From Halobaculum halobium (GTDB lineage Archaea; Halobacteriota; Halobacteria; Halobacteriales; Haloferacaceae), in NCBI RefSeq assembly GCF_030127145.1, contig NZ_CP126158.1, positions 1,364,001 to 1,428,000 on the forward strand: DNA of 64,000 bases. The letters are read 5' to 3'. The notes under the pieces are model-generated. The model saw only the letters and a program-made list of their open reading frames with translations, had not been told where the DNA came from and ran no database searches. Both the position numbers and the translations under genes were made by a program. Below, in pieces: positions 1-64,000 of this stretch (its first letter is position 1; each line of letters opens with the position of its first letter).

Positions 1-355
1 CGGGGTCGATTAGTCGGATCCCAGTGTGCGCGCACGGCGACTCGTAGGGACCGCACTCCTCGTAGCCGCTGTCCATGAACCCCGCGAGCACGCGGCCATC
101 CGAGAGCCGCTGCACGTCGAAGTAGCTGTCCGCGGAGTCCTCGCGCCACTCGACGTCGGTGCCGTTGAGCAGGTAGGCGCTGCCGTGTTCGTGCCACCCG
201 GGACCGCCGCCCTGCGACCCCACGAGCGTCGCGCGCTCGGACCCGTCGTCGATGGCGACCGTCGAGCGGTCCGGCGCGACCAGCGCACTCCCGGCGACGG
301 TCAGTCCGAACAGGAGGACGCCCGCGAGGACCAACTCGATCGCGCGTGTTCCCAT
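1..355 (-). CDS. Arylsulfotransferase-like secreted/membrane protein, N-terminal part (cut by window edge)
   Basis: The reading frame starts at an ATG at 355 and runs off the left edge, giving about 118 residues. The N-terminus is one hydrophobic segment (roughly residues 5-27) and fits a signal anchor or signal peptide. It is followed by a soluble domain with motifs [28 protein letters not shown] and [16 protein letters not shown]. From memory this resembles haloarchaeal proteins annotated as arylsulfotransferase (ASST) family, whose beta-propeller begins in this way; the assignment is tentative. Two cysteines (CGPYESPC) may form a disulfide outside the cell. The next gene is on the same strand but 109 bases away, so an operon is not evident. 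Confidence 0.55.
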
Positions 356-464
356 CGATGAACGCGAGCCATGCGCCGAGCAAAAGCCTTCGGTCTCGCG
401 GTGTCGTCCGGCGACGCCGAGTTGCGGAGTCTGCGACCGCAGAGCACAGGCTTCATAACCGAGT

Positions 465-962
465 TCAGAACAGGGTCCGCACTCGCGCCAGGGTCGCGTC
501 GAGGTCGCCGGAGTTGTCGACGACGACCGGGTCCTCGACCGGTTCGAACTCCTCACGGAGCAGTTCGTACACGTCGGTGTCCGCGTCAGACGGGTCGTTC
601 TCACGCGATCGAATCCGGGCCTTCGCCGTCTCCTCGTCGCAGCGGACGCGAACGACCTCGACTTCGGCGCCGCGGCGGTCGGCGAGGTCGCGCGCCTCCC
701 GCCGGCGGGACGCCCGACGGAACGTCCCGTCGAGGACGACCGGCTCACCGGCTGCCAGACGGTCCTCCGCGCGGTCGAACACGGCCCGGTACGTCCGCCG
801 CGACTCTTCGTCCGTGTACGACGGATCGGGGAACAACTCCTTCCGGACCACGTCAGTGCGAACGAGCGCGGCGTCGAGGCGGTCGGCGACCGCCTCCGCG
901 ACCGTCGACTTCCCGGCCCCCGGGAGTCCGCAGACAACGACGAGGTGCGTGGTGTCCGACAT
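465..962 (-). CDS. P-loop kinase / AAA-type nucleotide-binding protein
   Basis: This 165-residue protein starts at the ATG at 962. The open frame extends further upstream, but that part has no family features. The Walker A motif GLPGAGKST lies at about residues 11-19. A TDVVRKEL segment and a VLDGTFRR segment follow, the arrangement seen in small P-loop kinases of the zeta-toxin/gluconate-kinase/polynucleotide-kinase type (PF13671-like). The substrate cannot be told from sequence. The C-terminal half is rich in Arg/Asp pairs, including [17 protein letters not shown], which fits a LID region. It is probably a cytoplasmic phosphotransferase. It diverges from the archaellin gene across a 148-base gap. 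Confidence 0.75.
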
Positions 963-1080
963 CGAGTTCGTGTGTCGGGTCGCCGCTCGGGACCGAGTAT
1001 CCGTCGGTTCGCTCTCGATAGAAATCAATTCTGATACCTGGTCCGATAGACAGTATAGTGAGATCTCGGAACGATGGAAT

Positions 1081-1097
1081 ACTCCAAGACTGGGAGT
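1081..1097 (+). promoter_or_regulatory. Small hairpin in the archaellin 5' leader
   Basis: The inverted repeat ACTCC...GGAGT is separated by seven bases and ends 13 bases before the archaellin ATG. A TATA-like element (cagtatagtg, about 1049-1058) would put the transcript start near 1081, so the hairpin would sit at the start of the leader. A role in translation or stability is inference only. Confidence 0.3.
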
Positions 1098-1110
1098 GGA
1101 CAACCACACA

Positions 1111-1728
1111 ATGTTCGAATTTATCACGGACGAGGAAGAGCGCGGGCAGGTTGGTATCGGGACGCTCATCGTGTTCATCGCGATGGTGCTGGTGGCAGCG
1201 ATCGCCGCCGGCGTCCTCATCAACACCGCAGGCTTCCTCCAGAGCAAATCACAGGAGACCGGACAGCAGTCGAGTAAACAGGTCAGCGACCGCGTGCAGG
1301 AGGTCGCCACGGTGGGCAACGTTGACTCCAGTGGGAGTACTAATGTCGTTGATATGGTGAACGTGACGGTGACGCAGGGGCCTGGCGCCGGCGAGATTGA
1401 TCTGCAGAATGTGACGGTTACATGGATCGGTCCGACGGGTACTTACCAGCTTACTGCACACGAGAACTTCTCCGATCCCGGAGACACGACCGGAGACCAC
1501 TTCTCGTATACAACTGTCAAGAATTCCGACGGTAGTGGGAGCGTGCTGAACGACGCCGACGACCGGCTCGCACTCGTGTTCGAGGTGTCGGACTTCGCCG
1601 GAGCTGGCAATGATCTCAACGAGGGCGACGAGGCGACGATTAAGATCAACACGATGGCCGGTGCGACCACCGAGATCCGTTTCAGCGTGCCCGAGTCGCT
1701 CGGGAACAAGGAAGCCGTCGAGCTGTAA
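1111..1728 (+). CDS. Archaellin (archaeal flagellin) major filament subunit
   Basis: This 205-residue archaellin is the structural subunit of the archaellum. The class III signal is clear: a short charged N-terminus ([12 protein letters not shown]) is followed by the conserved hydrophobic helix [20 protein letters not shown]. Prepilin peptidase (PibD/ArlK) should cut after the Gly of RGQ. The rest is an acidic, Ser/Thr-rich beta domain with at least three N-glycosylation sequons (NVT, NVT, NFS), as expected for S-layer-style glycosylated haloarchaeal archaellins. The start at 1111 puts the cleavage motif at residues 10-13, as in known family members. No arlCDEFGHIJ genes are adjacent, so the gene is either detached from the assembly cluster or at its edge. 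It could be flgA/arlA-type or flgB-type; sequence alone does not decide. Confidence 0.93.
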
Positions 1729-1730
1729 GC

Positions 1731-1756
1731 CGTTTCTCCCCTTTCTCTCGGTTCGC
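1731..1756 (+). terminator. Possible pyrimidine-tract terminator after archaellin
   Basis: Directly after the archaellin stop there are several T/C-rich runs (cgtttctcccctttctctcg). Archaeal transcription often ends at such T-tracts without a strong hairpin. The position fits a transcript end, but nothing else supports it. Confidence 0.35.
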
Positions 1757-2224
1757 TTCCTCAGGTAGTGACAAAGAGATCAGCGAGCAGGTCGTCGTGT
1801 CTCATCGGGCTTCACGACCGCCTGTGAGAGGATGACCCCGAAGGCGGCGGTAGAGCGTGAAGTAGACGAGTCGCACTGGCAGGGAGAGGGAGCGGCTCCG
1901 TCGAAGTGGAACCGGGCAACGCGTCTGCGACCGCGATGTCTCTGGCGGAAGCGGTAGCGAGGACGGAGCGTCCGAAGACGACAGTGACGACGAATGCGAG
2001 GAAGCAGACGGCGACTGAATCTCAACAGTGAGTTGTCGGTGCGGGATGAGTCAGCGTCTCTCCGCAGTCGAGTACGCGCGAGCGTTTCGGTGCCTGTCGG
2101 ATGCTCGCGAAGGGCCCGCGAGCCGCCCAGCGAGTGGCGACCGTCTGTGCAGACCGTGCGTTCGATCCGAATCATCCCACAGCCGAGCCTCACCAGTCAG
2201 TGGTGAACTGAAATGCGGGAGAAG
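1757..2224. other. Gene-free stretch with a possible acidic-tail remnant
   Basis: No complete gene is supported here. On the plus strand, after an in-frame TAG at about 1861-1863, a frame runs to a TGA at 2016-2018. Its last 25 or so codons read as a typical haloarchaeal acidic tail (GGSGSEDGASEDDSDDE followed by further acidic residues). Upstream in the same frame the composition is basic and unlike a protein. This may be the decayed end of a lost gene. The remainder up to the tRNA has no recognisable feature. Confidence 0.3.
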
Positions 2225-2297
2225 TGGGCCGGCGCGAATTTGAATCGCGGTTACGGCCACCCGAAGGCCGAAGGATACCAAGCTACCCCACCGGCCC
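2225..2297 (-). tRNA. tRNA-Pro(CGG)
   Basis: Read on the minus strand, the sequence folds as a standard tRNA. The acceptor stem is GGGCCGG/CCGGCCC, there is a D arm with GTAGCTTGGTATC, and the anticodon stem is CGGCC/GGCCG with loop TTCGGGT. The T stem is CGCGA/TCGCG with loop TTCAAAT. The anticodon at loop positions 3-5 is CGG, which reads the proline codon CCG. The discriminator base is A, and CCA is not encoded. There is no intron. The trmY gene, whose product modifies position 54 in the T loop, starts a short way upstream on the same strand. Confidence 0.95.
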
Positions 2298-2388
2298 GCA
2301 CACGAACGGATGCGAGCCGCTCTGTTAAGGCTTCCGAACCCCGAGCAGTCGGCGACCCACAGGGCGACAGCGGTCGGTCGCCGCCGGC

Positions 2389-2979
2389 TCAGTATCGCGT
2401 GTAGCCGTCGGTGTCGAGGTAGTTGTTCGCCACCGCAATCGCGTGGTCCGCGTGGATCGCCTCGGGACCGAGCCTGACCCGTCGGTCGGCGCGCTCGGCG
2501 AGGAGCTCGGCCTCTCGGCCGGTGAAATCCGAGTGGTCCGAGAGCACGAACACCGGATCCGCCGGCGGCGACGCCTCCGCGACCGGGGTACCGTTCTCGT
2601 GGAGTTGTACGACGGTCCCGTCGAGCGCGTCGAGCGTCTCTGCCAGTCCCATCCGGTACAGTTCGACCCCGGGCGACACCTCGGCGGGCATGTGGCCGAT
2701 GGCATCCTGGCGTGAGTCGAGCGCGTCCCGGACGCGGGCGGCGGTCGTGCGCTCGTCGGGGTGGAGCCCACGGGCGGTGGCGCCCGAGAACCGGACGGTG
2801 TACTCGTCGCCGAGCACGAGGTGGACGCGGCTGTCCTCGCGGATGCCGTGCGAGAGAAACAGGCCGGCGTTGACGCAGCGACACAGCAGGTCGAGGCGCC
2901 CCGCCCCGCCCGCGAGATCGTCAAGGTTGAACTCGGGCGTTGTCGGAGCTTCGTGGCCGCAGACGACGAACTGGCGCAT
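2389..2979 (-). CDS. trmY: tRNA (pseudouridine-54 N1)-methyltransferase TrmY
   Basis: This 196-residue SPOUT methyltransferase converts pseudouridine 54 of tRNA to N1-methylpseudouridine using S-adenosylmethionine. The N-terminus MRQFVVCGHEAPTTPEF and the internal GGAGRLDLLCRCVNAGLFLSH match the TrmY family. The C-terminal half has the SPOUT knot region with FVLSDHSDF and HADHAIAVANNYLD. I chose the ATG at 2979 because family members begin MRQF; an in-frame ATG three codons upstream (2988) is also possible. Its substrate base is made by Pus10, whose gene lies at 27.4-28.8 kb in this window. It diverges from the peptide-importer operon across about 140 bases. Confidence 0.95.
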   Translation of the reverse strand: MRQFVVCGHEAPTTPEFNLDDLAGGAGRLDLLCRCVNAGLFLSHGIREDSRVHLVLGDEYTVRFSGATARGLHPDERTTAARVRDALDSRQDAIGHMPAEVSPGVELYRMGLAETLDALDGTVVQLHENGTPVAEASPPADPVFVLSDHSDFTGREAELLAERADRRVRLGPEAIHADHAIAVANNYLDTDGYTRY

Positions 2980-3063
2980 GAACGGCATCGGTCCGCAGGG
3001 CCAATCGGCGTTCCGATCGCACCTCGAACGATACACCCGACAGACATTACCGCCACCAACAGC

Positions 3064-3077
3064 AATAAATATAAATA
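3064..3077 (+). promoter_or_regulatory. AT-rich TATA region for peptide importer 1 (and possibly trmY)
   Basis: The run aataaatataaata is the most AT-rich spot in the divergent trmY/binding-protein gap. It predicts a transcript start near 3097 and a leader of about 25 bases for the binding-protein gene. Its near symmetry would also allow use towards trmY. Confidence 0.6.
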
Positions 3078-3122
3078 GATGAGCAAACCAAGGTTCCATA
3101 TCCCACTTTGGGTAGCACAACC

Positions 3123-4829
3123 ATGACAGAAGACGACATCACTCGCGTATTCGACCGGATGAACCGGCGCACGTTCCTGACGGGAACCGGCGCAGCGGGC
3201 GTCGCGGCCGTCTCCGGCTGTCTCGGCGGAGACAGCGGCCAAAGTGACGGCGAAACCACCGAATCGGGCTCCGACAGCGGTTCGGACACCGATTCCGACA
3301 GCGGCTCGGGCGGCGATTCGGGCAGCATGAGCGGCGGCACGCTCAACCTCGCGCTCGTCAAGAGCCCGCTCGAGTTCGACCCGATCGTGCTCAACGACGT
3401 TCCGTCCGACCAAGTGGCCAGCCAGATCTTCGAGGGGCTGTATACGTACGACGAGGGAACCGGCGTCGTCCCCGAACTGGCGACGGGCGAGCCCGAGGTC
3501 AACGACGACGGAACCGTGTACACGGTGACGATGACGACGGAGGCGACGTTCTCGAACGGCGATCCCGTCACCCCCGAGGACGTGAAGTACAGCTTCGAGG
3601 CCCCGGTCGCCGAGGAGACCGAGAACGCCTCGGAGTTCAACATGATCGACTCGGTCGAGACGGAGGGCGACGACACGATCGTGTTCAACCTGAAGTACCC
3701 CTACGGGCCGTTCATGAACACGCTCGCCGCCGGCCGTATCGTCCCGATGTCCGTCCGCGAGGACGACAAGGACGCGTTCAACACGGAGATGCCCGTCGGC
3801 TCGGGACCGTTCGTCTTCGACGGCTGGCAGGAGGGCGACTACGTCGATCTCGTCCGCAACGAGGACTACTGGGGCGAGCCGATGGCGAACCTCGAGAAGG
3901 TCCACTTCACGCCGATCACGGAGGCGACGACCCGCGTCACCACGCTCCGGAACGGCGAGAACGACGTGGTCGAGGAAATCCCGCCGAAGCTCTACTCCAC
4001 GGTCCGCGAGATTGAGGACGCGAGCATCGACGAGGTCCCCGGCATCGGCTACTTTTACCTCGCGTTCAACTGCAACGAGGGGCCGACCGCCGACCCCAAG
4101 GTGCGTGAGGCGATCGACTACTGCTTCTCGATGGACACGGCCGTCGAGCAGTACGTGGAGCCGACCGGCGTCCGCCAGTACTGCCCGACGCCGGCATCGA
4201 TCACCGAGGACTGGGGCTTCCCGATCGATGAGTGGGAGCAGATCCCCCACGACAAGAACATCGACGAGGCCGTCGCGCTGTTCGAGGACGCCGGCGTCTC
4301 GATGGACTACAACTGGAAGATCATCGTCCCGCCGGACGACAAGCGCGAACAGATCGGCATCTCGGTGTCGAACGGCCTCAAAGAGGCCGGATTCAACAAC
4401 GTCTCGGTCCAGCGACTGGACTGGGGCGCGTTCCTCGACGCCTACGTCTCGGGCGACGCGGACGACTACAACATGTACACGCTCGGCTGGTCCGGCACCC
4501 CCGACCCCGACGCGTTCACCTACTACATGTTCGGCCGCACCGACGACACGCTCGGCGTCACGAACGGGACGTACTACGGCGCCAACAGCCAGCGGGGCAA
4601 AGACGCCGCCCAGAAGATCGTCGACGCCCGCCAGTCGGCCGACCGCGAGGAGCGCAAACAGCTGTACACCGAGGCGATCACCACGATCCTCGAGGACCGC
4701 GCACACCTGCCCGCGTACAACCTCAAAAACAGCTTCGGCGTGAAAGAGTACGTCAACGACTTCACGTCGCACCCGGTGGACTCGTTCCACCTGGTGACCG
4801 ACAACAACAACGTCTCGGTCGACAAGTAG
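3123..4829 (+). CDS. Peptide ABC transporter substrate-binding lipoprotein (importer 1)
   Basis: This 568-residue protein is an SBP_bac_5 (DppA/OppA) family extracytoplasmic binding protein. The N-terminus carries a twin-arginine signal (MNRRTFLTGTGAAGVAAVSG) ending in lipobox VSGC, so it is Tat-exported folded and lipid-anchored at the cysteine. A low-complexity Ser/Gly/Asp linker follows (about residues 40-80). Typical family segments include FNGDPVTPEDV-like FSNGDPVTPEDVKYSFE, and GSGPFVFDGWQEGDYVDLVRN. The ATG at 3123 is preferred over an in-frame TTG at 3108. It heads the dppBCDF genes but is separated from them by 105 bases containing another TATA element. The likely ligand is di- or oligopeptides; nickel or sugars cannot be excluded for this family. 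Confidence 0.9.
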   Translation: MTEDDITRVFDRMNRRTFLTGTGAAGVAAVSGCLGGDSGQSDGETTESGSDSGSDTDSDSGSGGDSGSMSGGTLNLALVKSPLEFDPIVLNDVPSDQVASQIFEGLYTYDEGTGVVPELATGEPEVNDDGTVYTVTMTTEATFSNGDPVTPEDVKYSFEAPVAEETENASEFNMIDSVETEGDDTIVFNLKYPYGPFMNTLAAGRIVPMSVREDDKDAFNTEMPVGSGPFVFDGWQEGDYVDLVRNEDYWGEPMANLEKVHFTPITEATTRVTTLRNGENDVVEEIPPKLYSTVREIEDASIDEVPGIGYFYLAFNCNEGPTADPKVREAIDYCFSMDTAVEQYVEPTGVRQYCPTPASITEDWGFPIDEWEQIPHDKNIDEAVALFEDAGVSMDYNWKIIVPPDDKREQIGISVSNGLKEAGFNNVSVQRLDWGAFLDAYVSGDADDYNMYTLGWSGTPDPDAFTYYMFGRTDDTLGVTNGTYYGANSQRGKDAAQKIVDARQSADREERKQLYTEAITTILEDRAHLPAYNLKNSFGVKEYVNDFTSHPVDSFHLVTDNNNVSVDK

Positions 4830-4888
4830 TTCCAACCGCGAATCGGGCGGTAACTGACAGGAGCGGTCCCGAAAACCGCTTCCGCGAA

Positions 4889-4897
4889 GTTATATAC
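4889..4897 (+). promoter_or_regulatory. Internal TATA element before dppB of importer 1
   Basis: The sequence gttatatac lies in the 105-base gap between the binding-protein gene and dppB. It predicts a transcript start near 4920, 15 bases ahead of the dppB ATG. It would let the membrane core be expressed apart from the binding protein. Confidence 0.5.
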
Positions 4898-4934
4898 CCT
4901 CATGCGAAACGAACGCACACGACACTAGAGAGAT

Positions 4935-5930
4935 ATGGGACGCGCACAGTACACGATCCGACGGGTCCTGCAGGCGATTCCGGTTCTGCTCGGAGTCGTC
5001 ACGATCACGTACTTCCTGATGGAGGCGATGCCGGGCGACCCGGTGAGTATCATGCTCGGGCCGTCGCCCAGCGCCCAACAGGCCGCCGCCATCCGGGCGA
5101 AGTACGGACTCGACCAGCCGCTGTGGCTCCGCTACCTGAACTACCTCTGGGACGTGGTACAGCTCGATCTGGGAACGAGTCTGTACTACGAAGTTCCGGT
5201 CACCCAGAAGATCCTCGAACGGATGCCGGTGACGATACTGTTGCTCGCGTCGAGCTTCACGTTCGCGATCGTCACGTCGATCCCGCTCGGGATCATCTCG
5301 GCTCAGCGGCGCAACAAGCCCACGGACCACGTCGCCCGTGTCGTGGCGCTGCTGGGCGTCTCGACGCCCTCGTTCTGGATCGGGCTGGTGCTGATTATCC
5401 TGTTTGCCTACCAGGTCAGCTGGTTCCCCGCGACGAACCTCGTGCTTCCGTGGGCGTCGCCCGCGGAGGTGGGCGTCGACAGCCAGTTCGACGTGCTCGT
5501 CACGTCGCTGCACCACCTCGTGTTGCCGACGATATCGCTCGGCACGCTCCAGATGGCGGCGCTCACCCGGATCGAGCGGTCGTCGATGCTGGAGGTGCTC
5601 GGCGAGGAGTACGTCAAGCTCGCTCGCGCCTACGGCGTCAAGGAGACGACGATCCTCCGCAAGCACGCCTTCCGTAACGCACAGCTCCCGCTGATCACGC
5701 TGTTGGGGCTTCAGCTCACCAGCGCCATCGGCGGGGCGGTGTTGACCGAGACCGTCTTCTCCATCAACGGAATGGGGACGCTCATCATCACCGCGATCAA
5801 CAACCAAGACTTCGCGCTGGTCGTCGGCACGACGCTCGTGCTCGGCTTGGTGTTCGTCGTCGGGGTCATCCTCACCGACCTCTCGTACGCGTACATCGAC
5901 CCGCGAGTCACCTTCGAGGACGCAGACTGA
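4935..5930 (+). CDS. Peptide ABC transporter permease DppB-type (importer 1)
   Basis: This 331-residue integral membrane protein is one of the two permease subunits of a Dpp/Opp importer. It begins with a membrane segment (RRVLQAIPVLLGVVTITYFL) followed by the extracytoplasmic loop AMPGDPVSIMLGPSPS, a hallmark of DppB. About six membrane helices are visible. The cytoplasmic EAA loop near residues 225-255 (YVKLARAYGVKETTILRKHA) contacts the ATPases. It overlaps dppC by one base (TGATG). The start is supported by an upstream TATA element at the expected distance. Confidence 0.92.
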   Translation: MGRAQYTIRRVLQAIPVLLGVVTITYFLMEAMPGDPVSIMLGPSPSAQQAAAIRAKYGLDQPLWLRYLNYLWDVVQLDLGTSLYYEVPVTQKILERMPVTILLLASSFTFAIVTSIPLGIISAQRRNKPTDHVARVVALLGVSTPSFWIGLVLIILFAYQVSWFPATNLVLPWASPAEVGVDSQFDVLVTSLHHLVLPTISLGTLQMAALTRIERSSMLEVLGEEYVKLARAYGVKETTILRKHAFRNAQLPLITLLGLQLTSAIGGAVLTETVFSINGMGTLIITAINNQDFALVVGTTLVLGLVFVVGVILTDLSYAYIDPRVTFEDAD

Positions 5931-6934
5931 TGGCGACGACAACCGGATCCGACACCGACTCGCGAACCGAGAGCGAATCACAGTCCGTCGAGTCCGACCC
6001 GGAACAGCCCGCCGCGAACGTCGGGTGGCGCTACACCGTCTCGCAGGTCCGCCGCGACCCGACGGCGCTTGCGGGGCTGGGAATAATCGGGATCGCGACG
6101 CTCGTTGCGGTCATCGCGTTCCTCGATCAGTCCGTCCTTCCGCTGCTCGGGATCGAACAGTACGCCATCGCGCAGGCGGTGTGGATGAGTCCCAACGCCG
6201 AGGTCGCCCCGCAGCTGCTGCCGCCGGCGTGGACGACCAACGTCTTCGGCGAGGGCACGTGGGCCCACCCGCTGGGCACCGACGACCGCGGGCGCGACAT
6301 CCTCTCGCGGGTGTTCTACGGCACGCGAATCGCCATCTCCGTCGGCGTCATCGCGACGACCATCGCGCTGGTTGCCGGGACGGTCGTCGGGTCGGTCGCC
6401 GGCTACTACGGCGGTCGCATCGACGACGTGCTGATGCGTGCCGTCGAGACCCTGTACGCCATCCCGTTTCTCGTGCTCGTCATCGTGTTCATGGTCGCGT
6501 TCGGTCGCAACCTCACGTTCGCGATGATCGGCGTCGGGATCGCCAACATCCCGACGTTCGCCCGGCTCATCCGCTCGCGGGTGCTGTCGGTGCGCGAGGA
6601 GGACTACATCGAGGCGGCACGTGCGGCCGGCGTTCGCGACCGCAACATTATCTTCAGACACGTCATTCCGAACAGCTTCGCGCCCGTCCTGGTACAGGCG
6701 ACCCTGCAGATCGGCGTGGCGATCCTCATCGTCGCCGGGCTGTCGTTCCTCGGCTTCGGCGCACAGCCGCCCACGCCGTCGTGGGGACAGATGCTCTCGC
6801 AGTCGCGCGACTACATGCTCCCCGACCCGTGGTTCAGTATCTGGCCCGGGATGGCGATTCTCATCACCGTTGTCGGCTTCAACCTGCTCGGCGACGGGCT
6901 CCGCGACGCCCTCGATCCCCGTATCAACAACTGA
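5930..6934 (+). CDS. Peptide ABC transporter permease DppC-type (importer 1)
   Basis: This 334-residue protein is the second permease. A cytoplasmic acidic tail (residues 1-45) precedes the first helix (ALAGLGIIGIATLVAVIAFL). The segment AHPLGTDDRGRDILSRVFYG is the family-typical DppC motif before helix 2. The EAA loop is EEDYIEAARAAGVRDRNIIF. The C-terminal FNLLGDGLRDALDPR is near-invariant in the family. The start codon overlaps the dppB stop and the stop overlaps the dppD start, implying translational coupling. Confidence 0.93.
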   Translation: MATTTGSDTDSRTESESQSVESDPEQPAANVGWRYTVSQVRRDPTALAGLGIIGIATLVAVIAFLDQSVLPLLGIEQYAIAQAVWMSPNAEVAPQLLPPAWTTNVFGEGTWAHPLGTDDRGRDILSRVFYGTRIAISVGVIATTIALVAGTVVGSVAGYYGGRIDDVLMRAVETLYAIPFLVLVIVFMVAFGRNLTFAMIGVGIANIPTFARLIRSRVLSVREEDYIEAARAAGVRDRNIIFRHVIPNSFAPVLVQATLQIGVAILIVAGLSFLGFGAQPPTPSWGQMLSQSRDYMLPDPWFSIWPGMAILITVVGFNLLGDGLRDALDPRINN

Positions 6935-8088
6935 TGTCCGAACCACTACTCACAGTCGAGAACCTGAAGACCCAGTTCTTCACCGAGGAAGGCACCGTCC
7001 GCGCGGTCGACGGCGTGAACTTCGAGGTCAACGAGGGCGAACTCGTCGGCCTCGTCGGCGAGTCCGGGGCCGGCAAGTCGGTCGCCGCCCAGTCGATCAT
7101 GCGGCTCGTCGAGGAGCCGGGCCGGATCGTCGACGGCACCGTCACGTTCGACGGGAAGAAGCTGGTCGACATCACCGAGACCCCCGACGGTCGGATGGAA
7201 GAGTCCGACGAAATGCTCTCGAACCGGGAGATGCGCGAGCAGATCCGCGGCCGCGAGATCGCGATCGTCTTCCAGGATCCCATGGAGTCGCTCAACCCCG
7301 TGTTCAAGGTGGGCGCCCAGCTCCGGGAGTTCATCGAGCTGAACCGAGAGGTGGGCGAGTCGGAGGCGAAGCGGATCGCCGTCGACATGCTCCGAGAGGT
7401 CGGCATTCCAGAGCCCGAGGCCCGGTACGACGACTACCCCCACGAGTTCTCGGGCGGCATGCGTCAGCGCGTGCTGATCGCGATGGCGCTGGCGTGTGAG
7501 CCGCGGCTCATCATCGCCGACGAGCCGACGACCGCGCTCGACGTGACCGTCGAGGGGCAGATCCTCGATCTGGTCAGCGACCTCCAGGAGCGGTACGACA
7601 CCGCGTTCCTGTGGGTCACCCACGACATGGGCGTCGTCGCGGAGATCTGCGACCGCGTGAACGTCATGTACCTCGGGGAGGTTGTCGAGGAGGCCAAGGT
7701 GGACGATCTGTTCCACGACACGAAACACCCCTACACCGAGGCGCTGCTGCGGTCGATGCCTCGCCCCGATCAGGCCGTCGAGTCGCTCGATCCGATCAAG
7801 GGGGTGATGCCGGAGGCGATCAACCCGCCATCCGGCTGCCGGTTCCACACGCGCTGTCCGGAAGCGCGGGAGGCCTGCAAGGAGTTCCACCCGGAGTACC
7901 ACGACGTGAGCGACGCCAGCGAGGCTCCGCACTCGGTGTCGTGTATCAAGTACGAGGCCGTCGGCTACGAGGACAGCGACCCGCTGGAGACGGAGGCGAC
8001 GGGCGCCTTCGCGGGCGGACTTGCCGAGATGCGGGGCGACGAGGGCGGGGGCGCAACCGGCGTTTCCGGAGGTGGGGCCGATGAGTGA
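6934..8088 (+). CDS. Peptide ABC transporter ATPase DppD-type (importer 1)
   Basis: This 384-residue ABC ATPase energises the importer together with DppF. The Walker A motif GESGAGKS is at 42-49, Q-loop FQDP at about 113-116, signature SGGMRQ at 173-178 and Walker B LIIADE at 192-197, followed by a switch His in VTHDM. The C-terminal oligopeptide domain contains [15 protein letters not shown], the cysteine-rich motif of Dpp/Opp ATPases (reported to hold an Fe-S cluster in some relatives). A 20-residue insertion ([20 protein letters not shown] region) precedes the Q-loop. It overlaps dppC by one base and dppF by eight bases. Confidence 0.93.
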
Positions 8089-9385
8089 AGCCACCGGGAC
8101 GGGTCCGCTCGGCGCCGGCGACGGCGAGGCCGACGACGACACGATCCTGAGCGTTCAGGGGCTGACGAAGCACTTCAGTCAGTCCGACGGGATGCTGTCG
8201 GCGCTGTTCGACGAGCCCCCCGTTCGCGCGGTCGAGGACGTGAGCTTCGACGTGAAGCGCGGCGAGACGCTCGGGCTCGTCGGCGAGTCCGGGTGCGGGA
8301 AGTCGACGCTCGCGCGCACCATCCTCCGACTCATCGATCCCACGGACGGTGCCGTTTACTTCGAGGGCGACAACCTCGCAGAGCTGTCGGGATCGGACCT
8401 CCGCGAGCGCCGCCGCGACCTGCAGATGATCTTCCAAGATCCCCAGTCGAGCCTGGACCCGCGGATGAAGGTCGGCCCCATCGTTGAGGAGCCGATGAAA
8501 GCGCACGGGCTCTACACGGGCGAACGCGAGGAACGCGCCCGCGAGTTGCTGGAGAAGGTCGGGCTCGACCCGCACCACTACAACCGCTACCCCCACCAGT
8601 TCTCCGGGGGTCAACGCCAGCGGATCAACCTGGCGCGAGCGCTGTCGGTCAACCCCGACTTCATCGTCTGCGACGAGCCGGTGTCGGCGCTCGACGTCTC
8701 GATCCAGGCGCAGGTGCTCAACACGATGCAGGAGCTGCAAGACGAGTTCGGTCTCACCTACCTGTTCATCGCACACGACCTCAGCGTCATCCGCCACATC
8801 TCCGACCGCGTCGCCGTGATGTACCTCGGCCAGCTGGTCGAACTCGCCGAGACCGAGGAACTGTTCGATCACCCGAAACACCCGTACACGGAGGCGCTGC
8901 TCGATTCCATCCCGGTCCCGGACCCGCGCGCGACGGGTGCCCGGAGCGTGCTGGAAGGCGACGTTCCCTCGCCGATCGAGCCCCCGTCTGGCTGTCGGTT
9001 CCGGACCCGGTGTCCGAAGCTCATCCAGCCGGACGAGTTCACGATGGACGCCGACACGTGGGCGGCCGTCCGGGAGTTCACTCGTGCGGTGGACCGGCGC
9101 ACATTCGAGGCCGAGGACCGCGGCGCCGTCCGTGCGGAGTTCTTCCCCGACGGACCGCCCTCGGGACGCGCGGGGGACGTCGTCGACGAGGCCCTCGATC
9201 GGGTCGCCGACGAGGAGTGGGAAGACGCGGCCGATCAGCTCGTGTCCACGTTCGCCGACGCGAGCATCTGTGCGACCGAAGAGCCGTCGTACGCCGTCGA
9301 GCCGACGGTCGGCGACGGTCAGCACTTCGCCGCCTGCCACCTCCACCGCGAGGACGTGGAGGCGCCCGCACCCGCCGACGACTGA
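8081..9385 (+). CDS. Peptide ABC transporter ATPase DppF-type (importer 1)
   Basis: This 434-residue ABC ATPase is the partner of the preceding DppD. Walker A GESGCGKS is at 68-75, signature SGGQRQ at 175-180 and Walker B FIVCDE near 194-199. The ATG at 8081 overlaps the dppD stop by eight bases. The protein is about 100 residues longer than usual. After [12 protein letters not shown], in the cysteine-rich C-terminal motif, there is an acidic helical insertion (about residues 315-405, including [21 protein letters not shown]), and the next cysteines come only at SICATEE and AACH. The DppF of importer 2 carries a comparable insertion, so it is a family trait here rather than a local error. Confidence 0.92.
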
Positions 9386-9464
9386 GGCGACCGTCGTCGA
9401 ACGACCGATCGGCGGGAGCGGTCCATTTCTCGAAGGATCAGTCGGGTCACCAGCGACGGCGCCG

Positions 9465-9956
9465 TCACTCGATACGGAACGTCGTCCGGGCCTCGGGTCG
9501 CTCGCGCTCGGTCGCGACGAACGCGCGGATCTCGTGATCCCCGCGGTCGAGCGGCGACGAGCGAACGCCGCGGCCGTCGCGACGGGTCACCCGGCCGTCC
9601 CACGTCCACTCGCGGGTCTTGCGCTCGCGGGCGCGAAACGAGAGCACCCCCGAGCCGCCGGGGTCGCGCCGCGGCTCCTCGCTGGCCTCCAGCGCGCCGT
9701 CGACTTCCCACCCCCACAGCCGGCGCGACGAAGTCGTCACCGCGACCGGCACGGGGAGGCGATTGCGAATGACGACGCGCACCGACACGGCGTCGTCCGG
9801 GGCGTACACCTCGCGGTCGGTGTCGACGGCGATCGAGAGCCCCCGAGCGATCAGCGGCGCCGGGAGGAGGGCGGCGACGGCCGCGCCGAGGTAATCGCGC
9901 GTCTCGTCGAAGCCGAGGCGGTCCCGCTCCTCGCGGCTGCGCGGGGACTGTGGCAC
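9465..9956 (-). CDS. Haloarchaeal hypothetical protein, beta-sandwich (BsuPI-like) domain
   Basis: This 163-residue protein starts at GTG 9956. After a short charged N-terminus there is a hydrophobic stretch (YLGAAVAALLPAPLIARG), then a domain of alternating strands (LSIAVDTDREVYAPDDAVSV, VVIRNRLPVPVAVTTSS, WGWEVDGALEASEE). This pattern of a 'premise' strand, an 'in-nature-of-rights' type strand and a C-terminal GDHEIRAFVA strand resembles BsuPI/ig-like domains, but no catalytic residues are evident. The function is unknown. It sits between two blocks of peptide-importer genes, downstream of ggt on the same strand with a 91-base gap, so co-expression with ggt is possible. Confidence 0.6.
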   Translation of the reverse strand: MPQSPRSREERDRLGFDETRDYLGAAVAALLPAPLIARGLSIAVDTDREVYAPDDAVSVRVVIRNRLPVPVAVTTSSRRLWGWEVDGALEASEEPRRDPGGSGVLSFRARERKTREWTWDGRVTRRDGRGVRSSPLDRGDHEIRAFVATERERPEARTTFRIE

Positions 9957-10047
9957 GGGCGCCAGAAGGACCGAGAGGCGAATGAGGGTGTCGGTTTAAC
10001 GGGCAGCCGCCGCCCCCTCGTTCGCCGAACGCGACAGCTCGGGGCCG

Positions 10048-11685
10048 TCAGTACCCCTGCGCGTTGCCGTCCTTTCGGGGTTCGGTCGCCCCCGACAGGA
10101 CACCGTCTGCGTTGCGGACGATCTGTGCGCCGCCGAACAGCGCCGGGAGGAGCGTCTTCACGTCGTGCCCCTTCCGGACCAGCTTCGCGGCCGTGTCGCC
10201 GTCGAAGTGGGGCTCGAGCGCCAGGCTGCCCTCCTCTCGGTAGCGCCATCGGGCGCTGTCGAGCGCCGTCTGGAGCGGCTGGTCGTAATCGACGATGTTC
10301 GAGATCAGCTGGACGTGACCCTGCGGCTGCATGTATCCCCCCATCACGCCGAACGCCGCCCAATCGTCCGTCTCCTCGTCGTCGGGCGCGAAGTCCGCCA
10401 ACGCTGGGATCAGCGTGTGGAACGGGCGTTTCCCGGGCGCTAGCGAATTGGGATGGTCGGGGTCCAGCGAGAACGAGGAGCCGCGGTTCTGCAGCGCGAT
10501 GCCGGTGTCGCCCGCGACGAGCCCGGAACCGAAGCCGGCGAACCGGGAGTTGATGAAGGAGACGACGTTGCCCTCGTCGTCGGCGACGCACAGCAAGACG
10601 GTGTCGGCGTCCTCGGCGTTGGCGTCGGGGACGCCGAAGGTCACGTCGTCGTTGCACTCCTCGCCGACCTCCTGTGCGCGCGTCGCGGCCCACTCCTTGC
10701 TCGCCAGCGGCGGGTGCTCCTCGAACGCGGGGTCGGTGATGTAGCGGTGGCCGTCGTGGAACGCGAGCTTCAGCGCCTCCGAGAAGTAGTGGACGCGCTC
10801 GGGCGAGTCGTAGGCGTACTCGCCGGCGCCGAGTTCCTCGGCGATGTTGAGCGCCTCTAAGGCGATGAGCCCCTGGTTGTTCGGCGGAAGCTCGTACACC
10901 TCGGTCCCGTTGTAGGTGGTCGAGACGGGGTCGGGGAACTCCGGCTCGAAGTCGGCGAGGTCCTCGACGCTGAGGAAGCCGCCCTGCGATTGGACCTCTG
11001 CGGCGATCTGCTCTGCGATCTCCCCCTCGTACACCACGTCGGCGCCCTCCTCGGCGATCCGCCGCATCGACTCGCCCAGCTTCGGGAGCGTGACGCGCTG
11101 GCCCACGTCCGGTGCCTCGCCCTCGAAGAGGAACGCCTCGCGGGCGTTGTCGGTCTCGAACAGGTCCTCGCCGTGCTGCCACTGCGCGGAGACGACCTCC
11201 GAGACCGGGTAGCCGTCGATCGCGTAGCGGATCGCCGGCTGGAGCAGCTCCGAGAGGGATTTCTCGCCGAACCGATCGGCGGTGACCTCCCAGCCGCGGG
11301 CGGTCCCCGGAACCGTCACCGCGTGCGCGCCGGTGTCGGGCATCTCGGCGTCGGCGGGGTCGACGTCTTCCTCGTCGGCGACGGCCTCCCGAACCCGGTC
11401 GATAGTCGCGTCGGCGGGCGCCGGACCACACGAGCGCATCGCGCCCACCTCGCCGTCTGCGGTGCGATACAGCGCGAACACGTCGCCGCCGAGTCCCGTC
11501 GAGGTCGGCTCGACCACGTTCAACGCGGCAGCGGTCGCGACCGCTGCGTCGAAGGCGTTTCCTCCGTCCTCGAGCACGGAGACCCCCGCCTGCGACGCGA
11601 GCGGCTGACTGGTAGCCACGACGCCGCGTTGACCGTACACCGTCGATCGGCGGGACGCGAACCGATCGATGTCCGGATTGTCCAT
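10048..11685 (-). CDS. ggt: Gamma-glutamyltransferase / gamma-glutamyl hydrolase proenzyme
   Basis: This 545-residue Ntn-hydrolase family enzyme hydrolyses or transfers gamma-glutamyl groups. The large subunit starts RGVVATSQPLASQAG and has the NAFDAAVATAAALNVVEP segment typical of the family. The expected autocleavage/nucleophile Thr is in EDADTVLLC (near residue 360), followed by DDEGNVVSFINS, GFGSGLV and LAPGKRPFHTLIP, all family landmarks. There is no obvious signal peptide, so a cytoplasmic site is likely. Haloarchaea use gamma-glutamylcysteine rather than glutathione, so gamma-Glu-Cys or imported gamma-glutamyl peptides are plausible substrates (inference). The ATG at 11685 is chosen over an in-frame GTG at 11700; a TATA-like element 27 bases upstream favours it. 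It diverges from the DUF1028 gene. Confidence 0.92.
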   Translation of the reverse strand: MDNPDIDRFASRRSTVYGQRGVVATSQPLASQAGVSVLEDGGNAFDAAVATAAALNVVEPTSTGLGGDVFALYRTADGEVGAMRSCGPAPADATIDRVREAVADEEDVDPADAEMPDTGAHAVTVPGTARGWEVTADRFGEKSLSELLQPAIRYAIDGYPVSEVVSAQWQHGEDLFETDNAREAFLFEGEAPDVGQRVTLPKLGESMRRIAEEGADVVYEGEIAEQIAAEVQSQGGFLSVEDLADFEPEFPDPVSTTYNGTEVYELPPNNQGLIALEALNIAEELGAGEYAYDSPERVHYFSEALKLAFHDGHRYITDPAFEEHPPLASKEWAATRAQEVGEECNDDVTFGVPDANAEDADTVLLCVADDEGNVVSFINSRFAGFGSGLVAGDTGIALQNRGSSFSLDPDHPNSLAPGKRPFHTLIPALADFAPDDEETDDWAAFGVMGGYMQPQGHVQLISNIVDYDQPLQTALDSARWRYREEGSLALEPHFDGDTAAKLVRKGHDVKTLLPALFGGAQIVRNADGVLSGATEPRKDGNAQGY

Positions 11686-11740
11686 ACCGCAGGGAATCAC
11701 CGGGACGGTGAAAACGTGGTACCGAATACTTTCGGCGGAT

Positions 11741-11750
11741 GGGTTTTTTA
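11741..11750 (+). promoter_or_regulatory. TATA element for the DUF1028 gene
   Basis: The T-rich run gggtttttta is centred about 27 bases before the ATG at 11773, which predicts a leaderless transcript. A separate TATA-like element (gtgaaaacg, 11708-11716) serves ggt on the other strand. Confidence 0.55.
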
Positions 11751-11772
11751 TTCGTCCACGGTACGAATGGTC

Positions 11773-12453
11773 ATGACGTTCTCACTTTGCGTTCGCGCAG
11801 CGACCCCCGAGGGACCGGCCTTCGGCGTCGGCGTCGCCACCGACGCGCCGGCGGTCGGTGCGCTCGCGCCGTACGTGAGCCACCGGGGCGCCGTGAGCAC
11901 CCAGAGCTTCGTCAACGTCCGCCTGGGTCGCCGCGGGATCGCGCTGCTCGACGATGTCGGCGTCGAGTCGGCGCTTCCGGGACTCTTAGACCGAGACGAC
12001 GACGCCGAACTCCGGCAACTCCACGGCGTCGACGGCGACGGCGGCGCGTTTGCGTTCACCGGCGACGACTGCGACCCGTGGAGCGGCGACCTCGTTCGCG
12101 CCGACGACGGCGTCACCGCCGCCGGGAACATGCTCGCGAACGGCGACACGCTCGACGCGGCAGTCGGGGCGTTCCTCGCCGGCGACGACGAGGCCTCGAA
12201 CGACCCCGTCCCGGACGCCGACCTCGTCCCGCGGCTGCTCGACGCGCTCGATGCGGGCCGCGACGCCGGCGGCGACAAACGCGGGCACTCCTCGGCCGCC
12301 GTGCTCGTGAAGGCGCCCAAGACGACCGCGTACCACGACCTCCGCGTCGACGAACACGAGGATCCGATCACAGAGCTCCGCCGGGTGTACGAGGCCGCGG
12401 AGGCGGCGAGCGGCGACTTCACCGAGGAGAAGAAAGAACGGATCTTCGACTGA
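11773..12453 (+). CDS. DUF1028 family protein (Ntn-hydrolase-like)
   Basis: This 226-residue protein belongs to the DUF1028 family, whose members have an Ntn-hydrolase fold and are often encoded beside gamma-glutamyltransferases and peptide transporters. The family signature is clear: MTFSLCVRAATPEGPAFGVGV, then ALAPYVSHRGAVSTQSFVN, then VTAAGNMLAN. A conserved VLV/DLRVDEHEDPITELRR segment lies near the C-terminus. The reaction is not established; an amide hydrolase acting on peptides is the usual guess. It is divergent from ggt with 87 bases between, an arrangement that supports a shared pathway. An in-frame ATG at 11767 is the alternative start. Confidence 0.88.
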   Translation: MTFSLCVRAATPEGPAFGVGVATDAPAVGALAPYVSHRGAVSTQSFVNVRLGRRGIALLDDVGVESALPGLLDRDDDAELRQLHGVDGDGGAFAFTGDDCDPWSGDLVRADDGVTAAGNMLANGDTLDAAVGAFLAGDDEASNDPVPDADLVPRLLDALDAGRDAGGDKRGHSSAAVLVKAPKTTAYHDLRVDEHEDPITELRRVYEAAEAASGDFTEEKKERIFD

Positions 12454-12677
12454 CCGAGCCGCCTCGTCGCTGAGTACCATTACGGATACCGCGGCCAGTT
12501 GCCCCGTGACGTGAACGTCGACGCGCGGCGGGCAGCGGGTGTACGGCGCACCGTCGCGTGGCTGGGACCGAGCGCCGTCTGTCAGCCGCGAAGAACCGAA
12601 CACTCACGAGTGTTGTACTCCGACAGCGACGCCAGTGGCGGTCGCTGCCGGCGAGGGCAGGGACGCCGGCACCCACG

Positions 12678-13988
12678 TCAGTCGTCGGCCATCGGGGCGC
12701 CGGGCGCGTCCGGGTCGATTCGGTGACACGCCGCCGTCCGGCCGCGGCTCGGTTCGACGAGTCGGGGGACCTCGTCGGTACACGGCGACGGCAGCGCAGC
12801 CGCGAGCCGATCGGCCGCCTCGCCGTCCTCGCCGGCCACGAGGAGACCGATCGCCGTCTCGACGGCCTCGCGCGCCTCGGGCGGGAGGTCGTCGACGCTG
12901 CCGGGGAGCGACGTGTCGACGATGTGGTCGGCCACCGCTTCGTCGCCCGCCGGCTCCCCTTCGGCTTCGAGCCGCCGCCGCGCCGCCTTGGGGTCGATCT
13001 CCCCGTTCTCGACGCGGTTCCGGAGCGTGAACGCCCGGCGGAAGGTCGGCTGGTCGGCCGGCCAGTCGGCGGGCGGAATCACCCGGTGACACCGCGTGTG
13101 AAACCGGCAGCCGGTTGGTGGATCCAGCGGCGAGGGGACGTTGCCCTCCAACACGATCCGGCCGCCGCGCGCGTCGGGATCGATCCGAGGGACCGCCGAC
13201 AGCAGCGCCTCCGAGTAGGGGTGGTGCTGCGTCTCGAAGAGCTCGTCCACGGGCGCCGTCTCGACGATCTCGCCGAGGTACATCACCGCGACTCGGTCGG
13301 CCACCTGCCTGACGACCGAGAGGTCGTGCGTAATGAACAGCAGGGAGACGCCGAACTCGTCTTGGAGCCCCTCCAAGAGGTTCAAGATCTGCGCCTGGAC
13401 GCTCACGTCGAGTGCCGACACCGGCTCGTCGGCGACGATGACGTCCGGCTCGACGGCGAGCGCGCGGGCGATCCCGACGCGCTGCTGTTGGCCGCCCGAG
13501 AACTGTGCCGGGTACCGGTCGATGTGCCGGGCCTCGAGGCCGACGCGTTCGAGGAGCTCGCGGACCCTGTCGCGGCGGTCCTCGGACGAGTCGCCGATCC
13601 CGTGGACTTCCATCGGGGCCGCGAGGATGTCGCCGACGGTCTGTCGGGGATTGAGCGACGCGAGGGGGTCCTGAAAGATCATCTGGAGCTCGGCGCGGTA
13701 GGGGCGCATCGAGCCGCCAGTGAGCCCGGTGATATCTTCGCCGCGGTAGCGGATCGTTCCGCCGGTCGGTGCATGGAGATTCAACAGCGTCTGCCCGAGC
13801 GTCGACTTGCCGCAGCCGGACTCGCCGACGACGGCGAGCGTTTCCCCGGCGCGAAGCTCAAGATCGACGCCGTCGACCGCCTTGACTTTGCCCCCGCCGC
13901 CGAGGATCCGGTCGACGATACCGTCGGACTGCGAGAAGTACTTCTGGAGGCCGTCCGCCTCCAGCACGGGGTCGGAGTCGGCGCTCAT
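12678..13988 (-). CDS. Peptide ABC transporter ATPase DppF-type (importer 2)
   Basis: This 436-residue ABC ATPase is the last gene of the leftward importer operon. Walker A GESGCGKS is at 55-62; FSGGQQQR and [12 protein letters not shown] provide signature and Walker B. As in importer 1, the C-terminal cysteine motif [12 protein letters not shown] is followed by a long acidic, helical insertion of about 100 residues before the next cysteine (SPCTDE) and TAACH. The start overlaps the stop of the DppD gene by four bases (ATGA), indicating translational coupling. Confidence 0.92.
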
Positions 13989-15259
13989 AGGCGATCACGC
14001 TCCGGGCCGCGACGGAGGCACGCCGCTTCGTGTCGCTCTCCCACCTGACGAAACGCCGGTTCGCGCTCGAAGCACTCCCGCATGGACTCCGGACACCGCG
14101 GCGCAAAGTGGCACGCGTACGGGATGTCGATGAGATCGGGGACGTTCCCGTGGATCGGCTCGACCTCCTGATCCGGGTCGGAGAGCCGCGGTGTCGACGC
14201 CAGCAGCCCACGCGTGTAGGGGTGTTGCGGGTCCGCGAACAGCGTGTCCGCGGGAGCCTTCTCGACGATCTCGCCGGCGTACATCACGTTCACGCGGTCG
14301 CACGTCTCGGCGACCACCGCGAGGTCGTGCGTTATCAACAGGATCGACGTGTCGAACGCCTCCTTGAGCGAGACCAACTCGTCGAGGATCTGCGCTTGGA
14401 TCGTCACGTCGAGCGCGGTCGTCGGCTCGTCGGCGATCAGCAGGTCTGGCTCGCAGGACAACGCCATCGCGATCATCGCGCGCTGGCGCATCCCGCCCGA
14501 GAACTCGTGTGGGAAGTCCGTCGCGCGGGCTTCGGCCTCGGGGATCTCGACGGCTTCGAGCATCTCGATGGCCCGGCGCCACGCCTCCCCGTTCTTGGCG
14601 GCGCCGACGATCTTCCGCTTCAGCTCCGCCGGCAGCGAGATCGATTCGCCTACATCCTGATGGAGCCGGACGGTCTCGGCAATCTGTTCGCCGACCGACA
14701 GCGTCGGGTTCAGGGAGTTCATCGGGTCCTGGAACACCATCGAGATCCGGCCACCCCGCAGGCGCTGGAGCGCCGGTTCGGACGCGCGCCGGATGTCGAC
14801 GAACCCCGAGACCGGGACCCCGTCGCGGTCGCGCTCGCGGACGACCACAAACTCGCCGGGGCCGGCGAGGCTCGCGGCCGCCGCGGTTTCAGAGACCGCG
14901 CCGTCGGCTGTCTCGCGAGCGACGGCGACGTCGTCGTCGCTGGCGTCGACGACGGCGTCGGGAAACGTGTCGGCGAGGTCGCGGACGACGTCGATGTCCC
15001 GGAGACAGACCGCGCCGGCGACGACCTCGCCCGGGGCTTCGACCATCCCCATGAGACTCTGCGCCAGGACGGACTTGCCCGATCCGGACTCGCCGACCAG
15101 CCCGACGATCTCGCCGGGTTCGATCGACAGGTCCGCCCGGGCGACCGCCTCGACGGTGCCGCGTTCGGTTGGGAACTGCGTCTGCAATCCGGTCACTTCG
15201 AGCAACGGCTCGTCGCCAGCGCCGGTGTGCCGCGGCTCGGCGGAGGCGTCAGCGCGCAT
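13985..15259 (-). CDS. Peptide ABC transporter ATPase DppD-type (importer 2)
   Basis: This 424-residue ABC ATPase has Walker A GESGSGKS at 56-63, Q-loop [10 protein letters not shown] near 176, signature SGGMRQR and Walker [13 protein letters not shown]. It is unusually long for a DppD. An acidic segment of about 80 residues (roughly 85-165, with [20 protein letters not shown]) is inserted between Walker A and the Q-loop, where relatives have a short strand pair. The C-terminal motif [14 protein letters not shown] is intact. The ATG at 15259 abuts the dppC stop without a gap. Confidence 0.92.
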
Positions 15260-16351
15260 TCACTCCACCTCCGTCTGGCTGATGTCGAAGGCGTCGCGCA
15301 GCCCGTCGCCGAGGGTGTTGAACGCGAGCACGACGAGCATGATCGCGAGGCCGGGCATCACACTGATCCACGGCGCCTGCGAGATGAACTGTCGCCCGTC
15401 GGCGATGAGCAGCCCCCACGTCGGGGTCGTCGGCTTCACGCCGAGCCCGAGGAACGAGAGGCTCGCCTCCGCGAGGATCGCGAGCGGGAGCATCAGCGTC
15501 GCCTGCACGATCAGCGGTGCGACCGCGTTGGGAAGCATCTCCTTGAACATGATCCGAATGTCGCCCATCCCGGTCGCGCGGGCGGCCGTGACGTACTCTT
15601 CCTCGCGTATCGACAGCACTTCCCCGCGGATGATCCGCGCGAAGTCGTCGATGAACGCGATCCCGATGGCGAGGACGACGTTGATGACGCCGAGTCCGCC
15701 CATCATCGCGATGATCGCCACGCCGAGGATGATCTCCGGGAACGCCCACTGGAAGTCGACGTACCGCATGATCACCGAGTCGACCCAGCCGCCGTAGAAC
15801 CCGGCGACGATCCCGAGGGTCGTGCCGACGCCGAACGCGACCGCGACCGTGGCCAGCGCGACGAGCATCGATATGCGGGCCCCGTAGATGATGCGGGTGA
15901 GGATGTCATGGCCGAAGGAGTCGGTGCCGAGGTAGTGTGTAGTCGTCTCCATCGTCCCGTCGCCGTCGAAGTCACCGGTCGACTCCGACAGCGGCGCCTG
16001 CATGAACCCGAACGTCTCCTCGGGCCCGTGCGGCGCGACGTACGGCGCGAACAGGGCGAGAAACAGGAACGCGATCACGACGACCGCGCCCGCGAGCGCC
16101 AGCCGGTCGCGACGCAGCGTCGCCGCGATCCGCTGTGCGGTCGTTCGGTGCTCCTCGACCCGTTCGTCGACCTCGTACTCCGGCGGTACCTCTCCGGGGC
16201 CGAATTCGCCCTCGTACAGCCCGAAGGACGCCTTCGGCGTCGAGTCGGTGCCGCCGTCGGACCGGAGGTCGGTGTCGGATCGGCTCTCGGAATCGGTCGT
16301 CGAATTCGGGGCGTCTGCCGAGCGGTCGAACGCGTCCGACGGGTCGGTCAC
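15260..16351 (-). CDS. Peptide ABC transporter permease DppC-type (importer 2)
   Basis: This 363-residue permease starts at a GTG (16351) that overlaps the dppB stop. A cytoplasmic tail of about 85 acidic and polar residues precedes the first helix (LALAGAVVVIAFLFLALFAP). Family landmarks are HYLGTDSFGHDILTRIIYGA before helix 2, the EAA loop EEEYVTAARATGMGDIRIMF, and the C-terminal FNTLGDGLRDAFD. It forms the translocation path with the adjoining DppB. Confidence 0.92.
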   Translation of the reverse strand: MTDPSDAFDRSADAPNSTTDSESRSDTDLRSDGGTDSTPKASFGLYEGEFGPGEVPPEYEVDERVEEHRTTAQRIAATLRRDRLALAGAVVVIAFLFLALFAPYVAPHGPEETFGFMQAPLSESTGDFDGDGTMETTTHYLGTDSFGHDILTRIIYGARISMLVALATVAVAFGVGTTLGIVAGFYGGWVDSVIMRYVDFQWAFPEIILGVAIIAMMGGLGVINVVLAIGIAFIDDFARIIRGEVLSIREEEYVTAARATGMGDIRIMFKEMLPNAVAPLIVQATLMLPLAILAEASLSFLGLGVKPTTPTWGLLIADGRQFISQAPWISVMPGLAIMLVVLAFNTLGDGLRDAFDISQTEVE

Positions 16352-17304
16352 GCGCTCTCACCCCCGACGCGGATACGCGGGTCGATCGCGGTGTAGGCGA
16401 TGTCGACGAGTAGGTTCATGAACACGAAGACGCCCGAGATGAGGAGGATGGTTATCTGAGTCACGGGATAGTTGCGCTCCAGGATGGAGTTGACGAGCAC
16501 GCGCCCGAGTCCCTGGATGGAGAAGACGAGCTCCACCGTGACCGAGCCGCCAAGCACCAGCGCGAGCTGGATACCGGCGACGGTCACGACGGGGATGAGC
16601 GCGTTCTGCATGGCGTGTTTGTACAGGCGTGCACGGGAGCCGACGCCCTTCGCGAGGGCGGTGCGCATGTACCCCTCGTTGAGCGTCTCGATGAGCGACG
16701 AGCGCATCATCCGGGTGACGCCGGCGGCGTACGGGAGCCCGACGGCTATCGCCGGGAGGAGCACACTCTTGAACCACGGGCCGACGCCCTCCGAGAGCGA
16801 CGTGTACCCGACGATCGGGAGCCAATCGAGGTAGACGCCGAATACGATCGCCAAGAGGATCCCGACGAAGAACGCCGGCATCGAGATCCCGAGGAACGCC
16901 CCGATCGTCGCGGCGTAGTCCGCCGGCTCGTTGCGGCGCGTCGCGCCGATGACACCCGCAGGGATGGCGACCGCGAGCCCGAGCGCGACGCCGACCGCAG
17001 CGATGGCGAACGTCTTCGGCGCCGCTTCAGCGACGATCGCGGCGACCTGCTCGCTGGAGGTGATGCTCCGGCCGAACTCCAGGGAGAACAGGTCCGTCAT
17101 GAAATCGACGTACTGTACCGACAGCGGACGGTCGAGCCCCAGCTCGGCGCGCAGCGACGCGACCGCCTCCGGCGTCGCCTCCTGCCCGAGCATCGTCCTG
17201 ACCGGACCGCCGGGGATCGCCCGTAGCCCGAAGAACACCGTGGTGGCGACGAGCCACATCACGAACAGAGCGTGCCCGACGCGCTTCACGATGTACCGCC
17301 ACAT
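16348..17304 (-). CDS. Peptide ABC transporter permease DppB-type (importer 2)
   Basis: This 318-residue permease starts at ATG 17304, one base into the stop of the binding-protein gene. The N-terminal helix (GHALFVMWLVATTVFFGLRA) leads into IPGGPVRTMLGQEATPEA, the DppB external loop. The EAA loop near residue 215 reads GYMRTALAKGVGSRARLYKH. The protein ends with the near-invariant AYTAIDPRIR. The open frame continues upstream of 17304, but that part lies over the binding-protein gene and is not coding. Confidence 0.92.
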   Translation of the reverse strand: MWRYIVKRVGHALFVMWLVATTVFFGLRAIPGGPVRTMLGQEATPEAVASLRAELGLDRPLSVQYVDFMTDLFSLEFGRSITSSEQVAAIVAEAAPKTFAIAAVGVALGLAVAIPAGVIGATRRNEPADYAATIGAFLGISMPAFFVGILLAIVFGVYLDWLPIVGYTSLSEGVGPWFKSVLLPAIAVGLPYAAGVTRMMRSSLIETLNEGYMRTALAKGVGSRARLYKHAMQNALIPVVTVAGIQLALVLGGSVTVELVFSIQGLGRVLVNSILERNYPVTQITILLISGVFVFMNLLVDIAYTAIDPRIRVGGESA

Positions 17305-19007
17305 CACTCGGACAGTGAGACGGTTTCGAGGGGCCGCATGAACGGAATGTGCGTGAACCCGTTGACCTCCGTCCGGGCGGCGCCGATGTCGTCCTGGTGG
17401 GAGAGGTACGCGTGGGGGACCTCCGAGATGAGGAGGTCCTCGAGCTCCTGCAGGGTCGCCATCCGCTCGTCGCGGTCGAGTTGCCTGCGCTGTTCGGCCA
17501 GCAGCTCGTGGGCCTCGTCGTTCTGGAAGTTGACCCAGTTCCACGGTCCGTCCTTCCGGTAGAAGTTCCACAGCGACTGGTCGGGGTCGGGGTCGCCGAC
17601 GGAGCCGCTGATGGTGGTGTCGTAGTTCCCCTCCTCGTACCGGGTCCAGTACGTCGAGGAGGTCACCTGTTCGACCTCGACGCTCAGCCCCGAGCTATTG
17701 AGCTGCTGGCGCATCGCCTGCGCCTGCCGGAGGCTGCTCTGGGTGGTGAGGATCGAGAAGCTCGCGCCGTCGGCGCCCGCGTCCTCGAGCATCTGCATTC
17801 CCTCCTCGCGGTCGAACGACTGATCGTCCGGCTTGTCGTCGCGCCACACCCAGTTCGTCGCCTTGTTGATCGGCCCCTGTGCGGAGATGGCGTTTCCGAA
17901 GTACGCCGTCTCGATGAACGCCTCGTTGTCGATGCACTTGGCGATCCCCATGCGCACCTGCTTGTCCCCGAACGGCTCGCGGTCCTGGTTCATCGCCAGC
18001 CCGTACCAGTTCACGCCGGGCGCCTGCAGCATGTCGACCTCGTCGGCGCTTTGGACCTGTGAGGCGTTCTGCAACGGGATCAGGTTCGCGAAGTGGATGT
18101 CGCCAGACTGCAGCGCGTTCACGATTGACGACGGCTCCGGGATCGGCCGGATGGTGACGCCGTCGAGGTACGGAAGCTGGTTGCCGTCCTCGTCGGTTCC
18201 GAAGTACTCCTCGTTGCGCTCGAGGACGAGTTCGCTGCCGACGTCGTGGCTCGCAACCTCGAAGGGCCCCGTCCCGACCGGTTCGACCGCGTACTGCTCG
18301 CGACCCATCTCCTCGATTGCGCCCTGGCTCACGATCGTCGCGGCGCGGCCCGGGCCGCGCGTGAGGTAGATGAGCGCCGGCGCCATCGGCTGCTCGAAGT
18401 TCAGCGTGACCGTGTAGTCGTCCTCGACGACGACGCCGTCCTCGTCGACCGGCTTGAGCGTCGAGAGCTTCGGCGCCGCCGGCGTCTCGTTTTCGATCGT
18501 CCGGCGGATCGTGTACAGGACGTCGTCAGCGGTGAAGTCGTCGCCGTTGTGGAAGGTGACTCCCTCGCGGAGTTGGAAGGTGATCGTCGCGCCTTCGTTG
18601 GTCACTTCCCAGTCGCGCGCAAGGTCCCCACGGACCGTGAGATCTTGATTCAGCGTGACGAGCCCGTTGAAGATGTTGGCCGCGACTTGGAAGAACTGCC
18701 CGACGCTGATGTACGGCGGGTCGAGCGTGTCGATGCTGCCGGTGAACCAGCCGGCCTCGAGCGTTCCGCCCATTGAGCTCTCCGCCGGCGTGTCGGTCTC
18801 GCTGTCGCCGCTACCGCCGCTACCGCCGCTGTCGCCGTCCGATCCATCCGAACCGTCGGTTTCGGTCGCGTTCCCGGAGCCGCCGCCGAGGCAGCCGGCC
18901 AACCCTGAGAGGCCAGCCGCCCCCAGCAGCGCCGTCGTCGTGCGCCGGTCGATGACTGGACCGCTGAGCGCTTCTTCCGTGAATTCCGGATTGCTATCCG
19001 TTGGCAT
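17304..19007 (-). CDS. Peptide ABC transporter substrate-binding lipoprotein (importer 2)
   Basis: This 567-residue SBP_bac_5 family protein heads the leftward operon. It has a Tat signal (IDRRTTTALLGAAGLSGLAG) with lipobox LAGC and then a Gly/Ser/Asp-rich linker. The ligand domain includes FHNGDDFTADDVLYTIRRT and GTGPFEVASHDVGSELVLER. The ATG at 19007 is preferred: the frame extends 38 codons upstream but that part crosses the AT-rich promoter. It is clearly different in sequence from the importer 1 binding protein, so the two systems probably take different peptides. It diverges from an HTH-10 regulator 84 bases away, the natural candidate for its control. Confidence 0.9.
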   Translation of the reverse strand: MPTDSNPEFTEEALSGPVIDRRTTTALLGAAGLSGLAGCLGGGSGNATETDGSDGSDGDSGGSGGSGDSETDTPAESSMGGTLEAGWFTGSIDTLDPPYISVGQFFQVAANIFNGLVTLNQDLTVRGDLARDWEVTNEGATITFQLREGVTFHNGDDFTADDVLYTIRRTIENETPAAPKLSTLKPVDEDGVVVEDDYTVTLNFEQPMAPALIYLTRGPGRAATIVSQGAIEEMGREQYAVEPVGTGPFEVASHDVGSELVLERNEEYFGTDEDGNQLPYLDGVTIRPIPEPSSIVNALQSGDIHFANLIPLQNASQVQSADEVDMLQAPGVNWYGLAMNQDREPFGDKQVRMGIAKCIDNEAFIETAYFGNAISAQGPINKATNWVWRDDKPDDQSFDREEGMQMLEDAGADGASFSILTTQSSLRQAQAMRQQLNSSGLSVEVEQVTSSTYWTRYEEGNYDTTISGSVGDPDPDQSLWNFYRKDGPWNWVNFQNDEAHELLAEQRRQLDRDERMATLQELEDLLISEVPHAYLSHQDDIGAARTEVNGFTHIPFMRPLETVSLSE

Positions 19008-19045
19008 ACAACGTGAAATGGTCGTGCGAAAGTTCAATATGGACC

Positions 19046-19056
19046 CAAATATATTA
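19046..19056. promoter_or_regulatory. AT-rich promoter centre between importer 2 and its regulator
   Basis: The run caaatatatta is the only AT-rich core in the divergent gap and can serve as TATA box on either strand. Towards the regulator it predicts a start near 19078, which places the upstream ATG at 19065 outside the transcript and favours the ATG at 19092. Towards the binding-protein gene it predicts a leader of about 17 bases. Confidence 0.5.
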
Positions 19057-19091
19057 GGCACACCATGGGCGATGGCGACAGGACCCGGTCG

Positions 19092-19793
19092 ATGCGTGAG
19101 GTGACTTTGAAGATCAAACACGTCGGGCAGCCCGAGACGACGGCGTCCGAGCGCTACCCCGGGGTGACGATGCGGTCGGTATCGTCGATGACGGGTCGAG
19201 AGCGGGAGCGCAAGCGGATCGTCGAGCTGACCGGCGAACCGGACGACATCGCCGGGTTCATCGACGTGTACGCGGCGGGCGAGCCGGTGCTCGCCGCCGA
19301 GCCGATCACGCCGCTCGGCCAGTCAACCGTCTTCGTCGCGGTCACCATCGAGGTCCCGCGGTGGGACAGCATCACCGAACTGTTCGCGGAGTTGGGACTC
19401 CACTATCGGACGGGAACCGAGATCACCGGCGGGTACGAGCGGTGGGTGCTGTATCTCGACGAGGACGACGACCTCTCGGCGGTCATCGACGCGGTGGAGG
19501 CCCGCGGCAACGAGGTCGAACTGGTCCGACAGTTGGAGATGCACGAGGTCGACTCCTCGCCCCGGTTCGAGACGGCCGGGGTCCTCCACGATCTGACGCC
19601 GCGCCAGCGCGAGGCGCTGGCGACGGCGATCCGCGCCGGGTACTACGGGCACGAGAAGGACGCGGGCGTCGAGGAAATCGCGACGAAGCTGGGCGTCAGC
19701 ACGACGACGGCGTGGGAGCACCTCGCGCGCGCCGAGGGGAAAGTGATGGACGACCTCGGCGAGTTCCTCGGCCGCGACGACTGGGACGCCTGA
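19092..19793 (+). CDS. HTH-10 (Bat-type) transcriptional regulator
   Basis: This 233-residue protein has a C-terminal HTH-10 domain (PF04967 type) with LTPRQREALATAIRAGYYG followed by the helix-turn-helix VEEIATKLGVSTTTAWEHLARAE. The N-terminal 160 residues form an alpha/beta sensor-like region found in haloarchaeal Bat-like regulators (FVAVTIEVPRWDSITELFAE, and YERWVLYLDEDDDLSAVIDA); its ligand is unknown. It is transcribed divergently from peptide importer 2, so it probably controls that operon and perhaps the wider island (inference). The ATG at 19065 is an alternative start that would add nine residues. Confidence 0.85.
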   Translation: MREVTLKIKHVGQPETTASERYPGVTMRSVSSMTGRERERKRIVELTGEPDDIAGFIDVYAAGEPVLAAEPITPLGQSTVFVAVTIEVPRWDSITELFAELGLHYRTGTEITGGYERWVLYLDEDDDLSAVIDAVEARGNEVELVRQLEMHEVDSSPRFETAGVLHDLTPRQREALATAIRAGYYGHEKDAGVEEIATKLGVSTTTAWEHLARAEGKVMDDLGEFLGRDDWDA

Positions 19794-19835
19794 TCGGCCT
19801 CGCGGGGAGACGCCGGTGTCGGTCCCGTCCCGGTC

Positions 19836-21185
19836 CTATTCCAGGTCCGCGTACGGCCATCGCCCGCCCATCCGCAGTTCCTGTTCGTACCCCTCGTCGA
19901 TAGCGTCGCGCATCTCCGTGCGGGTCCGTCCGGGCGTCTCCACGTCCGCCGAGGCGAAGCGCGCGACCGCCTCGGCGACCTGGACGGCCACGTCGCGCAG
20001 GTCCCGGGAGTCGAGTTTGTCCAGCGTGTCGGCGTGGGTGTGCCCCCAGCCGCGCCCGGACTGCTCGGAGGTGGTCGACGTCATCACCGCCGGGACGCCC
20101 TCCTGGACGAACGCCCACTGGTCGCCGTGCGGCGAGATGGTGTCGTCCGTCGAGAGGCTCGCGTCGAGGTCGTCGGTCACCGCCTCGAACACCGCACCCA
20201 TCTCCTCGAAGCCGTTTGTCCCCACGCGGAGATTCCGCGAGCTACAGGCGCCGTCGAGGTTGACGACGCATTTCGTGTCGTCAAGCGCCGTCGTCTCCGC
20301 GCAGCGGTACGCGCCCCACAGGCCGATCTCCTCGGATCCGAAGGTGACGAGCCGAACTCGGGTATCCAGATCCACGTCGTCGCGGGCGAGGAGCCGGGCG
20401 ACCTCGGCGACGAGCGCCGAGCCGGCGCCGTTGTCGTTGGCGCCGTCGGCGATGTCGTGGGCGTCGACGTGGGCGGTGACGAGCACGTGCTCGTCGGTGT
20501 CGGGGCCGACCTCGCTTTCGACGTTCACGGAGGTCGCCGCCTCGTTGCGGCACTCGACGGACACGGTCGCCTCACAGCCCTCCTCGGCGTAGCGCGCGAG
20601 TCGCTTCCCGACCTCACAGGAGACGCCGATGGCGGGGATCGGCCCGGGTCGCTCGTGGTAGCCGACCTCGCCGGTCGGGGGCAGCGACCCGTCGAGGTGG
20701 TTGCGGAACACGAACGCGACGGCGCCGTGGTCGGCGGCGTTGACGTACTTCTCCATCCGGTGGATCCAGCGGTCGACCGACTCCGGCGTCGCCGACGACG
20801 CCATCGCGATGGCGCCGTCCAGTTCCTCCGCCTTCGCCTCGAACTCCTCGTAGGTGCCGTCGCCCACGTCGACGACGCGGCCGGTCGCCTCCCCCGCGGG
20901 GCAGCCGGGGAGCGCGAGCACGTCCTGTTGCCCGTCGTGGACGCGCTCGTGGGGCTCGTGGATCGACAGCGAGGACTCGCCGCGCCACCAGCCGGGGATC
21001 TCGAACTCCTCGATCCGAGCGCTCCGTGCGCCGGCGCGTTCGAAGGCGTCGCGTACCACCTCGGCGCCCTCGCGCTCACCCGCCTGGCCGGCCATCCGGC
21101 TCCCCACGTCGACCAGGTCGGTCAGCACGTCCCATCCGAAGCCGCTCGTCTGTGCGTCGCCCACGGCCGCGTTCGGCAGTCGCAT
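19836..21185 (-). CDS. M28 family aminopeptidase with PA domain, cytoplasmic
   Basis: This 449-residue zinc aminopeptidase has no signal peptide. A protease-associated insertion (about residues 95-215) precedes the catalytic core. Zinc and catalytic residues are visible in order: AHVDAH (His), GANDNGAG (bridging Asp), FGSEEIG (catalytic Glu and ligand Glu), VVNLDGA (Asp) and WGHTHADT (His). The enzyme should remove N-terminal residues from peptides. It lies beside peptide importer 2 and fits degradation of the imported peptides. A paralogue with the same layout lies at 46.1-47.4 kb. It is 42 bases downstream of the convergent HTH-10 gene. Confidence 0.88.
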   Translation of the reverse strand: MRLPNAAVGDAQTSGFGWDVLTDLVDVGSRMAGQAGEREGAEVVRDAFERAGARSARIEEFEIPGWWRGESSLSIHEPHERVHDGQQDVLALPGCPAGEATGRVVDVGDGTYEEFEAKAEELDGAIAMASSATPESVDRWIHRMEKYVNAADHGAVAFVFRNHLDGSLPPTGEVGYHERPGPIPAIGVSCEVGKRLARYAEEGCEATVSVECRNEAATSVNVESEVGPDTDEHVLVTAHVDAHDIADGANDNGAGSALVAEVARLLARDDVDLDTRVRLVTFGSEEIGLWGAYRCAETTALDDTKCVVNLDGACSSRNLRVGTNGFEEMGAVFEAVTDDLDASLSTDDTISPHGDQWAFVQEGVPAVMTSTTSEQSGRGWGHTHADTLDKLDSRDLRDVAVQVAEAVARFASADVETPGRTRTEMRDAIDEGYEQELRMGGRWPYADLE

Positions 21186-22372
21186 AGCCCCGCGTTCGAC
21201 GCGACGGCCTTGAGTTCCCGGATCTCGGCGGGCGTTCGGGGACCGTTCCTGCGGGGCCGGGAGTCGGCGACAACTTCATGTGTCACGGTAACATATACCG
21301 CGAAAAGATGTCCGAGCCCACCGACCTCTCCGACGCCGACGAGCGAGTCTTGCGCCACCTGAGCGGGTCGAGCGCGGACTACCCGGCGCTCGTCGCCGCC
21401 AACACCGGGCTCCACATCCCGCTGGTGGAGCGTCGGATGGCGACGCTTGCAGAGCGTGGGTTCGTGGAGGCGGTAACCGACGAGCAGATCTTCCGGATCA
21501 CCGAGCGCGGCCGCCGGGCGCTGGCTGGTGAGCCGGGTAAATCGGGCGAAACAGACGGGGCAGGCGCGGTCGCGGGAGACGTCACTGCAGCCGACGGGCG
21601 GACCGCCAAGGGAACCGTCCCCGACGGCGGTTCTCCGATCGACTCCGAGTAGCGGCTCGTTCCGGCCGGCCCCGAGCGGTTGCGACGCGGCGTCCGGCGG
21701 CGCGACCGCCCGCAGCGCGTCCCGTCGACGGCAGTCCTTCGCCTCGAGCGCCGTGGCGAACGCCTGTTCGACCGCGCGCTCGTCGAGCGCCCGAGGGAGA
21801 CTCGGCCGGACGCTCCCGCCGCGAGCCGCCTCCCCTTCGCTCGCGGTCGTCGCGGCCTGCTCGGGCGTCGCCGGAAGGTGGAGAAAGCCCGCCGACGTGT
21901 CCGTCCCCTCCAGCAGCGAGAGCGTCTCGTAGAGAATCCCGTTGCAGAGGTGGGTCCCCGCGGTGTTCGACGCGCGAGCCGGAACCCCCGCGTCGAGACA
22001 CGCCTGAACCGTCTCGCGGACGGGGATCGTCGAGCGCCGGGCGTCCGGGCCGGTCGGGTCGAGCCGTTCGTCGACCGGGTCGTTGCCCGCGTTGTCGGGG
22101 ACACCGACGGTGTCGGCCACGTTGATCGCGACGCGCTCGACGCAGACGGCCGTCCGCCCCGCGGCGAGGCCGGTGGCGACGACGACGGCCGGGTCGTGTT
22201 CGTCGAGGAGGTCGGCCATCCGCGCCTCGGCGGCGTCGAACGCGACCGGGAGCACCCGGCCGACGACCTCGTGGCCCGCGACGGTCCGGCCGTCGAGCGC
22301 CTCGGCGAGCTCGCCGGAGGGGTTCACCTCGTGGTCGTCGAACGGCTCGTAGCCGGTACAGAGTAGGGTCAT
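21122..22372 (-). CDS. pcp: Pyroglutamyl-peptidase I with abnormally long 3' reading frame
   Basis: The first 213 or so residues are a complete pyroglutamyl-peptidase I (C15 family), which removes N-terminal pyroglutamate from peptides. The catalytic triad is present: Glu79 in VCVERVAINV, Cys143 in NTAGTHLCNG and His165 in GFLHLPATPEQ. The start MTLLCTGYEPFDDHEVNPSG at 22372 is as in the family; an upstream GTG at 22390 is less likely. The family ends around residue 210 (QAFATALEAKD, near 21735), but no stop follows. The frame runs on to 21122 for about 200 more codons, antisense to the whole winged-helix gene and into the start of the M28 gene. That tail lacks protein-like features, so a lost stop or a sequence error is suspected. 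Confidence 0.85.
   Translation of the reverse strand: MTLLCTGYEPFDDHEVNPSGELAEALDGRTVAGHEVVGRVLPVAFDAAEARMADLLDEHDPAVVVATGLAAGRTAVCVERVAINVADTVGVPDNAGNDPVDERLDPTGPDARRSTIPVRETVQACLDAGVPARASNTAGTHLCNGILYETLSLLEGTDTSAGFLHLPATPEQAATTASEGEAARGGSVRPSLPRALDERAVEQAFATALEAKDCRRRDALRAVAPPDAASQPLGAGRNEPLLGVDRRTAVGDGSLGGPPVGCSDVSRDRACPVCFARFTRLTSQRPAAALGDPEDLLVGYRLHEPTLCKRRHPTLHQRDVEPGVGGDERRVVRARPAQVAQDSLVGVGEVGGLGHLFAVYVTVTHEVVADSRPRRNGPRTPAEIRELKAVASNAGLCDCRTRPWATHRRAASDGTC
21281..21293. promoter_or_regulatory. Imperfect palindrome overlapping a TATA element, possible operator
   Basis: The sequence TGTCACGGTAACA is an imperfect inverted repeat of the form TGTnACnGTnACA. It overlaps the AT core acatata (21291-21297) in the gap between the M28 peptidase gene and the small winged-helix gene. 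The location suits a regulator binding site, possibly autoregulation by the adjacent winged-helix protein. This is inference. Confidence 0.35.
21308..21652 (+). CDS. Small winged-helix transcriptional regulator
   Basis: This 114-residue protein has one winged-helix domain (about residues 8-75). Helices LSDADERVLRHL, DYPALVAANTG and IPLVERRMATLAERGFVE are followed by the wing strand DEQIFRITERGRRALAG. The pattern is that of MarR/ArsR-like haloarchaeal regulators. The last 40 residues are a Gly/Asp-rich disordered tail. I start it at the ATG at 21308; an ATG at 21278 would add ten residues of non-family sequence. The whole gene lies antisense to the extended 3' part of the pyroglutamyl-peptidase frame. 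Targets are unknown; neighbours suggest control of peptidase genes. Confidence 0.75.
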   Translation: MSEPTDLSDADERVLRHLSGSSADYPALVAANTGLHIPLVERRMATLAERGFVEAVTDEQIFRITERGRRALAGEPGKSGETDGAGAVAGDVTAADGRTAKGTVPDGGSPIDSE

Positions 22373-22434
22373 ACCCGTTCTCGCGGCCACCGGCCCCTAA
22401 GCGTTCGCGTCCCTCGCGTGGGCGGCTGGCTCTG

Positions 22435-23760
22435 TCAGTCGTCTCCCGAGACCGCCGTCGTGTCCGCCGCCGAGTCGTCCCGCAGCGTCGTGGCGGCGAT
22501 CACGCCGGCGACGACGACGAGCCCGGCACACGCGAGGTACTCCGCAGCGAGGCCGATCTCCGCGGCCAGCGGTAGTGCCACCAGCGGGCCGAGCGTCGAT
22601 CCCAGGTCCCCGAACACGTTGTAGACGCCGCCGAGCTTGCCCACGTCGCCGCCGGGGGCGATGTCGCCCAAGTACGCGAGCAGCGGCGGCCCTGTCAGCC
22701 CGGCGCCCGCGCCGACGAAGCCGACGCCCGCCAGCACGCCCGGCGCGGTCGGCACCAGCGCCGTGAGCGCGAAGCCCGACCCGAACACGGCGAGTCCCGG
22801 GACCACCGTCGTGAGCCGGCCCATGCTGTCGGAGAAGCGACCGACCGCGAGGTTCGACGCCGCCAGCGCGACGACCGACACTGCCATCACCAGGCCGCTG
22901 GTGCCGGCGCCGGCGAACCCGCCCAGCGAGATGTCGTTGGCCTCGGTGTACAGCACGACCGTCGACAGCAGGACGCCCGCATAGAGGAACCGGATCGTGA
23001 AGTTGACCGCGCCGACGGCGCCGATCCTGGGGTCCGCCCGCACGAGCGCCGGCACGTCGCGCAGGCGGCTCTTCTCCCCGACCTCGGGGGAGATATCCGG
23101 AAGCACGCGGTAGGCGACGGCAGCCGCGAACAGCCCCGCAGCGCCCGCGACGGCGAACGCCTCGCCGTAGCCGTACAGCTCCGTGACGACGCCGCCGAGG
23201 ATCAGCCCCGTCGGGAAGCCGAGGCTCTGCCCGCCGCGCATGTACCCGACCCAGCGCCCGCGGTTCGCCGACGTTGTCACGTGCGTCACCGTGGAGAAGG
23301 CGCCAACGAACACGAACGCCGAGCCGATCCCCCACGCCGCCCGCGACGCGAGGAAGACGGCCGACGACGGGATCCCGAACGGCGGATTCAGCCCGACGAG
23401 GTAGCCAAACGGGACGAGCCCCTGCACGACGAACCCCGCGATCATCGGCCGGCGCGTCCCTATCCGGTCGAGGATGCTCCCCGCGGGCGTGGACATCACC
23501 AGCCGCGTGAAGCGGTTGATCGAGAGGATCAGCCCAACGAGAACCGGCGCGATGCCGAGCACCGAGCCCAGCGCCGGAATGGTCGGGAACGCGACGCCGC
23601 CGCCCATCCCGCCGAAGAACACGCCGGCGACGAGGCTGAGCACGACCGTCCGCACCTGCTGCTCGGAGTAGGCGGGCCCGTCGTCCGGGCTGTCGAGCGT
23701 GTCGTCCGGGCTGTCGAGCGTGTCGTCCGGGCTGTCGGTCGCGTCTTGTGTGTCGGTCAC
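22435..23760 (-). CDS. Major facilitator superfamily transporter
   Basis: This 441-residue protein has about twelve membrane helices and starts at GTG 23760. The loop between helices 2 and 3 carries the MFS signature region (NRFTRLVMSTPAGSILDRIG TRRP, equivalent to motif A). A second half-copy is FSDSMGRLTTVVPGLAVFG. The cytoplasmic N-terminus contains three copies of the heptapeptide SPDDTLD encoded by a 21-bp tandem DNA repeat. The substrate is unknown; the family includes drug and metabolite exporters. It sits 62 bases downstream of the pcp start on the same strand and could be independent. Confidence 0.85.
   Translation of the reverse strand: MTDTQDATDSPDDTLDSPDDTLDSPDDGPAYSEQQVRTVVLSLVAGVFFGGMGGGVAFPTIPALGSVLGIAPVLVGLILSINRFTRLVMSTPAGSILDRIGTRRPMIAGFVVQGLVPFGYLVGLNPPFGIPSSAVFLASRAAWGIGSAFVFVGAFSTVTHVTTSANRGRWVGYMRGGQSLGFPTGLILGGVVTELYGYGEAFAVAGAAGLFAAAVAYRVLPDISPEVGEKSRLRDVPALVRADPRIGAVGAVNFTIRFLYAGVLLSTVVLYTEANDISLGGFAGAGTSGLVMAVSVVALAASNLAVGRFSDSMGRLTTVVPGLAVFGSGFALTALVPTAPGVLAGVGFVGAGAGLTGPPLLAYLGDIAPGGDVGKLGGVYNVFGDLGSTLGPLVALPLAAEIGLAAEYLACAGLVVVAGVIAATTLRDDSAADTTAVSGDD
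23680..23737. repeat. 21-bp tandem repeat, 2.8 copies, inside the MFS gene
   Basis: The unit gtcgtccgggctgtcgagcg plus one t occurs at 23680-23700 and 23701-23721, with a 16-base partial copy at 23722-23737. The copies are identical over their shared length. It stays in frame and encodes a repeated acidic heptapeptide in the cytoplasmic N-terminal tail of the transporter, so copy-number change would not break the gene. Confidence 0.9.
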
Positions 23761-24043
23761 GTCTGGCGGGTTCCAGTCGAATCCGGGGGCGAACGTGGCA
23801 GTCGACGATCGGTACGTGATCGGTATCGTGAACCAGCGGGGCGAGAGACCGCGGTCGCGGCCGTAGTCGGCCGTGTCGCTCGTCGCTACCGCGGTCCAGC
23901 GACGGCGGTTCGCTCGCGGGTCACGTCGTTCCCCGTTCGCTCCCCGAAGACCCCTGAGGCATCCCGTCGGTCGGCCTCGCTTAGCTCACGGCTTCTTCCG
24001 GTCGCCGTTCGTCGATCCCTTGCCTCGCTCCGCTCGGCCGCGC

Positions 24044-25255
24044 TCACCACGCGTACTCCTCCCGTGGGTCCACGTCGTCGCGCTCGCGGTCGAACACGAC
24101 CTCGCCGTCGGCGACGACGAACTGGCTGCGGGTGTCCATCTCGTGGAACGGACCGTCCCACGCGACCAGGTCGGCGTCGGTCCCCGCCGCGAGGTCGCCG
24201 ACGCGGTCGCGGATCCCGAGGATCTCCGCCGGGTTCGTCGTCACTGCGTCGAGCGCCGCCTCCTCGGGGAACCCCTCGCGGACCGCGAGGCCGACGCACA
24301 CGTCGAGGTGCTTCTGGGGGAGCACCGGCGCGTCCGTCTGGATGGCGACGGTGACGCCCGCCTCGTGGAGGATGCCGGGCGTCTCGAAGGTGATGTTGCG
24401 CAGTTCGTACTTCGCGCCCGAGTACAGCGACGGGCCGACGATCGCGGGCACGTCGCGTGCGGCGAACTCGTCGGCGACGACGTGGCCCTCCGTCGCGTGT
24501 TCGATCGAGAGCGCGTCGACGTCGAACTCCTCGGCGATCCGGAACACGGTCATGATGTCGTCCGAGCGGTGCGCGTGGACGCGCAGCGGGAGATCTCCCT
24601 CGATGACGCGTGCGAGGTTCTCCCGCCCCAGGTCGCGTTCGAACGGCTCACCGTTCTCGCGGGCGTGCTCGCGCGCCTCGATGTAGTCTTCCGTCGCCAT
24701 GAGTTCCTCGCGAAGCGTGGCGGCGACGCCGGGTCGCGTCGACGGCTGGCGACCCTCGCGCTCGCCGTGGAAGCGCTTGGGGTTCTCGCCCATCGCGGCC
24801 TTCATCCCGTCTTCCCTGATGAACATTCGGTCGGCGACCGTGCCGTACGTCTTCATCGAGCAGATGATCCCGCCGATGACGTTGCCCGATCCCATCCGCG
24901 CGGAGACGGTGGTGACGCCGTTCTGGAACGCCCCCTTCAGCTCCTCGTCGCGCGGGTGGAACCCGTCGAGCGCGTTGACGTGCGGCGTCGTCGCGCTCGT
25001 CCCCTCGTTGATATCGGCGTCCTCGGGTTCGCCCCACTCGGCCATCCCCGCGTGGCTGTGGGCGTCGATCAGACCGGGAGTGACCTCCAATCCCGTCGCG
25101 TCGATCTCGGTCGCGTCGGCGGGGGGATCGACCTCGCCGACGGCGGCGATCTCGCCGTCGACGACGAGCACGTCGCCCTCGATCGTCCCCTGTTCGGTTT
25201 GCGTGTGTACCGTCCCGCCTCGGACGACCAGCGCGTCCGCGTCTGCGTCGCTCAT
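24044..25255 (-). CDS. Amidohydrolase family protein (imidazolonepropionase/prolidase-like)
   Basis: This 403-residue metal-dependent hydrolase has the amidohydrolase layout: an N-terminal beta domain (VVRGGTVHTQTEQGTIEGDV), metal ligands HxH in GLIDAHSHAG, further His in VHAHRSDD and IEHATEGH, and the final Asp in AIQTDAPVL. The C-terminal strands (GTDADLVAWDGPF) close the beta domain. Related proteins act on cyclic amides or Xaa-Pro dipeptides; the exact substrate is not decided by sequence. A peptide-related role would fit its place at the end of the peptide island (inference). A TATA-like run (cacaaagtg, 25281-25289) lies 27 bases upstream of the ATG. Confidence 0.85.
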   Translation of the reverse strand: MSDADADALVVRGGTVHTQTEQGTIEGDVLVVDGEIAAVGEVDPPADATEIDATGLEVTPGLIDAHSHAGMAEWGEPEDADINEGTSATTPHVNALDGFHPRDEELKGAFQNGVTTVSARMGSGNVIGGIICSMKTYGTVADRMFIREDGMKAAMGENPKRFHGEREGRQPSTRPGVAATLREELMATEDYIEAREHARENGEPFERDLGRENLARVIEGDLPLRVHAHRSDDIMTVFRIAEEFDVDALSIEHATEGHVVADEFAARDVPAIVGPSLYSGAKYELRNITFETPGILHEAGVTVAIQTDAPVLPQKHLDVCVGLAVREGFPEEAALDAVTTNPAEILGIRDRVGDLAAGTDADLVAWDGPFHEMDTRSQFVVADGEVVFDRERDDVDPREEYAW

Positions 25256-25372
25256 TAGCTGGCGGTTGGCGAACCGCTCACAAAGTGTTTCGGTTCGAAA
25301 CGCGAGCGCGGAGAACGCCGAGCGGGTCGGAGCCCCGAGCGGGAGCCGTCCGCGCCGACAGACCGAGGCGGG

Positions 25373-26155
25373 CTACAGCTGTCGTCGCACGGTCTCAGCG
25401 AGGTCCGCGACCGCTCCGGGTCGGAACGTCCAGACGCCGCGCCACACGTTCGGCTCCTCCTCCAGCGCGAGGAGCCCCACGGGCGTAGTGTGTGGGCCGA
25501 CCGCGTCGGCCGGCGGGTCGAACACCACGAACCAGGAGTCGCTGTAGCCGTGGCCGTAGCCGGTGTGAGCCGTCAGCTCCAAATGCGCCTCGGGGTTCCA
25601 GTCCGGTTCGCCGTACACGTGTACGTCCACGTCGTCGTCGCCGAGGCGCTCGTACGCCCGTCGGGTCCCGGTCTCGTCGTCGATCCGTGAGAGCCGCTGG
25701 AAGGAGGCGTGGAGTTCACCGGCGCCGGCGCGGTGGGCCCGGAGCTCGATCTGCCTGCTCATCGCGATGGGCAGGAGCTTCTCCTTGTGCGCGAGCGGGT
25801 ACCCCCGAAGGCGGAACGGCACGTCCGCGAGCCCGGTGAGGACAGTGGGCAACGCCGCGTCGTCGAGATCGAGCGCTCCGGTCGTGTAGAGATCCGAGTT
25901 GACCATGAGGATCGCACGTTCGAGCGACGACAGGGGCGAGGTCGCGACGATTTCCTCGTCCTCGACGAGGACCGCGACGTCGTCGTCGACCCCGTCGAGC
26001 TCCGGTGAGTCGACGGTGACCGCGACCGACTGGTCGGCGAACAGCCGACGGAGCATGGAATCGAGGGGCGTGCTGCCGTCGCGACGTATCACCGCGAGCC
26101 GCTTGTTGGTGACGCCGCCGGCGGCGAGTTGTTCAAACCGTGCATCCAGCCGCAT
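25373..26155 (-). CDS. DICT sensory-domain protein, stand-alone
   Basis: This 260-residue protein looks like a single DICT domain, a sensor module usually joined to diguanylate cyclases or two-component proteins. Recognisable landmarks are DDDVAVLVEDEEIVATSPLS, ILMVNSDLYTTGALDLDD, MSRQIELRAHRAGAGELHAS, FQRLSRIDDE, VDVHVYGEPDW and DSWFVVFDPP. No DNA-binding or enzymatic domain is attached. Haloarchaea commonly have such stand-alone copies, and their signal is unknown. The ATG at 26155 is favoured over a GTG at 26161 because the TATA element at 26179-26189 is centred 29 bases upstream. Confidence 0.8.
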   Translation of the reverse strand: MRLDARFEQLAAGGVTNKRLAVIRRDGSTPLDSMLRRLFADQSVAVTVDSPELDGVDDDVAVLVEDEEIVATSPLSSLERAILMVNSDLYTTGALDLDDAALPTVLTGLADVPFRLRGYPLAHKEKLLPIAMSRQIELRAHRAGAGELHASFQRLSRIDDETGTRRAYERLGDDDVDVHVYGEPDWNPEAHLELTAHTGYGHGYSDSWFVVFDPPADAVGPHTTPVGLLALEEEPNVWRGVWTFRPGAVADLAETVRRQL

Positions 26156-26178
26156 CGTCACCTGCCGACTCCGACGCG

Positions 26179-26189
26179 ATATATAAGAG
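26179..26189 (-). promoter_or_regulatory. TATA box of the DICT gene
   Basis: On the minus strand the sequence reads cttatatatcg. Its centre lies 28-30 bases from the ATG at 26155, the spacing for a leaderless or nearly leaderless archaeal transcript. Confidence 0.6.
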
Positions 26190-26489
26190 TGGGTCCGGCG
26201 GAATCAGCGTCGAGAACGCGAGCGACATCGCACCGGGGACGACGGTCTCTCTGCTCTGTGGGCCGGTTCCTGACCGTGACGACGGTCACTGCCATCGTGG
26301 CGGCGACCTCCGACTGGGTCCGCGTGTCGTTCGAGCCATCGACCCGAATTCGACCTCAACGCGCGGGCGATGGGACACAACGGGTGCGTTCCGGTATCTC
26401 GAGACGCCACACCCGGTTTTGCGGATCCGGATCACGCCGGAGGGTGGCCAACCGTCGGATGATGTGCCAACACCTGTCACTGGTGAGAA
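26190..26489. other. Intergenic stretch of about 300 bases with no convincing gene
   Basis: Open frames cross this region on both strands, but none has haloarchaeal protein composition or a recognisable domain. An inverted repeat CACCtgtcactGGTG occurs at about 26471-26485, just before the promoter-like sequence of the next small gene. Nothing else is visible. Confidence 0.4.
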
Positions 26490-26500
26490 AGTATTAAGAT
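26490..26500 (+). promoter_or_regulatory. Promoter-like sequence upstream of a small gene
   Basis: The sequence aagtattaaga, preceded by purine-rich gagaa, resembles a BRE/TATA pair. It predicts a start near 26522 and a leader of about 25 bases that contains a GGAGG ribosome-binding site 10 bases before the ATG at 26547. Confidence 0.45.
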
Positions 26501-26546
26501 TTGCGCCTCCCACGGCGGAAGTACGACGAAAGTCGGAGGACCCCGA

Positions 26547-26744
26547 ATGACCGACCACACCGCTCCCGCGTTCCGCCTGCCGCTCGGCAGCGCTGGGTAT
26601 GCGTGGTGGTCGGTCGCCGGCGCCCTCGCCGCCGTCCGGGCCGCGCTCGCCGCTCCGAAGGCGAACGCGATCGGGACGGCGGCGGGCGTGGCCGCGGGGA
26701 ATACCGCCTCCGCGTACGGACCGTCCGCCTCCATCGCCGCGTGA
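26547..26744 (+). CDS. Small Ala-rich hypothetical protein
   Basis: This 65-residue frame begins MTDHTAPAFRLPLGSAGYAW and continues as an alanine/glycine-rich sequence with one weak hydrophobic stretch (VAGALAAVRAALAA). No family is recognised. Support comes from the surroundings: a TATA-like element and a clear GGAGG ribosome-binding site precede the ATG. It could also be a chance frame in GC-rich DNA, so the call is tentative. Confidence 0.35.
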   Translation: MTDHTAPAFRLPLGSAGYAWWSVAGALAAVRAALAAPKANAIGTAAGVAAGNTASAYGPSASIAA

Positions 26745-26935
26745 ACGCGGCGACGGATCTCGGGGCCGACCCGAACGGAGGCGGACGCCGTTTTCCCCCA
26801 CCGTTCAGGTCACCTCGAACCCGTCAGCCGAGTCGCGCGGCCGACCCGCTCCCCGGGAAGGCCCGCATCCGCAGCGCGTTCGAGTCGCGCAGGGAGTCTA
26901 TGTCGGTTCACCGACATCGACTGGCCGACGCCAGC

Positions 26936-27238
26936 ATGACCATCGCAGTGTCCAGATCCGCGCCCGGCGACCTCGCCGAGGGCGCAGAGACGAAGCTCCG
27001 CCGCGCCGACGCCGTCGGCGCGGTCGAGTCGCTCGACATCCGCGGCCTCCAGCCCGGGCTCAACGACCTCACGGTCGAGGCCGAGGCGACCGTCGCGCTC
27101 GCCGCCGATGCGGGCGCCGATCGCGAGGTCGTCGCCGACGCGCTCGCCGAGACGTTCGGCGTGAGCGACGTCGCGGTGTCGGCCGTCCGCTCGGTCCCGC
27201 CCGACAGCGCCGACGGCGCCGCCGTCGCCGGCGAGTAA
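26936..27238 (+). CDS. Small alpha/beta hypothetical protein upstream of pus10
   Basis: This 100-residue acidic protein begins MTIAVSRSAPGDLAEGAETK. An upstream in-frame ATG at 26900 would add 12 basic residues and is less likely. Secondary structure looks like beta-alpha-beta-beta-alpha-beta, with GAVESLDIRGLQPGLNDLTV, VEAEATVAL, DREVVADALAETFGVSDVAV. That pattern suggests a small ferredoxin-like fold. I do not recognise the family and assign no function. It is 132 bases upstream of pus10 on the same strand, so co-transcription is possible. Confidence 0.6.
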   Translation: MTIAVSRSAPGDLAEGAETKLRRADAVGAVESLDIRGLQPGLNDLTVEAEATVALAADAGADREVVADALAETFGVSDVAVSAVRSVPPDSADGAAVAGE

Positions 27239-27370
27239 CGGCGCCCGACAGCCGACCGCTCTCGCGGCCCGCTGCCCCCGAGCGCTCCGCGAACGCCACC
27301 GGCGACGGACGCGCGGCCGGGGGCCGCTCGCGACCGAAAGGGCCTACCGCCCGCCGCGACGAGACCGGGT

Positions 27371-28772
27371 ATGACCGACTCCGACGCTCCCGCCGACGCG
27401 GGCGCCGACGCCGCCGGCGACGACGCGAAGGGGGGACGCGGCCGTCGACCGCGACGTGCTCGACGCCGCACGGGCCCTCCTCGCGACCGGACCGCTGTGT
27501 GACCACTGCCTCGGCCGACCGTTCGCGGAGCGCTCGTTCGGCCTCGGCAACGACGAGCGCGGCCACGGCCTCCGCGTGGCCGTCGCGCTCGCGGACGACG
27601 ACGATTTCCAGCAGGGCGCCGGCGGCGACTGCTGGGTGTGTGAGGGCGTGTTCGAGCGCCTCGACGAGTTCGCCGAGCGCGCCGCCGACGTCGTCGAAGA
27701 CTACGAGTTCTCCACCTATCAGGTCGGCACGCGCGTCCCGCCGCTGTCCGAGGAGAACGACCGTCTGCTGCGCGAGGACGCCGAGTTGGCCACCGACGTC
27801 GGCGAGCCGCTCCGCAAGGAGCTCAATCGCGAGGTCGGCAAGCGCGTCGGGCGGGTGACCGGCACCGACGTGGACTTCGAACGCCCCCACGTCCAGTTCC
27901 TCCTCGACGTGGACGCCGACAGCGTCGAGGCGACGGTCAACTCCGCGCACGTGTACGGCCGCTACCGGAAGCTGGAGCGCGACATCCCGCAGACCGAGTG
28001 GCCCTGCTCGGACTGCCGCGGCTCCGGCCGACAGGGGAGCGAGCCGTGCGACACCTGCGACGGCTCGGGCTACCTGTACCCCGAGAGCGTCGAACAGCTC
28101 ACTGCGCCCGTCGTCGAGGACGTGATGGAGGGCGTCGACTCGACGTTCCACGGCGCCGGCCGCGAGGACGTGGACGCGCTGATGCTCGGCACCGGCCGCC
28201 CGTTCGTGATCGAGGTGGACGAGCCGCGGCGTCGCGCCGTCGACGCCGAGCGACTGGAGGCGGACATCAACGCCTTCGCCGAGGGCAACGTCGAGGTCGA
28301 GGGCCTGCGCCTGTGTGAGCACACGATGGTCGAGCGCGTGAAGGAACTGAACGCCACCAAGCGCTACCGCGCGAGCGTCGAGTTCGGCGGCGACGTGACC
28401 GCTGACGACCTCGCGGACGCGGTCGCGGACCTCGACGGCGCGACCATCGAGCAGTACACCCCGAACCGCGTCGACCATCGACGCGCCTCGAAGACGCGAA
28501 CGCGCGTCGCCCACGAGGTCACGAGCGAACTGGAGGACGCCCGCCACGCGACCGTCGAGGTCCACGGCGCCGGCGGCCTCTACATCAAGGAGCTGATCTC
28601 CGGCGACGAGGGCCGGACGGAGCCCAGTCTCGCGGGCCTGCTCGGCGTCGAAGCCACGGTGACGGCGCTGGACGTGCTCGCCGTCGAGGGGGGCGAGGAG
28701 CCGTTCGAGCGCGAGGAGTTCTTCTTGGCGGACGGTCGCGACGGCGCCGACGGGGAAGACGACGAGGAGTAG
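27371..28772 (+). CDS. pus10: tRNA pseudouridine synthase Pus10, apparent N-terminal frameshift
   Basis: Pus10 makes pseudouridine 54 (and often 55) in archaeal tRNA. From a GTG at 27456 the frame gives 438 residues with the whole conserved protein: CDHCLGRPFAERS and CWVC (zinc-type cysteines), a THUMP-like region, a second cysteine pair block (CSDCRGSG and CDTCDGSG), and the catalytic segment GREDVDALMLGTGRPFV with the active Asp. The natural start is probably the ATG at 27371, which encodes an acidic haloarchaeal leader but is in another frame. Removing one G from the six-G run at 27430-27435 joins the two frames. The span given assumes that fusion; otherwise translation starts at 27456. 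The product feeds TrmY, encoded at 2.4 kb. Confidence 0.88.
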
Positions 28773-28832
28773 CCGGTCGACCAGCGTCATCGCGAACCGC
28801 ACGCTTTTGGCGTCGCTCGCGGACCGTGAGCC

Positions 28833-29528
28833 ATGCTCGGCGCAGACGAGGCCGGAAAGGGACCCGTCCTGGGTCCGATGGTCGCCGCGGCGGTTCGGGC
28901 CGACCCCGCGGCGATCCCCGAGGACGTGGACGACTCCAAGCGCCTCTCGCCGGCGCGACGCAAGGCGTTGGACGCCGTCCTTCGCGAGGACGACCGCGTC
29001 GCCGTCGCCGTGAGTCTCGTCGGCGTCGACCGCATCGACGACCCCGGGACCGACATGAACACCCTCACCGTCGCGGGGCAGGCCGAGGCGCTCGCCGCGG
29101 TCGCCCGCGACGGCGACCGCGCGGTCGTCGACGCCGGCGACGTGAGCGAGTCGCGGTTCGCCAGTCGGGTCGCCGACGCGGTCGCGAGTGGCGGAGGCAG
29201 CACGGACGCACCCGACGGCGGGGCGACGGGCGTCGCCGTCGAGGTGACCGCCGAACACGGGGCCGACGAGTCGTACCCCGTCGTCGCCGCCGCGAGCGTC
29301 GTCGCGAAGGTGGAGCGCGACCGCGTCGTCGCCGAGTTGGACGCGGAGTACCGCGCGCGCGGCTACGAGGGGATCGGCAGCGGGTACCCCTCCGATCCGA
29401 ACACCCGCGAGTTCCTTCGGGAGTTCGTCGCTCACGAGGGCGACCTGCCCGAGTGCGCCCGCACGTCCTGGAGCACCTGCGACGACGTGTTGGCGGCGAA
29501 CGAGCAGTCGGCGCTCGGGGAGTTTTGA
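28833..29528 (+). CDS. rnhB: Ribonuclease HII
   Basis: This 231-residue enzyme cuts the RNA strand of RNA/DNA hybrids and removes misincorporated ribonucleotides. The N-terminal motif GADEAGKGPVLGPMV carries the first catalytic Asp-Glu pair. VDDSKRLSP and the later AASVVAKVERDR (catalytic region) and YPSDPNTREFL are family landmarks. A Gly/Asp-rich insertion (about residues 112-130) is haloarchaeal. The T-run at 28803-28807 lies 28 bases before the ATG, consistent with a leaderless transcript. It follows pus10 by 60 bases. Confidence 0.95.
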   Translation: MLGADEAGKGPVLGPMVAAAVRADPAAIPEDVDDSKRLSPARRKALDAVLREDDRVAVAVSLVGVDRIDDPGTDMNTLTVAGQAEALAAVARDGDRAVVDAGDVSESRFASRVADAVASGGGSTDAPDGGATGVAVEVTAEHGADESYPVVAAASVVAKVERDRVVAELDAEYRARGYEGIGSGYPSDPNTREFLREFVAHEGDLPECARTSWSTCDDVLAANEQSALGEF

Positions 29529-29608
29529 TCGGGCGGTCGCCGCGGGGAGCACTCGCCGGCGACCCGGTATCGAACACCCGTCGGAGCGCGGGCCGGCCGG
29601 GAGCGGTT

Positions 29609-29923
29609 CTACCGAAACGGCGGCAGGCGCCAGCCGTAGGCGACGAGCGCGCCGGTGGAGAGGAGCGCCGCGACGGCGAGCACCGGGATCGGAACGCCGG
29701 CGTCGGCCAACGTCGAGATGACGACCCCCGACAGCGGGAGGAGCACGAGGAGGCCGACGGCGGCGCCCGCGAGGACCGTCAACACGGACCCGGAGCGGTC
29801 GTCCCGGGCGTCGAGCTCCTCGCGGACGACGCGGCGAACGATGCGCTCAACGTCGGCCTCGGTGGGCGGTTCGTCGTCGGAGCGATCGGCGGAGTCTGCG
29901 GGGTCGGCGGACTCGGAGGGCAC
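29609..29923 (-). CDS. Small two-helix membrane protein, hypothetical
   Basis: This 104-residue protein has an acidic cytoplasmic N-terminus with a predicted helix (TEADVERIVRRVVREELDAR) and then two membrane helices (VLTVLAGAAVGLLVLLPLSG and VPIPVLAVAALLSTGALVAY). No enzymatic motif is present. It lies 61 bases downstream of secD on the same strand, so it may be the last gene of the secF-secD operon; a role linked to export is only a guess from position. Confidence 0.65.
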   Translation of the reverse strand: MPSESADPADSADRSDDEPPTEADVERIVRRVVREELDARDDRSGSVLTVLAGAAVGLLVLLPLSGVVISTLADAGVPIPVLAVAALLSTGALVAYGWRLPPFR

Positions 29924-29984
29924 ATCCGCCGAGTCACACGATCAGAAGAAAAACCGTTCGCTGCGCCGGGGCGGACCGTTCGAC

Positions 29985-31556
29985 CTACTTGTCGGTCAAC
30001 AGCGCACGGAGGATGTCACCGTACGCCGGTCGGGTGACGAGCACGCCGACGAGCACGCCGAGGATCGTGAAGATGGCGAAGCCCTGGAGGTCGCCCAGCG
30101 AGAGCCACGGCGAGGCCAGCGGCGCCATCGCGACGATCGTCGTCGCCGCGGCGGCGCCGACCACCCAGAACGCCTTCCGGAAGCGCGACTGGAACACGCG
30201 CCGGGAGTTCACGTCGCCCTCGGCCATCACCTCGTCGGCGATGATCACGAGGTCGTCCACGCCGGTCCCGATGACGGCGATGAATCCGGCGATGACCGAC
30301 AGATCAAGCGGGTACTGGATGAACGCCGCGAATCCGAGGAGGACGACCACCTCGGAGAACGCGGTGAGCACCATCGGCGCGGCCACCTTCGGATCGCCGT
30401 AGCGGAAGAACACCACGCCAGCGACCGTGAGCACCGCGAGCAGCCCGATGATCAGCGAGTCGCGCTTGAAGTCGTCACCCTGTGCGGCGCTGATGGCGGT
30501 CGCGGTCCCCTCGTCGAGCGCGAGTCCGGCCGGGAGCGCGCCGGCGCGGAGGTCGACCGAGACGGCCTGTGCCCGCTCGAAGGAACCGGTGACGAGGATG
30601 AACTGCGGGTCCTGGGCCCACTCGCCGTCGCGCATCGACTGCGCGAGCGAGGGGTTCATCCCGAACGAGGAGACGACGCTCCCGTCGCGGATGATCAGGA
30701 TGCAGGGGTCGGTCGTGCTCGGCCCGTTCTCGGTGCTGTAGGTACACTCGGTGCCGCCCTGTCCGGCGACGCCCGTCTCGACGAACTGATCTTGGACACG
30801 CTCGGCCTCGCTCTGCTGTATCGACACGGGGACGTGCGGGCCGGTCCCCTGTTCGCCCTGCTGAGCGGTTCCGACCGTCTGGAAGTCCTCCTGGCGGATG
30901 ACGGTCGTGTTCACGTACTCGGTCGTGTTGTTCCGCTCGACCTGGTGGTACGCCGCGATCTGCACGGTCCCGCGCGAGTTCACCAAGTCACGCACTTCGC
31001 TCAGGTCGTCGTTGGGAACTTCGATGAGCACGAAGTCGCCGTTGCCGATCGTCCGGACTGACCCCCCGGAGAGGCCCGCGGCGTTGATCTTCGACTCAAG
31101 CACCTCGATCGTCTGCTCGCGGGTCTCGTCTGTGACGCCGTCGCGGACGGTCTCGTACTCGTATCCGGCCGCATCGAGCGCGTTCCGGAGGTCTGACTGC
31201 GTCGCGTTCTCGGCGACGAGTTCGACCGTGCCGCTGGTGTTCGTCGAGAACCGCGCGATCACGTCGGAGCTGTCGCCGGTTTCGAGCTCGGCGGCGACCT
31301 CGCGTTCGACCTCGGCGGTGTCACGGCCCTCGAACTGCACCTCCTCGGCGGTGACGCCGACGAGGGGCGCGCGGATCCGCGACCCGCCCGACAGTTCCAG
31401 TCCGTACTGGAGGTTCGTCGCGGTCTCCTGGGCGGCCGGGCCCTGCTCCCCGGACGGCTCGAATGCCGGCGCGAACAAGAACAGCGACGACAGCACGAGC
31501 ATGAACACCAGCAGGACGACCCGCCAGTTGTCCTTGGCCGTGTCCCAGGCGCTCAT
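29985..31556 (-). CDS. secD: Protein-export membrane protein SecD
   Basis: This 523-residue subunit of the SecDF complex supports Sec-dependent protein export with the proton or sodium gradient. It has one N-terminal helix (WRVVLLVFMLVLSSLFLFAP), a large extracytoplasmic P1 domain, and five C-terminal helices with the conserved GTGVDDLVIIADEVMAE segment, which carries key transmembrane acids. The motif LELSGGSRIRAPLVG corresponds to the family D1 region (DLxGGxx). The ATG overlaps the secF stop by four bases. The secF-secD order is the usual archaeal one, reverse of bacteria. Confidence 0.95.
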   Translation of the reverse strand: MSAWDTAKDNWRVVLLVFMLVLSSLFLFAPAFEPSGEQGPAAQETATNLQYGLELSGGSRIRAPLVGVTAEEVQFEGRDTAEVEREVAAELETGDSSDVIARFSTNTSGTVELVAENATQSDLRNALDAAGYEYETVRDGVTDETREQTIEVLESKINAAGLSGGSVRTIGNGDFVLIEVPNDDLSEVRDLVNSRGTVQIAAYHQVERNNTTEYVNTTVIRQEDFQTVGTAQQGEQGTGPHVPVSIQQSEAERVQDQFVETGVAGQGGTECTYSTENGPSTTDPCILIIRDGSVVSSFGMNPSLAQSMRDGEWAQDPQFILVTGSFERAQAVSVDLRAGALPAGLALDEGTATAISAAQGDDFKRDSLIIGLLAVLTVAGVVFFRYGDPKVAAPMVLTAFSEVVVLLGFAAFIQYPLDLSVIAGFIAVIGTGVDDLVIIADEVMAEGDVNSRRVFQSRFRKAFWVVGAAAATTIVAMAPLASPWLSLGDLQGFAIFTILGVLVGVLVTRPAYGDILRALLTDK

Positions 31557-32449
31557 CGTGCCACCCCCTCGAACTTGTACCAGCGAAGCAGCGACACGTT
31601 CAGCAGGTACGTGTTCATCAGATCGGCCGCGAGCCCGAACACGAGGATGGTGCCGATGCTCGCGAGCAGTCCGATGCCGAAGAACGACGCGACAACCGCC
31701 ATCACGGCCATCGCCGCGATCGAGGTGAGCGTCATCGTGACGCCGGTGCGCATCGCCCGGTAGGTCGACTCGTAGAAGTCGCCCGACCGCCGGAGCACGC
31801 TGTTGTTCAGGAGGATGTCGGAGTCGACGGAGTAGCCGATGAGCATCAACAGCGCCGCGACCGTCCCGAGCGTGAGTTCGATGCCCAGGAGGTTCATCAG
31901 CGCGACCGGGATGACGATGTCCGAGAACGCCGAGACCACGACCGCGATGCTCGGGACGAACGTCCGGAACAGCGCGAACACGAGCGCGGCCATCCCCGCG
32001 AAGGCAGCGACGACGCCGATCAGCGCGCGGTTCTGGGTCTCAGACCCGAAGGCCGCACCCACGCCCTCGATCGAGCGAACGCCGAACCCGGCGTCGCCGG
32101 CCTCCGCCTCGAGTTGTTGGGTGAACTCGTTTTGGGCGGTGTCGGAGCCCTCCGTCTGGAAGGTGATGATGTACACGTCGCTGCTTCCGACCCGCTGGAT
32201 GCTGTCCGGCCTCGCGGTGAACGCCGACCGGATGTCTTCACGTGCCTGTTCGTCGCTCGGGGCGTCGACGGCGACACGGAGTTCCGTGCCGCCGGTGAAA
32301 TCGAGCCCCGGATCGACCGGCGTCCCCGTCGTCGCGTACGCCCCGCCGATGACGGCGAGCGCGACGATCAACACCGCGAGCGGGATCGCGGCGAGTTGCC
32401 GGTTTGTGTACCGGGTGTAATCGACTTCCGGTACCTCGAATCGAGCCAT
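31553..32449 (-). CDS. secF: Protein-export membrane protein SecF
   Basis: This 298-residue partner of SecD has six membrane helices. The family motif DPGLDFTGGTELRVAVD lies after helix 1 (LAAIPLAVLIVALAVIGGAY). The transmembrane motif GYSVDSDILLNNSVLRR matches the conserved D4-type segment. It is the first gene of the secF-secD pair. A TATA-like gcttattc on the minus strand (about 32474-32481) lies 28 bases upstream of the ATG, predicting a leaderless transcript. Confidence 0.95.
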   Translation of the reverse strand: MARFEVPEVDYTRYTNRQLAAIPLAVLIVALAVIGGAYATTGTPVDPGLDFTGGTELRVAVDAPSDEQAREDIRSAFTARPDSIQRVGSSDVYIITFQTEGSDTAQNEFTQQLEAEAGDAGFGVRSIEGVGAAFGSETQNRALIGVVAAFAGMAALVFALFRTFVPSIAVVVSAFSDIVIPVALMNLLGIELTLGTVAALLMLIGYSVDSDILLNNSVLRRSGDFYESTYRAMRTGVTMTLTSIAAMAVMAVVASFFGIGLLASIGTILVFGLAADLMNTYLLNVSLLRWYKFEGVAR

Positions 32450-32776
32450 GGGTTCCGGTCCCCCCGCGCCCCGAATAAGCCTTCTTCTTCGCGGCTATCG
32501 CCGTTTCAGCCGTATTCGTCGCCCGCGACGCCGCTGCGAGCCGATCGGTGATCGCGTCGCTCGGCCGACCCGCTTCGCTGCCGCCGGGCGGACCGCAGTC
32601 GTCGCTGTCGGTCGCTCGTGCCGTTCGTCATCTCCCGTGCGTGTGCGCCCCTGCTTGCGTGTTACCCCTGAATCGCCGCACGCAACCGAGAGACGTCGTC
32701 GAGGTGATCGATCGGTGTGGCGCCGCGGGGACACACGAGCGACAGACCGATGCGGCGAGGACCCGTAGCCGGCGGT
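32450..32776. other. Intergenic stretch, 327 bases, no gene seen
   Basis: It holds the secF promoter at its left end (about 32474-32481). The remainder is GC-rich, with overlapping frames of low quality on both strands and no RNA-like or repeat structure that I can recognise. Confidence 0.5.
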
Positions 32777-33088
32777 ATGAGCGGCGACGCGACGCGCGTG
32801 GTGCTCTCGTTCCCCGACGGACTGAGCGAGTGGGGCCGCGACCAGATCGACACGGACCGCTACCGCAACTACCTCCGGCGGATGATCGACGAGCCGCGCG
32901 TGGGCGACGAGCGCGAGGAGTTCGTCGACATCGGCTGTTGCGGCGACTCCCTCGATCTCACCTTTCGCGTGGAGGCCGTCGAGGGCGGTTCGCGCGCGGG
33001 CGAATCGACGACGATCGAGTTGGTCGAACGCGCCGGCGACGTGGACGGCGGGTGGCGCGTGCAGTCGGCGGCGGGGCCGACGGAGTAG
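32777..33088 (+). CDS. Small acidic hypothetical protein
   Basis: This 103-residue acidic protein begins MSGDATRVVLSFPDGLSEWG. It contains DTDRYRNYLRRMIDEP and a Cys-Cys pair in DIGCCGDSLDLTFRVE. The alternation of strands and one helix suggests a compact alpha/beta fold. No family function is recognised. The frame continues upstream of 32777, but that part is basic and not protein-like, so the internal ATG is preferred. The neighbouring DUF5812-type gene is convergent. Confidence 0.65.
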   Translation: MSGDATRVVLSFPDGLSEWGRDQIDTDRYRNYLRRMIDEPRVGDEREEFVDIGCCGDSLDLTFRVEAVEGGSRAGESTTIELVERAGDVDGGWRVQSAAGPTE

Positions 33089-33251
33089 GGGCACAGTGCT
33101 CGGATAGCCGGCCACAGGCGCCGGCTCTCGGTCCGACCACCGGCGACGAGTGCCTCGACCACGCGTCCGTGGCCGTCGTCTGACGACCCGACCGCCGGGC
33201 GGCCAGTCGATCGCCGGATAGTTGCTCGGCCACGCGCCTCGTCGAAAATCA

Positions 33252-33265
33252 ATATCGCGCGATAT
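33252..33265. repeat. Perfect 14-bp palindrome ATATCGCGCGATAT
   Basis: This perfect palindrome lies in the 250-base gap between two convergent genes. The surrounding sequence aaaatcaatatcgcgcgatatcg is similar to aaatcaaatagcgcgatatg at 45998-46016, in the divergent gap before the second M28 gene. It could be a protein-binding site or part of an unseen RNA gene. Confidence 0.6.
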
Positions 33266-33338
33266 CGTTTATCTCTAAGTTCCGGAACGGGACCGGAGGC
33301 GGATCGAGACACACCGAATTGTCGCGTCAGTTGTCGAC

Positions 33339-33908
33339 TCAGGGCATGTACCGAACGACGACGACGCCGGGGGCCGATCGGATCTCCACGCGGTTCACGC
33401 CGAGGCGAGCCGCGCGGGTGCGGCTGGTGTCGGCGTCGTCGAGCACGTCGGCGACGGCCCGCTCGGTGTCGTTCTCGGGGACAGAGATGACGTGGATCTC
33501 GCCGGTCCCGGCGCGCTCGGTTCGGGTGAGCTCACCGACGGGCTGGTCTGCCGCGAGGTCGATCGAGTGTTGGGTCGGCGGCTCCTCGCTCTCCTCGACG
33601 GCGATCTCGCGGCGTTCCTCGACCTCGACGAGCTGCCAGGAGACGTTCATCGGTGGGTCGGGAGCGACGACGCCCTCGATGGCCTCGCCCTCGGCGACGC
33701 CCGGGTTCGACGAGAGCGTGTGCACCTGCCCGGAGCCGACATCGCGAAGCACGGCCGAGGCGTCGTCCGCGTGGGTGACGAGGAAGACGCCGTCCCGTCC
33801 GCCGTCGGCGGTGTCGGCGGGGCCGGCGTCGCCGGCGGTGTCGGCGGCCTCGGCGAGGGCGTCGCGGACGGCGTCTAGTTCGGATTCGTCGGGGTCGCGG
33901 TCAGTCAT
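33339..33908 (-). CDS. Haloarchaeal DUF5812-type protein
   Basis: This 189-residue protein resembles the haloarchaeal DUF5812 family by memory. The conserved core is GVFLVTHADDASAVLRDVGS, GQVHTLSSNPGVAEGEAIEG and PPMNVSWQLVEVEERREI, and the C-terminus ends in VEIRSAPGVVVVRYMP. An acidic Ala/Asp-rich N-terminal tail (1-38) is likely disordered. The function is unknown. The protein is cytoplasmic. A TATA-like aaaag run (33929-33935) is centred about 25 bases upstream of the ATG. Confidence 0.75.
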   Translation of the reverse strand: MTDRDPDESELDAVRDALAEAADTAGDAGPADTADGGRDGVFLVTHADDASAVLRDVGSGQVHTLSSNPGVAEGEAIEGVVAPDPPMNVSWQLVEVEERREIAVEESEEPPTQHSIDLAADQPVGELTRTERAGTGEIHVISVPENDTERAVADVLDDADTSRTRAARLGVNRVEIRSAPGVVVVRYMP

Positions 33909-34078
33909 ACGATGGCGTAGGCGGGGAAGGCTTTTCCCGGTTTCGTGACCGGCGAGACCGAACGAAGTGGCCCGAGACCGAACGGTGAACGGAAAGAATT
34001 GAACCTGACGAGGCGGCGGAGCCGGCGAAGCCGCCTCGAACCGCTCGAACGCCCCGATCCCGGCAGATCGGGCGTGTC

Positions 34079-34657
34079 CTACCGACGGAAGTAGTGAACC
34101 AGCGGGACGAGCAGCGCGGCGGCGCCGGTGATCACGAGTCCGAACAGCCGCGGGAGGTCGTACAGCACCGCGATCAGCGGCGCGAACGCGCCGGAGGGCG
34201 GCGGCCGCGCGACCGTCTCGCCGTCGAGCGCGAACGTCTCCGGGAGGGCGGCGATCGCGCCGAGGTACAGCGACGCGAGGAACAGATACCCCGCCAGCGC
34301 GAGCCCGAGTTCGTAGCCGGCGCGCCCGGGGCGTCCGCGGCGGCGTGCGCGCGCGACGAGCAGCACGGGAGAGATCGTGGGCGCGACGGCGCCGAGCGCG
34401 ACGACGACGTAGAACGCCCGAACGATCGAGAAGCGCGCCTGCGCGGTCGCGCCGAACAGCGTGATCAGCGCGAGCGTGAACAGCAGTGTCAACAGCGCCG
34501 CCGCGAGGCCGCCCACGAGGACGTACGATTTGAACACCAGCGACTCGCTGGCTCGTGCGGCGTACGGGAAGGCGCCGAACACGCCGCGATACCCCTCGTC
34601 GCTCCCGCCGGAGGCGGCCGCGTGCTCGGCCTCGGACGTCGCCTCGGCGTCTGTCAT
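34079..34657 (-). CDS. Haloarchaeal multi-pass membrane protein, hypothetical
   Basis: This 192-residue protein starts at ATG 34657; the upstream extension of the frame is not protein-like. After an acidic N-terminus it has five hydrophobic segments: VLVGGLAAALLTLLFTLALI, FYVVVALGAVAPTISPVLLV, LGLALAGYLFLASLYLGAIA, an amphipathic stretch, and LPRLFGLVITGAAALLVPLV. No transporter or enzyme motif is recognised. It diverges from pgi. A TATA-like gcttaac (minus strand, 34679-34685) supports the start. Confidence 0.65.
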   Translation of the reverse strand: MTDAEATSEAEHAAASGGSDEGYRGVFGAFPYAARASESLVFKSYVLVGGLAAALLTLLFTLALITLFGATAQARFSIVRAFYVVVALGAVAPTISPVLLVARARRRGRPGRAGYELGLALAGYLFLASLYLGAIAALPETFALDGETVARPPPSGAFAPLIAVLYDLPRLFGLVITGAAALLVPLVHYFRR

Positions 34658-34865
34658 CGCCCGTGGTTGGGTCGCGGCGGTGTTAAGCGCCCCGTCCGCG
34701 GTTCCCGCCGCGCCCCGTCGTCCGGCCGGCGCACGCAACAGCCCGCGATTCCGCCGACGCGACACCGCCGTCTCACCGCGGTCGTCGCGAGACAGCCGCT
34801 GTGGGGTCGACGGCGGCGGTGGGGAGGACGGCAGGGTTTTGCCGGCGGCGAACGGCGGTTCCCGC

Positions 34866-36149
34866 ATGAACGTCGACATCGGCAACGCCCTCGACGGCGA
34901 TCTCGGGCTGAAACGGACGGATCTCGACGCGCTCGACGACGGCGTCGCCGACGCCCACGACCGGATCGAGCGCGGGCGCGCCGAGGCCGAACACGGGTAC
35001 GCCGCGTTGAACCTCCCCGAGACGTGCGACCCCGAGCCCATCCGGCGAGCGGCCGGCGGCTTCGATCCGGATCACCTCCTCACGGTCGGCATCGGCGGGA
35101 GCGCGCTGGGGGCGGCGACCCTCACCGACGCGCTCGGTGAGGGCGTCGACTGTCGCTACCTCGACAACGTCGATCCCGCGTGGGTCCGCGCGATCCTCGA
35201 CGACGTAGACCTCTCCTCGACCGTCGTCAACGTCGTCTCTCGCTCGGGCACGACCGCGGAGACGCTCTCGAATTTCCTCGTCGTCCGCGAGGCGATGGCG
35301 GCGGCGGGCGTCGACTGGACCGAGCGCACCGTCGTCACGACCGGCGAGTCGGGCAACCTCCGGTCGATGGCCGACCGACACGACCTCCCGGCGCTCGACG
35401 TTCCCCACGGCGTCCCAGGCCGGTTCTCGGCGCTGTCGACGGTGGGGCTGTTCGCCGCCGAGGTGGCCGGCGTCGATCTGGACGCCCTGCTCGCGGGCGC
35501 GGCCGCCGAGGCCGACCGCCTGGCGGGATCGTTGTTCGAGTCGCCCGCGTACGCCTACGGCGCGACGACGTACGCGCTGGCCGAGCGCGGCGCCGCGACG
35601 AACGCCGTGATGCCGTACGCCGAGTCGCTGGAGCGGTTCGCCGAGTGGTTCGCCCAGCTGTGGGCCGAGTCGCTCGGGAAGGACGCCCGGGGACAGACGC
35701 CGGCCCGGGCGCTGGGTGCAACCGACCAGCACAGTCAGCTTCAGTTGTACCGCGCGGGCCCCGCTGACAAGCTGGTCACGCTCGTGCGGCCCCGCGAGGC
35801 GACCGACGTGGACATTCCCGAGACCGATCTGGAGGGGCTGTCGTACCTGGGCGGCTCGTCGCTGGGATCGCTGCTGGACGCGGAGTTCCGCGCGACCGAA
35901 GCGAGCCTCGCGGCCGCCGGCCGCGAGAACGTCCGGATCGAGATCGACCGCGTCGACGAGCGCGGCCTCGGCGAACTGCTGTACGGGATGGAGGCCGCCT
36001 GCGTGCTGTACGGCGAGCTCGCCGAGGTGTCGACGTTCACCCAGCCCGCCGTCGAGTGGGGGAAGAAGGCGGCTCGCGGGCTGCTCGGCGGCGGCGAGTT
36101 CAGCGAGGCCGACGCCGTCACCGGGAAGCGGCGGCTGGAGGTCGAGTGA
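34866..36149 (+). CDS. pgi: Glucose-6-phosphate isomerase
   Basis: This 427-residue enzyme interconverts glucose 6-phosphate and fructose 6-phosphate. SIS-domain landmarks are present: LLTVGIGGSALGAATLTDAL, VVNVVSRSGTTAETLSNFLV (phosphate-binding SRSGTT) and GATDQHSQLQLYRAGPADK with the conserved Gln-His. The catalytic Glu is in the PYAESLERFAEWFAQL region. Haloarchaea use it mainly for gluconeogenesis and in sugar catabolism. The ATG at 34866 is 28 bases from a TATA-like gggtttt, so the transcript may be leaderless. The frame upstream of it overlaps the neighbouring divergent gene and is not coding. Confidence 0.95.
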   Translation: MNVDIGNALDGDLGLKRTDLDALDDGVADAHDRIERGRAEAEHGYAALNLPETCDPEPIRRAAGGFDPDHLLTVGIGGSALGAATLTDALGEGVDCRYLDNVDPAWVRAILDDVDLSSTVVNVVSRSGTTAETLSNFLVVREAMAAAGVDWTERTVVTTGESGNLRSMADRHDLPALDVPHGVPGRFSALSTVGLFAAEVAGVDLDALLAGAAAEADRLAGSLFESPAYAYGATTYALAERGAATNAVMPYAESLERFAEWFAQLWAESLGKDARGQTPARALGATDQHSQLQLYRAGPADKLVTLVRPREATDVDIPETDLEGLSYLGGSSLGSLLDAEFRATEASLAAAGRENVRIEIDRVDERGLGELLYGMEAACVLYGELAEVSTFTQPAVEWGKKAARGLLGGGEFSEADAVTGKRRLEVE

Positions 36150-36150
36150 C

Positions 36151-36891
36151 ATGAACGTCGAACTCGGCCCGCCCGGGGGAACGATCGAGGCCCGTGCGGT
36201 CGCGATCCGAACCGCACAGGCGCTGATCGCCGTGTTCGCGGGCGTGGTCGCCGCCGGCGCCGTCGTCCCGGCGTTCGAGTGGCTGGCGCTGACGCTCGGG
36301 TTCGGCGCCGACTCCGCGGCGACGGCGGTGTTCATCACCGTCGGCAACGCAGCCGGCTTCGCCGCGGCGGCGCTGCTGTTCCTGCTGTACGCCGGCGACC
36401 TCGACGTGCTGCGCGTCCGGCGGCCGACGGTCCGCGACGCCGGGGTCGCCGTCGCCGGCGCGGTCGGCCTCGTCGTCGCCGGCTACGGGATCCTCCTGGC
36501 GTTCGCCGCCGCCGGGCTATCGCCGAGCACGAACGAGGCGCTCACCAATCCGCCACTGTACTTCCTGGCGATGATCCCGCTGTCGTTCCTGACGGTCGCC
36601 GTCGGCGAAGAACTGCTGTTCCGTGGCGTCGTCCAAGGCGAGTTGGGGCGGGCACTCGGGCCGGCGGGCGCCGTCGCGGGCGCGTCCCTTTTGTTCGGGC
36701 TGCTCCACTACGTCGCCGGGACGGGGACGCCGGCCGAGAAACTCGTCTACGTCGCCGTCGCGGCGACGCTCGGGCTCGGTCTGGGCGCGCTGTACGAGTA
36801 CACCGACAGCATCGCCGTCCCGATCGTCGTCCACGGCGCGTACAACGCCGTCCAGTTCGGGGTCCAATACGTAGAGGCGACGGGACTGTAG
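36151..36891 (+). CDS. CPBP family intramembrane metalloprotease
   Basis: This 246-residue membrane protein belongs to the CPBP/Abi (Rce1-like) family. Three family motifs are visible: EELLFRG (EExxxR, about residues 152-158), FGLLH (FxxxH, about 178-182) and HGAYN (HxxxN, about 229-233). About eight membrane helices are present. Family members cleave prenylated or bacteriocin-related proteins, or act as scaffolds; the substrate here is unknown. It follows pgi by one base and is probably co-transcribed. Confidence 0.88.
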   Translation: MNVELGPPGGTIEARAVAIRTAQALIAVFAGVVAAGAVVPAFEWLALTLGFGADSAATAVFITVGNAAGFAAAALLFLLYAGDLDVLRVRRPTVRDAGVAVAGAVGLVVAGYGILLAFAAAGLSPSTNEALTNPPLYFLAMIPLSFLTVAVGEELLFRGVVQGELGRALGPAGAVAGASLLFGLLHYVAGTGTPAEKLVYVAVAATLGLGLGALYEYTDSIAVPIVVHGAYNAVQFGVQYVEATGL

Positions 36892-36992
36892 CGAACACCG
36901 GCTGTCGCACGCGGGCGGTGCGCTCGCTGTCGCACGTGGAGGCGACTGCCGGACTGCGACGGGACGCGGAGCCGCACCGCCGTCGCCGTCGA

Positions 36993-37451
36993 TCAGGTCG
37001 GGTTCTTGCGGGTGAGATCGCTCCCGCAGATCGGACAGCGGTCTCGGTTCTCGTCGAACGTGCGGCCGCAGCCGGCACACTGGAACTGCCACTCGCGCTC
37101 CTCGGAGATGCCCTCGCGGGCGATGACGCGGACGCGAACGTCCATGCGCTCTGCGACGTTCTGCATGGCGTAGTCGTCGGTGACGAGCGTCGCGTCGAGT
37201 TCGAACGCCGCCGCGAGCAGCCGGAGGTCCGTCTCGGATAGCTCGGCGAGGTCGCCGAGCTCCTCGGCGGCGCTGCGGACGCGGCCGGTGGCGCCCTCGC
37301 CGGGGACATGGATGTGCATCCCGGCGCCCTCCTCGGCGTCGAAGCGGAGGGCGGTCTCGCCGGTGAGTTCCGCCTGAACGGCGGGGATCGAGGCCGTTTG
37401 GTCGTCGCTGTCGTAGCCGTGGATGAACGCGGACGAATCGAGAACTTCCAT
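36993..37451 (-). CDS. nob1: rRNA maturation endonuclease Nob1
   Basis: This 152-residue PIN-domain endonuclease processes the 3' end of 16S rRNA. The PIN acids are at [12 protein letters not shown] (Asp5), [13 protein letters not shown] and [14 protein letters not shown]-terminal zinc ribbon is formed by [11 protein letters not shown] and RCPICGSDL. The ATG at 37451 overlaps the stop of the PRC-barrel gene by one base (on the minus strand), so the two genes are translationally coupled. The pairing of nob1, PRC-barrel and divergent infB appears conserved in haloarchaea (from memory). Confidence 0.93.
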
Positions 37452-37696
37452 TACGTGCGAACGACGATGTAGTCCTTCACTGCCTGCACGTCCGCGACCG
37501 GGACGTGGAAGCGCCCGGACTCGTCGCGGTCGAACGGCACCTGCGCTGGCGAGAGTTCCTCGTTCGGCGTGACGAGGAGGTCCGACAGCGCTCCCGTCTT
37601 CAGGTCCATCGTGATGTTGTACAGCATGCCGAGCTCGGTGCCGTCCGAGCCCATGACGGCCTTGCCCGAGAGGTTCTCGGCGAGGATGTCTGCCAT
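37451..37696 (-). CDS. PRC-barrel domain protein
   Basis: This 81-residue protein is a single PRC-barrel: [40 protein letters not shown], and a C-terminal [21 protein letters not shown]-barrel proteins CdpB1 and CdpB2 act in haloarchaeal cell division with SepF, and by memory one of the Haloferax genes (HVO_1964) sits beside infB as here. This gene is therefore a candidate CdpB2 orthologue; the match is by position and fold, not proven. A TATA-like gtttatg (minus, 37719-37725) is centred 26 bases upstream of the ATG. Confidence 0.85.
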
Positions 37697-37890
37697 ACCT
37701 GCGCTCACTGACGCGACGGGCATAAACGCCACGCTGGCGTCGGACGCGGGGCGGACGCCGCGCGTTCGGCGAACGGAGCGCGTCGCTCGCCGGGACAGAT
37801 CGCGGCGCGTCGACGGAGTCGAAGCGCTTACTTCGCGCGACCGTCCAGTACTGACAAGACCCGTTCTTCGCCGCAGAGAGGCTCTCACCG

Positions 37891-39720
37891 ATGTCAGACA
37901 CAAATTCCGACGCCGACACCGACGCGACGCTCGACGCCGGCTCGCTCCGCACGCCCATCGTTGCGGTGCTTGGCCACGTCGACCACGGGAAGACGACGCT
38001 GCTCGACCGCATCCGCGGCTCGGCCGTCCAAGAGGGCGAGGCCGGCGCGATAACCCAGCACATCGGCGCCACCGCGGTGCCGCTGTCGACCATCTCCGAG
38101 ATGGCCGGCGCGCTCGTCGACCCGACCGACTTCGACCTGCCCGGCCTGCTGTTCATCGACACCCCGGGGCACCACTCGTTCTCGACGCTGCGCTCGCGCG
38201 GCGGCGCGCTCGCCGACATCGCAGTGCTCGTCGTCGACGTGAACGACGGCTTCCAGCCGCAGACCGAGGAGGCGATCAACATCCTCAAGCGCACCGGCAC
38301 GCCGTTCGTCGTCGCCGCCAACAAGGTCGACACGACGCCGGGGTGGAACCCACAGCAGGGAGAGCCGATCCAGCAGTCCCTAGAGAAGCAGTCCGAGCGC
38401 GCGACCTCGCGGCTCAACGAGAACCTCTACGAACTCATCGGCGACCTCTCGGGTGAGGGGTTCTCGGCGGACTTCTACTGGCGCGTGCAGGACTTCCAGT
38501 CCAACATCGGCGTCGTTCCGCTGTCGGCGATGACCGGCGAGGGGATCCCGGACCTGCTCACGGTCCTCATGGGACTCTCTCAGCGCTACATGAAAGAGGA
38601 GATGTCCGTCGACGCGGGCGGGCCGGGCGTCGGGACGGTGCTCGAGGTGCAAGACGAGCGCGGCTTCGGCGCGACGCTTGACGTGGTGCTGTACGACGGC
38701 GTCGTCCGCGAGGGCGACACGGTCGTCGTCGGCGGCCGCGACGAGCCGATCGTCACCGAGGTGCGCGCGCTGTTGCAGCCCCGGCCCAACGCCGAGATCC
38801 GCGCCGAAAAGCAGTTCGAGCGCGTCGAAGAGGTCCGCGCGGCCGCGGGTGTCAAGATCGCCGCGCCCGATCTCGACGAGGCGATGTCGGGCGCCCCCGT
38901 CCGCGTCGTCCGCGGCGGCGACGAGGCGGCGCTGGAGGCGGTCAAGCGGGAGGTGCGCGAGGAGCTTGCTAAGATCGAAGTCGACACCGCCGAGGATGGC
39001 GTCGTCGTCAAGGCCGACACGCTCGGGAGCCTCGAAGCGATGGCGAACGCGCTGGAGGAGGCCGAGGTGCCCATCCTCCGCGCGGAAGTGGGAGATATCG
39101 CCCCGCGGGACGTGACTGTCGCCCAGACCGCCAAAGAGGACACGCACAAGGTGATTCTCGGGTTCAACGTCGACGTCCTGCCCGACGCCGAGGAGGCGCT
39201 CGAACACAGCGACGTGCGCCTGTTCGAGGACGACGTTATCTACCAGCTCGTCGAGGAGTACGACGAGTACGTCGAGGAACTCGAACGCGCCCAGCAGGAG
39301 ACGGTGCTCGACAAGATCACCAAGCCGGCGCGCTTCCGCATTTTGCAGGACCACACGTTCCGGCAGAACGACCCCGCGGTCGTCGGCGTGGAGATCCTCT
39401 CGGGGACCGTCCAGAACAACCGCCCGATCGCGAAGTTCGAGGGCAGCGAGCCGAACCGCGTCGGCACGCTCTCGGGGATCCAGCACCAAGGCGACGACGT
39501 GGACTCCGCGCAGGCCGGCGAGCGCGTCTCCGTCGCGATCGACGGACCGACCGTGGGCCGCCAGATCGAGGAGGGCGACGAGCTGTGGGTCGAACTCCCC
39601 GAGAAGCACGCGAAGATCCTCGAACAGGAGCTCGCCTCGGAGATCCGCGCCGACGAGATCGAGGCGCTGAAGGCGTACCTGGAGAAGCGCCGGAAGGCGG
39701 ACCCGTTCTGGGGGAAGTAA
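37891..39720 (+). CDS. infB: Translation initiation factor aIF5B (IF-2 homologue)
   Basis: This 609-residue GTPase promotes ribosomal subunit joining and initiator tRNA placement. G motifs are [12 protein letters not shown] (G1), the TTVxL switch, DTPGHHSF (G3) and [11 protein letters not shown] (G4). Domain 2 ([20 protein letters not shown]), domain 3 ([20 protein letters not shown]) and the C-terminal domain 4 ([11 protein letters not shown]-like [20 protein letters not shown]) follow in order. There is no intein, unlike in some relatives. It diverges from the PRC-barrel/nob1 pair. A likely TATA element is gcgcttactt (37825-37834), giving a leader of about 36 bases. Confidence 0.95.
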
Positions 39721-39889
39721 GGACTCCGCTCGTCGTCCGCGACACCGCTGATTCACTCGAAGGACGTGACTTCCTGGTGACTGGACACCCCGAGCAACCG
39801 TATGCGAAAGCCGAGTAAATACTGCTTGGATTAGTTCAGCCGTAACAGATTTTACGGGCGATAGAGTATCGCTAAGACGGTGAAAGCTG

Positions 39890-40135
39890 ATGAGTGTGCG
39901 AGACCCACCCAGTGACGATTTCGTCTCTCCGTCCGGCCGCACCGGCCTCGGGTCGCTCACCAAGTACGACCTGCTCCTCGCGGCCGTTCCGGCTCTACTC
40001 CTGGGCGGTACGCTCGCGGCCGTGCGGTTGGCGCTGCCTGTGTCGCTCGGGACGGGACTCGGATCGCTGTTCGCGGCGCTGCTCGTCGCCTACGGCCTGT
40101 TCGTCGAACCGCCGGTCCGCGATCGCGACGAGTGA
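39890..40135 (+). CDS. Small two-helix membrane protein, hypothetical
   Basis: This 81-residue protein has a cytoplasmic N-terminus (MSVRDPPSDDFVSPSGRTGL), helix 1 (YDLLLAAVPALLLGGTLAAV), a short turn, and helix 2 (LGSLFAALLVAYGLFVEPPV), then a charged end RDRDE. No function is recognised. It starts 170 bases after infB; a TATA-like gattttac at 39848-39855 precedes it. Confidence 0.65.
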   Translation: MSVRDPPSDDFVSPSGRTGLGSLTKYDLLLAAVPALLLGGTLAAVRLALPVSLGTGLGSLFAALLVAYGLFVEPPVRDRDE

Positions 40136-40324
40136 GGGTCCGGTCCCGCTGTCGGCCGTGGAGTCTCCGATCTGTCGTCACCGCTGCCGATTTTTGGAAG
40201 TACCCTACGCACGTCAAAAACCACAAGACAGCGGTGCGAATCGGAGGATGGTATCTCGAACTGTGCGCGCGATACGCACGCAGTTTGAGGAGCGGTTGTA
40301 GAACGGGAACGGATGCGGTCGCGG

Positions 40325-40705
40325 TTACCGGGCGGTCGGTTCGAGGTCGTCGCCGACGGCGGACATGACCTGTGCGGCCGCGCTGGCGGCGAGTCCGCGG
40401 GCGACCTCCTCGCGGTCCTCGTCGTCGAGGCCGGCCTCGATGTCCTCCAGGTCCGGCGAGAACCCCGCGCTGACGGCGTGGCCGATGGGTGGCTGGACCG
40501 CGACGGTAGCCTGCGGCCCGTTCGTGCCGTAAGAGAGTTCGGAGCCGACGGCGTAGCCGTCGGGGAGATACGATTCGGTTCGCGTGACGATGGTGGCGAC
40601 CGCCTGCCGGAGCGCGTCCTTCTGATCGGTCGTGAGGTCGACCTCCTCGGGACGGCCCGCCTCGACGACGCCAGGCGCCCCCGCATAGGGGTTGTTACCG
40701 TTCAT
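40325..40705 (-). CDS. Haloarchaeal DUF5811-type protein
   Basis: This 126-residue protein matches, from memory, the haloarchaeal DUF5811 family: MNGNNPYAGAPGVVEAGRPE, TTDQKDALRQAVATIVTRTE, SYLPDGYAVGSELSYGTNG and QATVAVQPPIGHAVSAGFSP. The function is unknown. It follows the pdaD gene on the same strand with a 99-base gap. A TATA box read as ctttatac on the minus strand (40734-40742) predicts a start near the ATG. Confidence 0.78.
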   Translation of the reverse strand: MNGNNPYAGAPGVVEAGRPEEVDLTTDQKDALRQAVATIVTRTESYLPDGYAVGSELSYGTNGPQATVAVQPPIGHAVSAGFSPDLEDIEAGLDDEDREEVARGLAASAAAQVMSAVGDDLEPTAR

Positions 40706-40804
40706 CAGATACGACGGTGGTATGGGTGGTCCGTGTATAAAGGCGTCGGCGACCTGTCAGCCGGAGACACGACCGAGCGGGCGCCGCGCGGCCGGACCGG
40801 TCGC

Positions 40805-41286
40805 TCAGGCGATCGGCTCGCTCTCGCCGTAGGCGGCGACGACGACGGCCGCGACGTACGCGGAGTCGTCGGTCTCGACGGTCGCGCATCGGGTCTCCTC
40901 GTGCTCGAATGTCCAGTCGCGGAGCTCGCGGCCGGCGTCGAGGCCGGTCTGCACCGTCTCGCGGACCGCGTCGGCGTCGCCGCCGTCGGCTTCGTAGAAC
41001 AGCCCCGGACCGGGACCGGTGGCCCACCCGAGGCAGGCGGTGACGCTGTCGGTCTCGTGGGCGTCCTCGGGGAGGCGGCGGCGCGCGCTTGGACGACCGT
41101 GAGGCGGTCGCCCGCGGGCCCGAGTTCCGGGGCGGTGTCGACGGCGCGGACCTCGGCGTCCGCGGGGACGACCGACGAGACCGTGACGAGGTTGAAGTCG
41201 CCGACGCCCGCGTCGGTGAGCGCGGCGTCGTACGCGGCCAACGCTGTCGGGCCGCTGCCGACGCCGTCGGCGACGTGGATGTCCAT
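40805..41286 (-). pseudogene. pdaD: Pyruvoyl-dependent arginine decarboxylase, frameshifted
   Basis: The gene would encode about 160 residues converting arginine to agmatine. The 5' half, from ATG 41286, has MDIHVADGVGSGPTALAAYD and FNLVTVSSVVPADAEV; the Ser-Ser pair is the self-cleavage site that makes the pyruvoyl group. After LTVVQARA the frame is lost. The rest (PEDAHETDSVTACLGWATGP, GPGLFYEADGGDADAV, WTFEHEETRCATVETDDSAY) continues in a second frame ending at 40805. One missing base in the GC run at about 41071-41090 explains it. In archaea agmatine is needed for agmatidine in tRNA-Ile, so true loss would be surprising; a sequence error is a real possibility. Confidence 0.85.
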
Positions 41287-41465
41287 ATCGGGGGTGGTGT
41301 GCCGGGAGGAAAGTGGGTGTCGATAGCGAGGCGCGAGAACGCGAGCGCCGCGGCCAGCGGTCGAGCATCGAACGGACCGACCGCCTCCGGTCGCCGGTTG
41401 CGACGGTATCGGGCGTCGAAACAGAGGCGGAAAATCGCCGGACTCGACCCCGATCGGAGCCCGAT

Positions 41466-42701
41466 TCAGTACTGGTAGCGACCGAACTCGCCGTCGTTGA
41501 ACACCGGGCCCTCGTTGCTCGTCTCGACCTTCTCGCGGGCCTGCTCGAAGTCCTCGCGGCGGACGGCCGTCCGCTCGTCGCGGATGGCGAACATCCCCGC
41601 CTCGGTCGTGAGCGCCGCGATGTCGGCGCCGGAGTAGTCGTCGAGCTCGGCCGCGAGGTCGGCGAAGTCGACGTCGTCGGCGACGCTCATGTCGGCCGTG
41701 TGGATCTCGAGGATGCGCTCGCGGCCCTCGGGGCCGGGCTTTGGCACCTCGATGAGGCGGTCGAAGCGGCCGGGTCGGAGGATGGCCTCGTCGAGCATGT
41801 CGAAGCGGTTCGTCGCCGCGATGATCCGCACTTCCCCGCGGTCGTCGAAGCCGTCCATCTCGCTGAGTAGCTGCATCATCGTGCGCTGGACCTCGGCGTC
41901 GCCGGAGGTCTTCGAGTCCGTGCGCTTGGCGGCGACGGCGTCGATCTCGTCGATGAAGATGACCGCGGGTTCGCGCTCGCCCGCGAGGTCGAACAGGTCG
42001 CGAACGAGGCGCGCGCCTTCCCCGATGAACTTCCGGACCAGTTCCGAGCCGGCCATCTTGATGAACGTCGCGTCCGTCTCGTTGGCGACGGCCTTCGCGA
42101 GCATCGTCTTCCCGGTGCCGGGCGGACCGTGGAGCAACACCCCGCTGGGCGGCGTGATCCCGACTTTGCGGAACGCGTCGGCGTTGACGAGGGGGTCCTC
42201 GACGGCCTCGCGAACCTCGCGCACCTGGTCGTCGATACCGCCGATGTCGTCGTAGGTGACCTCGGGGTCGGCGTCGACCTCCATCGCCTGCGCGCGGGCG
42301 TCGGTCTCGTCGTCGAGCACCGTCTGCACGCTGAAGGAGTCGTTGATGGCGACGCGGTCGCCGGCTTCCAAGTCGTCCTCGAGGGTCGGCGAGAGGTCGG
42401 TGAGCACCTCCTGGTTGTTGCCGTGTTGCTTGATCACCGCGCCGTCGTCGGTGAGCTCCTCGACCGTCGCGATGTACAGCGACGCGGTCTTCAGCGCCTC
42501 GTTTCGGCGCTTGAGCTCGTCGACCTCCCCGCGGAGGTCTGCGCGGCGACCCTGAGCCTCGTCGAGGCGGTCGTCCAGCTCCGCGTTGACTTGGACGATC
42601 CGCTCGAAGTGTTTGCGAAGCGCCTCCAGCCGTTCGGCCTCGCTCATGTCGGGATCCAGATCGAGGCGAGGCCGGTCGGGGAGGGACGGACTCCGAGACA
42701 T
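41466..42701 (-). CDS. Proteasome-activating nucleotidase (PAN)
   Basis: This 411-residue AAA+ ATPase unfolds proteins and feeds them to the 20S proteasome. An N-terminal coiled coil (about 20-75) precedes an OB domain. Walker A GPPGTGKT is at 192-199, Walker B VIFIDEIDA near 247-255, and the second region of homology is ATNRFDMLDEAILRPGRFDR. The C-terminus ends RYQY. Most PANs end in the HbYX motif with Tyr next to last, whereas here Gln is in that place. Gene order suggests the PanB-type of haloarchaea (inference). A TATA-like cataaacgg (minus, 42724-42732) lies 27 bases upstream of the ATG. Confidence 0.95.
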   Translation of the reverse strand: MSRSPSLPDRPRLDLDPDMSEAERLEALRKHFERIVQVNAELDDRLDEAQGRRADLRGEVDELKRRNEALKTASLYIATVEELTDDGAVIKQHGNNQEVLTDLSPTLEDDLEAGDRVAINDSFSVQTVLDDETDARAQAMEVDADPEVTYDDIGGIDDQVREVREAVEDPLVNADAFRKVGITPPSGVLLHGPPGTGKTMLAKAVANETDATFIKMAGSELVRKFIGEGARLVRDLFDLAGEREPAVIFIDEIDAVAAKRTDSKTSGDAEVQRTMMQLLSEMDGFDDRGEVRIIAATNRFDMLDEAILRPGRFDRLIEVPKPGPEGRERILEIHTADMSVADDVDFADLAAELDDYSGADIAALTTEAGMFAIRDERTAVRREDFEQAREKVETSNEGPVFNDGEFGRYQY

Positions 42702-42873
42702 TTCTTGGCTCTGCTTAGGTAGCGCCGTTTATGGGGCTTTGGGTGGCGGGAGCGTTCGCCTCGGCATCGTCGAGCCGGAAAACGGCGTCGCCGCCGGAGG
42801 AGACGGCCAGTCGACCGATCCGGCCGCGGGGAGATAGATCAGGTGTCGCTGGCGGGTCGGGTGGGTTGCCGAC

Positions 42874-44676
42874 TTACAGGCCGAGCAGCGTTTCGGCCTC
42901 GTCGAGGTAGTCGTCGTACACCGAGATGGCCGATTCGATTGGGTCGGCGGTCGTCATGTCGATCCCGGCGATGTCGAGCACGTCGATCGGGTACTCGGCG
43001 CCGCCGGCGCGCAGGGCCGTGCGGTACTCCTCGGCGGCGACCTCGCCCTCCGCTTCGATGCGGTCGACGATGGCCGCGGCCGCCGAGATGCCCGTCGAGT
43101 ACTGGTAGACGTAGAAGTTGTAGTAGAAGTGCGGGATGCGCATCCACTCGCGGCGGATGTGGTCGTCGACGTTGGCGTCGACGTGGCCGTAGAACTCCGC
43201 CTTCAGGTCGCCGTAGATCTCGTCGAAGGCGTCGGGCGTGAGCGGCTTGCCGGCCTCGTCGTGCTCGTGAATCGCCTGCTCGAACGCCGCGAACATCGTC
43301 TGGCGGAACAGCGTGGACCGGAAGCGTTCGAGGTACTGGTCGAGCGCGTGAACCCGCAGTTCGTCGGACTCGGCGTTCTCCAACAGGTGCTTCGTCAGCA
43401 GCGTCTCGTTGACCGTCGACGCGACCTCGGCGACGAAGATCTCGTAGTCGGCGTACTGCCACGGCTGGGCCTCCTTCGCCAGCTCCGAGTGCATGGAGTG
43501 GCCCAGCTCGTGGGCCAGCGTGTACATCGAGGAGACGTCGTCCTGGTAGTTCATCATGATGAACGGCTGGGTGTCGTACGTGCCCGCCGAGTACGCGCCC
43601 GAGCGCTTCCCGCGGTTCTCGTACACGTCGACCCAGCGCGACTCCAGTCCCTCGGCCATGCGCTGCTGGTACTCCTCGCCCAGCGGCGCGACGGCCTCGA
43701 CGACGTGTTCTTTCGCCTCCTCGTAGCTGATCTCGGGGCCCTCGTCGCCTGTGAGCGACATGTAAAGGTCCCACATCTCCAGCGTGTCGACACCGAGCGC
43801 GCGACGCTTCAGGTCGGCGTGGCGACCCAGCGAGTCGAGGTTGTCGCGGACGGTGTCGACGAGCGTGTCGTACACCTCGACCGGGACGTTCGGGCCGTCG
43901 AGCGCCGCCTCGCGAGCGGAGTCGTAGTTGCGGGCCTCCGCCATCTTCACGTCCTTCTTGACGCTCTTGGCGAGCGTCGTGCCGACCGTGTTGCGGACGG
44001 TCTCCCACTCGGAGTAGAACTCCTCGTGGACGCGCTGTCGGAACTCGCGGTCGGGCTTCTGGAGGAGCGTGGTGAAGTTGCCCTGGGAGATCTCGACCTC
44101 GTCGCCCTCGGGGTCCTCGACGGTCGGGAACGTCATGTCCGCGTTCGACAGCATCGAGTACGCCTCGCCGGCGGCGCCGGTGACCTCGCTCAGGTCCGCG
44201 AGCAGCTCCTCCACCTCCGCCGAACGCGTGTGCGGCTTCATCCGCAGCACGTCGTCGAAGAAGTGCTCGTGCTCGGCGAGTGCGGGCTCCGCGTCCATCA
44301 TCGCTTCCACGTCGTCCCAGTCCAGTTCCTGAAGCTCCGGTTCGAGGTAGCTGGACGCGCTTGACGCCTCCGCCGACAGCGCCTGCGCCTTCGAGGACAT
44401 CGCCTGGTACTCCTGATCGCGGGTGTCCTCGTTCGAGCGGAGTCGGGCGTAGGACGTGACCGTCGACACCTCGCGGAACACGGACTCGTAGGTGTCGAGC
44501 AGTTCACGAAGCGTCGCCGCACTCTCGGTCGCGCGACCCTCGTACGCCCGGAGGTCGTCGAGGCGCTCCTCGACGTCCTCGTAGGCGGCCTCCCACGCCT
44601 CGTCGTCCGCGTAGATGGAGTCGATGCTCCACTTGTACTCCTCGTCGATCTCCGCGCGCTCGGGAACCGAACTCAT
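42874..44676 (-). CDS. pepF: Oligoendopeptidase F
   Basis: This 600-residue M3B zinc peptidase cuts peptides of about 7-20 residues in the cytoplasm. The zinc site is TLAHELGHSMHSE (HExxH) with the third ligand Glu in IFVAEVASTVNETL. The N-terminal helical domain (EYKWSIDSIYADDEAWEAAY) is typical. No signal peptide is present. The ATG at 44676 is supported by the family start and by a TATA-like acttacc (minus, 44703-44709) 30 bases upstream; the longer open frame upstream is spurious. It would complement the peptide importers by opening longer peptides and proteasome products. Confidence 0.95.
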   Translation of the reverse strand: MSSVPERAEIDEEYKWSIDSIYADDEAWEAAYEDVEERLDDLRAYEGRATESAATLRELLDTYESVFREVSTVTSYARLRSNEDTRDQEYQAMSSKAQALSAEASSASSYLEPELQELDWDDVEAMMDAEPALAEHEHFFDDVLRMKPHTRSAEVEELLADLSEVTGAAGEAYSMLSNADMTFPTVEDPEGDEVEISQGNFTTLLQKPDREFRQRVHEEFYSEWETVRNTVGTTLAKSVKKDVKMAEARNYDSAREAALDGPNVPVEVYDTLVDTVRDNLDSLGRHADLKRRALGVDTLEMWDLYMSLTGDEGPEISYEEAKEHVVEAVAPLGEEYQQRMAEGLESRWVDVYENRGKRSGAYSAGTYDTQPFIMMNYQDDVSSMYTLAHELGHSMHSELAKEAQPWQYADYEIFVAEVASTVNETLLTKHLLENAESDELRVHALDQYLERFRSTLFRQTMFAAFEQAIHEHDEAGKPLTPDAFDEIYGDLKAEFYGHVDANVDDHIRREWMRIPHFYYNFYVYQYSTGISAAAAIVDRIEAEGEVAAEEYRTALRAGGAEYPIDVLDIAGIDMTTADPIESAISVYDDYLDEAETLLGL

Positions 44677-44846
44677 GCCCGGAAATTCGGCCGTACGCGG
44701 TGGTAAGTCTTGCCAAGCAGTCCCGGCAGCATCGCCCGGAAGCGACCCCGCCGACGGTACCGACCGGGAGGTCGGCACCGTTCGTGACGGGGAGCAGCCG
44801 AGAAATCGATCGACCGCTCCCCGCCGGTCGACGCCGCCTGGAGCGC

Positions 44847-45923
44847 TCAGTGCCGATCGGGAGAGGGCGCGTCGACGAGTTGGAGCTTGACTCCCGGAGC
44901 CCGTCGGAACGTCTTCGTGTGGATGACGGACGCCCCCGCGTCCCCGAGCCAGCGGTTCACCGTGTCGGGGTCGAGCGTGCCGCCACCGAGGGTGATCAGG
45001 TACGTGAGGTCGATCAGCGCGATGCCGACGTCGGCGACCGACGAGCTCCCGCCTCGGCCGAACTGGTCGAGGAGCGCGAGCCGACCGCCCGGTGCGAGTG
45101 CGGCCGATGCGCGGTCGAGCAGCGTCGCCGCCTCCCTCCCAGCGTGTCCGTGGAGGACGTTGAACAAGAGGACGAGATCGTAGCCCGCGTTTGCGTCCGC
45201 GTCGCCGCCGGCGAGTTGACGCCACAGATCGTCCGCGAGGTAGTCGCCGCCGACGAGCGTCACGTCGACGCCCGCGTCGGCGGCCGCCTCGCGCGCCGGC
45301 TCCAGCGCCGGCGGGCGGTCGGCCAGCGTCACCGACGCCCCGCGGCACGCGAGTTCGACCGCGTAGGCGCCGTGACCGCCGCCGAGGTCGAGGACGCGAG
45401 CGCCGGACACGTCGCCGAGGGCGTCAGCGACCGGGTCGACCAGCAGTGACGCCGCCGACCGGAAGCCGGCCTGCGTCGTCGCCCACGCGTCCTCGTCGTC
45501 GCCGAGCCAGTCGTACAGCGACTCGCCCGGGGTTCCCTCGCGGACGGCGCGCGCGGCGTGCTCACGCCAGTACGGAAGAACCACCTCGACCCAGAACCGC
45601 GCGAACGGCGCGAGGTTCGCGTCGCCGGCGTCGGTGAGCCACCGTTCGGTCGTCCGCGTCCGCCAGTACTCGTCGCCGGATCGCCCGACGTACCCGACCG
45701 CGACGAGCGCGTCGAGCAGGCGGCGCAGGGCGTCCTCGTCGCACGCCAACTCGCTCGCGAGGGCAGACAGCGTCCGCACACCATCGAGGGCGGCGAGTAC
45801 GCCGAGTTCGTCCGCCAGCGCGACGGCGTGCAGCGAGGCCCCGCCGTGGACGTCGAGGATGGCCGCCGGTACGAGGTTCGCGCGGAAGGCGAGCCGCTCG
45901 ATGAGTCCGGGAACGATCGGCAT
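44847..45923 (-). CDS. SAM-dependent O-methyltransferase family protein
   Basis: This 358-residue protein has an N-terminal winged-helix dimerisation domain (LADELGVLAALDGVRTLSAL, ACDEDALRRLLDALVAVGYV) and a C-terminal Rossmann methyltransferase domain. The SAM motif is ARVLDLGGGHGAYAVELA, followed by VTLADRPPALEPA. This is the layout of the PF00891 group (hydroxyneurosterol/acetylserotonin O-methyltransferases). The substrate is unknown. Catalytic His is plausible in LFNVLHGHAG. The ATG at 45923 is chosen; a 15-codon open frame just upstream ends ten bases before it. Confidence 0.82.
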   Translation of the reverse strand: MPIVPGLIERLAFRANLVPAAILDVHGGASLHAVALADELGVLAALDGVRTLSALASELACDEDALRRLLDALVAVGYVGRSGDEYWRTRTTERWLTDAGDANLAPFARFWVEVVLPYWREHAARAVREGTPGESLYDWLGDDEDAWATTQAGFRSAASLLVDPVADALGDVSGARVLDLGGGHGAYAVELACRGASVTLADRPPALEPAREAAADAGVDVTLVGGDYLADDLWRQLAGGDADANAGYDLVLLFNVLHGHAGREAATLLDRASAALAPGGRLALLDQFGRGGSSSVADVGIALIDLTYLITLGGGTLDPDTVNRWLGDAGASVIHTKTFRRAPGVKLQLVDAPSPDRH

Positions 45924-45997
45924 CAGTCGCTCACCGGTGGGAGCGGTCGCATACTCGGGAATCGGGGCGCATGAGCATAACCGCGCCGTCGGTTTGT

Positions 45998-46016
45998 AAA
46001 TCAAATAGCGCGATAT
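45998..46016. promoter_or_regulatory. AT-rich divergent promoter core with GCGCGATAT motif
   Basis: The sequence aaatcaaatagcgcgatatg lies between the methyltransferase and the second M28 gene. On the minus strand tatttgattta can act as TATA for the methyltransferase. It resembles the palindrome-bearing sequence at 33247-33268. Confidence 0.45.
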
Positions 46017-46091
46017 GAAAGCCGATTGACCGGGCGACAACCCGCGACACGCACCCGCGAGTTTTTGGCGTCGGTGGGCGACCGTGGCGGC

Positions 46092-47420
46092 ATGGATCTC
46101 GACGACGACCTCGCCGCGGCGGTCGGGCGCGCCTGGACCGACACCGCGCCGTGGGAGTTTATCACGGAGCTGACGGCGCTGGGCGGTCGAATGGGTGCGA
46201 GCGAGGGGGAGGCGCGCGCGGCGGACCTCGTCGCTGGTGCGTTCGAGGAGATCGGGCTCGAGCGCGTTCGGAGACAGCCGTTCGACGCCTCGGAGTGGCA
46301 CCGCGGGGAGACGACGCTTCGGCTCACTGCGCCGACCGACCGCGCGTTCGACGCCATCGCGCTGCCGTACAGCCCCGCGGGCGAGGCGTCGGGAGAACTC
46401 GTCGACGTGGGATACGGAACCCCCGAGGAGATCTCCGAGGTCGACGTCGAGGGGGCGATCGCCGTCGCGTCGACGACGACGCCGGGCAACTCGCGGTTCG
46501 TCCACCGGATGGAGAAGTTCGGCACCGCGGCGGAGGCGGGCGCGGAGGCGTTCGTCTTCGTCAACCACGTCCCGGGCCAGCTGCCGCCGACGGGATCGCT
46601 CACGTTCGGCGAGGAGGCCGCGATCCCCGCGGTCGGCGTGAGCAAGGAGACGGGCGCGTGGCTCACGGAGTATGCGGACCGGGGCGGAACCGCGGAGCTG
46701 ACGGTCGAAGCGGAGACCACGTCCGGGGAATCACAGAACGTTCTCGCGCGTACGGGGCCACGGACCGACGAGGACGTGCTGGTGCTCGCGCACTACGACG
46801 GCCACGACATCGCCGAGGGCGCACTCGACAACGGCTGCGGCATCGCGACCCTACTGGTCGCCGCGCGAGTGCTCGCGGCCGCCGACCTCGACATCGGCGT
46901 CCGCTTCGGCGCCGTCGGCTGCGAGGAGACCGGACTGCTCGGCTCCGAACACCTCGCGGCGACGACGGACTTGGATACCGTGAAAGCGGTCGTGAACCTC
47001 GACGGAGCAGGGCGATTCCGTGATCTCGTCGCGATGACGCACACCTCCGAGGCGACCGCGCGGGTCGCACGCCGCGTGGGCGACCGGGCGCGCCAGCCGG
47101 TCGAGGTGCGCGAGGAGCCGCACCCGTTCTCCGACCAGTGGCCGTTCGTCCGCCGAGGGACGGCGGGATTGCAGTTCCACTCCGCCAGCGGCGAGCGCGG
47201 GCGCGGCTGGGGGCACACCCACGCCGACACGCGCGACAAGGTCGACGATCGGTGTATCCGCGAACACGGCGTCCTCGCGGCGCTCATGGTCCGGACGCTG
47301 GCGGACGAGGGGACCGAGGTCCCGGTGCTCGACCCCTACGAGTTGGAGGCGGCGTTCCGCGAGGCCGACTTCGAGCCGGGGATGAAGGCCGCCGGGCTGT
47401 GGCCGGCGGAGTGGGAATAG
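46092..47420 (+). CDS. M28 family aminopeptidase, second copy
   Basis: This 442-residue zinc aminopeptidase is a paralogue of the protein at 19.8-21.2 kb, with the same order of domains and the same N- and C-terminal style. Zinc and catalytic positions are LAHYDGHD (His), EGALDNGCG (Asp), VGCEETG (Glu, Glu), VVNLDGAG (Asp) and WGHTHADT (His). A PA-like insertion lies at about residues 90-205. There is no signal peptide. A gagtttttgg element (46059-46068) lies 28 bases before the ATG, which supports this start over an upstream in-frame codon at 46026 and predicts a leaderless transcript. Confidence 0.88.
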   Translation: MDLDDDLAAAVGRAWTDTAPWEFITELTALGGRMGASEGEARAADLVAGAFEEIGLERVRRQPFDASEWHRGETTLRLTAPTDRAFDAIALPYSPAGEASGELVDVGYGTPEEISEVDVEGAIAVASTTTPGNSRFVHRMEKFGTAAEAGAEAFVFVNHVPGQLPPTGSLTFGEEAAIPAVGVSKETGAWLTEYADRGGTAELTVEAETTSGESQNVLARTGPRTDEDVLVLAHYDGHDIAEGALDNGCGIATLLVAARVLAAADLDIGVRFGAVGCEETGLLGSEHLAATTDLDTVKAVVNLDGAGRFRDLVAMTHTSEATARVARRVGDRARQPVEVREEPHPFSDQWPFVRRGTAGLQFHSASGERGRGWGHTHADTRDKVDDRCIREHGVLAALMVRTLADEGTEVPVLDPYELEAAFREADFEPGMKAAGLWPAEWE

Positions 47421-47434
47421 CTCGGTTCAGGGGG

Positions 47435-48262
47435 TCACTCCGGTATCGAGTCGAGCACGTCGCCGAACACTCGGCCCCGGGCGAGCGCGTCGACACGTCG
47501 ATCGGAGAACACCGTCCGGAGCGTCGCGACCGCCACCGGGTCGGGCTCGAACGCGACGTCCGGATAGGACACGTCCGCGAGCACGAGGGGTTCGGGCGCC
47601 GCGGGGGCGACTCCTCTGGCGCCGGAGATCGGCTCGTCGTCGAGCACCTCGTCGATCCGGTCGAGATCGGTGTCGCCGACGGCGACGCCGCGGACCAGCG
47701 TCGTCAGCCGACGGACGAACTCGCGGGGGAACCCGCCGGCGGCGACCGTGAGGACGAGGAAGTCGTCGACGGCAGGGGCGTCGACCGACACCGACAGATC
47801 GCGGCGGGTGATCGGGCCGCGCGGGTCGCTCGTGAGGTTGTGGACGTCGTGCTCGCCCGACAGCGCCGCGGCGGCGTCGCGGGCGCGGTCGCGGTCGGCG
47901 CCGGGCGCGTGCAGGTGGTAGCGGTACGTGCGCCGGGCGGCGTCGTGGGTCGCGTGGAAGTCGTCGCCCACGTCGGCGCTGGCCCACACGCGGACGCCCG
48001 CGGGGAGTTCGCTGGAGAACGCCCGCGGCGTGAGCCAGTCGGGCGCGTCGAGGGCGACGGTCTGGCGGACCGCCGAGACGCCGCGATCGGTACGCCCGGC
48101 GGCGGCGTAGCCGGCCGGGACGTCCGCGTCGCGCGCGAGCACGTCAAGCGCCCGGAGCGCGTCGAGCAGCGTCCCCTCGACGGTCGGCACGTCGGGCTGG
48201 CGCTGGAAGCCGAAGAAGGGGCGGCCGTCGTAGGCGACGCGGTAGGCGCGGCGGGCAGCCAT
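47435..48262 (-). CDS. truA: tRNA pseudouridine synthase A
   Basis: This 275-residue enzyme makes pseudouridine at positions 38-40 of the anticodon arm. The catalytic Asp is in AAAGRTDRGVSAV (Asp59). RPFFGFQRQPDVPTVEGTL and RRTYRYHLHAPGADRDR are family landmarks, as is FPREFVRRLTTLVRGVAVGD near the C-terminus. It starts five bases after the hisS stop, so hisS-truA is an operon. The gene is complete and ends convergent with the second M28 gene 14 bases away. Confidence 0.95.
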   Translation of the reverse strand: MAARRAYRVAYDGRPFFGFQRQPDVPTVEGTLLDALRALDVLARDADVPAGYAAAGRTDRGVSAVRQTVALDAPDWLTPRAFSSELPAGVRVWASADVGDDFHATHDAARRTYRYHLHAPGADRDRARDAAAALSGEHDVHNLTSDPRGPITRRDLSVSVDAPAVDDFLVLTVAAGGFPREFVRRLTTLVRGVAVGDTDLDRIDEVLDDEPISGARGVAPAAPEPLVLADVSYPDVAFEPDPVAVATLRTVFSDRRVDALARGRVFGDVLDSIPE

Positions 48263-48267
48263 CCGGC

Positions 48268-49584
48268 CTACGCGAAGTCGTCGAACGTCGGCCGGTCGAA
48301 CCCGCCCGGGAACTCGTCGACGGACGCGGTCGTCTGGTCGCCGGAGGCCATGTCCTTCAGCGTCACCTCCTCGTTCGCGAGGTCCTGCTCGCCGACGATG
48401 ACGACCGTCTCGGCGTTGATCGAGTCGGCGTAGTTCAGCTGCGCCCCGAAGCTCCGGTCGGAGACGTCCGACTCGACAACGTGGCCGCGGCCACGGAGGT
48501 CGCGGGCGATCCGGGCGGCCGTCGGCCGCGTGTCGCCGACCTGCAGCACGTAGTAGTCGGTCTCGATCGCCGCGTCGGGGGCCACGCCCGCCCGTTCGAG
48601 GAGGAGCCCCAGCGGGGCGTGCCCGGGGGCGACGCCGACCGCGGGCGTGGGCTGGCCGCCGAAGTCCTCGATGAGGTCGTCGTAGCGGCCGCCGCCGAAG
48701 ACGGAGCGACCGATCTCGCCGGTCGCGTCGAAGCACTCGAAGACGGCGCCGGTGTAGTAATCGAGCCCGCGGGCGGTACGAAGGGAGAGATCGCAGTGCT
48801 CACCGACGCCGAAGTCGTCGGCGGCCGCGAGGACCGCCCGGAGGTTGTCGACGGCGGCCGCGAGCTCCTCGTTGTCGGGAGCGAAGTCGGTCAGCTCGGC
48901 AAGGTCCGCGGGGTCGTCGACGCCAAGCAGATCGTCGAACTCGCGCGCTTCGTCGAAGCCGAGGCCGGCGTCGTTGAGCAGGTCGAGGTACTCGGTCTCG
49001 TCGACCTTCTCGGACTTGTCGACCGCGCGGATCGCCGCGCGCACGTCCACGTCGTCGCCGAACGAGCGCAGCAGCGATCCGAGGATGTCGCGGTGACTGA
49101 CGCGGAACTCGAAGTCGTCGGTCGAGAGCCCCAATTCGGTGAGCGCGTCCGCGGCGGTCGCGAGCACCTCGGCGTCGGCGACGGGCTCGGCGGAGCCGAA
49201 GATGTCGATGTTCGTCTGATAGAATTCCCGAAAGCGACCCTGCTGGACGGCCTCGTAGCGCCAGAACGGCCGCGTCGAGACCCACTTGACGGGCTTGGAC
49301 AGCTCCTGGGCCTTCGCGGCGTACATCCGCGCGACCGTCGGCGTCAGCTCCGGCGAGAGCGTGACGTGGCGGCCGCCGTGGTCCTCGAAGGCGTACAGCT
49401 CGTCGACGATGTCGTCGCCGGACTTGTCGGTCCACATCTCCGCCGGCTCCAGCCGGGGGGTGTCGATCTCGCGGAAGCCGTACCCGCGCGCGACCGACTC
49501 CAGCGTGTCGGTCACCTCCCGACGGACGGCCATCTCGGGGGGGTAGAAGTCGCGGAACCCCTTCAGGCGCTCGTAGGTGGGCAT
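48268..49584 (-). CDS. hisS: Histidyl-tRNA synthetase
   Basis: This 438-residue class II synthetase charges tRNA-His. The N-terminus MPTYERLKGFRDFYPPEMAV is typical. Motif 2 is WRYEAVQQGRFREFYQTNID, the histidine loops are TARGLDYYTGAVFECF and GGGRYDDLIEDFGG, and motif 3 lies just after (PAVGVAPGHAPLGLLLE). The C-terminal anticodon-binding domain starts near ATETDYYVLQ. It is the first gene of hisS-truA. A gttaac TATA-like element (49610-49615) is 28 bases upstream of the ATG. Confidence 0.96.
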   Translation of the reverse strand: MPTYERLKGFRDFYPPEMAVRREVTDTLESVARGYGFREIDTPRLEPAEMWTDKSGDDIVDELYAFEDHGGRHVTLSPELTPTVARMYAAKAQELSKPVKWVSTRPFWRYEAVQQGRFREFYQTNIDIFGSAEPVADAEVLATAADALTELGLSTDDFEFRVSHRDILGSLLRSFGDDVDVRAAIRAVDKSEKVDETEYLDLLNDAGLGFDEAREFDDLLGVDDPADLAELTDFAPDNEELAAAVDNLRAVLAAADDFGVGEHCDLSLRTARGLDYYTGAVFECFDATGEIGRSVFGGGRYDDLIEDFGGQPTPAVGVAPGHAPLGLLLERAGVAPDAAIETDYYVLQVGDTRPTAARIARDLRGRGHVVESDVSDRSFGAQLNYADSINAETVVIVGEQDLANEEVTLKDMASGDQTTASVDEFPGGFDRPTFDDFA

Positions 49585-49729
49585 TAGCGGGTACGTCGCG
49601 GGTCCGGGACGTTAACCCCCGTGGTTCGCGGTCGGCTCGCCGACCGCGCCGTCGGTCCCCCCGTCGCCTCAGTTCGGGCGGGCTCGCGGGCCGACAACCC
49701 GGTCGCATCCGGCCGCCCGCCTCCGCCGG

Positions 49730-50641
49730 TCACACCGCGAGCAGACCGACGCCACACACCGCGAGCGCGGCGGCGACGAGCCGCGCCCCCAGCCGCCGCT
49801 CGCCGAGGATCACCCCGCCGAGCACGACCGCGACGACGGCCTGCGTGTTGATCACGGGCGAGGCGATGCTGGCGGGTAACGCGGCGAACGCGACGCTCGT
49901 GAGGTGTTCGGCGACGGCGACGAGGAGTCCGAGCGCGAGGAACGTCGGCGCCGGCGTCTCCCACGAGCGCTGGCCGCGCCAGTCGCGGACGGCCAGCGGG
50001 AGCAACACGAGGAGGACCCCGCCGAGCACGACGACGACGAGCGCCTCCGGCGGGAGGCCGACCCGGTCGAGGACCGCGCGCTTGGCCACGTCGCCGACGG
50101 CGTAGGCAACCGCCGACAGCAACGCGAGCTGCGCGGGGCGAGCCGTCACCGCGCGCCGGAGCGGCTCGACTGGGTCGCCGCCGCGGTAGTTGGCGACGTA
50201 CACCGCGGCGGTGACGACGGCGATGCCGACGAACGCGAGCGCCGGGAGGTCGGCGCCCAGCAAGAGCAGCTCCAGCGGGAGCACGAACACGGGGACGACC
50301 TTGTTGATCGGCGTGACGTACGACACCTCTCCGAGCGCGAGCGCGTTCACGAACAGGACGAAGCCGACGCCGACGCCCAGCACCGCCCCCGCCAGCGCGA
50401 GCACCGCGGGCGCGCCCAGCATCGCGGGGTCGGGCAGCGACGACGGCGACAGGCGGGTCGCGACGACCGGCGCGTACCACGCCAGCGCGCAGGCGTTCAC
50501 GAGCACCGTCAGCACCGTCGCGGGGACGCCGGCGACGTAGCGCTTCAGTGCGAACAGGTAGACGCCCCACAGCACCGCGGCCGCGACGGCGACGCCGATT
50601 CCGGGAGCGACGAGTTGGAGCGGCGCGGCGATCGGGGACAC
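49730..50641 (-). CDS. DMT/EamA family permease
   Basis: This 303-residue protein has about ten membrane helices in two EamA-type halves and starts at GTG 50641. Half one includes VAVAAAVLWGVYLFALKRYV and GEVSYVTPINKVVPVFVLPL; half two includes LALLSAVAYAVGDVAKRAVL and ALPASIASPVINTQAVVAVV. The Pro/Asn-rich segments in helices 4 and 9 are typical. The family exports metabolites such as amino acids; the substrate here is not known. It stands alone between hisS and the PP-loop gene. Confidence 0.85.
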   Translation of the reverse strand: MSPIAAPLQLVAPGIGVAVAAAVLWGVYLFALKRYVAGVPATVLTVLVNACALAWYAPVVATRLSPSSLPDPAMLGAPAVLALAGAVLGVGVGFVLFVNALALGEVSYVTPINKVVPVFVLPLELLLLGADLPALAFVGIAVVTAAVYVANYRGGDPVEPLRRAVTARPAQLALLSAVAYAVGDVAKRAVLDRVGLPPEALVVVVLGGVLLVLLPLAVRDWRGQRSWETPAPTFLALGLLVAVAEHLTSVAFAALPASIASPVINTQAVVAVVLGGVILGERRLGARLVAAALAVCGVGLLAV

Positions 50642-50743
50642 ACTCGGGGTCGACGGTCGGGGGTAAAAACGGCGCGGATGACGGCGAGGATAGCGGCCGA
50701 CAGGGCGGGGGATCGCGACCGGTTGCGGGGTGACCGTGACTGG

Positions 50744-51334
50744 TCAGCGCGTCCCGCGCACGTACGTCTGTTCGTGCGCTGGGAACACCTCGGCGACCGC
50801 GTCGTCGCCGCCCACCTCGCGGAGCAGAGCGCGGAGTTCGCCCTCGTAGTCGGCCTTCGGCACCTCCTCGGAGGGACCGGACTCCACCTCCAGCGTCTCG
50901 TCGACGAGCCGGTCGACGGCGCCGCGACCGAATCCCGAGAGCGGTGAGATGTAGTCGACGCCGTGGCGGTCCTCCAGCGACTGGGCGAACGCCCGTGAGA
51001 TGGAGGGTACGCGATCGTCGCGGCGGGTGCCGTCGGCGACGGCGTCCACGTCGCGACCGGCGACCGACTCCAAGGCGTGCTCGTGGACGCGCTGGATCCC
51101 GTTGCGGGGGAAGCCGTCCGCGCGCATCCGCTCGACCGCCTCGTGGGCGACCTCGGGGTCGAGGTCGTGGGTCTCGAACGGGAAGCCCAACGCCTCGGCC
51201 GCACGTCGGGCGTGCTCGTGGTCTTCGGTCACCCCGAAGTGAGCGGTGACGAGCGTCACCTCGTAGAAGCGATCGAGGACGAGCGCGGCGAGCGAGGAGT
51301 CTTTCCCGCCGCTGTAGCAGAGCGCGAGGTCCAC
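50744..51334 (-). CDS. PP-loop ATP-pyrophosphatase superfamily protein
   Basis: This 196-residue protein starts MDLALCYSGGKDSSLAALVL, with the PP-loop SGGKDS at 8-13. Such enzymes activate a substrate with ATP and release pyrophosphate (examples are tRNA thiolases, NAD synthetase and diphthine-ammonia ligase). DADVVADGTRRDDRVPSIS-like VDAVADGTRRDDRVPSISRA resembles the second conserved block of this superfamily. The exact reaction is not recognised. It follows the PDCD5 gene by seven bases and lies with rps19e on the same strand, suggesting a translation- or tRNA-related role (inference). Confidence 0.8.
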   Translation of the reverse strand: MDLALCYSGGKDSSLAALVLDRFYEVTLVTAHFGVTEDHEHARRAAEALGFPFETHDLDPEVAHEAVERMRADGFPRNGIQRVHEHALESVAGRDVDAVADGTRRDDRVPSISRAFAQSLEDRHGVDYISPLSGFGRGAVDRLVDETLEVESGPSEEVPKADYEGELRALLREVGGDDAVAEVFPAHEQTYVRGTR

Positions 51335-51341
51335 GCGTGCG

Positions 51342-51698
51342 TCAGCGACGACGGATGTCGAAGCTCTTCTGGTCGGGCTGCAGTTCGCGCAGCAGCTCCT
51401 TCATCTGGTCCTCGTCGATGCGGCCGTTCACCCGGCCGCTGCGCGCCAGCGAGGTGACCTGCTGTTTCACCTGCGCGGCGAAGTCGGGTTTGCTCATCTC
51501 GACGGCGTTGAGCCGCTGGCGCGCGCCGTCGGTAAGATACTGCTTCAGCAGCGCCTCCTGCTGGCGCTCGGCCTGCTCTTGGGCCGCCTGCTGGGCCTCC
51601 GCGTCGCCCTGCCCCTGGCCCTGTGCTTGGTCTTGCAGCTCCTGCAGCTTCTGCTCGCGCAGTTCCTCCAGCCGCTCGTCGTCCGGAGTCTCGCTCAT
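51342..51698 (-). CDS. DNA-binding PDCD5 family protein
   Basis: This 118-residue archaeal homologue of PDCD5/TFAR19 has a Glu/Gln-rich N-terminal helix ([20 protein letters not shown]) and the compact helical core [40 protein letters not shown] and [20 protein letters not shown], ending in basic residues IRRR. The family is near universal in archaea and is often encoded next to rps19e, as here. The role is probably linked to translation or nucleic-acid binding. The ATG at 51698 is the family start. Confidence 0.93.
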
Positions 51699-51883
51699 GT
51701 CGGATGAAAGTTGCCGGCGAGCGGTCAAAACGATTGTGGGTGGTCACCGGCGCGCGCGACCGCGACCGGGCCGGGCAGCCGAACCCGCCCCGACCGCGGT
51801 GCTTCACGGGTTGGGTGAGGGCGCGGCTGCACCGCCGAGGGGTCGGTCGTCGAAAAACGCGGACTACGGTTCGTCGACCCGAC

Positions 51884-52339
51884 TTAGGCGTAGCGCTCGA
51901 GCTCGGGACGGTCGAGCTCTTCGAGCACCTCGCCGGCGACCTCGTCGAGGAACGAGCGGCCCTCGTCGGTGATGCGTCGACCTTCGCCCTGGGCGGTCTC
52001 GACGAAGCCCTCCTCTTCGAGCTGCTGGAGCGCGACGCGGATGATCTTGCGCGAGCCGCCCTCGTGCTCGGGGGGGCTCACGACGTAGCGGTTCGAGCCG
52101 TGCTTGGCGCCGCCGTACTCGGTGGCGAGGCGCTCGACGCCGACGGGCCCGCGGTCGGCGACCTTGCGCAGCAGCGAGGCGGCGCGGCGGAACCAGAAGT
52201 CCTCCTGCTGGGGCGGGAGCTCGCGGTCCTGCCCGGACTTGGTGAACTGCACCCACTCCGGCTGTTCGATGCGATCCTCCAGTCGAGCGGCGACCTCGTC
52301 GATGAGGTCCGCCGCCGGGACGTCGTAGAGGGTAACCAT
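51884..52339 (-). CDS. rps19e: 30S ribosomal protein S19e
   Basis: This 151-residue ribosomal protein has a winged-helix fold. MVTLYDVPAADLIDEVAARL, WVQFTKSGQDRELPPQQEDF, WFRRAASLLRKVADRGPVG and RYVVSPPEHEGGSRKIIRVA match the family. The end RRITDEGRSFLDEVA is conserved. It heads the gene group rps19e-PDCD5-PP-loop on the minus strand, with 185 bases to PDCD5. A perfect-looking TATA box (ctttaaac on the minus strand, 52362-52369) is 27 bases upstream of the ATG. Confidence 0.96.
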   Translation of the reverse strand: MVTLYDVPAADLIDEVAARLEDRIEQPEWVQFTKSGQDRELPPQQEDFWFRRAASLLRKVADRGPVGVERLATEYGGAKHGSNRYVVSPPEHEGGSRKIIRVALQQLEEEGFVETAQGEGRRITDEGRSFLDEVAGEVLEELDRPELERYA

Positions 52340-52360
52340 ACGGGCGATTTCACCGTCGTT

Positions 52361-52370
52361 CCGTTTAAAG
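52361..52370 (-). promoter_or_regulatory. TATA box of rps19e
   Basis: On the minus strand the sequence reads ctttaaacgg, centred about 27 bases from the start codon. It is one of the clearest archaeal TATA boxes in the window and predicts a leaderless transcript. Confidence 0.65.
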
Positions 52371-52445
52371 CCGTCGTATCACCCCTCGCGTGTGAGGCGT
52401 CCACGGGATCGGTGCGATCGGCCGTTCGCCTCGCCGCGCCCGGAG

Positions 52446-53474
52446 TCAGCCGACACTGTCGGCGCCGATCACGCTCACGACGGTCCCGCCGATTATCACC
52501 GGCACCCAGTAGACTGCGCCGCGATAGATGACCACGGCGCCCAGGGCCGCCGTCGCCGATACGGGCACCGAGGGAAGCGCGGCGAGGACGGCGACGAGCA
52601 CGGCCTCGATGCCGCCGGCGCCGCCCGGCAGCGGCGTGACGCCGGCGATGGCACCCATCGGGACGACGAACAGCATCGCCGAGAACGGGACGGGCTGGTC
52701 GATCGCCAGGAACGCGAGATACAGCGCGATCATCTGGAAGATCCAGCCGAGTGTCGAGGCCGCCAGCGAGACGGCGATCCCCGTTCGGTCGGTGGCGACC
52801 CGCTCGATGGCGCCGAAGAAGTGGCCGATCCGCGACTCGACCGACTCCTCGGTCGGCGCAGCGAACACCGGAACCACGCGAGCGATCCGGCGGATGAGCG
52901 GGACGAACGCGGCGACGATACGACGCTCCAGCGCGTAGCGGTTGCGCCAACCGAGGTAGACGAGCCCCGGGACGAGGAGCGCGAGCGCGACGACAACGCC
53001 GGTCGCCAACTGGAGGCGGGTGCCGAACGTCGTCTCGGTCGCGAAGTACGCCGCGCCGACGAGCGCGAGCGTGATCGAGGGGACGAAGTTGAGCGTGTCC
53101 ACGCTGGCGATGGCGGCCAGTCCGCGCTCGTACTCCGTGTCTGCCACCTTGGCGATGAGCAGCGCGGTGACCGGTTCGCCGCCGGCCTGCCCGAACGGGG
53201 TGACGTTGTTGGAGAACATCGCGCCGCTGAACACGAGGAACGATCGCACGACGGACAGCTGGATGCCGAGCACGCCGAGCACGGTCCTGAGCGCGACGGA
53301 CCACGCGACGAGCCACCCGAGCGTGACGACGATCACGAGCGCGACCGTGTCCAGCGAGGCGCCCCGGAGCACGTCGAGGAGGTCGCCGACGCCGACGAGA
53401 TACAAGAGCGCGCCGAGGACCGCGAACGCGCCGAGAAACCCGACGACGGTGGCGCGTAGCTGGTCCGAATCCAT
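52446..53474 (-). CDS. Flippase-like domain membrane protein (UPF0104/AglD-type)
   Basis: This 342-residue protein has about eight membrane helices and belongs to the lysylphosphatidylglycerol-synthase transmembrane / flippase-like family (PF03706). Landmarks are FLVFSGAMFSNNVTPFGQAG GEP and the PLPGGAGGIEAVLVAVLAAL segment near the C-terminus. Haloarchaeal relatives such as the C-terminal part of AglD are linked to lipid-carrier handling in glycosylation; no glycosyltransferase domain is attached here. The ATG at 53474 is chosen; the longer frame upstream crosses repeated DNA and the thiL region and is not coding. Confidence 0.85.
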   Translation of the reverse strand: MDSDQLRATVVGFLGAFAVLGALLYLVGVGDLLDVLRGASLDTVALVIVVTLGWLVAWSVALRTVLGVLGIQLSVVRSFLVFSGAMFSNNVTPFGQAGGEPVTALLIAKVADTEYERGLAAIASVDTLNFVPSITLALVGAAYFATETTFGTRLQLATGVVVALALLVPGLVYLGWRNRYALERRIVAAFVPLIRRIARVVPVFAAPTEESVESRIGHFFGAIERVATDRTGIAVSLAASTLGWIFQMIALYLAFLAIDQPVPFSAMLFVVPMGAIAGVTPLPGGAGGIEAVLVAVLAALPSVPVSATAALGAVVIYRGAVYWVPVIIGGTVVSVIGADSVG

Positions 53475-53566
53475 GCCCGGACGGTCGCCCGGCGTCCGCT
53501 TCAAGCCTCCGAAAACAGCGGAGACAGGCGAGTGGACCCGTCGCCGAATCCTCGGTCCAGACAGGC

Positions 53567-53634
53567 CGGATCGTGTCGGATCGGACCGGGTCAGATCGGA
53601 TCGGACTGGACCGGACCAGATCGAGGCCGGCTGC
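53567..53634. repeat. Degenerate GGATCGGA-type short repeats
   Basis: About 68 bases between the flippase-like gene and thiL are built from variants of cggatcgga, cggaccg and cagatcg. The copies are imperfect and 8-10 bases apart. Similar motifs are not seen elsewhere in the window. It may be slippage-derived, or a binding region; nothing decides. Confidence 0.5.
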
Positions 53635-53684
53635 GTCGCCGCGAAGGGAAACACCGTAGGTGTCGGCGCGGAAACGGGGCGTCG

Positions 53685-54572
53685 ATGGACGAACGCGAGG
53701 CGCTCGCCCGGCTGGCTGACACACTCCCTGGCGCGGGCGACGACTGCGCGGTCGTCGGCGACCGGGTGCTCACGACCGACATGCTCCACGAGACGACCGA
53801 TTTCCCCGCCGGCGTCGATCGCTACACGGCCGGCTGGCGGTCGGTCGGTGCCTCGCTGTCGGACGTGGCCGCGATGGGGGCCGACGCGGAGGCGGCCGTC
53901 GCGGCCTACGGGGCGCCGCGGTTCGATCCCGACGAGGTCGACGACTTCGTGCGCGGCGCTCGCGAGGTGTGTGACGCGGTCGACGCCGAGTACGTCGGTG
54001 GCGACCTCGACCACCACGGCGAGTTCACCGTCGCGACGACCGCGCTCGGGCAGACCGACGACCCGGTTCGGCGTGGCGGCGCAACGCGCGGGGACGCGGT
54101 GTGCGTCACCGGCGCGCTCGGCCGCAGCGCGGCCGCGATCAGAGCGTTTGAGACCGGCGACGCCGACCGCGGGAACGAGCTGTTCCGCTTCACCCCCCGG
54201 GTCGCCGCCGGCGCCGCGCTGCGCCCGTACGCGACGGCGATGATGGACTCCAGTGACGGACTCGCGCGCTCGCTGCACCAACTCGTCGAGGCGAGCGGCG
54301 TGAGCGATCTGGGGATGGATATCACCGAGTCGTACGTCCCTGTCGACGACGCGGTCGCGGACGCATTCGACGACTCCGAGGAGCGTCAGGAGGCCGCACT
54401 GTTCTTCGGCGAGGATTTCGAGTTGGTGTTCACGCTCCCGGGCGACGCCGTCGACGACGCTCGCGCGGCTTCGCCGACGCCGATCACCGTGATCGGAAAC
54501 GTGACCTGGGACGGCGTCAGGATGGGCGGCGAACCTCTTCCGAACCGCGGATACGGGCACGCGGGGGAGTGA
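53685..54572 (+). CDS. thiL: Thiamine-monophosphate kinase
   Basis: This 295-residue enzyme phosphorylates thiamine monophosphate to the active diphosphate. It belongs to the PurM/AIRS fold. Landmarks are LPGAGDDCAVVGDRVLTTDM, GWRSVGASLSDVAAMGADAE, VGGDLDHHGEFTVATTALGQ, AMMDSSDGLARSLHQLVEAS and FFGEDFELVFTLPGD. All the conserved Asp residues for metal and ATP are present. The ATG at 53685 gives the family N-terminus. Confidence 0.94.
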   Translation: MDEREALARLADTLPGAGDDCAVVGDRVLTTDMLHETTDFPAGVDRYTAGWRSVGASLSDVAAMGADAEAAVAAYGAPRFDPDEVDDFVRGAREVCDAVDAEYVGGDLDHHGEFTVATTALGQTDDPVRRGGATRGDAVCVTGALGRSAAAIRAFETGDADRGNELFRFTPRVAAGAALRPYATAMMDSSDGLARSLHQLVEASGVSDLGMDITESYVPVDDAVADAFDDSEERQEAALFFGEDFELVFTLPGDAVDDARAASPTPITVIGNVTWDGVRMGGEPLPNRGYGHAGE

Positions 54573-54650
54573 TCGCTGGCGACGTCGCGAGCGCGGCGAC
54601 GTGGGAACAGCCTGCCTGGGTGGCCGCGGTCGGCCGTCGAAGACCCATCC

Positions 54651-55787
54651 TCAGATCGTCGTCACTTGGATCGGGACGAGCATGAAGCACAAGAGCCCCA
54701 AGGCGAAGGTGAGCACGCCGACGGCGATCCGCTTCGGGCCGAGCGCGGAGTCGTCGATGGGGTTCGCGGGGCCGCGGTAGGCGATGAACGCCGAAAACAG
54801 TCCCCAGAAGGCCCACAGGCCGACAGACTCGTTGAGCCCGAGATCGCGGACGAAGTAGAGGTACGCGGCGATGCCGAACAGCGCGGCGGGGACGGCCGCC
54901 GCGACCGTCTCCTGGCGCTGTCCGACCATCGCGCGGACGATGTGACCGCCGTCGAGTTGGCCGACCGGAAGGAGGTTGAGGACGGTGAAGAACATCCCGA
55001 CCCACGCGCCCATGATCACCGGGTGCGCCGTCTGTGTGGGGTCGGAGTAGCCGGTCGGCTGGTTCAATACCGCGGCGATCAGGTCGAGCAGCGGCGGGTT
55101 GTTGAAGACGATGACCTGCCCGCCGCCGCCGAGCACCGACGGCGGGACCGCGAACGGCCCCAACGAGAGCCCGATGACGGTGACGACGACGGTCGCGGCG
55201 AGTCCGGCGAGCGGACCCGCAACGCCGATATCGAACAGCGCTTCGCGGTCGGGCATCTGTCCGCGCATGCGGATGATCGCGCCCATCGTTCCGAACGGCA
55301 GGATGAACGGGATGACATAGGGGAGCGACACGTCGACTCCGTGGTAGCGTCCGAGTGCGTAGTGGCCGAGTTCGTGCGTCAGCAACACCCCGAGCACGGC
55401 CGCCGTGAACGGCCATGCCTGGAGCACGGCGAGCGGGGTTTCCTGGATCGTCGACAGGGGGACGTAGTACCACGCCGTCGCGCCGACGAGCAGCGTCGAC
55501 AGGACCGTCGCGGCCAACAGCGCGACGTTCAACCAAGGGATAGCCTCGAGCCCGTCGGAGTACGGACGGGCGACGAGCACGTCGAGTCCGGAGTCGGTAG
55601 TGACGGCCTGTACTTCGTAGCCGGCCTCGCGGAACGCCGGCCAGACGCGACGGACGAGTTCGCGCTCACCCACGTCGCTGATGCCGTAATAGAGGATCCG
55701 GTCGTCGTCGCGCCGGACCTCCGAACAGTGGAAGACTGCGTCGAGTTCGGGGGGGCGAGGGTGGTCGGTTGCGGCCGCCTCACTCAT
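54651..55787 (-). CDS. Site-2 protease family (M50) membrane metalloprotease
   Basis: This 378-residue intramembrane protease has a soluble N-terminal domain (residues 1-85) and then about seven membrane helices. The zinc site is LLTHELGHYALGRYHG (HExxH), and the second motif is LNLLPVGQLDGGHIVRAMVG (NxxPxxxxDGG). ARMRGQMPDREALFDIGVAG-like IIRMRGQMPDREALFDIGVA is characteristic of this plant EGY-like/archaeal subgroup. It probably cleaves membrane-anchored substrates such as regulators. A TATA-like acttatc (minus, 55810-55816) is 26 bases from the ATG. It ends convergent with thiL. Confidence 0.9.
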   Translation of the reverse strand: MSEAAATDHPRPPELDAVFHCSEVRRDDDRILYYGISDVGERELVRRVWPAFREAGYEVQAVTTDSGLDVLVARPYSDGLEAIPWLNVALLAATVLSTLLVGATAWYYVPLSTIQETPLAVLQAWPFTAAVLGVLLTHELGHYALGRYHGVDVSLPYVIPFILPFGTMGAIIRMRGQMPDREALFDIGVAGPLAGLAATVVVTVIGLSLGPFAVPPSVLGGGGQVIVFNNPPLLDLIAAVLNQPTGYSDPTQTAHPVIMGAWVGMFFTVLNLLPVGQLDGGHIVRAMVGQRQETVAAAVPAALFGIAAYLYFVRDLGLNESVGLWAFWGLFSAFIAYRGPANPIDDSALGPKRIAVGVLTFALGLLCFMLVPIQVTTI

Positions 55788-55987
55788 CGTCGGACGTTCG
55801 CTGCGAACGCTGATAAGTCCTCGGCGCCGGCGCTGATGGCGGCAGCGGGATCACGACGAATGTGGGACGGCGTCGAGAACGGATCCATGGCGAAACGGGA
55901 TGGATCGGCCGCAGGAAACGGTCGGTGCGCGGGAGCGGGGACCACCCGTGCGTCGGGGACCGATTCGGGGGCGTCTGGTCGCGCTCG

Positions 55988-56254
55988 TCAGTTCGCCGGC
56001 TCGATGCGCCAGGTGGTCGCCGACGTGTACGACCACTTCTCGATGGAGAGCCCGCAGGCGGAGTCCTTGAGCTTCACCATCAGGGCGCCGATCTCTTTCG
56101 CCGAGAGGCCGACCTCGTCGGCGATGAACTTGCTCTTGAAGTAGAGCTCGCCGTCCTCGGCCTTCTCGCGCAGGAACGTCGCGAGACGCTCCTCCTTGGA
56201 GACGGTGTCGGTCGAGGCGCGGTCGGTGTCGGAGGGTTGCACGGTTGCGCTCAT
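55988..56254 (-). CDS. Haloarchaeal winged-helix protein of DUF7123 type
   Basis: This 88-residue protein has a disordered N-terminal tail (MSATVQPSDTDRASTDTVSK) and a small winged-helix domain: EERLATFLREKAEDGELYFK, SKFIADEVGLSAKEIGALMV and IEKWSYTSATTWRIEPAN. I recall this as a conserved haloarchaeal family named DUF7123; the name is from memory. It is probably a DNA-binding protein. Its upstream region has a strong TATA box and a GAGGTGA ribosome-binding site six bases before the ATG, so the transcript has a leader, unlike many genes here. Confidence 0.78.
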   Translation of the reverse strand: MSATVQPSDTDRASTDTVSKEERLATFLREKAEDGELYFKSKFIADEVGLSAKEIGALMVKLKDSACGLSIEKWSYTSATTWRIEPAN

Positions 56255-56288
56255 TGTGTCACCTCGATTCCTCCTACGGACACCTGAG

Positions 56289-56298
56289 GGTATATAAA
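56289..56298 (-). promoter_or_regulatory. TATA box of the DUF7123-type gene
   Basis: On the minus strand the sequence reads tttatatacc, predicting a start near 56267 and a short leader that includes GAGGTGA before the ATG at 56254. Confidence 0.65.
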
Positions 56299-56569
56299 GT
56301 CGAGTTCGTTGAGTGCGATTCGCCCCCGTTCAGGAGATTTCTGCCGTGAACGGACGGCGGTAAAACGTTTCACGACTCTTTTAGCGAGTCCTATATTATT
56401 CATAAACGGTTCTAAAGAACTCAGAAGGTCCATAGGAGTTGTCGGTCAACCCGGAGGTGACTCCACTATATTCACATCTAACAGCCTGTATTAATTTCGG
56501 ACAAGGCCGCGCGCGGCGACGACGGACCGGGATCGGCCGGGGTCGGACCGCAGATCGAGAGGGCCCTCG
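56299..56569. other. AT-rich intergenic stretch of about 270 bases
   Basis: The base composition is far less GC-rich than the surroundings, especially 56360-56500. An inverted repeat gactc...gagtc occurs at about 56373-56389, followed by ctatattattcataaa. A 60-codon frame exists on the minus strand but crosses the TATA box and lacks protein-like features. The stretch may hold regulatory sites or a small RNA; no specific gene is supported. Confidence 0.4.
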
Positions 56570-57412
56570 TTAGGACGAGCGTTCGTGGACCCAGAACTCG
56601 TCGGACTCGGTCGTCTCCTTTTTGAAGATGGGGACCTCGTCCTTGAGGCGGTTGATCCCGTCCGAAACGGTTCGGAACGCCTCCGTTCGGTGGCCCGCCA
56701 GCACCACGACGAACACGATGTCCTCGCCGTCGGCGACGACGCCAACGCGGTGGTGCATCCGTACGTCGAACACCCCGTCGCGCTCCGTCAGTTCGCGCTC
56801 GATGCGTGCCATTCGGTCGGCCGCGACGCCCTCGTACTTCTCGAATTCCAGGGCCTCGGTGCGGTCGTCGTCGGAGGAATCTTTCGCACGGACGCGGCCG
56901 GTGAACGTCGCGATCGCCCCCGCCCGGTCAGCCTCCGCGCTCGCTTTCGCCTCGTCGACGAGCGCTTTAAGCGTGACGTGGGGCTCCGCGTTCTCGAGGT
57001 GGTCGACGAGGTCGCCGACCGCGAGATCGTCCGCATCGTCGACGCGCGCGACCACGTCGCCCGGAACCCGGTCGTCGCCGACGACGACCGTCGGGAGTCG
57101 GAGCTTCGAGAAGCCGGCGACGAGCGCGTAGTCGAAGTCGGGGGCGAGACGGTCGAGAAGTTCGGGGAACGTCTCACCGGCGCCAGCACCGGTCCACGCG
57201 CCGTCGTTGTTGAGTCGGTACGCCGCGCCGGGACCGGTTCCCAGATCGCCGGACTCGTCGCTCTCACCGTCCACATCGACGGCTCGCGCGGTCGTTCGGG
57301 CGGTCGTCTCGTCGTCGTCGCGCCTGATCGTCGCCACACGACCGTCGAGTCGCGCGGACAGCGGGGCCAAAAGATCGGCCACGTCAGGACCGACAAGCGA
57401 GAGCGCGTGCAT
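56570..57412 (-). CDS. moaE: MobB-like / molybdopterin synthase MoaE fusion
   Basis: This 280-residue protein joins two domains. Residues 150-280 are MoaE, the large subunit of molybdopterin synthase, which transfers sulfur from MoaD to precursor Z: DRAGAIATFTGRVRAKDSSD, LEFEKYEGVAADRMARIERE, VRMHHRVGVVADGEDIVFVV, and FKKETTESDEFWVHE with the catalytic Lys region. Residues 1-140 resemble MobB (SLVGPDVADLLAPLSARLDG, DFDYALVAGFSKLRLPTVVV), but the Walker A loop is replaced by GPDVADLL and is not functional by eye. The MobB-like part may help dinucleotide cofactor assembly or only interactions. Confidence 0.85.
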   Translation of the reverse strand: MHALSLVGPDVADLLAPLSARLDGRVATIRRDDDETTARTTARAVDVDGESDESGDLGTGPGAAYRLNNDGAWTGAGAGETFPELLDRLAPDFDYALVAGFSKLRLPTVVVGDDRVPGDVVARVDDADDLAVGDLVDHLENAEPHVTLKALVDEAKASAEADRAGAIATFTGRVRAKDSSDDDRTEALEFEKYEGVAADRMARIERELTERDGVFDVRMHHRVGVVADGEDIVFVVVLAGHRTEAFRTVSDGINRLKDEVPIFKKETTESDEFWVHERSS

Positions 57413-57542
57413 ATCGGAAGGACAGCGAGCAAGCGGCTTAGACCTTCGCCTCGTCGCGGTTAGTGGGCGGTCGAGACGTGGCCGACCGCGGCGCGCTCAC
57501 CCGTATCGCCTGAGAGGACCCGAAACGGGGCCGGTTCGGGAG

Positions 57543-57550
57543 CCTTAAGA
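57543..57550 (+). promoter_or_regulatory. TATA element of pyrH
   Basis: The sequence ccttaaga is centred about 28 bases before the pyrH ATG at 57575, which predicts a leaderless transcript for the pyrH-lysS operon. Confidence 0.55.
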
Positions 57551-57574
57551 GCGAAACGGCGGTACGCGAGATCA

Positions 57575-58291
57575 ATGAGAGTAGTCCTGTCGCTCGGCGG
57601 GAGCGTCCTCGCGCCGGAGCTCGACGCCGGACGCGTGGCGGCGTACGCGAACGCCATCGAGCGGTTGGTCGACGAGGGGTGTGAGCTGGGGGTCGTCGTC
57701 GGCGGCGGCGGCGTCGCGCGCGAGTACATCGGCGCGGCCCGGGATCTGGACGCCAACGAGGTCCAACTGGACCAACTCGGCATCGACGTGACGCGGGTGA
57801 ACGCCCGACTGCTCATCACGGCGCTGGGCTCGTCCGTCGACCCGTCGCCGGCCCACGACTACGACGAGGCCGCAGACGCCATCCGCCGCGGCGACGTGTC
57901 GGTGATGGGCGGCGTCACGCCCGGACAGACGACGGACGCCGTCGCGGCGGCGCTCGGGGAGTACGTCGACGCCGACCTCCTGGTGTACGCGACGGGCGCG
58001 GACGGGATCTACGACGCGGACCCAAACGTCGACGAGTCGGCCACGCAGTTCGCCGAGATGACCCCCGAGGAACTGGTCGAGGTCATCGTCCCGATGAGCC
58101 GGGACGCCGGCGCCTCCGCGCCGGTCGACCTGCTCGCGGCGAAGCTGATCCAGCGCGCCGGGATGCGGACGGTCGTGCTCGACGGCCACGACCCCGAGGC
58201 GGTCGAGAACGCGGTCCTGCGCGGCGAGCACACCGGGACCGACGTGATCCCCGCCGGCGGGAAGGAGCCGTCGTACTGGGCGCAACGATGA
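57575..58291 (+). CDS. pyrH: UMP kinase
   Basis: This 238-residue amino-acid-kinase-fold enzyme phosphorylates UMP to UDP. The start MRVVLSLGGSVLAPELDAGR, the glycine-rich GVVVGGGGVAREYIGAARDL, GGVTPGQTTDAVAAALGEYV, ATGADGIYDADPNVDESATQ and PVDLLAAKLIQRAG are the archaeal UMP kinase landmarks. It overlaps lysS by four bases (ATGA), so the two are translationally coupled. It diverges from the MoaE gene. Confidence 0.95.
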   Translation: MRVVLSLGGSVLAPELDAGRVAAYANAIERLVDEGCELGVVVGGGGVAREYIGAARDLDANEVQLDQLGIDVTRVNARLLITALGSSVDPSPAHDYDEAADAIRRGDVSVMGGVTPGQTTDAVAAALGEYVDADLLVYATGADGIYDADPNVDESATQFAEMTPEELVEVIVPMSRDAGASAPVDLLAAKLIQRAGMRTVVLDGHDPEAVENAVLRGEHTGTDVIPAGGKEPSYWAQR

Positions 58292-59988
58292 GCAGCGAAC
58301 CCACCGAACCCGGGACCGACGACGACTCCGCCGCCATCGACCCCCACGCGGTCGGCGGACGCGGCAGCGACGAGGGGGCGAGCGAACACCGCGCCTTCTG
58401 GGCCGACGAGGTCGCCGACGAGATCGAGGCGCGCGAGCCCGACGAGCCGATCGTGATCAAGGGCGGCGTCTCGCCTTCAGGCATCGCCCACATCGGCAAC
58501 TTCAACGAGATCATCCGGGGGTACTTCGTCGCGGCGGTGCTTCGCGAGCGCGGTCACGAGGTCCGACAGGTGTTCACCAGCGACGACAAGGACGCCCTCC
58601 GGAAGCTCCCGCGCAAGCTCGCCGACATCGACGGCAACATCGTCGAGTTGGGCGACGTGAACGCCGGCGCGCTCGGTCAGAACCTCGGGAAGCCGTACAC
58701 GGACATCCCCGACCCGTTCGAGGACGGCCACGACTCCTACGCGGCGCACTTCGCGGCGCTGCTGGAGGCGGACGCCGAGGCGCTCGACATCCCCGTCGAG
58801 ATGGTGTCGAACACGGAGCTGTACGCCGAGGGGGCCTTCGACGACGTGGTCGAGCGCGTCCTCCGCAACGCCGACGCCGCTCGCGAGACGCTCGGAAGCT
58901 ACCAGGACAAGGTCGACGAGGACTACGTCCCGTTCATGCCGCAGTGTGCCGAGTGCGGCATGCTCACGCAGGACGTGACCGAGGTCGACGTGGACGCCCG
59001 CGAGGTCCACTACCGCTGCTCGGGCATCGAGGCCGGCGATCGGTTCATGGAGGGCTGTGGCTGCGAGGGCGTCGCAACCTTCCGCGAAGGGAAGCTCCCG
59101 TGGCGCTTCGAGTGGCCCGCCCAGTGGGAGGTGCTCGGCGTCGACTTCGAGCCGTTCGGGAAGGACCACGCGGAGGGCTCGTGGCCCAGCGGCGTCGACA
59201 TCGCCCGCGAGGTGCTCGGGAACGAGCCGCCCGTGCCGATGGTGTACGAGTGGTTCACGCTCAACGGCGAGTCGCTCTCGTCTTCGGAGGGCCACGTCGT
59301 CACCGTTCAGGAGGTGCTCGACCTCATCGAACCTGAGGTGTTGCGCTACTTCTTCGCGCGCACCCCGAAGAAAGCGAAGGACTTCGACATCGAGCGCCTG
59401 GACCAGTTAGTCAACGAGTTCGACCGCTTCGAGCGCGCGTACTTCGGTGATTCCGACCCCGACGAGCGGTTCACGGCGTTCGCCGAGCGGGCGTACCCCT
59501 TCGTCGTCGACGAAGTGCGAGCGGGCCGCGTCCGTCTGCCATACACCTTCGCGGCGGTGCTGGGTATGGTCGACGACCGCGAGTTCCGTATCCAGTTGGC
59601 AAAAGACGAGGGGCACTTCACCGACGAGACGCCGGAGTGGGCCATCGAGGACGCCCTCGACCGCGTCGAGCGCGCCCGTAGGTGGGCTGAGCGCTGCGAC
59701 AACGAGTACAACTACCGGCTCCAGTCGGCGCTCCCCGACCACGAGTTCGGCGACGCCGTCGGGACCGCCCTCGACGACCTGGCCGACTTCGTCGCAGAGG
59801 GACACGACGGCGAGGAGATACAGGGTGAGATCTACGAGACCGCCCGGCGCCACGACGTAGACGTGGGCGACTTCTTCTCGGCGGGCTACCGGCTCTTCTT
59901 CGACGAGACGCAGGGGCCGCGGCTGGGCGAGTTCCTCGGGGAGTTGGAGCGCGACTTCGTCGTCGCGCGGCTCCGCCGGGAGGCGTGA
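58288..59988 (+). CDS. lysS: Lysyl-tRNA synthetase, class I
   Basis: This 566-residue enzyme is the archaeal class I type of lysyl-tRNA synthetase, unrelated in fold to the class II enzyme of most bacteria. The HIGH-type motif is GVSPSGIAHIGNFNE (HIGN), and the KMSKS-type loop is ESLSSSEGHVVTVQE. A zinc-type cysteine cluster is present (CAECGMLT, CSGIEAG, CGCEG). The acidic N-terminal extension (1-40) is haloarchaeal. RYFFARTPKKAKDFDIERLD starts the C-terminal anticodon-binding helical cage. It is encoded as the second gene after pyrH. Confidence 0.95.
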   Translation: MSSEPTEPGTDDDSAAIDPHAVGGRGSDEGASEHRAFWADEVADEIEAREPDEPIVIKGGVSPSGIAHIGNFNEIIRGYFVAAVLRERGHEVRQVFTSDDKDALRKLPRKLADIDGNIVELGDVNAGALGQNLGKPYTDIPDPFEDGHDSYAAHFAALLEADAEALDIPVEMVSNTELYAEGAFDDVVERVLRNADAARETLGSYQDKVDEDYVPFMPQCAECGMLTQDVTEVDVDAREVHYRCSGIEAGDRFMEGCGCEGVATFREGKLPWRFEWPAQWEVLGVDFEPFGKDHAEGSWPSGVDIAREVLGNEPPVPMVYEWFTLNGESLSSSEGHVVTVQEVLDLIEPEVLRYFFARTPKKAKDFDIERLDQLVNEFDRFERAYFGDSDPDERFTAFAERAYPFVVDEVRAGRVRLPYTFAAVLGMVDDREFRIQLAKDEGHFTDETPEWAIEDALDRVERARRWAERCDNEYNYRLQSALPDHEFGDAVGTALDDLADFVAEGHDGEEIQGEIYETARRHDVDVGDFFSAGYRLFFDETQGPRLGEFLGELERDFVVARLRREA

Positions 59989-60143
59989 GTAGCGAGGCCG
60001 CCCGAGGCGAACGCCTCGGGCCGACGTTCACGCGCGTTCGAAGCTGGGAAAACACAGATCGCCCGCGAGACGAACTGACCGGTGAGTCAGCGGAGGTTTC
60101 GGGGACCGAAACCCTTAGTGAGTGACGGCGAAACTGTCGGGTA

Positions 60144-60737
60144 ATGCGGAAGAGCGGCCCCCCGCGTGGCCTCATCTCGTACATCGTGCTGGAGCTCTTA
60201 GAGGAGAAGCCGCGCTACGGCTACGAGATCCTCAAGGAGATCACCGACATCAGCGGAGGCCACTGGGAGCCGTCGTACGGCTCCGTCTATCCCATCCTCT
60301 ACAAGTTCGAGGACGAGGGCTACGCCGAGCGGATCGAACGCGAGGACGAACCGGACCGGAAGTACTTCGCACTGACTGACGAGGGCCGCGAACACCTGAC
60401 TGAAAAGCGGCGCGAGGTCGGCGGGAAAGCCCGCGACTTCGCGGACGTGATCTTGGGTTTTTACCACATGTACGTCGCGTTCTCGACCGACGAGCGCTTC
60501 CACGTCGACCCGTCGGACGACGACTGGCACTTCGACGACGAGTACTCGGGCTGGATCGCCGAGCAGGTCATCCGGCACCACGAGCGCGACTTCGGCGAGT
60601 TCGAGCGCATCCCCGACACGCCCGAGGAGTTCCACGCCCGGCACGGCGAGGCCACTGCGCCGGACACCGACGAGGACGAGGCGGCCGACGACGACCAGCC
60701 CGACAAAGCAGCCACCGACGGCGGGACGAACGCCTGA
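60144..60737 (+). CDS. PadR family transcriptional regulator
   Basis: This 197-residue protein has an N-terminal PadR winged helix (GLISYIVLELLEEKPRYGYE, ILKEITDISGGHWEPSYGSV, YPILYKFEDEGYAERIERED, RKYFALTDEGREHL). A helical dimerisation segment follows (ADVILGFYHMYVAFSTDERF). The last 40 residues are an acidic tail (EDEAADDDQPDK). A ccttagtg element 28 bases upstream of the ATG suggests a leaderless transcript. The target genes are unknown; the divergent neighbours do not indicate one. Confidence 0.88.
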   Translation: MRKSGPPRGLISYIVLELLEEKPRYGYEILKEITDISGGHWEPSYGSVYPILYKFEDEGYAERIEREDEPDRKYFALTDEGREHLTEKRREVGGKARDFADVILGFYHMYVAFSTDERFHVDPSDDDWHFDDEYSGWIAEQVIRHHERDFGEFERIPDTPEEFHARHGEATAPDTDEDEAADDDQPDKAATDGGTNA

Positions 60738-60764
60738 GAGGTCGAACGCCCGCTTCGGCCGAGT

Positions 60765-62555
60765 TCAGAGGAACTGGGGCGCAAACACGACGACCAGCAG
60801 CGCCGCCAGCATCGTGAGCCCGACAGAGGTGGTGAGCGTCGTGACCAACCGGTTCCGATTCGACACCGGGAGCCGGGAGACCAGCCCCTCGGCGCCCATT
60901 CGGAGGAGCCGGCCGCCGTCGAGCGGGTAGCCGGGGATGCAGTTGAAGATACCCAGTTGGATGTTGATCCAGCCGGTCCAGAACAGCACGTTCGCGAGGA
61001 GGAACACGGGTGTCTCGCCCAGCGGCGCGAGCGGACCAGTCACGGTGTAAAAGCCCGCGAAGTCGCCGTAGAACCCCGCGAAGTTGTACGGCAGCGCCGC
61101 GGAGACAGCGCTTGCCAGCGGGAGCAACAGCGCGGCGTACACCAGCCCGAGTGGCGTCCCCGCGATGCCACCGAGTCCGGGCGGAAGGCCGTCGGCGTCG
61201 CCGCCCAGCAGCGCGAGGTACGCCTCCGCCGGGTAGCGCTGGACACCGAGGTCGTCGACGACGACGCCGGAGACGCCGCGGGTCACGACGACCCCCACGC
61301 GCGGGTCCTCGTCGGTCCCGCCGAGTTCGACGTCGACCTCGCGGAACTGGCCGTCGGCGTACACCCGCAGCGCCACCGTGTCGCCGGCGTCGTACGCGTC
61401 GCCCGAGAGCGTGCGGTCGAGGTCGTCGTAGTCGAGGATCCGCTGGCCGTCGATCCGAGTGACGGTGAGCGTGCCCGAGAGGTCGGTCTGGGAGCCGAGC
61501 GGGCCCTCCGCGGAGACGTTCGTGACGTACGCGCCCAGCGGCGCGGTGACCTCGCCCTCCGTGGTGGAGACGCGGGCGACCTCGTGCTCGCGGGCGACCT
61601 CGCGGAACGCGGCGACGGTGTGGACCTCGGTGCCGTTGACGGCGGTGATCTGCGCGGCGTCACCGTCGGGGTCGACCGACAGTCCGAGCGGATTCCCCTC
61701 GACGGCGCCGACGACGGTGACGCGCCTGTCGACGGTGACCGTCTCCTCGCCGTTGACCGTCATCTCGACGGACGGGTCCTCGGTCGCCGCGAGCGCCGAC
61801 TCGAACGCCGCGGAGTCCGCGACCTCGGTACCGCCGACGGCGGTGATCCGATCGCCGCCCTCGATGCCGGCGTCGGAGGCCGGGGCGCCCGCGTAGGCGC
61901 CGCCGACGGCGAGCCCCGCCGCGGGAGTGATCGAGGCGATCACCGGGCCGAACAACAGCGCGAACGCGACGGCGGTGACGGCGAAGTTATTCGTGACGCC
62001 CGCGGCGAACATCCGGCTGCGGGCGCCGCGGTCGGCGTTCGCCTGGCTCTCCTCGTCGGGTTCGACGAACGCGCCGATGGGGATGACCGTGAGGAGGACG
62101 AGCCCGAGCGACTCGATGTCGATGTCCTCAACGCGACACAGCAGGCCGTGACCGCCCTCGTGGACGACCAGCGCGATCAGGAGCCCGAGGACGATCTCGG
62201 GGGCGACCGCCGGGGGGAGAAAGTCGTTGAGGCCGGGGATGATGAGGAAGTTCGAGGGCTCGTTCGCCTGCGTCTGGACGGGGTTCTGGAGGGTCGCGAG
62301 CGCCGACCACACGAGGAACGCGAACATCGCGACCATGACGACGACCGCGATGCCGACGCCGAGGTTGCTCCAGGCGCGCCAGAAGCGCCTGGGCCCCGAG
62401 AGCCAGTTGAGGAACGCGCGACCGCGCTGGGTGTGGATCGTCGTCAGCGGCCCCTGGACGCGCACGGCGTCCGGGAGGTACCCGCGCGTGTACAGCGCCA
62501 TGAGGACGACTGAGTACGCGAGGGCTCCCACGAGGACCCACAGGAGCGTGTTCAT
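60765..62555 (-). CDS. Site-2 protease family (M50) with PDZ domains
   Basis: This 596-residue membrane metalloprotease begins with helix MNTLLWVLVGALAYSVVLMA. The zinc site is ALVVHEGGHGLLCRVEDID (HExxH variant HEGGH). Two PDZ-like regions follow between the zinc motif and the C-terminus (AGAPASDAGIEGGDRITAVG and QITAVNGTEV). The second catalytic motif is NCIPGYPLDGGRLLRMGAEG. It is the RseP/MucP-like branch of S2P, distinct from the M50 protein at 54.7-55.8 kb. Its likely substrates are membrane-bound regulators. The ATG at 62555 is chosen; the upstream frame overlaps the GNAT gene. Confidence 0.9.
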   Translation of the reverse strand: MNTLLWVLVGALAYSVVLMALYTRGYLPDAVRVQGPLTTIHTQRGRAFLNWLSGPRRFWRAWSNLGVGIAVVVMVAMFAFLVWSALATLQNPVQTQANEPSNFLIIPGLNDFLPPAVAPEIVLGLLIALVVHEGGHGLLCRVEDIDIESLGLVLLTVIPIGAFVEPDEESQANADRGARSRMFAAGVTNNFAVTAVAFALLFGPVIASITPAAGLAVGGAYAGAPASDAGIEGGDRITAVGGTEVADSAAFESALAATEDPSVEMTVNGEETVTVDRRVTVVGAVEGNPLGLSVDPDGDAAQITAVNGTEVHTVAAFREVAREHEVARVSTTEGEVTAPLGAYVTNVSAEGPLGSQTDLSGTLTVTRIDGQRILDYDDLDRTLSGDAYDAGDTVALRVYADGQFREVDVELGGTDEDPRVGVVVTRGVSGVVVDDLGVQRYPAEAYLALLGGDADGLPPGLGGIAGTPLGLVYAALLLPLASAVSAALPYNFAGFYGDFAGFYTVTGPLAPLGETPVFLLANVLFWTGWINIQLGIFNCIPGYPLDGGRLLRMGAEGLVSRLPVSNRNRLVTTLTTSVGLTMLAALLVVVFAPQFL

Positions 62556-62649
62556 TACCGGGGACAAGTCTCCGGCGGCCAAAGGGGTTCGGGTCTCACC
62601 GCGGCCCCGGCGGCGTATCCGTCGGGCGTGGGGCGGGCCCCGCGGGCGC

Positions 62650-63168
62650 TCACAACCGCCGCTCGAGCACGGGGGCGTCGAACGGTCGCGAGTCAAGTTC
62701 CTGCAGACCGACCCGCTCGTACCCGCGGTCGGCGTACCACTCGAGAAGGAACGGGTGATCGGTGAACGAGCGGAGCCGGACGCGGTCGTGCCCGCGATCG
62801 GCGACGACGCCCTCCGCGTGATCCAGAAGGCGTGCGCCCAGCCCTTCGCGCTGGTGGGCCGGACGGACCGCGAGGCGGCACACCTCCGGACAGGGCCACC
62901 CGGGTCGCTCGCGGAGTTGGACCGCACCGACCGGGACGCCCGCGGGGGCCGCGGAACGAGCATCGGCGGCGGGAGCGTCGGCCGCGTCGACCACAACCCA
63001 GCACTCCCGGTCGGCGAGCCACGAGCGGACGTCGGTAGCGTCCGTCTCGGCGGCGCTCGACGGGAATCCTATCTCGGCGAGGGGGCCGTAGGCGGCGCGG
63101 TAGAGCGCGGCCAGCTCCGGGGGCGACGCCGACACGGCCGATGCCGACCGGATCACGTAGTCGGTCAC
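62650..63168 (-). CDS. GNAT family N-acetyltransferase
   Basis: This 172-residue protein is a GNAT acetyltransferase that uses acetyl-CoA. The CoA-binding motif A region is VCRLAVRPAHQREGLGARLL (pattern V-x-P-x-x-Q-x-x-G-x-G), followed by DHAEGVVADRGHDRVRLRSF and WYADRGYERVG. The acceptor substrate is not known. The start is taken at GTG 63168 (VTDYVIRSASA), which gives the family-like first strand; the longer frame upstream is not protein-like. It is convergent with nothing and 151 bases from the divergent HemQ-family gene. Confidence 0.8.
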   Translation of the reverse strand: MTDYVIRSASAVSASPPELAALYRAAYGPLAEIGFPSSAAETDATDVRSWLADRECWVVVDAADAPAADARSAAPAGVPVGAVQLRERPGWPCPEVCRLAVRPAHQREGLGARLLDHAEGVVADRGHDRVRLRSFTDHPFLLEWYADRGYERVGLQELDSRPFDAPVLERRL

Positions 63169-63320
63169 GTGTGCCGATCCCACGGAGTCGACTAAGAGAG
63201 GATCGGTCGCGGCGGTCGGCGCCGGTCGGTCGAGACAGCGTTCGGTCGCGGCGACGAGCGAACACCGCGTCGCCGCCGCGGTGACGCAAGCCACAAGCCC
63301 CTTCCACTCGAACTGCGCGC

Positions 63321-64000
63321 ATGGCGAAGCCCCCACGCACCGAAGAGGGTTGGTACGCGCTGCACGACTTCCGGACCGTCGACTGGGACGCGTGGCGCTC
63401 GGCGCCCGAGCGCGAGCGCGAGGCCGCCGTCGAGGAAGGCGTCTCGTACCTCGAGGAGCACGAGCGCGTCGTCGACGCCGAGGAGGGCGCCTCGGCCGTG
63501 TTCTCCGTGCTCGGGCACAAGGCCGACCTCATGATCGTCCACTTCCGGCCGACGCTGGACGCGCTATCGGCGGCCGAGCGTCGCTTCGAGTCGACGGCGC
63601 TCGCGGAGTTCACCGAGCAGTCGACCTCGTACGTGTCGGTGACGGAGGTCTCAGACTACGTCTCGGACAGCTACTTCGACGACGGCGAGGAGGAGACCGA
63701 CGAGGGCATCCGCCGGTACATCGAGGGGAAACTGAAGCCCGAGTTCCCCGACGACGAGTACGTCTCCTTCTACCCGATGAGCCGAAAGCGCGAGGCGGAG
63801 CAGAACTGGTACACGCTCGGGTACGACGAACGCGCCGACCTCCTGTCGGCCCACGGCGAGATCGGTCGCGAGTACGCCGGGAAGATCAAGCAGGTGATCG
63901 CCTCGTCGGTCGGGTTCGACGACTACGAGTGGGGCGTCACGCTGTTCGGCGGCGACCCCGCCGACATCAAAGACATCGTCTACGAGATGCGCTTCGACGA
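63321..64000 (+). CDS. HemQ / chlorite-dismutase-family heme protein, N-terminal part (cut by window edge)
   Basis: The visible 226 residues contain a HemQ/ChdC-type domain of the chlorite dismutase family: EEGWYALHDFRTVDWDAWRS, the FYPMSRKREAEQNWYTLGY segment (its Tyr corresponds to the catalytic Tyr of coproheme decarboxylases), ERADLLSAHGEIGREYAGKI, and FDDYEWGVTLFGGDPADIKD. Such proteins decarboxylate iron-coproporphyrin to heme. Haloarchaeal forms often carry an extra C-terminal monooxygenase-like domain, which would lie beyond the window. The ATG at 63321 gives the family start. A physiological role in heme synthesis is likely but not proven here. Confidence 0.88.
   Translation, partial: MAKPPRTEEGWYALHDFRTVDWDAWRSAPEREREAAVEEGVSYLEEHERVVDAEEGASAVFSVLGHKADLMIVHFRPTLDALSAAERRFESTALAEFTEQSTSYVSVTEVSDYVSDSYFDDGEEETDEGIRRYIEGKLKPEFPDDEYVSFYPMSRKREAEQNWYTLGYDERADLLSAHGEIGREYAGKIKQVIASSVGFDDYEWGVTLFGGDPADIKDIVYEMRFD

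Follow-up and report, generated by a model that had tools for sequence, protein, structure and literature searches.

Pyruvoyl-dependent arginine decarboxylase (PdaD) appears in the assembly of Halobaculum halobium (genome G000) in two reading frames, which raises the question of whether the gene is broken in the organism or only in its printed sequence. Here, we report a comparison with related genomes and a screen of the assembly for similar breaks, from which the break in PdaD is most likely not a real feature. The window (the whole stretch of DNA analyzed, 64,000 nucleotides) carries the gene on the minus strand from 41286 to 40805, arranged with its neighbors as follows.

41466..42701, minus strand: proteasome-type AAA ATPase, upstream neighbor (PF00004, PF17862, PF16450)
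41069..41286, minus strand: N-terminal half of PdaD, in the frame from the ATG at 41286, with the beta chain, the Ser37-Ser38 self-cleavage site, and the start of the alpha chain
41069..41072, minus strand: missing-base site, CCCC as read on the coding strand (11 Halobaculum genomes aligned with MAFFT)
40805..41074, minus strand: C-terminal half of PdaD, in another frame, with the stop TGA at 40805 to 40807
40325..40705, minus strand: DUF5811 protein, downstream neighbor (PF19128; E value, 1.3e-45)

In profile searches, the N-terminal half matched positions 5 to 74 of the 161 in PF01862 (E value, 1.3e-19), past which its frame runs into residues unrelated to the family, and the C-terminal half matched positions 76 to 160 (E value, 7.5e-4), scoring 19.9 bits on its own, below the gathering score of 22.7; together, the two pieces spanned the profile along the family length. 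A congener protein aligned with the N-terminal half over residues 1 to 76 (89% identity) and with the C-terminal half over residues 72 to 160 (92% identity). DNA alignment of the 11 Halobaculum genomes showed one base absent from the coding-strand run "cctc-cccgagg" (GGGG on the plus strand); the two pieces do lie in different frames, as the original prediction had it, and their junction does fall in a GC run, at the left edge of the interval first proposed (about 41071 to 41090). The run has five C in two congeners (G006 and G009) and reads TCG CCC or TCG CCG in most others; the lost base, judged from this alignment, is thus either one C of the run or a G whose loss creates the run. The cleavage site, which was expected to be intact, was found whole in the N-terminal half ("TVSSVVP") and aligned with the ISSIMP site of PDB 2qqd. 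In the family-length match of its combined halves, its retained Ser-Ser site, and the 160-amino-acid frame of its congeners, the gene resembles known PdaD (PF01862; PDB 1n2m and 2qqd; Haloferax volcanii HVO_1958), but it differs in that the printed frame is interrupted after about residue 72 and holds no single proenzyme open reading frame.

PdaD is a single open frame of 160 amino acids in 10 of 10 Halobaculum congeners and split in none (0/10), making the frameshift private to this genome among those compared; because all ten congeners share one open frame, it is not a chance feature. A PF01862 match was present in all 60 genomes searched, this one included. Measured against five congeners, each in its own frame, the two halves gave dN/dS values of 0.08 to 0.18 and 0.12 to 0.23, the differences being mostly silent, and the C-terminal half still looks conserved; such low values would be expected under either an artefact or a very recent mutation, as far as sequence comparison can speak. 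Short PF01862 matches in four genomes of other genera (G020, G022, G023, and G039) were considered as instances of the same break and rejected, being in-frame insertions in a variable loop. In-frame insertions of about 20 to 35 residues, one of them with a repeated DAGTTT-like unit, occur close to the frameshift position in the PdaD loop of four haloarchaeal genera other than Halobaculum. Actinobacterial relatives of PdaD (Cellulosimicrobium, Isoptericola, and others), about 38 to 50% identical to the haloarchaeal protein, possibly reflect gene transfer.

Other frame breaks in the assembly were sought in two 400-kb samples (G000:C1, 1.2 to 1.6 Mb and 1.6 to 2.0 Mb), with the congeners G006 and G009 as sources of queries and controls. 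By tblastn in the first sample, 12 of 226 G006 queries that were intact in G009 were split in G000 between two or three frames (165 were intact, 26 partial, and 23 weak or absent), as were 10 of 225 G009 queries that were intact in G006, pdaD among them; control targets were frame-broken in 0/173, 2/170, 1/177, and 1/176 cases, the control pair being closer to each other than to G000, with part of the excess due to divergence and start-site noise. The absence of pdaD from the G006 list probably reflects a G006 frame extended upstream to 244 amino acids. When 211 genes were aligned as DNA in all three genomes, 27 uncompensated frame-changing indels with good flanks were specific to G000, 6 to G006, and 8 to G009; some of these, near gene starts, are probably noncoding. 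In the second sample, tblastn was run without a third genome and was noisy (21/251, and 14/265 in reverse), so a strict DNA test was relied on there. Several N-terminal breaks were set down to start-site noise; in the frame of the DNA polymerase II small subunit, for instance, the break precedes the start of the family match.

The strict test admitted isolated gaps of 1 to 2 bases with 40 gap-free columns on each side and at least 80% identity, excluding the first tenth of the gene, which lowers the noise from divergence and start sites without abolishing it. In G000, the 211 genes of the first sample carried 10 deletions and 2 insertions and the 229 genes of the second carried 8 deletions and 1 insertion; over all 440 aligned genes, this makes 18 deletions of one or two bases and 3 insertions. 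The control comparison of G006 with G009 gave 1 event in 211 genes. With G000 frames as queries (232 genes), G006 showed 1 deletion and 5 insertions, 4 of the 5 being known G000 deletions seen in reverse. Fifteen of the 18 deletions lay at G/C runs of 4 to 5, which make up 4.0% of background positions (binomial p, ~9e-19), and three lay away from runs. Where a G/C run was identical in two congeners, a one-base gap appeared 7 times in G000 and 0 times in two control targets. Genes affected in the first sample included trpF (two events), mutL, larE, hydantoinase B, a GH32 protein, and an enoyl-CoA hydratase-like protein. Between 1.2 and 2.0 Mb of G000:C1, many genes lack a single base at a G/C run of 4 to 5; absences of genes read from this assembly are unreliable. 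Genome completeness (95.17) was set aside as a sign of poor assembly, being too weak a measure when congeners span 85 to 99.

This pattern of deletions is, by its sequence signature, that of homopolymer undercalling, and because so many homopolymer deletions occur in the same assembly, sequence error is the best explanation of the break in PdaD. The break is very probably an uncorrected error in which one base of a short G/C run was undercalled, as at many other places in this assembly, with a normal gene underneath. Pseudogenization of genes by long-read errors is a problem addressed by Kastor, according to its description (PMC12007338); the present case resembles such errors in its indel pattern, with many deletions of one base that cluster at G/C runs of 4 to 5 and are absent from congeners. 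We infer that the DNA of the cell does contain the base and that PdaD is active: the organism would have an ordinary, intact enzyme of 160 amino acids, whose proenzyme would cut itself at Ser37-Ser38 to form the pyruvoyl group and whose product, agmatine, would be supplied to TiaS.

The organism probably needs the gene. The argument from agmatine requirement in the original prediction agrees with a report on Hfx. volcanii (PMC5178350), which calls agmatidine essential and in which deletion of the pyruvoyl-type arginine decarboxylase yields an agmatine auxotroph that grows if agmatine is supplied; because of that auxotrophy, a true loss of PdaD should be costly for a strain that does not take up agmatine. 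A second agmatine source was sought with whole-genome profile searches (PF01862, PF17944, PF01276, PF02784, and PF02675). The broken gene was the sole PF01862 match, and PF17944, PF01276, and PF02675 had no match in the whole genome. The single PF02784 match was rejected as a second arginine decarboxylase, being LysA (diaminopimelate decarboxylase) by TIGR01048, in a gene that adjoins a dapF-like frame (judged by eye). The suggested genome-wide search for a second decarboxylase thus came back empty for the five Pfam families used. The agmatine-using TiaS still has an open frame, of 510 amino acids with no internal stop (PF08489; 136 bits against a cut-off of 21); a stricter NCBIfam TiaS model matched with an E value of 1.3e-90 but scored 304 bits, short of its curated cut-off of 600. 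No tRNA-Ile(CAU) turned up in a tRNA scan covering 400 kb of the genome.

A real, recent loss of function, in a strain that scavenges agmatine from its medium or in a mutator line with other recent frameshifts, is unlikely, and less likely than an assembly error. The low dN/dS of both halves would also be expected of a very recent mutation, the Hfx. volcanii orthologue can be deleted in the presence of supplied agmatine (PMC5178350), and mutL is itself among the frameshifted genes, making a real mutator conceivable; yet in Halobacterium salinarum, deletion of mutS and mutL is reported to have left the mutation rate unchanged (PMC2816208), one-base deletions bearing a homopolymer signature recur over the sampled genome, and a TiaS frame that is still open, with no arginine decarboxylase found in another of the families searched, also speaks against a loss. 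That the strain is a natural agmatine auxotroph, keeping TiaS and importing the agmatine it lives on, perhaps within a lineage that is gathering homopolymer deletions, seems improbable.

The original prediction held that a true knockout would call for another agmatine source or programmed frameshifting; the frameshift stands in the printed sequence, the other source was missing from the families searched, and the recoding showed no sign of itself. Programmed -1 ribosomal frameshifting or transcriptional slippage joining the halves could draw on the conservation of each half in its own frame and on a junction within a G/C run, but it is very hard to credit: the run is four C only, its codons (GCC TCC CCG AGG, by inspection of the alignment) form no X XXY YYZ heptamer, RNA downstream of the junction folds like shuffled sequences (z scores, -0.99 and -0.56), all 10 congeners are intact, and fifteen other genes in the sampled stretches carry one- or two-base deletions. 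A slippery heptamer, an unusual RNA fold, and conservation of the split, sought as hallmarks at this junction, were thus none of them found.

Although self-cleavage naturally leaves PdaD with two chains, a really split gene whose halves are translated separately and then associate can practically be dismissed, as the break lies about 34 residues past Ser37-Ser38, no start codon was seen by eye near the junction in the C-terminal frame (the first GTG is about 40 codons on), and no congener has this form.

If the frameshift were true, a haloarchaeon could dispense with making agmatine, which is needed for tRNA-Ile(CAU) modification. If the break is an artefact, gene losses read from this genome (trpF, mutL, larE, and pdaD among them) would be untrustworthy without better reads.
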